Origin: an uncultured Anaerolineales bacterium
Lineage (GTDB): Bacteria; Chloroflexota; Anaerolineae; Anaerolineales; Villigracilaceae
Direction of reading: 5' to 3'
DNA: 38,006 bases
Assembly (NCBI GenBank): GCA_903873975.1
Contig: CAIQQN010000268.1
Span: 1-38,006 of the forward strand
Position numbers and translations under genes: made by a program. The notes beneath the pieces were generated by a model. The model ran no database searches. It was not told where the DNA came from and worked only from the letters and a program-made list of their open reading frames with translations. Below, piece after piece: positions 1 through 38,006 of the stretch (positions are counted from its first letter, which is position 1; each line of letters begins with the position of its first letter).

Positions 1-363
1 ATCCGCATCACCCACCTGCCGACTGGTATGGTGGTTGCCGTCCAGGACGAACGCTCGCAGTTGCAGAACAAACTGCGCGCCATGTCCATTCTACGAGCCC
101 GCCTGTACGAAATCGAGCAGGAAAAGCGTCGCTCCACACAGGATGCCGATCGCCGCTCGCAGGTGGGAACCGGTGAACGGTCCGAAAAGATCCGCACCTA
201 TAATTACCCGCAGAACCGCGTCACCGATCACCGTATCAACGTTTCGATCTTCAATCTTCCGGTTGTAATGGAGGGGAGCATTGACCAGTTTATCGAGGAA
301 CTCTCCTCCCGTGACGAGGCCGACCGCCTGTCTGCCAGCGGGGTGGAGGATGGTGACCGATAA
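1..363 (+). CDS. prfA: Peptide chain release factor 1, C-terminal part (partial)
   Basis: The frame is open from the first base of the window, so this is the 3' part of a gene that begins upstream; 120 codons are visible. The visible protein opens with [20 protein letters not shown], the stretch that follows the GGQ loop in class I release factors, and continues through [15 protein letters not shown] and a VMEG motif, which fit RF1 rather than RF2. RF1 reads UAA and UAG in the ribosomal A site and triggers peptide release. The catalytic GGQ must lie just before base 1. The gene's end overlaps the start of prmC, whose product methylates the GGQ glutamine, so the pair is functionally linked. 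Identity is secure; only the truncation by the window edge limits the call. Confidence 0.95.
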
Positions 364-1225
364 AGCCGGGGGGCAGACCATCAGGGAAGCCCTCGACGGG
401 CTTATTTCCCGTTTGGAGAAGACCAGTGATGTACCAGGCCTGGATGCCCAGGTGCTGTTGGCGCGCTTGTTGGACAGACCACGTTCTTGGGTGCTGGCTC
501 ATCCCGAAGCGCCTCTGACCGGAAACCGGTTCGCCGCCTTGGAGGCGCTGGTTGCCCGCAGGGAGGGGGGAGAACCGCTTCCATACATTCTGGGAACTTG
601 GGAATTCTTTGGCCTGGAGTTTGAAGTGACACCCGATGTGCTCATCCCCCGTCCGGAGACCGAATTACTGGTTGAGCAGGCGATAAACTGGTTGAGGAAG
701 TTGGGACCCGGGAGGCGAGAGTTGAGAGTATTGGATGTGGGCACTGGCTCAGGTTGCATCGCCATCTCCTTGGCGGTCAACGTGCCGGGGATATCCATCA
801 CTGCCACCGACATTTCCCCCGCCGCCCTGAAAGTGGCGCTCTGCAATGCCGAAAAGATGGATGTCTCAGGCTGTATCACCTTTCTCGAGGCTGATCTGTT
901 TCCAAATCCTTTGATCTCTGATCCCTTCACCCTGATTGTTGCTAACCCGCCTTATATTCCAACCAAAACCCTGCACAAAATCCCTGTTTATGGCCGCGAA
1001 CCGACTCTGGCTCTAAATGGCGGCTCCGATGGGCTGGCGCTCATCCGCCGCATCCTTGCTAAAGCCCCCAACCGGCTTGACTCCGGAGGTTTGCTGCTGA
1101 TGGAAATAGAGGCCTCCGAAGGCCCAGCGGTGTACTCTTTGGCGTCTGACGCTTTTACGAAAGCCCGGATTCATCTGCACAAGGACCTTGCCGGTCACGA
1201 CCGGCTGCTGGAAGTACAGGTATGA
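350..1225 (+). CDS. prmC: Release factor glutamine methyltransferase PrmC
   Basis: The product is an S-adenosylmethionine-dependent enzyme that N5-methylates the GGQ glutamine of release factors. The 291-residue reading has the PrmC layout: an N-terminal helical substrate-binding domain (about 1-95), the SAM loop [10 protein letters not shown] (127-136) and the catalytic NPPY motif (199-202). The frame is open upstream to base 281, but homology begins only at [15 protein letters not shown], so I start at the ATG at 350. GGAGG at 345-349 abuts this ATG, which is too close for a normal ribosome site; the GTG at 353 is an alternative, and translational coupling to prfA is likely because the genes overlap by 14 bases. 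The end overlaps tsaC by ATGA (1222-1225). Confidence 0.93.
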
Positions 1226-1848
1226 ACACGGTTATATTATCAGTGCAAGACCCCCTTGCCCTGCCGCGTGCCCTCGAGATCCTGCAATTCGGCGGCCTGG
1301 TGGCTTTTCCGACCGACACGGTCTATGGTGTGGGCGCGCTGGCCTTTAACGGGGCGGCGGTAGAGAGCATCTATGCGGCCAAAGGTCGCCCGGTGGAAAA
1401 AGCAATCCCGGTCTTGATCGGGGATGCGGACGATCTGGCGAAAGTTTCTGCTGAAGTCCCGGAAATTGCCCTGAAACTGGCTGCCCGCTTCTGGCCCGGG
1501 CCTTTGACCATGGTGGTACCAAAACACCCGGGACTGCCCGAGGCCGTCTCTGCCACTCCGACGGTCGGTGTGCGCATCCCGGACCATCCGGTGGCGCGTG
1601 CCTTGCTGCGCCTGGCCGGGCCGATGGCGGTTACTTCGGCCAACCTTTCCGACCAGCCAAGTCCCTGTACGGCGCAGGATGTCTTTGCCCAACTCGGCGG
1701 GCGGATTGCGCTGATCCTCGACGGTGGCAAGACGCCAGGCGGAGTTCCATCCACCGTGGTGGATTGTGTCGGGGCAGAGTTGCAGGTTTTACGCGCAGGG
1801 CCGATACCAAGAAGTGAAATCCTGGCGGTGGCAGGTCAAAAGCCTTGA
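1222..1848 (+). CDS. tsaC: L-threonylcarbamoyladenylate synthase, TsaC/Sua5/YrdC family
   Basis: The product makes threonylcarbamoyl-AMP from threonine, bicarbonate and ATP, the first step of t6A37 modification of ANN-decoding tRNAs. The 208-residue protein shows the YrdC signatures PTDTVYGVGALA near the N terminus, KGRPVEKAIPVLI, FWPGPLTMVV, VGVRIPDHPVARALL and VTSANLS. It ends soon after the YrdC domain, so it is a short TsaC-like form without the full C-terminal Sua5 domain. The start ATG overlaps the prmC stop (ATGA), which supports one transcript for prfA-prmC-tsaC, a common bacterial arrangement. The later partner enzyme TsaD is also in this window (3537-4559) but on the other strand and under its own promoter. 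Confidence 0.93.
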   Translation: MNTVILSVQDPLALPRALEILQFGGLVAFPTDTVYGVGALAFNGAAVESIYAAKGRPVEKAIPVLIGDADDLAKVSAEVPEIALKLAARFWPGPLTMVVPKHPGLPEAVSATPTVGVRIPDHPVARALLRLAGPMAVTSANLSDQPSPCTAQDVFAQLGGRIALILDGGKTPGGVPSTVVDCVGAELQVLRAGPIPRSEILAVAGQKP

Positions 1849-1969
1849 TCCCCAATTTCATTTTCCAATTTTATTGTTTTCCGCCCTTTATTCTCTAATC
1901 TGCGCCTTAACCTTTATTCATCTCGTTCTTATCTCAAAGCATATAATAATAATAATTCTCCTCCTTACC

Positions 1970-2008
1970 AAACCCCGCCGGGACTAGGGCCTGTCCCCCC
2001 AGGGGTTT
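1970..2008. terminator. Nested hairpin after tsaC, possible terminator
   Basis: AAACCCC (1970-1976) can pair with GGGGTTT (2002-2008), and inside it GGGAC (1980-1984) pairs with GTCCC (1993-1997). The structure lies in the 251-base spacer between tsaC and the amidohydrolase. There is no clean T run after it, so termination of the prfA-prmC-tsaC transcript here is only a suggestion. The rest of the spacer is AT-rich and shows no small gene. Confidence 0.35.
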
Positions 2009-2099
2009 GCGTTTAATTTGGCATTCATCAGTTTTCGACAAGCTTTTCTTCCGAGTTGGTGTATAGTTGGGGAGGTCAATCATGCCAAGGAGCCAATAA

Positions 2100-3503
2100 A
2101 TGAATATTCCTGAGTGGATAGAAGCCAATAAAAAAAGTTTTATTGAACTAAGTGACCAGGTCTGGCAATTTGCCGAACTTGGTTTCACCGAGCAGCGTTC
2201 CTCCGGACTCTTGGAGGCTGTGCTGGAAGAGAGCGGGTTCGAGGTCCAGCGCGGGATCGCCAATATCCCGACCGCATTCGTCGCCAGTTATGGCACAGGG
2301 AAACCCATTGTTGCCATTCTGGGCGAATACGATGCGCTTCCCGGATTGAGCCAGGAGGCTGTCCCATACCTGAAACCCCGTCAGGAGGGCGGGAATGGAC
2401 ATGGCTGCGGTCATAACCTTCTGGGCGTGGCTGGCCTCGCAGCCGCGCAGGCGGTCAAAGAAGCCATCTGTCTCGGAGATGCCAAAGGTACGGTTCGCTA
2501 TTATGGTTGCCCCGCTGAAGAAAACGGATCCGGGAAAACCTTCATGGTAAAAGCGGGGACGTTTAAGGATGTTGACCTCAGCCTGTGCTGGCACCCGGAC
2601 GTGTACAATGGAATTGTTGGTGTAAATGTGCTTGCCAATATCAAAGTCAACTTCCGCTTCCATGGAAAGGCTGCCCATGCTGCGTATGACCCTTACAATG
2701 GACGCAGTGCCCTGGATGCAGTTGAACTGATGAATGTCGGGGCTAATTATCTGCGCGAGCATCTCATTCCGGATGCCAGGATTCATTATGTAATCACTAA
2801 TGGAGGCGGTTCTGCCGCGAACGTGGTGCCTCCACTGGCGGAATCGCAGTACATCCTTCGTGCTCCGCTACTCCAGCAAGTGAATGAAATTTATCAACGT
2901 GTCATGGATGTCGCCAGAGGCGCCGCGTTGATGACTGGTACGGAAGTGGAATTTATCTTTCAAAAAGGGATGTCAAATCTATTGTTGAACGATACGATCA
3001 CCGACGTGCTTTACGAAAAGATGATTCAGGTTGGTCCGCCGGAATATGATCAGCAGGAGATCGAGTTCGCCAGACAGATCTCTACGACCTGCCCCCAGAG
3101 CGATATGACCGGGCTGCTCATTAAGATGTATGGCAAGGAAGCCAGGGCACTCGTTCCCCAGGATGCCGTCCTGCTAAGTCCGGTAATGCCAAATGTTCAA
3201 ATGGACTTTGTCGCGCCGGGGTCCACGGACGTGGGAGATGTCAGTTGGGTGATACCCACCGGTCAGATTGAGACCACCTGTGCGGCGCTGAACACACCTA
3301 GTCATTCCTGGCAGATCGTGGCCCAGTCAGGGATGAGCATCGGACATAAAGGGATGCTCTATGCGGGGAAGGTAATGGCCCTTGCGGCGCAGGAGTTCAT
3401 GACCCATCCCGAGCGGCTGAAAGAAGCCAGGGATGAGTTCGAGCGAAAGATCAAGGCGACGCCTTATCAGTGTCCCATCCCGGATGGCGTCCAGCCATTC
3501 TAG
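2100..3503 (+). CDS. M20-family amidohydrolase, AbgB-like (p-aminobenzoyl-glutamate hydrolase type)
   Basis: This 467-residue protein is a metal-dependent amidohydrolase of peptidase family M20. It carries GEYDALPGLSQ (75-85), GHGCGHNLLG with candidate metal ligands C103 and H105, PAEE (138-141) and WHPD with H165; these positions match the M20D/AbgB arrangement of two metal ions. A dimerisation/lid insert follows (about 175-300), and a late His-containing segment (SHSWQ...GHKG) closes the active site. AbgB-type enzymes cleave p-aminobenzoyl-glutamate or similar N-acyl amino acids; the exact substrate cannot be read here. The start is supported by AAGGAG at 2087-2092, seven bases before the ATG. 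The gene stands alone; no AbgA or AbgT partner is adjacent. Confidence 0.85.
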   Translation: MNIPEWIEANKKSFIELSDQVWQFAELGFTEQRSSGLLEAVLEESGFEVQRGIANIPTAFVASYGTGKPIVAILGEYDALPGLSQEAVPYLKPRQEGGNGHGCGHNLLGVAGLAAAQAVKEAICLGDAKGTVRYYGCPAEENGSGKTFMVKAGTFKDVDLSLCWHPDVYNGIVGVNVLANIKVNFRFHGKAAHAAYDPYNGRSALDAVELMNVGANYLREHLIPDARIHYVITNGGGSAANVVPPLAESQYILRAPLLQQVNEIYQRVMDVARGAALMTGTEVEFIFQKGMSNLLLNDTITDVLYEKMIQVGPPEYDQQEIEFARQISTTCPQSDMTGLLIKMYGKEARALVPQDAVLLSPVMPNVQMDFVAPGSTDVGDVSWVIPTGQIETTCAALNTPSHSWQIVAQSGMSIGHKGMLYAGKVMALAAQEFMTHPERLKEARDEFERKIKATPYQCPIPDGVQPF

Positions 3504-3528
3504 AAAAAAATGATGACCCTTTTGGGTC
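3504..3528 (-). terminator. Rho-independent terminator of tsaD
   Basis: GACCC (3515-3519) and GGGTC (3524-3528) form a short stem with a TTTT loop. Read on the minus strand the stem is followed, after four bases, by seven T (complement of the A run 3504-3510). It lies between the convergent stops of the amidohydrolase and tsaD; the T run favours minus-strand use. Confidence 0.6.
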
Positions 3529-3536
3529 GCCTCTGC

Positions 3537-4559
3537 TTATGAGAGCGGCCAGGTTGGGAGAATATCAATCTCCAGCCCATCGGTATGACCAAGAGCGTAG
3601 CGGAAATAGCCCGCTGCAGCAACCATGGCAGCGTTATCGGTACAGAGCGAAAGGCGTGGAATGTTGACCGGGAATTCCCTTTGTGCCAGAAAGGCGTCAC
3701 GAAGGGGTTTGTTGGCTGAGACACCGCCGCCCACGACGATTTGCTTGACGTTAAACTCGCGCGCTGCATCCAGTGTTTTGTTGAATAACACGTCCACAAC
3801 TGCCGCCTGGAAACTGGCAGCCAGGTCTGCCACAGGCAGAGGTCTGCCATCCAGACTTTTGCATTCTTTGAGAACTGCGGTCTTAAGACCGGAAAAGGAA
3901 AAATTCCAGGTCCCTTCCAGCCAGGCGCGCGGAAATTTGAAGGCAGTCGGGTCGCCCTCTTCCGCGGCTGTCTGGAGCGACGGCCCGCCGGGGTAGGGGA
4001 GTCCCAGCAGGCGGGCAACTTTATCGAAGGCTTCGCCGGCCGCATCGTCGAGCGTGGCGCCGAGCCGCTTGTACGAAAGGTGGGCATCCATCAGGTTTAG
4101 TTCGGTGTGCCCACCCGAGACGAGCAGGGCCATCAGCGGGAACTGCGGCTCCGGGTCGGGCGTTTCCCCCGAATCGTATACCCAGGCCGAGTAGATATGG
4201 CCTTCCAGGTGGTTCACGCCTACCAGAGGTAAACCCGCCCCGAGAGCCAAACCCTTGGCTGCATTCAGCCCGACCACCAGCGATCCGGCTAAACCAGGGC
4301 CGCGCGTGGCGGCGATGACATTGATGTCGCTCAATGCCAGGTGAGCCTGGGCCAGCGTCTGTTCGATGACCGGCAGGATGGTCAGTACATGCTGGCGCGC
4401 AGCCACTTCAGGGTAGACGCCGCCATAACGGGCGTGGATATCCATCTGCGAGGCGACGGTTGAAACCAGCAGAGCGCGGCCGTTTTCAAGAACAGCCGCG
4501 GCGGTCTCATCGCAGGAGGTTTCGATGGCGAGGATACGGGCGGGAGGAAGAGCGGTCAT
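3537..4559 (-). CDS. tsaD: tRNA N6-adenosine threonylcarbamoyltransferase TsaD
   Basis: The product transfers the threonylcarbamoyl group from TsaC's product to A37 of tRNA, working with TsaB and TsaE. The 340-residue length is typical. Visible motifs are ILAIETSCDET at the N terminus, GGVYPEVAARQH, the metal-binding NHLEGH (H117, H121), LVSGGHTEL, GEAFDKVARLLGLPYPGGP, GGGVSANKPLR and CTDNAAMVAAAG, all of the Kae1/TsaD ASKHA fold. Neither tsaB nor tsaE is in the window. The gene has its own near-consensus promoter whose -10 sits seven bases before the ATG (see 4567-4594), and no Shine-Dalgarno sequence is visible, so it is probably translated from a leaderless mRNA. Confidence 0.96.
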   Translation of the reverse strand: MTALPPARILAIETSCDETAAAVLENGRALLVSTVASQMDIHARYGGVYPEVAARQHVLTILPVIEQTLAQAHLALSDINVIAATRGPGLAGSLVVGLNAAKGLALGAGLPLVGVNHLEGHIYSAWVYDSGETPDPEPQFPLMALLVSGGHTELNLMDAHLSYKRLGATLDDAAGEAFDKVARLLGLPYPGGPSLQTAAEEGDPTAFKFPRAWLEGTWNFSFSGLKTAVLKECKSLDGRPLPVADLAASFQAAVVDVLFNKTLDAAREFNVKQIVVGGGVSANKPLRDAFLAQREFPVNIPRLSLCTDNAAMVAAAGYFRYALGHTDGLEIDILPTWPLS

Positions 4560-4566
4560 TGGGGTG

Positions 4567-4594
4567 ATTATAGCGTTATCTGTCTGAACGTCAA
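4567..4594 (-). promoter_or_regulatory. Sigma-70-type promoter of tsaD, leaderless geometry
   Basis: On the minus strand TTGACG (4594-4589) and TATAAT (4572-4567) are separated by 16 bases. Seven bases then lead to the ATG at 4559, so transcription should begin at or next to the start codon. Confidence 0.75.
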
Positions 4595-4637
4595 CGCTTT
4601 GGCAGAGCTGGTTCCACTTTTTATCGGTAACGTATCC

Positions 4638-5885
4638 TTACTTCTTCCACTTCTTCATTTTTAACACAAAATCATATGGATACTCCGCCAAGACTTCCAT
4701 CGTCCCATCCGGCCTGACCCAAACCGTATCCTCGATGCGTACGCCCATTCCTTTTTCGGGATAGTACAGGCCTGGCTCGCTGGTTATCACCACGCCGGGT
4801 TTCAGGATGTTATCGTCTGTGGCTGTCAGCCCTGACCAGGGCCGCTCGTGAATGTTCAACCCGACGCCATGTCCCAAGGAGTGGACGTAACCTTCCACCG
4901 GTGCTTGTGTGTTGAGCGGGGTCTTGTGTCCGTTCTTCTCGAACTCTTTACATACCAGCCGCTGATAATCTTTGAAAGGGGCATTCAGATCGAGATCCTC
5001 CTGCACTTTATCAAAAACGGCTTTAACCTCGTCATAGAGTTTCTGCGCCTCGGGGGTTGCGTAACCCAGGCTCCAGGTGCGGGTGAAATCGTAAAAATAG
5101 CCGCCACCCGCCTCGCATGGGTAGATATCGAAGACGATGGTCTGACCCAGCCGCAGCAGGTCTGTGAGCGTACCAGTGGAATGGGGGATGCCCGCATCCC
5201 GCCCGATGGCAAAAATCGTCCCTTCGGGGTTCTCAGTACCTAGTTCGGCCAGCCACAGATTGATCCGCGATTTGACTTCTGCGATGGTCAATGGGGCACC
5301 ATCTTCCTTCAACAGGACTTCGTCTTTCCGGACCTCGCAGCTGGTTAGATACTCGGCGACGCGCCCCACGACCGTGGTGGTGATTTTGCCCACCCTGCGG
5401 ATGCGGGCCACTTCAGTCTCATCTTTTGTCTCCATGGTGTACATGAAAAGAGAGTTGTCACGCGTTTCGCCTACCAGTTCGAAATCCGGCATGAGTTCTT
5501 GCAAATGGGCAAAGATGGCGAAGGCCGAACCTATATCTGTATTGCCATAGATGCCTACCTTTCCGTGCACACCCTGATCGGTGAACATGCATTTATACCG
5601 GATCGCCGAAGCCAGCGCCGGGTCACCTTGAGCTTCCTTTAGAAAGGAGTCGTAATTGTATGTACTGTAGGGGATTACCTTTAAACCTGATTTGGCGGCT
5701 TCTTCACGCTCCATATCATTACAATAGAGCACAGGTTCGCTGCCGCGCTTCTTGATGAGTGTCGCTCCGGTAACATGCCCGCCGCCGGTCAGGTAATACA
5801 TGGGTGGGTTGTGGGTGGCATTGCCGATAACGAGGATCGCGTCGAGTTCCTTCGTTTGCATGAGGGTATCAAGGTCGGATTTCAT
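4638..5885 (-). CDS. M24-family metallopeptidase, Xaa-Pro aminopeptidase-like
   Basis: The 415-residue protein has a creatinase-type N-terminal domain (about 1-170) followed by a pita-bread M24 domain. The five expected metal ligands are visible: Asp in VFDIYP, Asp in YDFTRTW, His in SLGHGVGLNIHE, Glu in SEPGLYYP and Glu in RIEDTV. M24 enzymes with this layout release an N-terminal residue before proline, or act on prolidase-like substrates; the substrate is not decidable from sequence. GGAG lies upstream of the start in the minus reading. It is the last gene of the run that begins at 10269, 38 bases after the membrane protein gene, and is followed by the tsaD promoter. Confidence 0.88.
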   Translation of the reverse strand: MKSDLDTLMQTKELDAILVIGNATHNPPMYYLTGGGHVTGATLIKKRGSEPVLYCNDMEREEAAKSGLKVIPYSTYNYDSFLKEAQGDPALASAIRYKCMFTDQGVHGKVGIYGNTDIGSAFAIFAHLQELMPDFELVGETRDNSLFMYTMETKDETEVARIRRVGKITTTVVGRVAEYLTSCEVRKDEVLLKEDGAPLTIAEVKSRINLWLAELGTENPEGTIFAIGRDAGIPHSTGTLTDLLRLGQTIVFDIYPCEAGGGYFYDFTRTWSLGYATPEAQKLYDEVKAVFDKVQEDLDLNAPFKDYQRLVCKEFEKNGHKTPLNTQAPVEGYVHSLGHGVGLNIHERPWSGLTATDDNILKPGVVITSEPGLYYPEKGMGVRIEDTVWVRPDGTMEVLAEYPYDFVLKMKKWKK

Positions 5886-5923
5886 GATAGATTGCTCCTT
5901 GAAAGTCGGTCTTTCCAGGGTTG

Positions 5924-7528
5924 CTACTTCGTTTGAATGATTGCGAAAACAAGGTCTGGCGTCTGGTCCTGGATGGAGATTTCAAGCGTCGGGCTAGCAT
6001 CCTCGGAGAGTTTTGCAACCTGGTCTGGAACTCCTATCAGCCAGAGGCGGGTATCCCCGCTGTAGCCCCGGACAACTGCCATCGCAGTTGTGAGGTTGTT
6101 CGCATCGAGTGCATCGTTGATGAGATAGGCCTGTTGTAACTCCTCCGGCTGCCATTCCAGCCCGAACTCGCAATTCAACACTTCACGTTCCAACAATGCC
6201 GGTGCCCACTCACGCAGGGCGCCGTTTCCGACGATCAGTACATGTGCGTCAGCGGGAATTATTTGCCTTTCCTGTTGCAGAGTCTCAGCAGTCGCGGCGC
6301 TGATCAACAATTCCGGCTGATTCAGCAGGCTGTGGAGTGTAAACACGCCACCGGCCACGCTCAGCAGCACCAGGATCAATGCCAGCACCCCGGGAGCCAG
6401 CGGCGGTCTTTTATTTGCGTCGCTGGTCGAGAAAGCCTCTATAAGCAACGGCCAGACCAGATGGACAATAGCTGAGGCTGCCAGCCAGGCGGCTGGAATG
6501 GCAACCAGCCAGCATCCTACGCGCGGGATCAGCCAGACGGAAAAAAAGATCACTATTTGGAAGACCTGTTTGTTCAACATGGCCCAGATCAGCCCGGCGA
6601 AGACTAGCCAGTCAAAGAGGAAGCCATAGACGCCTTCGTCACCCATGAAAGTGATCATATCCGCAGGTTTGAAGGTGATCATGTATCTGATCTGGTTGAT
6701 CAACGCAGAGGCGTTTTGCTGTGATAGAAAGGTGGTCGCGAAGCCACCTACTTCGTTGTGCCGGAAAACCATCAGCCAGTAGGGTGCAGAGACAAGCAGA
6801 CCGGTCAGCCCGGTCAGCAGCAGCCAGGCGGAACTTTTGAATGAATGACTTTTCAGGTCTTGGACGAGGAATTTCAAGAAGAAAAGAACAGAGATGATCA
6901 CGCTGCCATAGGCACTGCCAGGACTGGAGAGGACACAAAGCCCTAGAAAGAGTCCGGCCCACAGGGCGGGAATAGGGCGGGGGTTCTTTTCGAAGCGGAA
7001 CAACCAGCCCAGGTAGAGGAGTAGTACCACGGTCCCGCAGGCCTCGGCTAGTCCGGCTCCTTCGATCTGGTTGACGAAGGCACTCGGCATTAAAGCAAAG
7101 GCGAACAGAGCCGCGGCCATCAGGCGCTTGTCATCGGTCTGCGCCTTGATCATCCAGTAGAAAGCCGGTAAAGTAAACACGTCGATCAGAGGGGGTAGGA
7201 GATTGACGGTTACGAAAAGCGGTGGAGAGAACAACTTCAGTACAATCGCTTGGATGTAGAAACTGAGCGGTGGGTAAGCGAAAGGGATGCCTCCAAGCGA
7301 GTAATATGGGATGGTTTCAGGCAGGGCAAAATGAGTCTGGATGATCTGGCGGGAAAATTCGTAGAATAGACCACCCAGATGGAACGGAGCATCAAAGGGG
7401 ATGGAGAAGAGATGCGCGATGCGCAGGATGACGCCGGCTGCCATCAGAGCCAGGATAACCCATGGAATTTTGGCTGTGCGTTTCTTCATTATGGATGGAA
7501 TCCGAGACTTAATGATTTCCACTGTCAT
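5924..7528 (-). CDS. Polytopic membrane protein, GT-C glycosyltransferase-like
   Basis: The 534-residue protein has a basic N terminus, a first membrane helix near residues 20-40 and roughly ten hydrophobic segments, then a soluble C-terminal part of about 130 residues. The first loop holds acidic residues (FDAPFHL) and a YPPLSFY motif, a pattern seen in GT-C-fold polyprenyl-phosphate-dependent glycosyltransferases and related uncharacterised membrane proteins. Function is inferred and not firm. The ATG at 7528 has only a weak upstream purine tract; the in-frame ATG at 7489 (MKKRTAKIP) is an alternative start. It lies 48 bases after the squalene-synthase-like gene and 38 before the M24 peptidase gene on the same strand, consistent with one operon. 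Confidence 0.7.
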   Translation of the reverse strand: MTVEIIKSRIPSIMKKRTAKIPWVILALMAAGVILRIAHLFSIPFDAPFHLGGLFYEFSRQIIQTHFALPETIPYYSLGGIPFAYPPLSFYIQAIVLKLFSPPLFVTVNLLPPLIDVFTLPAFYWMIKAQTDDKRLMAAALFAFALMPSAFVNQIEGAGLAEACGTVVLLLYLGWLFRFEKNPRPIPALWAGLFLGLCVLSSPGSAYGSVIISVLFFLKFLVQDLKSHSFKSSAWLLLTGLTGLLVSAPYWLMVFRHNEVGGFATTFLSQQNASALINQIRYMITFKPADMITFMGDEGVYGFLFDWLVFAGLIWAMLNKQVFQIVIFFSVWLIPRVGCWLVAIPAAWLAASAIVHLVWPLLIEAFSTSDANKRPPLAPGVLALILVLLSVAGGVFTLHSLLNQPELLISAATAETLQQERQIIPADAHVLIVGNGALREWAPALLEREVLNCEFGLEWQPEELQQAYLINDALDANNLTTAMAVVRGYSGDTRLWLIGVPDQVAKLSEDASPTLEISIQDQTPDLVFAIIQTK

Positions 7529-7576
7529 CCGATGTATTCTTTTCTCGAATCCTGCGCCTTTTTGGGATCTTCGCTT

Positions 7577-8398
7577 TTAAGTAGTCTGTCCCACGATTTG
7601 CAAGACCTGCTCGCGTGAAAGTTTTCCCACCCCGTTTTCGATGGCATTCAGGGTGGCCTCTGCCAGGAGCAAGGGGATTTCTACAAAATACTTGAAGGAA
7701 CTTTTAGGCATGGACCCGACACCCGCTTTGGCGAGGTCAAGGTTCTTCCTGGCGTACGTGAACATATGCTTATCTGTCCAGCCGGTCGGGAAGAAATTCA
7801 CGCCGCGGTCGGAATCTTCTTTGCGATTGCGTAGGATGTTGACCGCCTGCAGGCCGCGCCCGAATTGGACCGCGCACATACGGTCAATCGCTGTTCCATC
7901 GAACCAGCCCCAGATGTCGCAAATCAGCAAACCAACCGCGCCTGCCACGCTGAATGTGTACCCGTCCAGGTCGGTTTCAGTTTCAATCTGCCAGTGGTTA
8001 TCTGCCCAATAGGCCATGCGTTCTGCCATCGCAATCGTCGCGTCCCAGACGCGGGGGGCAATCTCGCTGGGCGCACTCAAAAGCCAGTCCCCAATCCGCA
8101 AGGTGACTTCTGGGAGGATGGAACGATACGGTGCGAAAAAGAAATCCAATTCAGCAAGACCGGTATGCACATTCCCCACGCCTATATGCGCCTGCAGGAT
8201 TGGACCCAGTCCGTGCAACAAAGCCGCTTTGGTGGTGTCTTCCAGGCCAGGATGGTCTTCGATCTCGTCAATGGCCCGCATGCAAAGATAGGCACAGGCA
8301 ACCGTTTCTTGCAGCTTGGCAGGCAGGCGGGCAATCGGAATAAAAAACGTCCGGCTGTTCTCTTTCAAGACGCGCGTAAAGTCGGTATGTAAAGTCAT
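7577..8398 (-). CDS. Squalene/phytoene synthase family protein with altered second Asp motif
   Basis: The 273-residue, largely helical protein belongs to the trans-isoprenyl head-to-head synthase family. The first aspartate-rich motif reads RAIDEIEDH (DEIED, residues 44-48), close to the DTVED of squalene synthases. The second reads NILRNRKEDSDRG (191-195 is NRKED), where squalene synthase has DxxED: the first Asp is Asn. A FFP motif follows as in squalene synthases. These motifs normally bind the magnesium-diphosphate groups of two prenyl diphosphates. The change may mark a distinct subfamily or altered chemistry. AGAGAGG precedes the start. The gene follows selA by 30 bases, which suggests co-transcription, though no functional link is obvious. 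Confidence 0.85.
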   Translation of the reverse strand: MTLHTDFTRVLKENSRTFFIPIARLPAKLQETVACAYLCMRAIDEIEDHPGLEDTTKAALLHGLGPILQAHIGVGNVHTGLAELDFFFAPYRSILPEVTLRIGDWLLSAPSEIAPRVWDATIAMAERMAYWADNHWQIETETDLDGYTFSVAGAVGLLICDIWGWFDGTAIDRMCAVQFGRGLQAVNILRNRKEDSDRGVNFFPTGWTDKHMFTYARKNLDLAKAGVGSMPKSSFKYFVEIPLLLAEATLNAIENGVGKLSREQVLQIVGQTT

Positions 8399-8428
8399 AG
8401 GCCTCTCTACCAGTATGGTAAGGGTTTC

Positions 8429-9805
8429 TCAAGGATAGCGCTTGCGCCTTTGAGATTTAATGACATTTTCCAGATTGACCAGCAATGCACCTTCCTGCTC
8501 GGGCAGGACGGTGCGCGGGTCGAGCAGGATGCGGTCATTTTCGGTGCGGGCAATGACCGGTGGCTGTTCCTGGCGCAGTTTTTCCAGGAACTTGTCGGAA
8601 CTTTCGACGGTCAATGCCAGGACCCAGGTCGGCAGGGACTCGCCGGGCAGGCTCCCACCGCCGACAGTGGATTCGCTTGCCAGTACCTCGCCCTGCCCAA
8701 GTTTGGCAGCCCAGTGTTCGGCACGAACCTTCACCTGCTTTGGCACCGCTGAAATCATGCGCCAGATGGGGATCTCCCGCTCGGCCTCGTCTTTGAGATA
8801 GTGTAGCAGGGTAGCCGTCAGTGCGGCCAGGCAGAGTTTATCAGCACGCACGGCCCGCGCCAGCGGGTGCTTCTTAATCCTTGCCAGCAGGTCGGCCTTG
8901 CCGATCAGGATGCCTGCCTGCGGGCCGCCGAGCAGCTTGTCTCCGGAGAAACAGACTATATCTGCACCGGCTGCGAGCGATTCTTGAACTGTCGGCTCAT
9001 GAGCCAGCCCGTAGCGTTCGGTTGCCAGAAGCGTACCGGACCCGAGATCGTCTGCAAATAAAACTCCGAATTGGTGGGCGAGGTCCGCGATTTCCTTTCG
9101 CTCAGGCTCTTCAGTAAAGCCGATCATTTTAAAATTCGAGTGGTGAGCATGCATTACCAGCGCGGTAGGTTCTCCCAGGGCTTCTTCGTAATCTGAAAGG
9201 TGAACGCGGTTGGTGGTGCCGACTTCGACCAGTTTCGCTCCCGACTGCCTCATCACATTAGGGATGCGAAACCCACCGCCGATTTCGACCAATTGCGAAC
9301 GCGAAACGATTACGCGTTTCCTATTTGCAAGGGCAGATAAGACCAGCAAAACGGCTGCAGCATTATTATTGACCACCACCGCAGCTTCCGCGCCGGTCAG
9401 CCGCTGGAGGAGTGTCTCGGCGTGGATCAGACGGTTGCCGCGCTTGCCAGTTTCCAGATTGAATTCAAGATTCGAGTAGCCGCGCGAGACGGCCTCCATG
9501 GATAAGATGGCAGCAGTTGAAAGCGGAGCGCGGCCCAGGTTCGTGTGCAGGATGACACCGCTGGCGTTGATAACGGGTAGCAGCGTTGGGGCTGTCCATA
9601 TGTGCAACATGGAAGCCGCTTGCGTAAGGAGGATTTCCCGGTCAGGAAGGGTGGCCTCGCCGCTCTTCGAAACACGCTTTCGCACCTCGTCCAAGGTGCT
9701 GCGGATGGCCTGTAACGTTAACGGGCGGCCATAACTCGCGATGAGTTCAGCTGCCAATTGGGTTTGGAGTAGTTGTTCAACCGAGGGAAGTCCGCGCAGG
9801 TTCAT
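8429..9805 (-). CDS. selA: L-seryl-tRNA(Sec) selenium transferase SelA
   Basis: The product converts seryl-tRNA(Sec) to selenocysteyl-tRNA(Sec) using selenophosphate and pyridoxal phosphate. The 458-residue length and the motifs are typical: an N-terminal helical tRNA-binding part (RGLPSVEQLL), INASGVILHTNLGRAPL, GAEAAVVVNNNAAAVLL, the GGGFRIP loop and FSGDKLLGGPQAG with the PLP lysine at K290. Its presence implies that the organism makes selenoproteins, but selB, selD and tRNA-Sec are not in the window and I found no recognisable gene here interrupted by an in-frame TGA. The start overlaps the stop of the membrane-protein gene by ATGA (9802-9805), so its translation is probably coupled. Confidence 0.95.
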   Translation of the reverse strand: MNLRGLPSVEQLLQTQLAAELIASYGRPLTLQAIRSTLDEVRKRVSKSGEATLPDREILLTQAASMLHIWTAPTLLPVINASGVILHTNLGRAPLSTAAILSMEAVSRGYSNLEFNLETGKRGNRLIHAETLLQRLTGAEAAVVVNNNAAAVLLVLSALANRKRVIVSRSQLVEIGGGFRIPNVMRQSGAKLVEVGTTNRVHLSDYEEALGEPTALVMHAHHSNFKMIGFTEEPERKEIADLAHQFGVLFADDLGSGTLLATERYGLAHEPTVQESLAAGADIVCFSGDKLLGGPQAGILIGKADLLARIKKHPLARAVRADKLCLAALTATLLHYLKDEAEREIPIWRMISAVPKQVKVRAEHWAAKLGQGEVLASESTVGGGSLPGESLPTWVLALTVESSDKFLEKLRQEQPPVIARTENDRILLDPRTVLPEQEGALLVNLENVIKSQRRKRYP

Positions 9806-10269
9806 TCTTTCGATTGGTTACTTTCTACCGGAGGTTGTTCTACGGGAGGATGTTCACTGCCGGATGGCGAACGAGGCGTGGGCTGCCAGCGGGCATTTTC
9901 TCTCATGCGGACGAGGTATTCGATGGCAACCAGGCCAGCCGCCAGACCGAGACCAGTCCACAATGTAACCAGGCGCTCCTGCTGGAGCCAGGTCAGCAAG
10001 GCCCCGTAAACACCGACCCAGATGGCCTGCCGTACAATGACAGCGGGCCCGACGGGCGGCTCAGATGGAAAACGCAGGTTCAGGAACCAGGTTACGGGCA
10101 GAGCCAGGCTGGTGAGGCCAAGGGAACCGCCGAAAAAGAGTAACCAGCGTGCCCAAACGGTGGGAGTGAGCATTAAGACAGCCAACGCCGCGCCACCCCA
10201 ACCGATGATAAAGAGGCTGATGGTCGAGGCGATATAGGGACGGAAGGAAGAATTGGGACGAGGCTCCAT
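9802..10269 (-). CDS. Small four-helix membrane protein, unknown function
   Basis: I do not recognise a family. The 155-residue protein has four hydrophobic segments (about 12-34, 40-64, 80-98 and 102-122) and a charged, proline-rich cytoplasmic-looking tail (125-155) with repeated PPVE elements. It is the first gene of the run that includes selA and the squalene-synthase-like gene, and its stop overlaps the selA start by ATGA. A TATAAT hexamer (10282-10277 on the minus strand) lies seven bases before the ATG with no Shine-Dalgarno sequence, so the transcript is probably leaderless. Whether it serves selenium metabolism, isoprenoid chemistry or neither cannot be told. Confidence 0.75.
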   Translation of the reverse strand: MEPRPNSSFRPYIASTISLFIIGWGGAALAVLMLTPTVWARWLLFFGGSLGLTSLALPVTWFLNLRFPSEPPVGPAVIVRQAIWVGVYGALLTWLQQERLVTLWTGLGLAAGLVAIEYLVRMRENARWQPTPRSPSGSEHPPVEQPPVESNQSKE

Positions 10270-10276
10270 TGCCTGA

Positions 10277-10282
10277 ATTATA
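10277..10282 (-). promoter_or_regulatory. -10 element of the 10269 operon, leaderless geometry
   Basis: TATAAT on the minus strand lies seven bases before the ATG at 10269. No good -35 is seen at 16-18 bases. The spacing equals that of tsaD and rarA. Confidence 0.5.
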
Positions 10283-10300
10283 CCCCAGCGGACTTTTAAC

Positions 10301-10411
10301 TTACTTATCTTTCCCGTGTTTGTTAAGATGGACGCCGGTCATGTTGCCGATCAGGATTCCGTTTTTTTGGTAGTCGTTTTCTCCGTGGCGGATGAGGAGC
10401 AGCATGGTCAT
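10301..10411 (-). pseudogene. Truncated histidine phosphatase (phosphoglycerate mutase family) remnant
   Basis: Read on the minus strand from the ATG at 10411, 36 codons encode MTMLLLIRHGENDYQKNGIL, then IGNMTGVHLNKHGKDK and a TAA stop. This is the N-terminal beta strand and RHGE catalytic motif of histidine phosphatases, followed by the usual GVHLN..G stretch. A full protein needs about 200 residues; the remainder is missing and the next gene begins 31 bases further on. No other frame continues the homology. I infer a decayed or deletion-truncated gene. Translation of the short peptide is possible but it could not form a phosphatase fold. Confidence 0.7.
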
Positions 10412-10456
10412 AGGCTGAAATTGTTCTCAATCATCCAGGATTTGTCAATCAGATAC

Positions 10457-10504
10457 TTGACTTTTGGCTAAAGATGCTGTAATATATCATGTATTGATAT
10501 ATCA
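10457..10504 (+). promoter_or_regulatory. Promoter and palindromic operator of the padR operon
   Basis: TTGACT (10457-10462) and TAATAT (10480-10485) are 17 bases apart, a good sigma-70 promoter. Just downstream lies the perfect palindrome TGATATATCA (10495-10504), and a partial copy, AATATATCAT (10481-10490), overlaps the -10. The placement suits autorepression by the PadR protein encoded next; that is an inference, since PadR sites differ between subfamilies. Confidence 0.65.
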
Positions 10505-10529
10505 TTAGATGATGTATTGGAGACCCGGA

Positions 10530-10883
10530 ATGGATACTACGAATTCTAGCGATATTCCCCCTGTATCGGAGACAACGTTCTATATCCTCGTCAGTCTTGC
10601 ACATGGCCCCCTGCATGGTTATGCCATTGCCAAGGAAGTAAAGGCCTTGAGTAAGAACCGCGTCATTCTGAGTGTCAGCACGCTGTATACCACCCTCAAA
10701 CGCTTGCTGGAGGATGGCTGGATCGAGCGGGTGGGTGAGGATCTCGAACCGGACGACGCCGGTCGTCCGCGCAAGGTCTACACCCTGACAGAGCGCGGCG
10801 AGTTCATCATCGGAGCGGAAAAGAAACGGCTGCGGACCTTGCTGGCGCTTGTCCAGACCCGGACGGTGGGGGAGGAAAAATGA
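10530..10883 (+). CDS. PadR-family transcriptional regulator
   Basis: The 117-residue protein is a PadR-type winged-helix repressor: FYILVSLAHGPLHGYAIAKEV forms the first helices, SVSTLYTTLKRLLEDGWIER the recognition helix and wing entry, and DDAGRPRKVYTLTERG the wing, followed by a short dimerisation helix. The frame is open from an ATG at 10509, but GGAG at 10519-10522 lies seven bases before the ATG at 10530 (MDTTNSS), so I use the latter. The stop overlaps the next start (ATGA, 10880-10883). PadR regulators are often paired with a membrane protein gene that they repress together with themselves; the promoter palindrome fits this. The ligand is unknown. Confidence 0.9.
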   Translation: MDTTNSSDIPPVSETTFYILVSLAHGPLHGYAIAKEVKALSKNRVILSVSTLYTTLKRLLEDGWIERVGEDLEPDDAGRPRKVYTLTERGEFIIGAEKKRLRTLLALVQTRTVGEEK

Positions 10884-11779
10884 TGGCCTTGATCCAGGGC
10901 GTTTCGAAGATTTATAGCATGTTGCTGCGTCTTTTTCCGCGGGATTTCCAGAACGAGTTTAAGGAGGAAATGGAAGATGTATTCACTGTCAGCCTCGAAG
11001 AGGCGTCGAAGACCGGCGCAGCTTTGGTCATACGTGCGTGTTTTTTCGAACTGTTTGACCTGCCAGTCAACCTGGTTGTTGAACACCTGTCTAACTTGCG
11101 AAAGGGGAATGTCATGAAAACCATATCATTTGAAGTCGGCCAGTCCAGAGTTGTGTTGATGGCGGCATTGGGCATGATGGTGGGCTGGGTATTGATTAAC
11201 CTGGAAGGTCAATATATGCAGATAATAGACCGCCTCCTTCAACCCTGGGAAATATTGCTGCTGTATTTGATAGTCTATTCCCTACCTGTCGTTTTATGCG
11301 GCCTGATGCTGGGAATTGCGGCGGGTGTCGGGCGCCGTGCTTTCCTGCGGATCGGGCTGTGGACGGCGGCGGGGGGCATGCTTGGCTACTTGGTTACACT
11401 GCCCGTCCGAATGGCCAACTCTGCAATTCTCCGCAGATTTGAAGCCTTGCCGAGGGAATACAACATTATCTTTATGATCTGCCTGGTATTGGTCATGTGC
11501 ATCTATGGCTTGTTCTATGGTGCCGGATTGGGCTGGGCTTTTGGCAGCTGGAAAGCTTGCAAAAAATTTGCTTTGATTGGTCTGGTTGCCAATGCAATTG
11601 GCATCTTAGTGGGATATTTCATTACCTCGGGCCTGAGCAGCAGGGTGTACCTGGGCTTTGAACCATCGTACATAACTTGGAGTATCATGGGGGCATTCGC
11701 TGGGGGGATTCTGGGCTGGTTTTTCGGAAATGAAAGACAGCCCGCAGCCAACCCGGTTATGCAGGCCGACAATGCCTGA
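10880..11779 (+). CDS. PadR-associated polytopic membrane protein
   Basis: The 299-residue protein has a soluble, amphipathic N-terminal part (about 1-90, with LLRLFPRDFQNEFKEEMEDVF) typical of the prefix found on membrane proteins encoded beside PadR regulators, followed by about six hydrophobic segments. No catalytic motif is visible and I cannot name a transported substrate. The start overlaps the padR stop by four bases, so both are co-transcribed and probably translationally coupled. A strong hairpin terminator follows at 11805-11837. An internal ATG at 11114 (MKTISFEV) could give a shorter form that lacks the prefix. Confidence 0.75.
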   Translation: MMALIQGVSKIYSMLLRLFPRDFQNEFKEEMEDVFTVSLEEASKTGAALVIRACFFELFDLPVNLVVEHLSNLRKGNVMKTISFEVGQSRVVLMAALGMMVGWVLINLEGQYMQIIDRLLQPWEILLLYLIVYSLPVVLCGLMLGIAAGVGRRAFLRIGLWTAAGGMLGYLVTLPVRMANSAILRRFEALPREYNIIFMICLVLVMCIYGLFYGAGLGWAFGSWKACKKFALIGLVANAIGILVGYFITSGLSSRVYLGFEPSYITWSIMGAFAGGILGWFFGNERQPAANPVMQADNA

Positions 11780-11804
11780 TGGAAAGAAGGCTTTGTATGG
11801 GACA

Positions 11805-11837
11805 AAAAATCGGTGAGCAGTAAGCTCACCGATTTTT
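11805..11837. terminator. Bidirectional terminator between the PadR operon and rarA
   Basis: A perfect 14-base stem: AAAAATCGGTGAGC (11805-11818) pairs with GCTCACCGATTTTT (11824-11837) around the loop AGTAA. The A/T ends provide a U run on either strand. It separates the convergent stops at 11779 and 11838. Confidence 0.92.
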
Positions 11838-13244
11838 CTATTTTATCTTGCGCTTCATCTCGTCGATCTGTTCCTGGGTCAGGTCGGGGATTTCTTCGAG
11901 GCGGGTGATGCCAAGCGCCTTGCGCTGGGCCTCGCGCCAGCGGGCCAGCCGCTCCGCGACGGCGGTTTCGTTGCCTTCGCCGGAGGGCTTGTAAAAATAG
12001 GTGCCGAGCAGTTCTTTGGGCAGGTATTGCTGGGGAGTGAAGTGGTCTTCGGACATGTGAGGATAGACATATCCCTTGCCATGCCCCAGTGCGACCGCGT
12101 CCCGGTTGTTGTCTTTCAGATGAACAGGCACGTCACCCACACCTTCCTGCTCGATGCGCTCGAAGGCTTTGAAATAAGAGGTGGCTGTGTTGGACTTGGG
12201 AGCAGTCGCCAGATAAAGCGTCGCTTCAACGATGGGATAAACACCCTCAGGCAGGCCGATAAAAGTAAAGGCTTGCATGGCGGAGGCGGCGACGACCAAT
12301 CCCATCGGATCGGCCAGGCCAATGTCTTCTCCTGCCAGGATAATGAGGCGGCGGAGGATGAAGCGCGGGTCTTCCCCGGCGTAAAGCATTTTTGCCAGCC
12401 AGTACAGGGCTGCGTCCGGGTCAGAGCCGCGGACGGATTTGATGAAGGCGGAAATGGTATCGTAGTGCGCATCGCCGTCTTTATCATAAAGCACAGCGCG
12501 GCGCTGGATGGATTCCTGGGCAACGTCCAGGGTGATAAGGATGACGCTGTCAGTATTTGGGGGGGTGGATTCAACTGCCAATTCGAGGGCGTTTAACGCA
12601 TTACGCGCATCGCCTCCGGAAACGTCAATTAAATGGGTGCGGGCTTCTGGGTCCAGGACGACGCGGCGGTTGCCATAACCGCGCTCCGTGTCGGTGAGAG
12701 CCTTGTCCAGGATTTTACCGGTCTGTTCGCCGGTCAACGGAAGCAGTTGGAAGACGCGGCTGCGGGAGACCAGCGCGCCAATGACTTCAAAATAGGGGTT
12801 TTCGGTGGTGGCGCCGATGAGCAGGATGGTGCCGTTCTCAACGTGTGGCAGGAGGGCATCCTGCTGGGCTTTATTCCAGCGATGGACTTCGTCTACAAAG
12901 AGAGTGGTCTTCTTCTGATGCAGGCGCCGGCGTTCCTGGGCAGCGTCTATTACTTCCTTGAGTTCTGCCTTACCAGCCAGCACAGCGGAGAGTGTTTCGA
13001 AATGAGACTCGGTGCGATTGGCGATAACCTGGGCTAGGGTGGTTTTGCCGGTGCCGGGCGGCCCCCACAGGATGATGGACGAGAAAAGCCGGTCCGCTTC
13101 GATGGCACGCCGCAGAAGTTTGCCCGGGCCGACGATATGTTCCTGACCGACGTACTCGTCAAGGGTGCGCGGGCGCATGCGGGCGGCCAGCGGGGCTTCA
13201 TTCTTCATGCGTTGCTGCATGGCGTGGTCTAACAGGTCGGTCAT
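11838..13244 (-). CDS. rarA: Replication-associated recombination protein A (AAA+ ATPase RarA/MgsA)
   Basis: The 468-residue protein is a clamp-loader-like AAA+ ATPase that acts at stalled replication forks. It has the RarA opening ([19 protein letters not shown]), Walker A GPPGTGKT (61-68), Walker [23 protein letters not shown] region with DEVH near 118-121, sensor 1 GATTENP, and the C-terminal oligomerisation part with the [12 protein letters not shown] type signature. The frame is open upstream to 13394 but homology begins at [13 protein letters not shown], so I start at 13244. No Shine-Dalgarno sequence is seen; a TATAAT lies seven bases before the ATG, pointing to a leaderless transcript. 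Confidence 0.94.
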
Positions 13245-13251
13245 GGAGATG

Positions 13252-13280
13252 ATTATAAACCAAACAGCCCCGTATCTCAG
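13252..13280 (-). promoter_or_regulatory. Promoter of rarA, leaderless geometry
   Basis: On the minus strand CTGAGA (13280-13275, four of six matches to TTGACA) and TATAAT (13257-13252) are 17 bases apart; the ATG follows after seven bases. The -35 lies inside the hairpin that terminates the upstream DUF362 gene. Confidence 0.6.
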
Positions 13281-13288
13281 ATACGGGG
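13268..13288 (-). terminator. Hairpin terminator of the DUF362 gene
   Basis: CCCCGTATCT (13268-13277) is the reverse complement of AGATACGGGG (13279-13288), giving at least an eight-base stem with loop CTCAG. It begins 15 bases after the DUF362 stop in the minus reading and is followed by the T-rich CTGTTTGGTTT. Confidence 0.65.
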
Positions 13289-13302
13289 TTGTCCTTGCGA
13301 TT

Positions 13303-14466
13303 TTACTTTGACGGTATATAAACGGGGGCTGCGCGCTCGACCTTTTCAAGTGGGAGGACATCCACAAGTTCGTAATCGCGGCTGCCAAGTCCAAGTTTTT
13401 CTGCGTATTCGGTGACCAGATATGGATTCTTGAGCGGACCGTGTATCTGCTGGAAGGGGTGGCCTGTTCGGGTGTGGACTTCCATCACCAGCGGCAGGTT
13501 CTCCTCGATGAGCTTCAAATCGGCTGTAGCATCCAGAACGGCGCGTTCGATGGCAATGATATCGTCGGACCCGAAGATGCCCACATCGGGCAGGATAGGC
13601 ATGGAGGTGAAACCAAAGCAGTCGCAGACCGGTGTCATTTGGGTGGCCAGGGAGAGATGGGTGACCTTCTTTGGATCGAAAGTGGAAAGCGTTATGCTGG
13701 TCGAAATGGCGCATGCTTCCTGGAATGTGTTGAAGTTGGCTGCGTCGATCTTCAGGCTTCCAGGCGGAGCCACCTTGAGACAGCGTCCACACTGGTTGCA
13801 TTGTTCCATATGCAGGTGCATGTGGTCGGGGTGTTCCTTGTCCACCACGATGGCTTCAAACGGGCAGGATGCAGCAATCTTGTTCATTATCTCCGGGTCG
13901 GAGCATTTATCGGGGAACCAATACTGATCGAAGTGCGTGGCCCGATGCATGTCGCCGCGGGTTTCACCAGCCATGCAGCCCAGCGCCAGATTCTTGAAGG
14001 CCGCGCCAAACCCGCAGGATGGATGCCCCTTGACGTGGGAAAAATTAATGAGAAATGTGGCGTCATGGATCATCCCGGCCAGTTTCCATTTTTGGATGCT
14101 TTTGAAAGGCTTTTCATACTCATAAAAGTATTTTTCATCCAGGCCAGCGGCGGGGTAGATCGGGCAGCCAATGGTCTCCTGGGTATAGCCGCGTGTCTCG
14201 GCACCGGTTACGTCCCAGTTCACATCGGCGATGAAGGGTTTGCCGCCGCCGTCCTTGACAGCCTGAACGACGCGCCGCACGAAGACCGGGTGGATGGTCG
14301 AATAGCCGATGTTGTTGCCGGTGTGCATTTTGATGACCACCATCTCGTCTTTCACGCGCTCGCGAATCTGAAGTTTTTCGAGGATCAATTCGAGCTTTGC
14401 CGGTAAGGTCTCCTTTGCTTCCAGGTGGGATTGGCGGGCAGTACCGAAGTAAACTTTGCTGGGCAT
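13303..14466 (-). CDS. DUF362 family iron-sulfur protein
   Basis: The 387-residue protein belongs to the DUF362 group: an N-terminal DUF362 fold with VVIKMHTGNNIGYSTIHP and FLINFSHVKGHPSCGFGAAFKNLALGC, then a short ferredoxin-like insert with CNQCGRCLKVAP and a further CDCFG pair, and a C-terminal IFGSDDIIAIERAVLDAT segment. Members are cytoplasmic Fe-S proteins of unknown function, often annotated as 4Fe-4S binding proteins. The usual second CxxC cluster is not complete here, so a single cluster is more likely than two. AAAGGA precedes the ATG at 14466, which is why I prefer it to the upstream in-frame ATG at 14493. It is monocistronic, bounded by a terminator and the rarA promoter. Confidence 0.85.
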   Translation of the reverse strand: MPSKVYFGTARQSHLEAKETLPAKLELILEKLQIRERVKDEMVVIKMHTGNNIGYSTIHPVFVRRVVQAVKDGGGKPFIADVNWDVTGAETRGYTQETIGCPIYPAAGLDEKYFYEYEKPFKSIQKWKLAGMIHDATFLINFSHVKGHPSCGFGAAFKNLALGCMAGETRGDMHRATHFDQYWFPDKCSDPEIMNKIAASCPFEAIVVDKEHPDHMHLHMEQCNQCGRCLKVAPPGSLKIDAANFNTFQEACAISTSITLSTFDPKKVTHLSLATQMTPVCDCFGFTSMPILPDVGIFGSDDIIAIERAVLDATADLKLIEENLPLVMEVHTRTGHPFQQIHGPLKNPYLVTEYAEKLGLGSRDYELVDVLPLEKVERAAPVYIPSK

Positions 14467-14612
14467 GCTGGTTTCCTTTCGCAATTTTTTCAAAAATTAT
14501 TATGGAATTATATCAAGATAAACTATTTATAAACAATATATTCTGGCATGGCATGTGTGGGAGTGTGCGATTTTCGGTATTTTTGAGTAAAGCAACCAAT
14601 GATATTAATTCA

Positions 14613-14632
14613 GGGCTGCCCTCCGGCAGCCC
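14613..14632 (-). terminator. Hairpin downstream of the HAD gene
   Basis: GGGCTGCC (14613-14620) pairs with GGCAGCCC (14625-14632) around CTCC. With one bulge the flanking ATTC/GAAT extends the stem. It lies 61 bases after the HAD stop in the minus reading; the following bases are AT-rich without a U run, so termination strength is uncertain. The rest of the 226-base spacer (14467-14692) shows no gene. Confidence 0.5.
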
Positions 14633-14692
14633 GAATATTCTTGTGCATGCTTCCAGCCCTTTGGCTTTTCCTCGATCTCAGTGAAACGTGCC

Positions 14693-15454
14693 TCAGTCAA
14701 ACCCTTTGAGGCGGTCGTTTTCGACTTCGACAAGCAGGTCTGGGATTTGGTCGAGGGCTGTGATGACCGCCTGCGGCTGGATCATCAGTTCCCCTTCTTC
14801 CGGGACATGGATCCGGCGCGTGATCCAGATGCTATAGATGCCTGACTGGTTGGCGCCCAGCACGTCCGCATCCAGCATATCGCCAACCATCGCCGCCGCT
14901 TCGGGCTGAACCCGGAAACAATCCAGCGCGGCCTGGAAGATGCGCGCGTCTGGTTTGCGGATTCCCAACGCCGCGGAGGTGATGATGGTCTCGAAGAACG
15001 GACGCAGCCCCCAGCGATCAACAATTCCTTGAACATTCTTGTCATCCGAGGTGTTGGAGATTAAACCCATGCGGTAGCTGCGGGATTTGAGTGTTTCGAG
15101 GGTTGAAATGGCATCTTCTTCAAGATACCAATTCTTCTGGGTCACGGCATACATTGACTCCAGTGCATCACGCAGGATTGGCTCTGGGACGCTCCTGAAA
15201 CCTTTCCGGGACAACATGTCGCGTAGAACGGTGAAAGTTGTTTGCTCGAGGTTGTCTTCAACAGATTTGTCATAATAGGAGCGGATGAAACCGCCGAACT
15301 CGGTGTAGAAGGAGGCCGGGTCGATATCGACACCGGCGCGGTATAGCATTTCAACCAGCGCCTGATCCGCCTGCTCATAAAAGAGCGGCCAGGGGTCTTT
15401 TGAATAAACAAGGGTGGAGCCCAGGTCGAAGAAGACGACTTGAATCTTGGACAT
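14693..15454 (-). CDS. HAD-superfamily hydrolase
   Basis: The 253-residue protein has the four haloacid dehalogenase motifs: I, VVFFDLGSTL with nucleophile D10; II, LISNTS; III, IRKPDARIF; IV, VGDMLDADVLGA. A helical cap domain lies between motifs I and II (about 20-110), so it is a C1-cap member. The second Asp of the common DxDxT motif is Gly (DLGST), a variant found in many HAD proteins and one that weakens a straightforward phosphatase assignment. Substrate is unknown. The ATG lies nine bases after a TATAAT hexamer, so the leader is at most a few bases; no Shine-Dalgarno sequence is apparent. Confidence 0.88.
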   Translation of the reverse strand: MSKIQVVFFDLGSTLVYSKDPWPLFYEQADQALVEMLYRAGVDIDPASFYTEFGGFIRSYYDKSVEDNLEQTTFTVLRDMLSRKGFRSVPEPILRDALESMYAVTQKNWYLEEDAISTLETLKSRSYRMGLISNTSDDKNVQGIVDRWGLRPFFETIITSAALGIRKPDARIFQAALDCFRVQPEAAAMVGDMLDADVLGANQSGIYSIWITRRIHVPEEGELMIQPQAVITALDQIPDLLVEVENDRLKGFD

Positions 15455-15463
15455 ATAGCCGGA

Positions 15464-15469
15464 ATTATA
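15464..15469 (-). promoter_or_regulatory. -10 element of the HAD gene, near-leaderless
   Basis: TATAAT on the minus strand sits nine bases before the ATG at 15454. No convincing -35 is visible. Confidence 0.4.
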
Positions 15470-15535
15470 GTCTGCAAAGAAGAAATTAGAATGGTTCTTT
15501 TATCCCCTGTTTGGGCTATTTACCGAGGCTGTACG

Positions 15536-15739
15536 TCAGTCGTTTGCTTTTGGGATCATTAACCAAAAAAGCAGGTAGACGAGTAAGCCGGGGACACCGC
15601 CGGGTATTAGGGCTATAAGAAAAGCCAGCCGGAACCAGAATGCACTGACACCGAAGAATTCCGCCAAGCCGCCGCAGACGCCCGCCACGAGACGGTTATG
15701 CTGGGACCTGCGGAGGGGGTTGTGAGTAGTAGAAGTCAT
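15536..15739 (-). CDS. PspC domain membrane protein
   Basis: A 67-residue PspC-domain protein: PLRRSQHNRLVAGVCGGLAE is the family signature, followed by FFGVSAFWFRLAFLIALIPG and a second hydrophobic segment GLLVYLLFWLMIP. PspC proteins sit in the cytoplasmic membrane and relate to envelope stress; short stand-alone forms like this are frequent and their role is not established. The frame is open upstream to 15817, but GGAGAGC lies nine bases before the ATG at 15739 and homology starts there. No pspA or pspB is adjacent. It lies between the HAD gene and the CoA-transferase operon on the same strand but with its own spacer. Confidence 0.88.
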   Translation of the reverse strand: MTSTTHNPLRRSQHNRLVAGVCGGLAEFFGVSAFWFRLAFLIALIPGGVPGLLVYLLFWLMIPKAND

Positions 15740-15817
15740 AGGGTGCTCTCCAAACGAGATGATTACCTCTACATACGACGAAAGGTAAGAATGGTTGTAG
15801 AAGTAACCTGGAAACAT

Positions 15818-15851
15818 AAAAAAAGAGCGAGTACTATTTTCTCACTCTTTT
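15818..15851 (-). terminator. Terminator of the CoA-transferase operon
   Basis: AAAAGAG.GAG (15821-15831) pairs with CTC.CTCTTTT (15841-15851) with one mismatch, and in the minus reading seven T follow. It begins 18 bases after the stop at 15869. Confidence 0.8.
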
Positions 15852-15868
15852 CTGGCAGTCCCCTTTTC

Positions 15869-16639
15869 TTATCCACCCTTTAAATAAATCCCAGCTGGAT
15901 CCAATTCCTCACGCAATATCCTGAGTTCTTTTTCCGTGACCGGCTCCGTGGTGCGGAGTTGAGCGGCCACCTTAAGCGCCCAGCCGGTGTTGTTGACGGC
16001 CTCCTCGGCTGTCTTGCCGGGATGCAGGGCCGTCAGAACCAGTTCACCGGTCTCGTCGGGCTCCATGAAACCGATGTCCGTCACCACGCCAATGGGACCT
16101 TTGCCGCGCAGCCCGGCTTTCTCACGCCCGCCTTTTCCGTCCAGGTAACCGGCGGAGGTGATGAAGTCCACCTTTTCAGGGAAGCGGCGTTTCTGGTGAG
16201 GGGTCAGAATGTAGCATCGGTTGGCCCAGGCGGCAATTTCCTGCGCGCCGCCTGAACCGGGCAGCCGTACTTTAGGATGGGCGTAGTCACTCCCGATGAA
16301 AGTGGCGTTGATATTACCGTACTTGTCAATCTGCGCTCCGCCCAGGAAACCCACGTCCACGTTGCCTCTTTGCAGGTAGTTGGTGAAAATATCGTACATG
16401 CTGACAACCGACAATGCCCCGCTGACCAGCGTCGGGTCGCCGATGGAGAGCGGCAGGCGGGTTGGTTCGGCTCCAATCACACCTGCTTCATAGATCATGG
16501 CCAGGTTCGGGGCGTGCGTCCGCTTGGCGAGGTTGCAGGCCAGATTTGGCTGTCCCACGCCCACGAAGACCACGTCACCATCTTTGAGCATTCGGGCAGC
16601 GTTGACGATCATGAGTTCAGCCGAGGTCAGTTCGGTCAT
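15869..16639 (-). CDS. CoA-transferase subunit B, glutaconate CoA-transferase/IpdB-like
   Basis: The 256-residue protein is the beta-type subunit of a family I CoA-transferase. It has MIYEAGVIG, which matches the E-x-G segment holding the glutamate that forms the acyl-CoA thioester intermediate, plus FLGGAQIDKYGNINAT and GSGGAQEIA loops of the GctB fold. The long open frame extends upstream to 16909, but GGAGAAACT precedes the ATG at 16639 and homology starts at MTELTSAELM. The start overlaps the stop of the alpha/beta hydrolase gene (ATGA, 16636-16639). Together with the A subunit (17489-18391) it should move CoA between acyl-CoA and a free acid; the acid is not identifiable. IpdB (steroid ring degradation) and GctB are close relatives. 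Confidence 0.87.
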   Translation of the reverse strand: MTELTSAELMIVNAARMLKDGDVVFVGVGQPNLACNLAKRTHAPNLAMIYEAGVIGAEPTRLPLSIGDPTLVSGALSVVSMYDIFTNYLQRGNVDVGFLGGAQIDKYGNINATFIGSDYAHPKVRLPGSGGAQEIAAWANRCYILTPHQKRRFPEKVDFITSAGYLDGKGGREKAGLRGKGPIGVVTDIGFMEPDETGELVLTALHPGKTAEEAVNNTGWALKVAAQLRTTEPVTEKELRILREELDPAGIYLKGG

Positions 16640-17475
16640 AGTTTCTCCTGTAAAAATTCCTGTATCGCCCTGTAAACCTCGTCCGGGCGTTCGAGCGGGA
16701 CGAGGTGGGTGGCTTGTGGCACGGTCACTACCTGGGCCGTGGGGACTATCTGTAACACGCGGCGACCAGTGGAGGCCCAGAAGGTATCTGTTTCTGCTCC
16801 GCGAATGATCAGAAGCGGGATATTCAGGTCTGGCAGACCGTGCCAGAGGTCCATGTCGTGCCACATGCTGGTAACGTAAATGCGCATTTCCCAATTGGCA
16901 CTGTAGCATAACTTATATCCGTGTTCTTCCGGGCAGGCTATCCCCTCAACGTAGGCGCGCAGGGCTGTGTCATCCATATACCTGAAAACCGGTTTGGGCC
17001 GGTAACCTTTGAAAAGCCTTTCCAAATCGTCAAACTGGTGCCGGCGGTTCCTGGCTGCCAGGACGAGGGGATGCAACGGGTAGCCTAATCCCAAGACGCG
17101 AATTACATGCCAGGTGCGGATGACGAATGGCGGGAAGAGCACGGGGTCAATCAAGATTAGCGCCCGAAAGCGTTCCGGCTGGCGCAGTGCGGCCCGCAGC
17201 GCGACGATCCCTCCGACCGAGTGGCCCACGCCAATCGAAGCTCCGGTTTGACGCTCGTCCAGAAAGCGCAGGAAGTCATCCGTCAGCGGATTCCAGTCCT
17301 CAATTTCTTCCGGCCTGGAATCCGGCCAGAGAGGGCGCTGGCGCATGGAAAAAACCTGGTAATGCTCGGCAAGCCTGGTGATCAGGGGACGGTAACATTC
17401 CGGCGGATACCCGTTGGCGTGTAGGAAGTGCAGTGGCAAGCCGGACTCGCCGAGGGAAAAGTAAGGTATGCTCAT
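16636..17475 (-). CDS. Alpha/beta hydrolase encoded between the CoA-transferase subunits
   Basis: The 279-residue protein is an alpha/beta-fold hydrolase with FLHANGYPPECYRPL (oxyanion region), nucleophile elbow GHSVGG, a cap region (about 120-200), an acidic residue in IIRGAETDTF and the catalytic His in QATHLVPLERPDEV. Likely activities are esterase, thioesterase or C-C bond hydrolysis; none can be chosen from sequence alone. It lies 13 bases after the A-subunit gene and overlaps the B-subunit start by four bases, so it is an integral part of the operon. Its place between two obligate subunits suggests it acts on the substrate or product of the CoA-transferase. Confidence 0.83.
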   Translation of the reverse strand: MSIPYFSLGESGLPLHFLHANGYPPECYRPLITRLAEHYQVFSMRQRPLWPDSRPEEIEDWNPLTDDFLRFLDERQTGASIGVGHSVGGIVALRAALRQPERFRALILIDPVLFPPFVIRTWHVIRVLGLGYPLHPLVLAARNRRHQFDDLERLFKGYRPKPVFRYMDDTALRAYVEGIACPEEHGYKLCYSANWEMRIYVTSMWHDMDLWHGLPDLNIPLLIIRGAETDTFWASTGRRVLQIVPTAQVVTVPQATHLVPLERPDEVYRAIQEFLQEKL

Positions 17476-17488
17476 TGATCCCTGTCAA

Positions 17489-18391
17489 CTAATAACTTCC
17501 GTAATTGACCTTCTCGCTGTACCGCGCCTTGACCTTCAAGCGTTCATGTGCTTCTGCGCCGAGTTTCTGCCAGTATTCCTGCCGGTCTTTCACGCCATAC
17601 ACCCATTCATCCAGATATGCCTTGACCGTTTCGGCTTTCTCGCTGATCTTGTCCCATTTCAGGTAAAAATCATTATCGCGGTCATAATAGCCCTGGGCAT
17701 AAGACGGGTGCGCTGCGCCGGGAACATGACATACCGCGCTGACGATGAAACCGGGGATGAGCGTCCGGTTCGGGTCGGACCGGATAACTGCTTCATCCAC
17801 GATTTCCTCGGCGGTCAGGATGACCCTTTTCGATGCAAAGGCCACCTCCTTCTGCTCGCCGACAATGCCCCACAGATGGGCGTTCCCATCCTTGTCAGCA
17901 CGCTGGACGTGCACGATGGCAACTTCCGGGTTCAGCGCCGGGACGACGATCACGTCGCGGCCTGAATATGGGTCAGTGACGCGCTTGATCAACGGGTTGG
18001 CGCGTTCCAAATCCACCGATCCGGTCTGGTTCATGGGCATAAAGGGGAGACCAGCTGCCCCGGCCTGCAGGCGGGAGATCATCCCGAAATGGGAGTATTC
18101 CTCCCATTCCAGACGTCCGGCTTCGAGTTCGGTACGTATAATACGCAGGGACCCAACACCCGGATTTCCCATGTAGGAAAAGATCACCTTACGGGCGCAT
18201 CCGGCAGCCACCATCTGGTCGTAGATCAGGTCCGGGGTGGCGCGGGCAAGTGTCAGGTTCCGCCTGCGCTGGCGGATGATCTCGTGCCCGGCGGCAAAGG
18301 GGATCAGGTGGGTAAACCCGGCGGCGTAGACGGTGTCCCCGTCGAATACAAATTGGGAAACGGCTTCTGAGAGAGGGATGAGTTTGGTCAT
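17489..18391 (-). CDS. CoA-transferase subunit A, glutaconate CoA-transferase/IpdA-like
   Basis: The 300-residue protein is the alpha-type subunit of a family I CoA-transferase: DGDTVYAAGFTHLIPFAAGHEIIRQ at the N terminus, VIFSYMGNPGVGSL, and VPALNPEVAIVHVQRADKDGNAHLWG in the second half are characteristic of GctA/IpdA. It provides the CoA-binding partner of the B subunit that carries the catalytic Glu. The start overlaps the stop of the small membrane protein gene by ATGA (18388-18391). The A and B genes are not adjacent, being split by a hydrolase gene, which is unusual because these subunits are normally encoded side by side. Confidence 0.88.
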   Translation of the reverse strand: MTKLIPLSEAVSQFVFDGDTVYAAGFTHLIPFAAGHEIIRQRRRNLTLARATPDLIYDQMVAAGCARKVIFSYMGNPGVGSLRIIRTELEAGRLEWEEYSHFGMISRLQAGAAGLPFMPMNQTGSVDLERANPLIKRVTDPYSGRDVIVVPALNPEVAIVHVQRADKDGNAHLWGIVGEQKEVAFASKRVILTAEEIVDEAVIRSDPNRTLIPGFIVSAVCHVPGAAHPSYAQGYYDRDNDFYLKWDKISEKAETVKAYLDEWVYGVKDRQEYWQKLGAEAHERLKVKARYSEKVNYGSY

Positions 18392-18654
18392 TTTTTCTGG
18401 GCTTCCTGTGTTTGTTTTTCTTCACGGTGCTGGCGGGAGCGCTGCCTAGCCTTGCGGATGCCTGAGAACCGCGTGGGTTCCGGGCGCGGCGCGGTACTGC
18501 GGAACAAGAATCCGAGAAACAGGGCGGCTGCCGCGAAGAGGAGATAGCGGAGGCTGAGTGCCTTGGCTAATGCCGACCCGAAAAAGAGGATCAGTAGCCC
18601 GCATCCAAGCAGGATAAAAAACGTTCCAACCCGTGGAAGAATGCTCTTGTTCAT
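18388..18654 (-). CDS. Small two-helix membrane protein, unknown function
   Basis: I do not recognise a family. The 88-residue protein has two hydrophobic segments (about 9-29 and 35-52) and a strongly basic, glutamine-rich C-terminal tail (about 55-88). It is the first gene of the operon containing the CoA-transferase and hydrolase and overlaps the A subunit start by four bases. A TATAAT hexamer lies eight bases before its ATG; the intervening AAGGGGGT could act as a ribosome site only if transcription began further upstream, so a very short leader is expected. Confidence 0.65.
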   Translation of the reverse strand: MNKSILPRVGTFFILLGCGLLILFFGSALAKALSLRYLLFAAAALFLGFLFRSTAPRPEPTRFSGIRKARQRSRQHREEKQTQEAQKK

Positions 18655-18662
18655 ACCCCCTT

Positions 18663-18668
18663 ATTATA
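18663..18668 (-). promoter_or_regulatory. -10 element of the CoA-transferase operon
   Basis: TATAAT on the minus strand, eight bases before the ATG at 18654. No clear -35. On the plus strand the same spacer (18655-18889) should hold the promoter of the ferredoxin-AOR operon; a TATAAT at 18765-18770 within the near-palindrome CTATATAATTATAG is the best candidate but lacks a good -35. Confidence 0.45.
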
Positions 18669-18889
18669 GATGATTCTCTCCAGGAAGAGGTATAAAATAG
18701 GACGGCCTGCATGAGAAAAGAGGAAAGATGTCTCTTTCTATTACCGGGGATGGTCATTAAACTATATAATTATAGAGTACTGCGTAAATAACTGAACCGT
18801 AAACCTGTTATTTCCGTGCCTTTCCATTCAGGAAAGTTCGTATATTTATTCAAGAAGCAGTAGAACAAAATAATTGAAAGGAGTTCCTT

Positions 18890-19297
18890 ATGCGGTTGTA
18901 CGTGGATAATTCCAAGTGTTCTGGATGCAACGCCTGCCGGGTAGCCTGTTCTCTTAATCTATTTGGCGAGAACAATCCCAAGAAGTCAGCGCTTGTCATC
19001 GAACCTCATTTCCCGGCACCGGGTGTTTATACTGTGAAGGTCTGTACGCAGTGCGGTGACTGCGCCAAGGTCTGCCCGACTGAAGCTATCAAGCAGGATG
19101 AACAGGGCGCTTATTATGTGGACTTTGACGAGTGCAACCTGTGCGAGGCCTGCGTCCCGGAGTGCCCGGAAGGAGTGATGTTTCTCCGCGCGGAGCTGGC
19201 AAATACCGCCTGGAAATGTGACCTGTGCGGCGATTGTGTTGCCGTTTGCGGTACCAGTGCCCTCTGGATCGCCGAAATAGAAGCTGTGGCGGCATAA
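18890..19297 (+). CDS. Polyferredoxin subunit of the aldehyde oxidoreductase operon
   Basis: The 135-residue protein carries sixteen cysteines in four groups: C10-C13-C16-C20, C52-C55-C58-C62, C82-C85-C88-C92 and C110-C113-C116-C120, enough for four [4Fe-4S] clusters as in HycB/AorB-type electron-transfer subunits. It most likely passes electrons to or from the aldehyde ferredoxin oxidoreductase encoded ten bases downstream. AAAGGAG at 18877-18883 lies six bases before the ATG. No signal peptide is present, so it is cytoplasmic. It opens the three-gene plus-strand operon ferredoxin-AOR-MoaD-like. Confidence 0.92.
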   Translation: MRLYVDNSKCSGCNACRVACSLNLFGENNPKKSALVIEPHFPAPGVYTVKVCTQCGDCAKVCPTEAIKQDEQGAYYVDFDECNLCEACVPECPEGVMFLRAELANTAWKCDLCGDCVAVCGTSALWIAEIEAVAA

Positions 19298-19307
19298 GGA
19301 GGTGGAT

Positions 19308-21131
19308 ATGAATGGCTATGCTGGAAGAATTCTGCGTGTTAACCTAACGAACGGTACAGTCACAAAAGAACCGACCCCTCCGGATGTGGCCCGTGATTTT
19401 ATCGGCGGACGCGGCTTCGGGATCTATTTTCTGCTCAAGGAAGTCCCCAAAGGTGCCGACCCGCTGGGGCCGGAGAATAAACTTATCATTTCCAGTGGAC
19501 CGATCTCGGGTATGCTGATTCCCGGCGGTGGAAAATGTGACTGGACGACGAAAGCCCCGCTGACCGGAGGCTATGCCAGTGCCTCAATGGGAGGTCACTT
19601 TACGGCAGAGATGCGTTATGCCGGGCTGGACAGCATCATCTTGGAAGGCATCAGCCCGAAGCCCGTTTATCTTTTCATTGACAACGATAAGATCGAACTG
19701 CGCGATGCCTCCGACCTGTGGGGTAAAAATACATTCATTGTAGAGAAGCAGTTCAAGGAAAAACTTGGCGAGGAGTACCAGATTGCGGTCATCGGTCCCG
19801 GCGGCGAGAACCTGGTCTCGTACGCCTGCGTCAACCATGATTATGGCCGCCAGGCCGGACGCGGCGGAGTGGGTGCGGTGATGGGCTCCAAGAAGGTCAA
19901 AGCGATTGTTCTCCATGGGACGAAGTCAATTCCGGTGGCGGACAAGGATGCCTACCGCAAGGCGGGTATGGCGCTCTACAAGGCCTGCAAGGATGCTGAA
20001 GGCTTGAAGGACTGGACGCGTTACGGGACAACCATTGTTGTCTCTTGGTGCGACGAGGTCGGCGCGTTGCCCACCCGCAACTTCAGCGCCGGTTCCTTTG
20101 AAGGCGGCAAGAACCTCTATGCTCCTGTGATGCGCGAAAAGATCGTCATCACCGACAAGGGCTGCTTTGGCTGCCCTTCGCCGTGTGGAAAGTACAGCCG
20201 CAGCAAGAAATACAACAGTTATGTCGAAGGCCCGGAATATGAGACCATTGGCCTGATGGGTTCCAATCTGGGAATAGACGACATCGAAGCGGTGGCGCAG
20301 GCCAACCTGCTGTGCGACGACCTGGGCATTGATACCATCACCGCTGGTAACGCCATTGGCTGGGCTATGGAGTGCTATCAGAAAGGTATTTTCACTAAAA
20401 AGGATACGGATGGGCTGGACTTAAAGTTCGGTAATGTGGAAGCAACCTTCACCATGATCGAGAAAATTGCCCGCCGTGAAGGCCTGGGTGCACTGCTTTC
20501 GGAGGGCGTCAAGCGCGCCTCCAAAAAGGTAGGCAAGGGTACCGAGAAGTTCGCCATCCATATCAAAGGTATGGAACAATCTGCATATGCCACCCATAAT
20601 GCCACGGCCATGCTGCTGGCCTATATGACCTGCGATGTAGGTGCACACCACAATCGCGCCTGGGCCATCACCTATGACCTGCAGGTGGGCCGCGAACTGG
20701 TTGTCCCCGAAAAAGTGGCGCGTGTCATCTGGCTGCAGAACTTCCGCCCGATGTTCGATGTGCTGGGCGGCTGCCGTTTGCAGTGGGTGGAACTCAATAT
20801 TGACCGCGACCTGTATGTACCAGCCTTGGAGGCTATTACCGGCATCCACCGCTCCTGGGCAGACCTGGAGAAGGTGGGCGAGCGCATCTGGAACCTGACC
20901 CGCCTGTACTGGGCGCGTGAGAACGAGGACTTTGGTCGCGCCTGGGACCTGCCTGCGCCGCGCTTCTACGAGGAAGCCCCCACGAGCGGTGCCACCAAAG
21001 GCCAGATCACCAAGATCGAGGATGTCAACCGCCTGCTGGACATGTACTATGAACAGCGCGGCTGGACCTCGAATGGGCTGCCCAAACCTGAGACGATCGA
21101 AAGCCTCGGCTTGAAAGCGGTGGTCGCCTAA
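19308..21131 (+). CDS. Aldehyde ferredoxin oxidoreductase (tungsten/molybdenum pterin enzyme)
   Basis: The 607-residue protein has the AOR layout: N-terminal metallopterin domain (YAGRILRVNL, GGRGFGIYFLL, GGYASASMGGHF), the GRGGVGAVMGSKKVKAIV loop (185-201) and the cluster ligands C286, C289, C293 (CFGCPSPC) with the distant C489, close to positions 288, 291, 295 and 494 of the Pyrococcus enzyme. EYET (310-313) and H447/H448 match the catalytic Glu/His region. The enzyme interconverts aldehydes and carboxylates with ferredoxin. Substrate range is open; related family members include benzoyl-CoA reductase BamB. GGAGG at 19298-19302 supports the ATG at 19308 over the in-frame GTG at 19302. Confidence 0.93.
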   Translation: MNGYAGRILRVNLTNGTVTKEPTPPDVARDFIGGRGFGIYFLLKEVPKGADPLGPENKLIISSGPISGMLIPGGGKCDWTTKAPLTGGYASASMGGHFTAEMRYAGLDSIILEGISPKPVYLFIDNDKIELRDASDLWGKNTFIVEKQFKEKLGEEYQIAVIGPGGENLVSYACVNHDYGRQAGRGGVGAVMGSKKVKAIVLHGTKSIPVADKDAYRKAGMALYKACKDAEGLKDWTRYGTTIVVSWCDEVGALPTRNFSAGSFEGGKNLYAPVMREKIVITDKGCFGCPSPCGKYSRSKKYNSYVEGPEYETIGLMGSNLGIDDIEAVAQANLLCDDLGIDTITAGNAIGWAMECYQKGIFTKKDTDGLDLKFGNVEATFTMIEKIARREGLGALLSEGVKRASKKVGKGTEKFAIHIKGMEQSAYATHNATAMLLAYMTCDVGAHHNRAWAITYDLQVGRELVVPEKVARVIWLQNFRPMFDVLGGCRLQWVELNIDRDLYVPALEAITGIHRSWADLEKVGERIWNLTRLYWARENEDFGRAWDLPAPRFYEEAPTSGATKGQITKIEDVNRLLDMYYEQRGWTSNGLPKPETIESLGLKAVVA

Positions 21132-21132
21132 G

Positions 21133-21357
21133 ATGACGGCTACCATTCGCCTCGGTGCTTCACTCAAGAACCTGCTCGGAAGCAAAGACGAGTTCATCGT
21201 CCAGCCGGGACATAATGTGCGCGAGACGCTTGTCTCGTTGGGCATCAAGCCCGAACTGGTGGCGATGGTTTCCGTCAACGATGAGATGCAGACAAAAGAT
21301 TATATTATCCAGGAAGGGGATGCCATCCGACTCCTGGCAGTGATCGGCGGCGGATAA
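21133..21357 (+). CDS. MoaD/ThiS-family sulfur carrier protein
   Basis: The 74-residue protein has a beta-grasp pattern and ends in VIGGG, the diglycine-type C terminus that is adenylated and thiocarboxylated in MoaD, ThiS and relatives. Its gene starts one base after the AOR stop, so it is co-transcribed with the oxidoreductase and probably supplies sulfur for assembly of its pterin cofactor. A ThiS role is less likely because no thiamine gene is near. There are two glycines plus one extra at the end; the exact mature terminus is uncertain. A terminator follows directly. Confidence 0.82.
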   Translation: MTATIRLGASLKNLLGSKDEFIVQPGHNVRETLVSLGIKPELVAMVSVNDEMQTKDYIIQEGDAIRLLAVIGGG

Positions 21358-21364
21358 AAACAAC

Positions 21365-21399
21365 TTCGGGCGGCAGTCAAACTGCCACCCGAAAATTTT
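21365..21399. terminator. Bidirectional terminator between the AOR operon and the aldehyde dehydrogenase
   Basis: TTCGGG.GGCAGT (21365-21377) pairs with ACTGCC.CCCGAA (21381-21393) with one mismatch around CAA. TTTT follows on the plus strand, and a TTTTT run follows on the minus strand just beyond the stem. It separates the convergent stops at 21357 and 21417. Confidence 0.85.
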
Positions 21400-21416
21400 A
21401 ATCGTGGGGGTTTGGG

Positions 21417-22985
21417 CTACTTTACGATCGTCTGGATCTGTTCGTGCATATACAGAGGCAGGTAGTATCTTCCGCCTGAGTTCTTTCCGCTCGAGCCCGA
21501 GGCCTTCCACCCGCCGAAGGGCTGGAAACCCGGCCAGGCGCCGGTCGTTGCGCCCTGCGGGCGATTTGCATAAGCCACGCCAGACTCGATATGGTCGAAA
21601 AACCAACCGGTTTCCTCTTCACTGCCGTAGAAGCCAGCTGTCAGGCCGTAATCCACTTCATTGGCGTGCCGCATGGCTTCCTCGAGGTTTTTGACTTTGC
21701 CGATGGTCGTAATTGGCAGGAACATCTCATGTTTCCACAGGTGGTGCTGGAGCGGCAGGTCAATGGCCAGGGTCGGTTCGCAGAACCAGCCTTTGTCGTA
21801 CTGGCCGCCGGTTCGCACCCGGCCACCTGCCAGGAATTTGCCTCCTCCGGTGGTTATTTCTCCGCAGTAGGCCTGGAATTCTTTATACGCCCCTTCGTTG
21901 ATGACTGGCCCCAGATATATGCCACGGTCGGTTGGGTCGCCGATGGTCAGTTTTTCGGTTAGGGTTTTGAGGCGATCAACCAGATCCTCATAAACCGCCT
22001 CTTCTATGAAGACACGCGAGGCTGCAGAGCATTTCTGCCCCTGCAGGCCAAATGCCGACCGGACGATGCCCAGGGCGGAGCGCTCCAGGTCGGCGTGACT
22101 CGAGACGATGACGGCGTTCTTGCCGCCCAGTTCCAGCAGGATCGGGCGCACCCAATTGCAGGTTGAGAAATCCCGGAAGATTTTTGCACCCACATCGAAC
22201 GAACCCGTGAATGTCACCCCGTCCACGGCGCAGGTGACAAGCGCCTGGCCCAGGGTGCGGCCCGGCCCGGTGACAAAGTTAAGTACGCCTTCCGGCAAGC
22301 CGGCATCCCGGAAGCATTCCGCCAGCAGACGCACGATCCAGGCCGTGTCGGTGGCGGGCTTGATGATCACCGTGTTTCCGGTCACCAAAGCTGCGCCGGT
22401 GGGACCGCCGGTCAGCGCGAAGGGGAAATTGAACGGGCAGATCACCAGCCAGACGCCGTAAGGACGCAGGACCGAGACATTTGTCGCCTCATACCCGACC
22501 AGCGGATCCTTGCCCATTTCAAAGATATAACCCTGGTTGGCCTCCATCTGGTCACAGGCATATTTGATCAAATCGGCGGTTTCCTGCACATCCCCTAGTG
22601 ATTCCATGCGGTTCTTGCCTACTTCCAGCGCCAATGCTGCGCTCAATACAAAGAGGCGCTCTTCAATCAAAGCCGCGCTCTTGCGCAGCAGGCGGACGCG
22701 TTCCTGCCAGGGTGTGTGGCTCCAACCGGGGAAGGCCTTGCGCGCTGCCTCCAGTGCTTGTTGGGCGTGCTTTTCATTGCCCTTCTGCATCACAGCCAGC
22801 CTCCAGTCCGTGTTGACCGGCGAAAGGTCTGCAAACTTTTCGTCAGCGAACACATCCTTGTTGTTGATCATCATGCCGTATTCTTTACCGAGGCCGGCTC
22901 TGACTTTCGCCAGCGCGGCGTCGAATTGTGAATGCAGTTCTTCCGGTGGGTTGAACATGGTTGCGTAGGTGAGTTTGAAATCCAT
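21417..22985 (-). CDS. Aldehyde dehydrogenase, pyrroline-5-carboxylate dehydrogenase-like
   Basis: The 522-residue NAD(P)-dependent enzyme shows PFNFPFALTGGPTGAALVTGNTVIIKPA, FTGSFDVG, LELGGKNAVIV with the general-base Glu, and the nucleophile Cys in GLQGQKCSAASRV. The sequence style, including the N-terminal extension and the QGQKCSA motif, is closest to 1-pyrroline-5-carboxylate (glutamate semialdehyde) dehydrogenases of the RocA/PruA group, but no proline dehydrogenase is near, so the substrate is left open. GGAGAGA precedes the ATG at 22985, preferred to the in-frame upstream ATG at 23006. It is convergent with the AOR operon and has its own promoter. Confidence 0.88.
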   Translation of the reverse strand: MDFKLTYATMFNPPEELHSQFDAALAKVRAGLGKEYGMMINNKDVFADEKFADLSPVNTDWRLAVMQKGNEKHAQQALEAARKAFPGWSHTPWQERVRLLRKSAALIEERLFVLSAALALEVGKNRMESLGDVQETADLIKYACDQMEANQGYIFEMGKDPLVGYEATNVSVLRPYGVWLVICPFNFPFALTGGPTGAALVTGNTVIIKPATDTAWIVRLLAECFRDAGLPEGVLNFVTGPGRTLGQALVTCAVDGVTFTGSFDVGAKIFRDFSTCNWVRPILLELGGKNAVIVSSHADLERSALGIVRSAFGLQGQKCSAASRVFIEEAVYEDLVDRLKTLTEKLTIGDPTDRGIYLGPVINEGAYKEFQAYCGEITTGGGKFLAGGRVRTGGQYDKGWFCEPTLAIDLPLQHHLWKHEMFLPITTIGKVKNLEEAMRHANEVDYGLTAGFYGSEEETGWFFDHIESGVAYANRPQGATTGAWPGFQPFGGWKASGSSGKNSGGRYYLPLYMHEQIQTIVK

Positions 22986-23046
22986 TTTTCTCTCCAGTGC
23001 GATCAATTCTGACCAGGCTATCTATGGGGGAGTTTATCTTGTTTGA

Positions 23047-23075
23047 AGTATAGTGCAGCGGAGGGCTGATGTCAA
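23047..23075 (-). promoter_or_regulatory. Consensus promoter of the aldehyde dehydrogenase gene
   Basis: On the minus strand TTGACA (23075-23070) and TATACT (23052-23047) are 17 bases apart. The expected start near 23040 gives a leader of about 55 bases with a Shine-Dalgarno sequence, unlike the leaderless genes in this window. Confidence 0.75.
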
Positions 23076-23212
23076 TGAATAAAGATACAAATTGTCATAA
23101 TTTTAATAATACTATGATAATTCCAATTTATTACTTATTCTCAGTCCCGTGTTGGTGTAAAATTCTACTTACCAATTCGGGTTGCCACCCTTTGATAAGA
23201 CTGAAAGGCAAA

Positions 23213-24406
23213 ATGGAATCCAATAGGATCAAGACTATTAAGATCAAGCATTTGTTGATGGCTGCTGCCATCTGTATCCAGCTGATTTGGTATGGAATAA
23301 TAATGTGGCATTTCAAGCCAGATCCACACCAACCTACTGATTTCATCATTTTTTACACTGCCGGGAGGATTGCTGCTACAGGCCGTTATGATCTGATCTA
23401 TGATTTGGAAGCCCAGCGTGCTGTGCATCAAGAATTACTTGGGGTTCCACTTGCAGTAAATCAATTCCTTCCGTTCAACCACCCTCCTATGTTTGTTCCA
23501 TTGATTCAGTTAATTGCAGGTGGCAACTACACGACTTCTTACTGGGGCTGGGTGGCTATATTAGCCGCATTTTTGGTGGCCGCGATGATTGTATTCAATC
23601 GTCTCCTGCAGGCAGAAAAAATGGAGGCCGGTTCACGCTGGCTGCTTATACTTGTCAGCGTGTTGTTTTATCCGCTTTTTATCAGTCTCTTTAGAGGGCA
23701 GGATTCAGTCATCGTGTTTCTGGGAGTTATGCTCTGGATGTATGGGCTGTTATCCAACAGGGATGCCCTGTCTGGAGCCGGACTGGCACTGGCTGTCCTT
23801 CGCCCGCAGGTTGCACTTATGCTGGCCATCCCGTTCCTGGTTAAGCGGCGAAAGGTTTGGTGGTGGTTTTGCGGGTTTGCCTCGCTTCTGGCCATCTATA
23901 GTCTGTTCCTGGTCGGATGGACCGGCGTCCGGGATTTCTTCTTCCTGATTGGTGTCAGCGCCCAAGGGCAATGGTATGGGATGGAACAGAGAGCCATGCT
24001 TAACTTTACTGGGTTGGTCATGCGTTTATTTCCACAGGGGAATCTGAATATTATCCATACCGTCGCGTGGGGATTGTTCTGCGTTGGATTGGCAATGCTA
24101 TCCATCTGGTGGAAACGATCCCCCGAAATTCGATTACGACAGATCGTTGTTGCCGTAACATTTAGCGTGTTTGCTGCTCCACACCTGTTCTACCACGACC
24201 TGACCTTGCTACTCATCCCATGCCTGGGAGTGGGGTTGGCTGCCATCCGGGCGAACAGGCTAAAGATCTGGGAAGTTGCGGGTCTACTGACCATTGTTTC
24301 TTTTTCTCTCATGGTCAGTGTCTTTTGGAAGCCAATCTATAATATCCTTCCGTACTTGTGGATGGCCGTCCTGGTGTGGGCTGTATGGCAATATGAAACG
24401 GGTTGA
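23213..24406 (+). CDS. Polytopic membrane glycosyltransferase-like protein, GT87/DUF2029 type
   Basis: The 397-residue protein has about ten membrane segments. The first periplasmic loop holds TDFIIFYTAGRIAATGRYDLIYD, followed by FNHPPMFVPLIQL and RGQDSVIVFLGVMLW; this combination is typical of DUF2029/GT87, the family of polyprenyl-phosphomannose-dependent mannosyltransferases. The donor, acceptor and role in envelope glycan or lipid synthesis are not decidable. The frame is open upstream to 23069, but the extra residues look unlike a protein of this family, and AAAGG at 23204-23208 supports the ATG at 23213. It is a single gene between a divergent aldehyde dehydrogenase and a convergent CapA gene. 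Confidence 0.8.
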   Translation: MESNRIKTIKIKHLLMAAAICIQLIWYGIIMWHFKPDPHQPTDFIIFYTAGRIAATGRYDLIYDLEAQRAVHQELLGVPLAVNQFLPFNHPPMFVPLIQLIAGGNYTTSYWGWVAILAAFLVAAMIVFNRLLQAEKMEAGSRWLLILVSVLFYPLFISLFRGQDSVIVFLGVMLWMYGLLSNRDALSGAGLALAVLRPQVALMLAIPFLVKRRKVWWWFCGFASLLAIYSLFLVGWTGVRDFFFLIGVSAQGQWYGMEQRAMLNFTGLVMRLFPQGNLNIIHTVAWGLFCVGLAMLSIWWKRSPEIRLRQIVVAVTFSVFAAPHLFYHDLTLLLIPCLGVGLAAIRANRLKIWEVAGLLTIVSFSLMVSVFWKPIYNILPYLWMAVLVWAVWQYETG

Positions 24407-24442
24407 CATTCGTCATCTATCTCAACCACCTTTATGACGGCT

Positions 24443-25591
24443 CTACGGATTCATTGGGGCGATCAGCGTCCCTATGGCCGGTGCTTCCCCTTCAGTCGCC
24501 AGGCGAGGCAGTCCATTCTCGATCAAAACCGGCACCCAGTCGTAGCTCTGTACACCCGCCCGGGTTAATACCACACGCAGGATGATGGTGGCGTTGGCAA
24601 TTCCCTGATAATCATCCATGACAAAGTTACCCAGGCTGTAGGCAATCAGCCCGACATGATACTGTTCGATGGACTGCAGGATATGGGGGTGCGAGCCAAG
24701 CACCAGCGCCGCGCCGGCGTCAATGGCGGCATGGGCCTCCGCCCGCTGGTTGGGAGAGATGGTGGGGATGTAATTGCCAACCTCGTAACCCGAATGGAGC
24801 TGAACGATTACTATGTCTGATTGGAGTCGGGCGGCGCCCACGTCGGTCGTGATCTGGTCCAGTTCGGCCCAGGCGACGCCGGGCTGGGAGGCGCTGGCGA
24901 TCCAGGTCCGCGCGTCAAATCCGTCCTTTTCGACCGGCACGTCCACGTAGGCCAGGAAAGCCAGCTGCAGACCGTTCCGCTCAAGGATGACCGGAGCGTG
25001 CGCCCCGGCGGCGTTCGCTCCTGCGCCCACGCTGGCGATGCCATACTGCCCCAGGTTGTCGCGCGTATTGAACAGGCCCTGGCTGCCGTAGTCCATGGCA
25101 TGGTTGTTGGCCAGGCTGAGCACGTCGAACCCGGCCAGCGCTAGAGCCTGGGCCGTCTCCAGAGGGGCGGCAAAGGTGTAACTTTTAGGCTGCCGCTCGC
25201 CACTGTCTGTGATGGCACATTCCAGATTCCCGACCAGCACATCTGCAGAATCGAACACAGGCTGGACTCCGGCGAAGATGGTTTGAGGGCCAGGGGCTTG
25301 AACCTGGTCCCCGACCGTGCGCGCCAGCATAATGTCGCCCACCGCCTCCAGGGTCACTTGCCGGCTGGGGATGATTGTGCCGGTCGGTGTGAGGGTGTCC
25401 GATTCCGTGGTAGCCGATGGGGGAGTGTCTGAGGTGGGAGCAGGTGTATCGTTCGCCAGGAGGAACGGGGTCCGCGTTGCACTGGCATTCGGGGGCTCAG
25501 GGCTGATTGAAATGGTTCCAACGGGGGCCGCGCAGCCGCTCAAAAATATGGCAATGAAAAATATGCGCACCAGGTTGCGATCATTTCTCAT
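24443..25591 (-). CDS. CapA/PgsA-family metallophosphatase-like lipoprotein
   Basis: The 382-residue protein has a lipoprotein signal peptide with lipobox LSGC (Cys near residue 20), a Pro/Thr/Ser-rich linker of about 55 residues, and a CapA-type calcineurin-like domain: LEAVGDIMLAR, VGNLECAITD, LSLANNHAMDYG, VIVQLHSGYE, LGSHPHILQ and YSLGNFVMDD. The family is linked to poly-gamma-glutamate synthesis in PgsA, but many members have no such partner, and no PgsB or PgsC gene is here. It should be anchored outside the cytoplasmic membrane. Its start overlaps the helicase-like gene by 11 bases, which suggests co-transcription with a DNA-directed protein, an odd pairing. Confidence 0.88.
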   Translation of the reverse strand: MRNDRNLVRIFFIAIFLSGCAAPVGTISISPEPPNASATRTPFLLANDTPAPTSDTPPSATTESDTLTPTGTIIPSRQVTLEAVGDIMLARTVGDQVQAPGPQTIFAGVQPVFDSADVLVGNLECAITDSGERQPKSYTFAAPLETAQALALAGFDVLSLANNHAMDYGSQGLFNTRDNLGQYGIASVGAGANAAGAHAPVILERNGLQLAFLAYVDVPVEKDGFDARTWIASASQPGVAWAELDQITTDVGAARLQSDIVIVQLHSGYEVGNYIPTISPNQRAEAHAAIDAGAALVLGSHPHILQSIEQYHVGLIAYSLGNFVMDDYQGIANATIILRVVLTRAGVQSYDWVPVLIENGLPRLATEGEAPAIGTLIAPMNP

Positions 25592-27749
25592 TTTGGTTCT
25601 GGATCTCCAACTGCATCTTCCAGATGGCTTTCAATAGTGGACCGCGCTGCTCGAAGCCCGATTCACCCAGGTCGCTCAGGCCCAGAAAAACGCGACTCCG
25701 GCAGCGGCGCAGGAGTCCGGTCACGAGGCGCGCCAGCGTCTGCTGGTTGGCAGCCTGATCATCAGCATCGGTCCATGACCGGTCCCGTTCCCATGAACGG
25801 CTGAGCACATAGGGCTGGGTCAGCGGTTGGAACAGGCGCTCCCACCACCCGCTCGAGCCTGCGTCCAGCCAGAACTGGATGGTTGCGGGCTGGTTCATCA
25901 TCAGGAAAGTATGCGCCGGGGCGAGCAGCACAGCCTCGGCCTGACCGGTCTGCCAGGCTTCGAGGTACTGGGCGGCGATAACGCCATCTTGCAGCATGGC
26001 GAAATATTCTTTGCCTGTTTCCACATTTTCGGATGGGTTTCCATCCCCGCCTTGTGCCACTTCGGCAAATGCCGGCTCCATGGCTTGACGGAACTTCTGC
26101 ACCGACTCGACCAGACTTGCGGCCGTCCGCGCTCCGTCGTTGTTGCGGTGAAAGCCAAATCCTTTCTGCGACAGGATTTCCCCGAACAGGCGGCGCAGGA
26201 AGTGGTCGAGCGGATCGGGAACTGGCTGCCTGCGATAGGCTTCGATCCATTCCCGCAAGGTTTCATAATGCCGGCCAAAGACGAACGTGATGCGCTCCTG
26301 GACCTCGGTCCGGATCGCAGCGAAACCCGAGAGCGAGAAGTCCCGCAGGCGGTAGACGATCTCAGTAAGCAGTTGGGCGCGCACCAGGTCCATGCCTTCG
26401 ATGGCATACAAAAGGGCGTACGCCAGGTCAAATTTTGTCGGGCGGACATCCCAGCCCGGATGGGCCAGTTCAGCCAGGGTCAGCAGGCAGTGACTGGCCG
26501 GTTCATCCCGCAGCGAACGCGAAGGCCTGTGTGAACGCCACGGGATTTCCAGTTCTTCCAGGCGGTTGCTGAGCGAGAAGCGCAGCGCGTCCGATAAATA
26601 TGGGGCCAGCACAACGATTTCCGACGGGGAAAGCCCTTCGTTTGTGATAAGGCGCTGGATTTCTTCAGCAACCCAGTCCAGCATTTGTGGATAGAAACGG
26701 GTGGGTGTTTCGGTTGGCGGGAAAGTGAGTGCAGCCAGGCTTTCCGATGTGATATGCGTCGTAGTCACGGTTCCAGCACGGGGTGCCGGATGGTTTGGCA
26801 GAAGTTTCGATGCAAAGGCAATTTCCAACCCCTGGATTTCCGGCGTTGTGACGAATGACTCGCTTAGTTCGGCATTTATATCGCACAGACCTGCCAAACG
26901 ATCAGCAGAGTCTGGGTCCGCGCCCAGGAAGCGCCGGTAGCCTCCATCCGTGTCAAAAATGATCAATGCCGAGTCGAAATCCCGCAGCCACTCCGACAAC
27001 AAATCGTGCGCCACCGGGATGTCTTCTTCGACATTGTCGCAGATCAGGTGGCGGTACTGGCGGGTCAGATAGGCATGACACTCCGGCGTGCGCCAGAGGA
27101 TATTCCAGAAGAGTTCCAATTGCAGGGAGAAGTCCAGCAGGTTGTGTTCGAGACAGTACTGGCGGAAGCGGCTGGCGCTCGCCTGTGCGTCGGCGTAGAC
27201 ACGCCGCTGGCCTGGATCCCCGAGCCAGGCAGCGGATAATCTCTCCCCGATTTCGGTGTAGGGAAACCCGACCGATGCGGCCTTATTCAGGTTATCTAGC
27301 ACCTGGCTGTACAGCCGGTTGCGGTCAATTGTGACCGAAGCAAAGAAGCCCTCGTCCAGCAGCGGGCGGACGAGGCGCGCCATGTAATACTGAGCCGTTT
27401 CCAGTGTCAGGAAAACCGGTGGCTGGTCGGTGTGGGCGAACCCGGCGGCTTCGGCGGCCAGCGGCCAGAATAGGTCCACCATACGGCGCGCCAGCCCGCC
27501 GACCGTGGCGAGTGCCACCTGTCCGCCCGGGCCGATATCGGGGAGGCGCAGGGCTGTCTCGTAAGGGGCTTGCAAGGTTCGCTGGGGCGTTAGGACGAGG
27601 ACGGAATCGGCAGGCACGCCCGAAGCCAGTAGCCTCCGCAGGTGTTCCACGCCGACGGTCGTTTTGCCGCAGCCGGCAGGTCCGGAGAGGAATGTTTTGG
27701 CGTCGAGGCTTGCTTTGGCGATTTCACATTGTGCTTGATTTAGTCTCAC
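25581..27749 (-). CDS. UvrD-like SF1 helicase/recombinase-family protein with degenerate motifs
   Basis: The 722-residue protein starts like an SF1A helicase: NQAQ Q-motif, Walker A GPAGCGKT (23-30), LVLTPQRTLQ (motif Ia), LLDFSLQLELFW ahead of motif II, and LICDNVEED (238-242) where DExQD is expected, so the Walker B Glu position is Asn with acidic residues two further on. A FDTDGGYRRFLGADP segment replaces motif III. The C-terminal half shows LAPAHTFLMMNQPATIQFWLDA and a CRSRVFLGLSDLGESGFEQ stretch in place of motifs V and VI. This resembles AddB-like or cyanobacterial recombinase-family proteins. Unwinding activity is doubtful. The start is a GTG, eight bases after a GATAAT hexamer. Confidence 0.75.
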   Translation of the reverse strand: MRLNQAQCEIAKASLDAKTFLSGPAGCGKTTVGVEHLRRLLASGVPADSVLVLTPQRTLQAPYETALRLPDIGPGGQVALATVGGLARRMVDLFWPLAAEAAGFAHTDQPPVFLTLETAQYYMARLVRPLLDEGFFASVTIDRNRLYSQVLDNLNKAASVGFPYTEIGERLSAAWLGDPGQRRVYADAQASASRFRQYCLEHNLLDFSLQLELFWNILWRTPECHAYLTRQYRHLICDNVEEDIPVAHDLLSEWLRDFDSALIIFDTDGGYRRFLGADPDSADRLAGLCDINAELSESFVTTPEIQGLEIAFASKLLPNHPAPRAGTVTTTHITSESLAALTFPPTETPTRFYPQMLDWVAEEIQRLITNEGLSPSEIVVLAPYLSDALRFSLSNRLEELEIPWRSHRPSRSLRDEPASHCLLTLAELAHPGWDVRPTKFDLAYALLYAIEGMDLVRAQLLTEIVYRLRDFSLSGFAAIRTEVQERITFVFGRHYETLREWIEAYRRQPVPDPLDHFLRRLFGEILSQKGFGFHRNNDGARTAASLVESVQKFRQAMEPAFAEVAQGGDGNPSENVETGKEYFAMLQDGVIAAQYLEAWQTGQAEAVLLAPAHTFLMMNQPATIQFWLDAGSSGWWERLFQPLTQPYVLSRSWERDRSWTDADDQAANQQTLARLVTGLLRRCRSRVFLGLSDLGESGFEQRGPLLKAIWKMQLEIQNQNEK

Positions 27750-27757
27750 ATGTCAAG

Positions 27758-27784
27758 ATTATCGGAAAGAGCAGGATTTGTCAA
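27758..27784 (-). promoter_or_regulatory. Promoter of the helicase-CapA operon, near-leaderless
   Basis: On the minus strand TTGACA (27784-27779) and GATAAT (27763-27758) are 15 bases apart, slightly short. Eight bases lead to the GTG at 27749. Confidence 0.5.
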
Positions 27785-27831
27785 CCAGGCAGAAAAGAAT
27801 TTTTCTCACGGTTTTCACAAACTCGGGGTTT

Positions 27832-27949
27832 GGGTTGTTGGCGGACGGAAAAGCCGTCCGCCAACACCCCAAGATCTTCTTCTAGCTGAGGCGGCATTCG
27901 CGAAGCAGCCCCGTGGGCCAAGCCGCCTATAGGGCGAGGTGGGTGTTGG
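27832..27949. repeat. Hairpin-rich intergenic element with alternative pairings
   Basis: The 328-base spacer 27750-28077 has no gene but is strongly structured. TGTTGGCGGACGG (27836-27848) pairs perfectly with CCGTCCGCCAACA (27854-27866) around AAAAG. CCAACACCC (27861-27869) can instead pair with GGGTGTTGG (27941-27949), enclosing AGGCGGC (27889-27895) and GCCGCCT (27922-27928), which pair with each other. The two folds exclude each other. There is no U run. A REP-like palindromic repeat or a structured 5' RNA are both possible. Confidence 0.6.
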
Positions 27950-28077
27950 GATTGCCAGGCTTTCCGACTTTTTGAAAGCCCTGAAGGAATCTCTCTTGGA
28001 ATCGCCATGGGGAATAAGACAATCATGGTAGAATTTTAAAATAATAATTATGCTTCCTTTCAGAAAAGGAGAAAGAT

Positions 28078-28518
28078 ATGAACTTAATCCAGGGTATTAT
28101 TCATGCTTTGACGCAGGTACATCCCCCTCACATGATGGTTGTTCATTTCCCCATTGCGTTGACTGGCGCGGCCCTGTTCTTTATCCTGCTGGCTCTCTGG
28201 AAGCGCAGCAAGGTTCTGGAGCAGGTTGCATTTGCAAATATTTCGCTGGCAGCCGCGAGCACAATTGTGGCCGCAATTTTCGGCATACGCGACAATCTCG
28301 TGTTCTATAATGGTATCGCCCCCAACCATATTGCAAAAATAATCCTGGCGATCACGCTGTTCATCATTACGACCATCACGGCTATTGCCCGTTGGCGGAA
28401 TAAGAACCTTTTTTATATGAAGTCTACCAAGGTGCTCTATGTTGGAGCATATTTTGTGAGTTTTGCCATTGCTGCCGTGCTGGGATTTTTAGGCGGGATT
28501 ATTGTGTTTGGGGTCTAA
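28078..28518 (+). CDS. DUF2231 family membrane protein
   Basis: The 146-residue protein has four membrane segments and the DUF2231 opening: VHPPHMMVVHFPIALTGAALFF, where the conserved His residues sit at the entry of the first helix and are often proposed as haem or metal ligands. Later segments include NHIAKIILAITLFIITTITAI. The family's function is unknown; members are seen beside respiratory or redox genes, but none is adjacent here. AGGAG at 28067-28071 lies six bases before the ATG. It stands alone between two hairpin-rich spacers and is followed by a strong terminator. Confidence 0.85.
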   Translation: MNLIQGIIHALTQVHPPHMMVVHFPIALTGAALFFILLALWKRSKVLEQVAFANISLAAASTIVAAIFGIRDNLVFYNGIAPNHIAKIILAITLFIITTITAIARWRNKNLFYMKSTKVLYVGAYFVSFAIAAVLGFLGGIIVFGV

Positions 28519-28544
28519 CGCGCGGTCATCCTGGTCGTAGATAA

Positions 28545-28574
28545 GCTACGGCGTCCTTATGAGGACGCCGTAGC
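28545..28574 (+). terminator. Perfect hairpin after the DUF2231 gene
   Basis: GCTACGGCGTCCT (28545-28557) pairs over all 13 bases with AGGACGCCGTAGC (28562-28574) around TATG. The following GTGTTGAGTCTCTTT is only moderately T-rich. It lies between the convergent stops at 28518 and 28642. Confidence 0.65.
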
Positions 28575-28592
28575 GTGTTGAGTCTCTTTGGG

Positions 28593-28610
28593 GAATCGCC
28601 ATGGCGATTC
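28593..28610. repeat. 18-base perfect palindrome, related to a motif upstream of DUF2231
   Basis: GAATCGCCATGGCGATTC is its own reverse complement. A half-copy, GGAATCGCCATGG, lies at 27998-28010, preceded in both places by TCTCTT; the two copies flank the DUF2231 gene in the same orientation. Confidence 0.6.
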
Positions 28611-28641
28611 TCAGAGAAACCCTGTTTATCTTTTAGTCTCA

Positions 28642-30072
28642 TCAACCAGGAGGGGTGGGAGTGGGTACTAGATCGAGGGGTATTTCATAAGTCGGTTCGG
28701 CATAATAACTTCCGCCGTATCCAATGCTGCACACGCCGATGTCTCCCTGGGTCACGCACGACGACAGGTCCCCGCTCGATAGCAGGTTGATCAAAGCTGG
28801 TAGGTCATCAGGCAGGTCTGACAGTAGGATGAGAGTATTACGCGTGGGAGTATGCTGGTAAAGCAAAAGGCCAACGCCAGAGCGGCTGACCGTCCCGAGA
28901 TCTGGAATGATAACCGTGCTGGGATCGTCCAGGCCGAGATGGAAGGATTCAATATAGGGGAGCAAGTCTTTGCCGGGAGTGAGACTTCCGGTTACCAGCA
29001 GATCGCCTTCGGCGGGTGCTGATGTGCGCATCACCAGGGATGTGCTGGTGGTGCGCAGGGCATTTTGCAAACCAGCGAAGGGCGCAAGCGTGTCGGCGGT
29101 CATCTGCAGGCCGTCGGTCTGGATCACGTAGACGGTGCGGTCAAAGACGTAGGGGAAGTCGGCCACGCTGTGGGTGCGAATCCCGCCCAGGGCATGATCG
29201 GCGATATTGCGGATCAGGATTTGATTATCGGCCACTGAGTTGTACGGCGGGATCAGGAAACTGAAATCGCCGAGGATCAGCACGTTCCCATCTGCGCTCA
29301 AGGCGGCCGCAGCCATTCCCGGGCCTGCTGAATCGGTCAGGGATGAAAAAGTGTTCTCGTCGCCGACGATCAACCGGGTGCCATTTCCAGCCTCAACAGA
29401 ATGGGTTCCATAGAAAGCCAGCTGGTTCAGGCCACCGGTTATGGGATTGCCGCCGAAGTCCGCGAACAATACGTTGCGGAAATTGCCTTCGCTTCTTACC
29501 AGGTTGTAAAGGTAATCATTGTTGACTGAAATGCCAAAGGGGGCCAGCAGGTTGTTGGCGGCGTCCGCGTCGGGCAGGTTGAAGTAAGCACCGCTGTTGT
29601 AATCATAACCAGACGTGCCACGGGTCGGGTCGGTGAAGATAACCAACCTTCCGCCGCTGGCTACAAAATTGCGCACCAGGTTCACTTCCTCGACGCTGAA
29701 AGCATAAGTAGGTGAAAAAACCACGTAGGCGTTGGCATACTTGAGACGAGTCGCCAGGGGCGGGTCTCCGCTGGCAATTTCGACGCGCGCCCCGCGCCGG
29801 GTCAGGGCGGCAACGAAAGAGTCGATTTCGCTGGGAGCAAACTGGTTGCTGTGCAGGAAATCCACCACGACAACTTTGCCTGCGCTGGTTGTTATCTGTT
29901 CGGGCGCGACGGTCGAGATGGGCGGCTGGGGGATGGTGTTGGAGGCGAAATCCGGAAATTTTACGCTTGAAAGAGTTGGGAACCAATGATAGAACCACAG
30001 CCCGCGCAAGGCGATCGGTACGATCAGCAGAACCAGGACGATCCAGGTGCGGTAGCGTTTAATGAATTCCAT
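28642..30072 (-). CDS. Membrane-anchored DUF4350-like protein
   Basis: The 476-residue protein has one N-terminal membrane anchor (about 7-25, TWIVLVLLIVPIALRGLWFY) and a large outside domain. VVVVDFLHSNQFAPSEIDSFVAALTRRGARVEIASG and YVVFSPTYAFSVEEVNLVRNFVASGGRLVIFTDP read as a Rossmann-like DUF4350/GldG-type fold, as in proteins thought to sense or bind envelope components. The C terminus is rich in Pro and Thr. The family assignment is moderate and function is unknown. The frame is open upstream to 30159, but GGAGG seven bases before the ATG at 30072 sets the start. It follows the SppA gene by ten bases, so the two are one operon. Confidence 0.72.
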   Translation of the reverse strand: MEFIKRYRTWIVLVLLIVPIALRGLWFYHWFPTLSSVKFPDFASNTIPQPPISTVAPEQITTSAGKVVVVDFLHSNQFAPSEIDSFVAALTRRGARVEIASGDPPLATRLKYANAYVVFSPTYAFSVEEVNLVRNFVASGGRLVIFTDPTRGTSGYDYNSGAYFNLPDADAANNLLAPFGISVNNDYLYNLVRSEGNFRNVLFADFGGNPITGGLNQLAFYGTHSVEAGNGTRLIVGDENTFSSLTDSAGPGMAAAALSADGNVLILGDFSFLIPPYNSVADNQILIRNIADHALGGIRTHSVADFPYVFDRTVYVIQTDGLQMTADTLAPFAGLQNALRTTSTSLVMRTSAPAEGDLLVTGSLTPGKDLLPYIESFHLGLDDPSTVIIPDLGTVSRSGVGLLLYQHTPTRNTLILLSDLPDDLPALINLLSSGDLSSCVTQGDIGVCSIGYGGSYYAEPTYEIPLDLVPTPTPPG

Positions 30073-30082
30073 GGCAACCTCC

Positions 30083-30937
30083 TTATTTTTCCACCGGAAC
30101 CGGCGGAATGTAGAGCAGGAAGATGCCGGTCTGATTTGGATAGAGCAGGGTAACCCCATCCGGGTTTTTGGCGAAGACCGAAGAGGAGCTGGACTGGATT
30201 CCTGCCAATTCGGCCAGATCGGCGACTTTGTAATTGCCGATGTGTGCCAAAAGCGCGGCCTTTGTCAGCGCGTTAGACTGGGGACCAATGGCGTCAATCA
30301 GACCGATGCGTTGTGCTTCGCTGCCAAGCCAGATGCGCCCGGTCAGAACGACATCCGGGCCAACCGTGAGCCGGTCGCCGCGCCCGAGCGTGACAGCCTG
30401 GTAGAAGCCCTGTTTGACCATTTCCATCTCGCGTTGGAAGGTATCGCGCGGTTCGCCCCACAGCTTATAAGGGCCGGTCGAGACGATACCCTCGTAGATG
30501 GTCGGGCTGTCGGGCAGGTAGCCAATTACACCGATGTTCCCGACTTCGGATGTGGGGTCGGCTATGATATAGTCAGTGCCGACTGACAAGTAGTAGGCGC
30601 CGCTGGCAGCCATCGCCCCGATGGAGGTGACCACCGGTTTGGTCAGTCGCAGGCGCAGGAGTTCCTGGTAAACGGACTCGGTATCTGCCACGGTGCCGCC
30701 CGGACTGTCAACCATCAGCACCACTGCGCGCACTTCCGGATGCTGGCGGGCATAATCGATCTGGGCGATCATATCGCTTGCCGAATAGGAATCGATGGCA
30801 ACCTCAAGGTGGATAACCCCAATGACCGGACGTGGAATAGCGGCAGCGATCAACACGCCGACCATCAGAGGAAGTGCAATCCATAGAAGGATGGGTCGGA
30901 TATTTTCCCAGGTGAGTTCCAACTTGCTGGTTTTCAT
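30083..30937 (-). CDS. sppA: Signal peptide peptidase SppA-like serine protease (S49)
   Basis: The 284-residue protein has an N-terminal membrane anchor (about 14-34) and an S49 domain: VVLMVDSPGGTV, TSIGAMAASGAYYLS with likely nucleophile S112, SEVGNIGVIG, and a Lys in the STGPYKLWGEPRD segment (K158) where SppA of Bacillus type has its general-base Lys. S49 enzymes cleave remnant signal peptides or other membrane peptides on the outside face. The size fits the short, single-domain SppA. GGAGGAA precedes the ATG. It is followed after ten bases by the DUF4350-like gene, so a protease with an envelope-domain partner is suggested. Confidence 0.85.
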   Translation of the reverse strand: MKTSKLELTWENIRPILLWIALPLMVGVLIAAAIPRPVIGVIHLEVAIDSYSASDMIAQIDYARQHPEVRAVVLMVDSPGGTVADTESVYQELLRLRLTKPVVTSIGAMAASGAYYLSVGTDYIIADPTSEVGNIGVIGYLPDSPTIYEGIVSTGPYKLWGEPRDTFQREMEMVKQGFYQAVTLGRGDRLTVGPDVVLTGRIWLGSEAQRIGLIDAIGPQSNALTKAALLAHIGNYKVADLAELAGIQSSSSSVFAKNPDGVTLLYPNQTGIFLLYIPPVPVEK

Positions 30938-30972
30938 CAGTTCCTCCTTTGATAAGACAACGAAACGAATCC

Positions 30973-31001
30973 TGAATAGTGCTATTGAGAAGTTTTGTCA
31001 A
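30973..31001 (-). promoter_or_regulatory. Possible promoter of the sppA operon
   Basis: On the minus strand a perfect TTGACA (31001-30996) is 17 bases from TATTCA (30978-30973), a weak -10. The start codon is 35 bases further on, with a good Shine-Dalgarno sequence between. Confidence 0.45.
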
Positions 31002-31029
31002 CCAGATTTTCGATTTTAGTTTTGGGATA

Positions 31030-31064
31030 CAAACCAGCGACACCCGGCTGCGCTGCCGGGTTTG
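31030..31064 (-). terminator. Hairpin after the GGDEF gene
   Basis: ACCCGGC (31042-31048) pairs with GCCGGGT (31055-31061); CAAACC (31030-31035) can pair with GGTTTG (31059-31064) as an alternative. It lies about 35 bases after the stop at 31098 in the minus reading. The U run is poor, so termination is tentative. Confidence 0.4.
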
Positions 31065-31097
31065 TCCGTCCATGGGATTCTACGCGAGAAACCCGAC

Positions 31098-34000
31098 CTA
31101 TTTTTTTCCTTTCCCGGTTTGTTTCTGACTGTACATCAGACCATCCGCCTCGGCGATCAATTCACTCAACGTGCAGGGATCCTCGGGATCATAGCGCGCG
31201 ACGCCCAGGCTGAGGGTCAGATGATAGGGCAGGTCGCACTGCTGGTTGCGCGCCTCCAGGGTGGCCTGGATGCGGTTGGTCATGTTTTTAGCGCTTTCCA
31301 GGGAGGCATCCACAGCCAGGATCACAAACTCATCCCCACCGAAGCGGGCAAGAATATCCACCTCGCGAAAGTTCTTTTTCAAGATGGCGGATACTTCCTT
31401 CAAAGCCTGGTCACCCTGGGCGTGCCCATGGGTATCATTGATCGTCTTCAGGTGGTCCACATCACAGAAGAACAACAGCATGGTTCTTTTTATGCGGTGG
31501 GCCAGTTTCACCTCATGTTCTGCCAGGAGGGTGAAGCCCCGCCGGTTGCTCAACCCGGTGAGCTCATCGGTCAGTGACAGGTTGAGTATCTCCTGTTCCA
31601 TGCGCTTGCGTTCAATCGCCTGAGCAACCTGGGTGGAAACAAACTCGAAAAGGTTCAACTCCTCCTGGTCGAAATGGACCTCCTGTGTGTAAGTTTGCAC
31701 CGCCATGACGCCGATCATGCGTCCTCCCACTTTCAATGGCGCACCCATCCATTCCACAAAAACTGTCCCTACCACCTCCACTTCGCCTTGTCCGACGAGT
31801 CGGTCAAAGATCTCCCGGGTGGCCAATAAAGGACGTCCAGACCGAATGACATATCCGGTCAGGCCCTGGATTTGAGTCATCCCAGTTGGTGGTTCATCAC
31901 ATTGATCAATATAATAGGGGAAGCTGAGCAGATTGCTGGCTGGGTCAATCAATGCAATGTAGAAATTCTCCGCCGGTATCAATTCTCCCAGGATGGAGTG
32001 GATGGAATGGTAGAGGGCATCGATCCCCTCGCTGGTTATCGCAGTTTGGGTGATCCTGTAGATTGCATCCTGGACTAATTCAAATTGCTTGCGCTTCGTG
32101 ATATCGCGTGCCACCCAGAGGGTGCTGTCCTCCGTCATCAGCGAGATGGACGTCGCGAACTGCACGGTGCGGTCACCGATGACGAGATCATATTCGATCT
32201 GCGCGGTTTGTTTTGTATCCAGGACCTGCTGTATAACCCTGAGAAAGATCTCTGCCTGTTCCGGCGGGAAAACCTCCCGCAATGTTTTGCCGAGCAGTTC
32301 CTGAGGCGGTTTGACCAATAAGGAGGGATTGGTGGGGGCGATCTCGCGATAAACTCCATCGCGATCAATCACCAGCACCACATCGTTCATGGAGGAGAAC
32401 AGCGCTCGTAGTTCCGCCTCGGAGGAGGTCAGCGCCTCTTCCGCTTGTTTGCGGGCGGTGATGTCACGGAATGACCAAACCCTACCATGAACTTTTGTCT
32501 CTTGCATCAATGCATATGACAGCCGCTCAAATACTCTACCATCCTTGAAATAGAGCGTATCGAAACTTTTTTTCTCCGATTTGTATAGTTCCTGGACCTG
32601 TTTGATAAAACTCTGCGGGTCGCTCAGTTGATCAAGGACAAGCTGAAGAAGGACAGAGTCGTCCTTGCTGGCCATTACCTCCGGCGGGATGCGCCACATT
32701 TCCGCAAAACGTTCATTGGCATAAATCACCTCGTTTTCGCTGCTGACAGCCAGAATCCCATCAGCAGTGGACTGTAGAACCGCTTGTAAATTTGATTCGC
32801 TCTTCCGTAACGACTCCTCAACCTGCTTACGCTCGGTGATATCGCGGTCAATGCCCATCACCAGTTCGCGGCTGCCAATCTTGATGAGCGTCGTAGAAAC
32901 TTCAATGGGAAATATGGTGCCATTTTTATGGCGATGGAAGGTATCAAGTTTTAAACTACCTGCCTCTCGCAACTGTTTTAAATAGGCGATTCGCTCTGAT
33001 GGTGATCCAGGGGTTATGTTCACGATATCAATGGAATGCCCGATCAATTCATCTTGACGATAGCCGTTCATCACGCATGCTGCCGCATTGCAATCAATGA
33101 TAGGCCACGAGACGTTGGGATCCTGAGGATCCATGAGCATTACAGCATCGGGCGAGGCCTCAAAAAGCGCTCGAAACAGGATTTCGCTTTGTTGCCGCGC
33201 CTCCTCCACCTGCTTGCGCTCGGTGATGTCGAGGATGGATCCCTCCAGGATTCCCTGCTCCCGGTAGAGTCGCATAGACGTGAGACATCTTCTCACCTGC
33301 CCTTGCTTGTCCAGCATCCCACACTCGAAATCGATCACATGACCTTCGGCTTCGAGCTGGCGTACCATCTCCTGCCGCTCACGCGGATCCGCCCAATGGA
33401 GCACCGAAGCGGAACCCTGCATCTCCTCACGCGTGCGACCGAAAATCGTCAGGAACTTTTCGTTCATGTCCAGGATCTCTGAACCATCCAACCGCGTTCT
33501 GAACATACCTACTTCAGCATTGTTGAAGAGGCTGCGGAACTTTTCTTCGTTCTCCTGCAGCGACTGCTCCACCAGCTTGCGGTTAGTTACGTCTTTAATA
33601 GCCAACAGAATCCATTGTGCTGCTTTCGGCGGTCCGGGGATCCGCCGGGCGTTCAAGAGCAGGGTGCGCTTGCCTACGGAGGGAAAGTTGTATTCCACTT
33701 CGTAGTCATTGAATACCGCCTTTTGAGGCAGGATTGTTTCCAGGAGGAGGCGCAGAGAGGGAATATCCCATTGCCGGTTTGCAAGGTCATAGATCAGGTT
33801 ACCGACTGTTTCCTTTTGTTTCACCTTGAATAATTTATGAAAACTGCGGTTGGCTGAGAGCACGCGCAGGTCCGTATCCAAAACCAACAGAGGATCACGG
33901 ATGGTTGCGACGATATCTTTGATGTATTTTTCCTGGGTGGGATTCGGTTTCTTTGGCAGGTTCTGGGATTCGAAGGGCGCAGGAGCAGATGCATTTCCCC

Positions 34001-34121
34001 GTGCGCTCCTTTTCTTACCAGCTTTAACACTTTCCCCCGCCACGTCATCCCGGTAATGTTTCGGGACATCGTCCTGGTGGTGTTCCGGGAGAGGTTTGGT
34101 TGACTCTTTTTTCTGGTTCAT
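31098..34121 (-). CDS. Diguanylate cyclase with five PAS domains and a GAF domain
   Basis: The 1007-residue cytoplasmic protein has a charged N-terminal tail (1-60), five PAS units, each ending in a DVTNRK/DITERKQ-type PAC motif (about 65-183, 190-305, 312-433, 440-560, 566-680), a GAF domain (about 690-838), a short coiled linker and a GGDEF domain (848-1005). The active site is intact: FCDVDHLKTINDTHGH (886-900) and RFGGDEF (926-932). The RxxD inhibitory site is also present (R919-D922, five residues ahead of GGDEF), so feedback by c-di-GMP is expected. There is no EAL or HD-GYP domain and no membrane helix. GAGGG precedes the ATG. No c-di-GMP riboswitch is seen upstream. Confidence 0.92.
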   Translation of the reverse strand: MNQKKESTKPLPEHHQDDVPKHYRDDVAGESVKAGKKRSARGNASAPAPFESQNLPKKPNPTQEKYIKDIVATIRDPLLVLDTDLRVLSANRSFHKLFKVKQKETVGNLIYDLANRQWDIPSLRLLLETILPQKAVFNDYEVEYNFPSVGKRTLLLNARRIPGPPKAAQWILLAIKDVTNRKLVEQSLQENEEKFRSLFNNAEVGMFRTRLDGSEILDMNEKFLTIFGRTREEMQGSASVLHWADPRERQEMVRQLEAEGHVIDFECGMLDKQGQVRRCLTSMRLYREQGILEGSILDITERKQVEEARQQSEILFRALFEASPDAVMLMDPQDPNVSWPIIDCNAAACVMNGYRQDELIGHSIDIVNITPGSPSERIAYLKQLREAGSLKLDTFHRHKNGTIFPIEVSTTLIKIGSRELVMGIDRDITERKQVEESLRKSESNLQAVLQSTADGILAVSSENEVIYANERFAEMWRIPPEVMASKDDSVLLQLVLDQLSDPQSFIKQVQELYKSEKKSFDTLYFKDGRVFERLSYALMQETKVHGRVWSFRDITARKQAEEALTSSEAELRALFSSMNDVVLVIDRDGVYREIAPTNPSLLVKPPQELLGKTLREVFPPEQAEIFLRVIQQVLDTKQTAQIEYDLVIGDRTVQFATSISLMTEDSTLWVARDITKRKQFELVQDAIYRITQTAITSEGIDALYHSIHSILGELIPAENFYIALIDPASNLLSFPYYIDQCDEPPTGMTQIQGLTGYVIRSGRPLLATREIFDRLVGQGEVEVVGTVFVEWMGAPLKVGGRMIGVMAVQTYTQEVHFDQEELNLFEFVSTQVAQAIERKRMEQEILNLSLTDELTGLSNRRGFTLLAEHEVKLAHRIKRTMLLFFCDVDHLKTINDTHGHAQGDQALKEVSAILKKNFREVDILARFGGDEFVILAVDASLESAKNMTNRIQATLEARNQQCDLPYHLTLSLGVARYDPEDPCTLSELIAEADGLMYSQKQTGKGKK

Positions 34122-34237
34122 GGTGCCCTCGGTTGAATCTATGCAGACCGGCCAAGAACAGGCTTGCGGATCAACAAAACTACGCGGGTCATAGACCTAT
34201 TGTACAACAAAAGCTTCCCGGCTACATCCATCCCGCG

Positions 34238-34293
34238 GGGAGTGTTTGCCTCTGCCACCTTGGGGAGGGGTGGAGTCCGTTTCGAACACTCCC
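34238..34293. other. Stem-loop of unknown role in the GGDEF/rplU spacer
   Basis: GGGAGTGTT (34238-34246) pairs perfectly with AACACTCCC (34285-34293), extended by two more pairs inside, and CCACC with GGTGG lies within. It is in the 460-base divergent spacer 34122-34581; bases 34294-34396 show no gene or clear motif. Which strand carries it as RNA is unknown. Confidence 0.5.
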
Positions 34294-34396
34294 GACCGCT
34301 GTGTCCCCCTTTTCAGGGTGAACTGTCTCACAATAAACCAGGCACATGCCGGGCTGGAAACCTGCCCAACAATTCTGGTTTTTACCCGTCCAGCCG

Positions 34397-34425
34397 TTGA
34401 CATGGGTGCGGCTCGCATGTATAAT
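34397..34425 (+). promoter_or_regulatory. Perfect-consensus sigma-70 promoter of rplU-rpmA-rpmE
   Basis: TTGACA (34397-34402), a 17-base spacer and TATAAT (34420-34425) match the consensus at every position. The expected start near 34432 leaves a leader of about 150 bases before rplU. Confidence 0.92.
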
Positions 34426-34431
34426 ATCGTC

Positions 34432-34581
34432 CGGTTCTGCCCCGGCAGGTAGCCGGGGCGAGTGTTTGTATCCCGGCTTCCCCGCTGACCGGCGTAGGGG
34501 TCCGTTCTGAAGGCTGTAACAGGCTCAATGTCCGGATCCGTACCGCAGGTACTGTGGTGAAGCGAAGACCAGGAGTAAAAG
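34432..34581 (+). ncRNA. Structured 5' leader of the rplU operon, candidate L21 autoregulatory RNA
   Basis: Between the promoter and the rplU ATG lie successive hairpins: GCCCCGGC (34439-34446) with GCCGGGGC (34452-34459) around AGGTA; CCCCGC (34480-34485) with GCG..GGGG (34492-34500); and ACCGCAG (34542-34548) with CTGTGGT (34552-34558) around GTA. The Shine-Dalgarno AGGAG (34571-34575) follows the last one. Leaders of L21 operons are known to bind ribosomal protein in other phyla; I do not recognise a known family, so autoregulation is an inference. Confidence 0.6.
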
Positions 34582-35187
34582 ATGAAGTACGCAATTGTGG
34601 AAAGCGGCGGCAAGCAATTCCGGGCCGTCGAAGGCGGCACCATCGAAGTGGACCGCCTGCCGGTCGAATCCGGCACGAAGGTCAAGCTTGAACAGGTTCT
34701 GCTGCTGGCGGATGGGGAAAACATCACCGTCGGCAGGCCCCTCGTCAAGGATATCCCGGTATGGACCATGGTAATCGAGCATTTCAAAGGGCCGAAGGTG
34801 AATATCTTCAACTACAGTCCCAAGAAGCGCATTCGGGTTAAGATCGGCCACCGCCAGAACTATACACGTCTTCTCGTGGAGCAGATCGGCGGCTCCAAAC
34901 TGGTGGAGAAGGAACCCGTCAAGGTGGAAAAGGCTGTTGAAGTTGAAGCTGAAGAATTGACTTCAAAGGCGAAGACCGAAACACCTTCCCCAAAGGGGAA
35001 AGCGGAGAAGCCGGTAAAGGCCGAACCGAAGGCTGAGACAGCCTCCCCGAAGGGCAAGAAACAGGCCGCGAAGACTCCCGCAAAGGCAGCGACGAAATCG
35101 TCTTCCAGGAAGACAACTGCCGCCAAGACTGAACCGAAAAAATCCCTGAAGGGGAAAACGGCTCCCAAGAAACCAGCGGCAAAATAG
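34582..35187 (+). CDS. rplU: 50S ribosomal protein L21 with long basic tail
   Basis: Residues 1-104 are a normal L21: MKYAIVESGGKQFRAVEGG at the start, FNYSPKKRIRVKIGHRQNYT near the end. L21 binds 23S rRNA domain II. Residues 105-201 are an added tail of low complexity, first Glu/Val/Lys mixed, then rich in Lys, Ala, Pro, Ser and Thr with repeated SPKGK and PAKAATK-like units, resembling histone H1 or other nucleic-acid-binding tails. Most bacterial L21 end near residue 103, so the extension doubles the protein. AGGAG six bases before the ATG supports the start. It heads the rplU-rpmA-rpmE operon under a consensus promoter. Confidence 0.95.
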   Translation: MKYAIVESGGKQFRAVEGGTIEVDRLPVESGTKVKLEQVLLLADGENITVGRPLVKDIPVWTMVIEHFKGPKVNIFNYSPKKRIRVKIGHRQNYTRLLVEQIGGSKLVEKEPVKVEKAVEVEAEELTSKAKTETPSPKGKAEKPVKAEPKAETASPKGKKQAAKTPAKAATKSSSRKTTAAKTEPKKSLKGKTAPKKPAAK

Positions 35188-35205
35188 CAAGAGAGTGAGG
35201 TTGTT

Positions 35206-35466
35206 ATGGCACATAAAAAAGGTGGCGGCTCAGTCCGCAACGGAAGAGACTCAAATGGTCAGCGCTTGGGCGTGAAGAAATATGCCGGCGAGCATGTTCT
35301 TTCTGGTAACATTATCGTGCGCCAGCGCGGTACACACATCAAGCCCGGTCTGAACGTGGATGTAGGCAAGGACGATACCATCTTCGCCACGATTGAAGGG
35401 TTGGTCGTCTACGATGTCGTCAAAGGGCGCAAGCGCGTCAACGTGATGCCGGCGGAAGAAAAATAA
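35206..35466 (+). CDS. rpmA: 50S ribosomal protein L27
   Basis: The 86-residue protein has the standard L27 form: [20 protein letters not shown] at the N terminus, whose end reaches the peptidyl transferase centre, then [11 protein letters not shown] and [12 protein letters not shown]. The N terminus starts directly with the AHKK motif, so it is the type without the cleaved leader seen in Firmicutes. It follows rplU by 18 bases, with GAGTGAGG upstream as a modest ribosome site, and precedes the L31 gene by 20 bases. The rplU-rpmA pair is widespread in bacteria. Confidence 0.97.
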
Positions 35467-35486
35467 CCGGCGAAAGGATTTTAATA

Positions 35487-35966
35487 ATGAAACAGGGTAT
35501 TCATCCGACTTACTACCCGGATGCCAAGGTGACCTGCGCCTCCTGCGGCACCACCTGGACAACCGGTTCGACCAAGCAAGAAATCCGCGTCGAAACCTGT
35601 TCGAATTGCCATCCGTTTTTCACTGGCGAGCAGGGCCGAATCGTGGACATGGAAGGTCAGGTGGACCGCTTCTATAAGAAGCTGCAGGTCCGCCAGAATT
35701 ATGTTGAAGAAAAGAAGACCCGTGCCGAGTCCAAAGTGTCTCCCAAGCGCCCCATTGCGGAACTGGAATTGACCGCCCGTCCCGTCGCTGCGTTGGAGAA
35801 GGCTGGCATCAAGGAAGTTGGTCAATTCTTGGCAAAACTTGCCGAGGGCGAGGACGCTGTGCTGGCGATCGAAGGCTTTGGACGCAAGTCGCTGATTGAC
35901 ATTAAGAAGAAGCTGCGCGCTCTCGGCTATACCCTTCCCGAAACTGCGGAAACTCCCGCCACGTAG
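35487..35966 (+). CDS. rpmE: Ribosomal protein L31 fused to an RNA polymerase alpha-CTD-like domain
   Basis: The 159-residue protein has two parts. Residues 1-72 are zinc-type L31: [20 protein letters not shown], with C17, C20, C38 and C41 as the likely Zn ligands, and [11 protein letters not shown]. After a lysine-rich linker, residues 88-152 read [20 protein letters not shown] and then VGQFLAKL...[23 protein letters not shown], which aligns along its length with the alpha C-terminal domain of RNA polymerase. Equivalents of DNA-contacting R265 (R98), G296 (G132), K298 (K134) and S299 (S135) are kept; N268 and C269 are Ala. Normal L31 ends near 70-90 residues. AAAGGA precedes the ATG. It closes the operon, before a strong terminator. 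Confidence 0.9.
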
Positions 35967-35998
35967 GTCTTGTCGAAAGCTGATAATCAGGTAAACTT

Positions 35999-36040
35999 AA
36001 CGGGCAGATGCAATGTGCATCTGCCCGTTTGATTATTTTT
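35999..36040 (+). terminator. Terminator of the rplU-rpmA-rpmE operon
   Basis: AACGGGCAGATGCA (35999-36012) pairs over 14 bases with TGCATCTGCCCGTT (36016-36029) around ATG, followed by TGATTATTTTT. Confidence 0.93.
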
Positions 36041-36080
36041 CCCCTCATCCCATTCCCATTAATAGAGAGGGATGAAGGGG
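36041..36080 (+). other. Hairpin in front of tdk
   Basis: CCCC.CATCCC (36041-36051) pairs with GGGATG..GGGG (36069-36080) with a small bulge. It lies between the terminator and the tdk ribosome site and would bury the upstream in-frame ATG at 36072, which supports the start at 36099. Confidence 0.45.
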
Positions 36081-36098
36081 AGGGCAACAGAGGAGATT

Positions 36099-36671
36099 AT
36101 GAAATCCCATCTACCCGGTTCGGTTGAGGTCATTTGTGGTTCGATGTTCTGCGGCAAAACAGACGAGCTTATCCGCCGCCTGCGCCGGGCGACGATTGCC
36201 CGCCAGCACGTGCAGGTATTCAAGCCTGCCATTGATGTGCGTTATGCGGTCGAGAAAGTTACCTCCCATGCCGGCACCGATTTTGCCGCCATCCCGGTCG
36301 AAAAGGCAGCGGATATCCGTCAACGGCTGGACAAGGAAGCCACCGTCGTCGCCATTGACGAGGCGCAGTTTTTCGACGACGAGATCATCCAGGTTATAGA
36401 GGAACTGGCTGCAAGGAAGATCCGTGTCATCGTGGCGGGATTGGATACTGACTTCCGCGGCGAACCCTTCGGGCCAATGCCGGTGCTGATGGCGCGTGCC
36501 GAGCGCGTGGATAAGATCCAGGCCATCTGCATGGTTTGCGGTGAACCAGCCAGCCGGACTCAGCGCCTGGTCAATGGAAAACCGGCGCGTTATAACGACC
36601 CGGTGGTCATCGTCGGCGCGGCGGAGATGTATGAAGCGCGCTGCCGCAAGCATCACGATGTCCCCCGGTAG
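36099..36671 (+). CDS. tdk: Thymidine kinase, TK1 type
   Basis: The 190-residue enzyme phosphorylates thymidine with ATP in pyrimidine salvage. It shows P-loop GSMFCGKT near the start, [12 protein letters not shown] (Walker B and the DEAQF motif with the catalytic Glu), [12 protein letters not shown], the zinc pair CMVCGEPA with a second pair near the end in CRKHH, and the TQRLVNG and [19 protein letters not shown] lasso region. These are the TK1-family hallmarks. The start at 36099 has AGGAG at 36091-36095; the upstream ATG at 36072 is the alternative. It is followed after 28 bases by the first HPRT gene, so salvage genes for both base classes are grouped. Confidence 0.94.
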
Positions 36672-36699
36672 GGGATGAAAAGCCGTGCCAGGAGTGCAT

Positions 36700-37257
36700 A
36701 TGCAGGATTACATGGATTTCGTTGCTGAAATTTTGATCGACAAACAGACCATCCAAAACCGCATCAAAGAACTGGCCGGGGAGATCAGCCGCGACTATAC
36801 AGGTAAAGACCTGCTGCTCATCTGCATCCTGCGCGGCGGAATTGTTTTTATGGTGGACCTGATGCGGCACATCACTGTTCCGCTTCAATTGGACTTCATG
36901 GCAGTTTCATCCTACGGTGCAGGAGTGCGCCAGTCGGGCGGCAGCGTCCGTCTCTCGCTTGACTTGAAAACCGATATCCGTGACAAGGACGTGTTACTGG
37001 TCGAAGATATCGTCGATAGTGGCAATACCATCGCCTACGTGCTGGAGTTCCTGCAAACCCGCCAGCCGCGCAGTCTTAAAGTCTGCACCTTGCTGGATAA
37101 GGAAGAGCGTCGCGAGACATCTATCGCGATCCATTACCGCGGCTTCAGCATCCCGAATAAGTTCGTTTTTGGCTACGGCCTTGACCTGGACGAGTACTAC
37201 CGCAACTTGCCTTTCATCGCGGTTGTGGATCTTAAGAAATACCAGCCTAAAGGCTGA
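36700..37257 (+). CDS. hpt: Hypoxanthine phosphoribosyltransferase, copy 1
   Basis: The 185-residue enzyme makes IMP or GMP from the free purine base and PRPP. It has LLICILRGGIVF, SSYGAG with the flexible loop, the PRPP-binding VLLVEDIVDSGNTI motif, and FVFGYGLDLDEYYRNLPFI near the C terminus. AGGAG lies five bases before the ATG at 36700; the in-frame GTG at 36685 is less likely. It begins 28 bases after tdk. A second gene of exactly the same length and similar sequence follows at 37387, so this is one of two tandem paralogues. Confidence 0.93.
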   Translation: MQDYMDFVAEILIDKQTIQNRIKELAGEISRDYTGKDLLLICILRGGIVFMVDLMRHITVPLQLDFMAVSSYGAGVRQSGGSVRLSLDLKTDIRDKDVLLVEDIVDSGNTIAYVLEFLQTRQPRSLKVCTLLDKEERRETSIAIHYRGFSIPNKFVFGYGLDLDEYYRNLPFIAVVDLKKYQPKG

Positions 37258-37386
37258 CGGGAATTGGTTCTTTGGGAATCTCCGTGAAATGGGAAAGATA
37301 TGGAAGTGTTCGGGCGGGCTTGACCTGCCCAATATCCCCCATATTCCATCGTGCCATGCAAATCCCAAAAGAGCCTGGGAGCTGCC

Positions 37387-37944
37387 ATGCAAGATTACCG
37401 CGAGTTTATTGACGAAGTCCTCGTAGACGAAAAAACAATCGAGAAACGCGTAGCCGAACTCGGCGTGCAGATCAGCCACGCTTACGCTGGTCAGGAACTA
37501 CTGATCGTCTGTCTTTTGCGTGGCGGGCTGACCTTCACTGCCGATCTGACCCGCCATCTTTCCATCCCGCATACCCTGGACTGCATGTCGCTTTCCTCCT
37601 ATGGCGTCGGGAATTACGCCTCCAGCGGTAATGTGCGCGTCAACCTCGACCTGATGACAAATATCGAAGGCTTTAATGTGCTGCTGGTCGAAGACATTGT
37701 GGACAGCGGGCGCACGCTGGCGCATGTTTTGCAAATGCTGAAAACGCGCGAGCCGAAGAGCCTGAAGGTCTGTGTGCTGCTCGATAAGAAATACCGCCGC
37801 GAGGTGCCGGTGGAGGTGGACTACGTCGGCTTCGACGTACCCGACCGGTATGTTTTCGGCTACGGGATCGATATTGACGAACACTACCGTCACCTGCGTT
37901 TCATTGCCGCGGCTGACATGCAGAAGTATAGGAAAACGCCGTAA
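37387..37944 (+). CDS. hpt: Hypoxanthine phosphoribosyltransferase, copy 2
   Basis: The 185-residue protein is a paralogue of the preceding gene: LLIVCLLRGGLTF, SSYGVG, VLLVEDIVDSGRTL and YVFGYGIDIDEHYRHLRFI. About half of the residues agree, and the lengths are identical, so the pair is an old tandem duplication. Differences in the flexible loop (NYASSGN against RQSGGS) and after the PRPP motif (RTLAHVLQM against NTIAYVLEF) could alter base preference. GGGAG lies five bases before the ATG. The 129-base gap to copy 1 has no clear promoter; read-through from tdk-hpt is likely. After the stop lies a large hairpin. Confidence 0.92.
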   Translation: MQDYREFIDEVLVDEKTIEKRVAELGVQISHAYAGQELLIVCLLRGGLTFTADLTRHLSIPHTLDCMSLSSYGVGNYASSGNVRVNLDLMTNIEGFNVLLVEDIVDSGRTLAHVLQMLKTREPKSLKVCVLLDKKYRREVPVEVDYVGFDVPDRYVFGYGIDIDEHYRHLRFIAAADMQKYRKTP

Positions 37945-37967
37945 CTTCCTAACAAGTAAGGGAGGCT

Positions 37968-38004
37968 GGGGGTGTGGGGGCGGCAAAGCCGCCCCCACAC
38001 CCCC
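37968..38004 (+). terminator. Very GC-rich hairpin after the second hpt gene
   Basis: GGGGGTGTGGGGGCGGC (37968-37984) pairs perfectly with GCCGCCCCCACACCCCC (37988-38004) around AAA. The window ends here, so a U run cannot be checked. An A-rich loop within a GC-rich stem also marks the 27836-27866 hairpin, which hints at a REP-like repeat. Confidence 0.55.
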
Positions 38005-38006
38005 CC

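Follow-up and report, generated by a model that had tools for sequence, protein, structure and literature searches.

Two described helicase-nucleases, AddAB and AdnAB, are close to the gene set reported here. AddAB (RexAB) is described as joining a single active motor to an inactivated helicase fold and a four-cysteine nuclease (PMC4824097, PMC3466216), and the inactivated helicase domain of AddB is presented as the Chi scanner (PMC4824097). AdnAB pairs UvrD-fold motors with a RecB-type nuclease, each of its subunits being reported to carry motor and nuclease in one chain (PMC13309787). A third arrangement, found mostly in Clostridiales, is the predicted operon in which a UvrD helicase and a Cas4-like nuclease are encoded by separate genes; as presented in the source, it consists of these two genes, with no pseudo-helicase (PMC5704561). 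The set described here differs from AdnAB in consisting of three chains, of which a single one is a nuclease and another, motor-like, lacks the catalytic Glu, and from AddAB in that the nuclease, which in AddB belongs to the same chain, is a separate protein, while the partner helicase has none. We consider it probable that the motor-like chain, the pseudo-helicase, belongs, as its catalytically degenerate member, to a helicase-nuclease of three polypeptides that would resect DNA ends for RecA. What has been computed is the predicted fold, the altered motifs and their conservation, the linkage and co-occurrence of the genes, the occurrence of the complete set, together with recJ, on a plasmid from another phylum and the intact motifs of both partners; complex formation and function are what we infer from them.

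In the window, i.e. the whole stretch of 38,006 nucleotides analysed, the pseudo-helicase gene lies at 25581..27749 on the minus strand, as do all the features located below. Its open frame was confirmed and encodes, from a GTG start, a 722-aa protein of UvrD fold. UvrD-helicase is the sole Pfam family above cut-off (29.5 bits for a cut-off of 23), and Pfam finds no nuclease domain in the chain. A chance ORF or a decayed gene is ruled out by 111 non-redundant homologues and by dN/dS values of 0.08–0.16 against five congeners. The motifs are named here with the SF1 numbering. Walker A, GPAGCGKT (27660..27683, residues 23–30), is intact, with K29 kept in 110 of the 111 homologues. Walker B reads DNVEED (27021..27038, residues 238–243). 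Since this segment pairs with DEAQDS of the partner helicase in a profile-profile alignment (hhalign, E 1.1e-8) and with DEYQDT of PcrA in a weak HMMER alignment (E 0.025), the position of the catalytic Glu is occupied by Asn, N239. The pattern DN.EE is fixed: N239, E241 and E242 are each present in 111/111 homologues and the Walker B Asp in 109/111. Given this fixation, together with that of K29, the altered Walker B is neither a chance feature nor a single mutant. E241 or E242 might supply a shifted catalytic carboxylate, a point which counts against the reading proposed above.

Motif III, which the preliminary description did not list, is degenerate too: the region DTDGGYRRFLGAD (26916..26954, residues 266–278) has no Gln and follows the pattern D..GGYRRFLGAD where others have GDPNQ... 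or GDADQSIYRWRGAD. The alignment to the partner helicase, run over the whole length, spans residues 1–575 of the pseudo-helicase only, and the C-terminal part gave no significant hhalign alignment to that partner; the two remaining motifs are consequently assigned by position only. In the region expected for motif V, a conserved PAHTF...QFW block (25869..25919, residues 611–627) has its Q625 and W627 in 111/111 homologues, and the canonical motif (HKAKGLEW in the partner helicase) was not found. As for motif VI, the pair R682-C683 (25701..25706), invariant in 111/111, lies at a predicted helix-strand junction (helix 661–680, strand 683–691), where the SF1 motif VI Arg is expected. The intact Walker A and the altered Walker B and motif V announced by the preliminary description were all recovered, but its claim that motif VI had been replaced was not confirmed, the invariant Arg being a candidate for the one of that motif. 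In fold and in the Pfam N-terminal domain, the protein is like PcrA, UvrD and Rep. It departs from them by its recurrent genomic partners and because neither the catalytic Glu nor the Gln of motif III nor a canonical motif V was found in it.

Such conservation could also be that of an active, if unusual, SF1 ATPase, which would use E241 or E242 as catalytic base and add a second motor to that of the partner helicase. In favour of this, conservation extends to Walker A, to the Asp of Walker B, to both Glu and to the Arg at the motif VI position, and a pure scaffold would not need a full P-loop. We nevertheless regard this as unlikely, because Asn takes the place of the catalytic Glu in every homologue and neither the Gln of motif III nor a canonical motif V was found. 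With AddB the protein shares an intact Walker A next to degenerate remaining helicase motifs. Since a figure legend lists AMP-PNP and Mg2+ bound to that inactivated domain (PMC4824097), a kept P-loop need not mean hydrolysis. These observations support the earlier proposal of a DNA-end factor that binds ATP, in our view probably without hydrolysing it, and that can be compared with the inactivated helicase domain of AddB; the earlier statement that the protein does not unwind stays a prediction.

The overall motor fold is shared with AdnAB: the whole length of the pseudo-helicase model aligns with 9np6_B, which we take to be AdnB (Z 26.0, 4.9 Å, 621 residues). The model also matches 4ceh_A, taken as AddA (Z 21.6, 5.2 Å over 632 residues), and 3u4q_B, taken as AddB (Z 20.1, 6.4 Å over 605). 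A search of the PDB with the single sequence gave no match, and no NCBIfam AddB model matched the 722-aa protein at E≤1. The AddB type suggested in the preliminary description is an analogy that is right in kind but incomplete, and membership of the AddB family is not borne out, as Pfam finds no nuclease domain in the chain, the family model gives no match and the partner helicase has no nuclease domain either. The suggested link to cyanobacterial proteins was not upheld either in a limited search of plasmids, in which the single cyanobacterial match covered 16% of the query, inside a much larger protein. A relative in Ilyobacter shows 23% identity over 65%, with DNLEN at motif II; the Ilyobacter plasmid has only weak UvrD matches and no nuclease of the set's kind.

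For 122 distinct homologues, linkage was counted, without background control, on the longest stretch available. A helicase ORF was seen in 72 cases, every time downstream of the pseudo-helicase gene and in its orientation; the distance is no more than 100 nt in 28 cases and no more than 1 kb in 41. Where 6 kb or more of downstream sequence is available (76 distinct loci), the helicase was seen in 52 and not seen in 24, and the nuclease was not seen in 52; in divergent loci, the helicase is present in 11/16 and the nuclease in 7/16. One representative of the partner helicase matches UvrD-type and AAA helicase families and no nuclease family, and over 13 rows the partner shows few substitutions in DEAQD, GDPNQ, HKAKGLEW and the VGITRAR region. 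Judged from its motifs, the partner is apparently an active UvrD-type helicase without a nuclease domain. Other recurrent neighbours, upstream and on the opposite strand, are L21-like, presumably L31-like and kinase-type clusters (8 to 12 members among 21 loci); that other genes recur in this way counts against the reading proposed. The co-directional gene that follows in the window, capA-like (24443..25591, PGA_cap 248.6 bits), is judged a passenger outside the system: with a profile built from two sequences, capA adjoins the pseudo-helicase gene in just 5 of 80 loci, and in one locus it sits between that gene and the helicase (L083). Its 11-base overlap with the pseudo-helicase gene, earlier noted as unusual, is real but of an ordinary kind, the end of one gene running into the start of the next on the same strand.

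The separate nuclease is of PD-(D/E)XK type with four Fe-S-type cysteines. Its 26 ORFs seen among the 122 loci are all on the pseudo-helicase strand, 25 downstream and one upstream (L123). H59, E105, D122, D136/K138, Q154 and the four Cys are invariant in 10/10 rows. By Z score its model fits best the nuclease domain of 9np6_A (782–1038), taken as AdnA (Z 18.3, 2.8 Å over 223 residues), followed by AddB (Z 15.5, 3.8 Å over 237) and by the Argonaute-associated Cas4-family protein ACE1 (Z 14.8), which ranks first by Foldseek E-value; the nuclease profile gave only insignificant matches in the PDB. Of 26 distinct nucleases whose locus leaves room for 1.5 kb more, 10 are followed by a recJ gene, too few for recJ to be an obligate part of the set. 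Both kinds of partner anticipated by the preliminary description, AddA-like and nuclease, exist in relatives and have the same orientation as the gene. The pseudo-helicase gene is often apart from the helicase in the window's genus. In the window's own genome the helicase is indeed elsewhere, on another contig, but the nuclease was not found there; it probably lies beyond the end of the helicase-bearing contig.

The three genes tend to occur together. Among 61 relatives, 37 have all three, 16 have none and eight have two of the three. Across the wider order and class, 27 genomes were compared: the helicase is found in 17/17 carriers of the pseudo-helicase gene and 0/10 non-carriers, and the nuclease in 12/17 and 0/10, respectively, none being found in the carriers G314, G356, G376 and G205; these co-occurrence tests ignore kinship. 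Distances for the gene and for the helicase correlate with r=0.95 (39 loci; 0/999 permutations as high). In another phylum, Salinibacter ruber M8 has pseudo-helicase, helicase, nuclease and recJ collinear on its 56.5-kb plasmid pSR56. No fusion of set members was seen among the ORFs examined, so there is no direct sign of a complex from that side. AddAB itself appears to be missing from the window's genome, which gave no match to TIGR02773 (E≤0.001) or TIGR02785 (E≤1e-40). AddB-like matches occur in 7 to 10 of the 61 genomes, none above cut-off and three of them weak (G018, G032, G047). AddA was detected in 2/61 only, by a strict search which probably misses AddA genes, since it found fewer genomes than there are with AddB-like genes. 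As five carriers also have AddB-like genes, the set is no simple AddB replacement.

The presence of the set on a plasmid raises the possibility that it acts in defence, like Gabija or Cas4-UvrD systems, and would degrade foreign DNA rather than serve in housekeeping repair. PADLOC gave weak matches to GajB (30.6 bits) and, when the nuclease was scored, to Cas4-like models (at most 27.5 bits), the nuclease fold is close to that of ACE1, and fusions of the UvrD-Cas4-like type have been suggested to be components of defence systems (PMC5704561). This appears improbable to us, since the gene is present in 35 of the 37 genomes of the window's family (contig-edge fragments counted) and its inheritance follows that of the helicase. 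The pseudo-helicase has no match in 50,697 phage records, and a pattern-limited scan of viral contigs returned 19 pattern matches, none confirmed; a phage or viral origin is rejected on the same results. A regulatory pseudo-helicase unrelated to DNA ends, such as an RNA polymerase factor like HelD, is most improbable: HelD does appear in the fold comparison (6wvk_H, Z 18.9, 383 residues aligned) and in the weak sequence matches, but the alignments to AddA, AddB and AdnB are much longer, every helicase ORF seen is downstream on the same strand and the set recurs together in another phylum.

The best reading remains that of a split AddAB/AdnAB-like DNA-end resection complex with a non-hydrolysing pseudo-helicase. 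The pseudo-helicase, the UvrD-type helicase and the nuclease would bind each other, the UvrD-type partner being the only motor. By analogy with AddB's inactive helicase domain, the pseudo-helicase would bind ATP without useful hydrolysis and hold or scan the unwound strand, which the separate nuclease would cut like the nuclease domain of AddB or AdnA; RecJ, at times encoded adjacent, may extend resection. AddB/AdnA would in effect be split into two chains, and the AddA/AdnB counterpart would be without a nuclease domain. We see about even chances that this represents a fourth presynaptic helicase-nuclease architecture beside RecBCD, AddAB and AdnAB. Its components would be an ATP-locked free pseudo-helicase (possibly a Chi-like scanner), a UvrD motor and an Fe-S nuclease, each on its own, and it would be ancient in its Chloroflexota class and able to pass from phylum to phylum as a set with recJ.

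A survey of 2005 reported many genomes with recombination but without presynaptic enzymes, and suggested that there are still-unknown mechanisms (PMC1193525). Because motor, pseudo-helicase and nuclease are separate proteins here, the roles fused in AddB/AdnA become testable one by one, and S. ruber M8, a named strain carrying the set, offers an experimental entry. The group is large and for the most part uncultured, with AddB-like matches in so few of the genomes searched, and the set is a concrete candidate for its presynaptic system.

The 722-aa pseudo-helicase (window:25581-27749, minus strand, GTG start) carries only one Pfam family over its cut-off, UvrD-helicase (29.5 bits against a cut-off of 23; E≤1), two P-loop matches in NCBIfam (E≤1) being both under cut-off. 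Its gene is co-directional with the downstream CapA-type gene (PGA_cap in Pfam; window:24443-25591, minus strand), and the 11-base overlap claimed in the preliminary description is real. Residue conservation, counted over 111 non-redundant homologues, showed that the Walker A Lys is kept in 110 of them and the Walker B Asp in 109, with Glu in the other two. The altered Walker B noticed earlier is found throughout: Asn stands at the position of the catalytic Glu in 111/111 homologues, and E241, E242, Q625, W627, R682 and C683 are each equally invariant. A misplaced Glu had been considered, but the motif II register obtained by profile-profile alignment with the partner helicase (E 1.1e-8) is the same in a weak HMMER alignment to PcrA, with Asn at this position in both. 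Given this conservation and a dN/dS of 0.08-0.16 against five congeners, the gene is under purifying selection and its altered motif II is fixed. The main rival explanation makes the protein a second, active motor that relies on E241 or E242, residues that are as invariant as the Asn at the catalytic position itself; we infer, rather, a pseudo-helicase without ATP turnover.

The gene is present in 43 of 61 relatives (E≤1e-3), among which are 35 of the 37 genomes of the window's family, contig-edge fragments included. Scanning named genomes for a pattern yielded 337 candidate stretches, 296 of which were confirmed as relatives, and the best 80 of these 296 all carry Chloroflexota titles, from which the window's class is identified as Anaerolineae. 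In a sample of 400 genomes from the phylum the profile matched 46, of which 45 belong to the window's class or nearer; the remaining match is weak and covers profile positions 3-116. One homologue (894-aa frame, L164:1005-3686, genome G032) has an in-frame insertion in a variable linker, consisting of an endonuclease-like segment, presumably DUF559-like, flanked by a pair of similar segments, each about 30 residues long. In another genome, at a distance of 1.3 kb downstream from the intact gene, there is a further 38-aa stretch (G002:C3:114884-114997) that has 79% identity with residues 680-717 and resembles a partial duplication.

SF1A helicases match the AlphaFold model (pLDDT 83.8, pTM 0.81) along its whole length. 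The top matches are UvrD, PcrA and Rep chains; the first seven have Z between 29.1 and 27.2 and an rmsd of 9-11 Å, which probably reflects domain swivel. They are followed by AdnB (Z 26.0, 4.9 Å over 621), AddA (Z 21.6, 5.2 Å over 632), RecB (Z 20.2) and AddB (Z 20.1, 6.4 Å over 605); Foldseek E-values place UvrD first and AddB at rank 15.

When the window was compared with the loci of 20 relatives, the downstream genes that recurred encode a helicase of about 750 aa, a nuclease of about 290 aa and RecJ. The helicase retains the DEAQD, GDPNQ, HKAKGLEW and VGITRAR regions with few substitutions (13 rows), and no nuclease family was found by Pfam in one representative; a linker of the G024 copy (L041:5340-8018, minus strand) contains a series of SLRGTKQSPDED-like repeats. 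The nuclease belongs to PDDEXK_1 in Pfam (94.6 and 77 bits for two representatives), with H59, E105, D122, D136-W-K138 and Q154 invariant in ten divergent rows. C23, C232, C235 and C241 are invariant there too and correspond to the arrangement of four cysteines that PMC3466216 describes in AddB and Cas4. Its model (pLDDT 79.3, pTM 0.74) is best fitted by Z by the AdnA nuclease domain (Z 18.3, 2.8 Å over 223), then by AddB (Z 15.5, 3.8 Å over 237), tied with the Argonaute-associated Cas4-family ACE1 (Z 14.8, 4.0 Å over 220), and CRISPR Cas4 is lower (Z 12.1); by Foldseek E-value ACE1 ranks first. For RecJ, one protein scores above the NCBIfam cut-off (469.4 bits versus 396.9).

Linkage was counted on the longest stretch available for each of 122 distinct homologues, as raw counts without background control. 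All 72 helicase ORFs seen are downstream on the same strand, 28 of them no more than 100 nt away and 41 no more than 1 kb away, and all 26 nuclease ORFs seen are on that strand, 25 downstream and one upstream (L123). Where at least 6 kb was available downstream, the helicase was seen in 52/76 loci and the nuclease in 24/76; recJ follows 10 of 26 distinct nucleases behind which 1.5 kb of sequence was available. Conserved neighbourhood alone is no proof, because other genes, upstream on the opposite strand, also recur. On the plus strand, window:35487-35966, whose protein cluster is represented in 9 of the 21 loci compared, encodes a protein that we take to have an L31-like N-terminus and, after it, a region resembling the helix-hairpin-helix domain of the RNA polymerase alpha C-terminus; window:36685-37257 and 37351-37944 (plus strand) are tandem paralogues, presumably phosphoribosyltransferase-like, also present as two copies in L032, L049 and L050.

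In the 61 relatives, helicase (E≤1e-30) and nuclease (E≤1e-5) are each found in 42; 37 genomes have all three genes, 16 none and 8 two (Fisher p 6e-10, kinship ignored). A second selection of 27 genomes from the order and class, containing the window's own, has the helicase in 17/17 carriers versus 0/10 non-carriers and the nuclease in 12/17 versus 0/10. The profiles contained helicases of eleven of these carriers and nucleases of seven; for carriers outside the profiles, and without the window's genome, the counts are 5/5 and 5/9. Distances between pseudo-helicases and between helicases correlate at r=0.95 (39 loci; as high in 0/999 permutations), as expected from joint vertical descent. In the window's own genome the helicase is on contig C25 (24003-26237) and the nuclease was not found, which would be explained by its place, as judged by synteny with G004, falling beyond the end of that contig. 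In the near relative L083 capA sits between the pseudo-helicase gene and the helicase, and is therefore best read as a later insertion.

Tblastn against plasmids gave four records, the best being pSR56 of Salinibacter ruber M8 (Rhodothermota; 45.5% identity at 97% query coverage), where the homologue is annotated 'hypothetical protein' and retains GPVGTGKTT, DNVEE and RRC. On this 56.5-kb plasmid, pseudo-helicase, ATP-dependent helicase, PD-(D/E)XK nuclease and recJ follow in this order on one strand (L212:10001-17884); their family-profile scores are 825, 905, 283 and 900 bits, respectively. Although it is one plasmid, their presence together in another phylum is the strongest single sign of joint function. 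At motif II, a distant relative on pILYOP01 of Ilyobacter polytropus (L213:8028-10001, 657 aa, annotated UvrD-helicase domain protein; 23% identity over 65%) reads DNLEN; neither a helicase nor a nuclease of these families was found linked to it.

In the open-licence literature, to which the search was confined, we found no description of this set; the nearest case is in PMC5704561, which describes a two-gene UvrD/Cas4-like operon and remarks on solo-Cas4 in many Chloroflexi. Fold, motif state, linkage, co-inheritance and occurrence in another phylum are computed results. The mechanism that we infer by analogy is a complex in which the helicase would unwind DNA, the pseudo-helicase would receive, and perhaps scan, one strand, and the separate nuclease would trim that strand, leading to resection, with any Chi-like recognition equally putative. 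The AddB-type likeness proposed earlier holds for the fold, AddB being among the matches, but not for what defines the family: AddB and AdnA/AdnB have a nuclease within the chain, which the pseudo-helicase lacks, and we therefore class it outside both families. Likewise AddA has a nuclease, whereas the AddA-type partner here has none. Sporadically, five carriers and two non-carriers have AddB-like genes with open frames of about 1000-1100 aa (L071, L072, L073, L074, L075, L076 and G046:C198, all under the AddB family cut-off), with three further weak matches. The set is a variant of the helicase-nuclease kind and, since five carriers also have AddB-like genes, the two can coexist in one genome.
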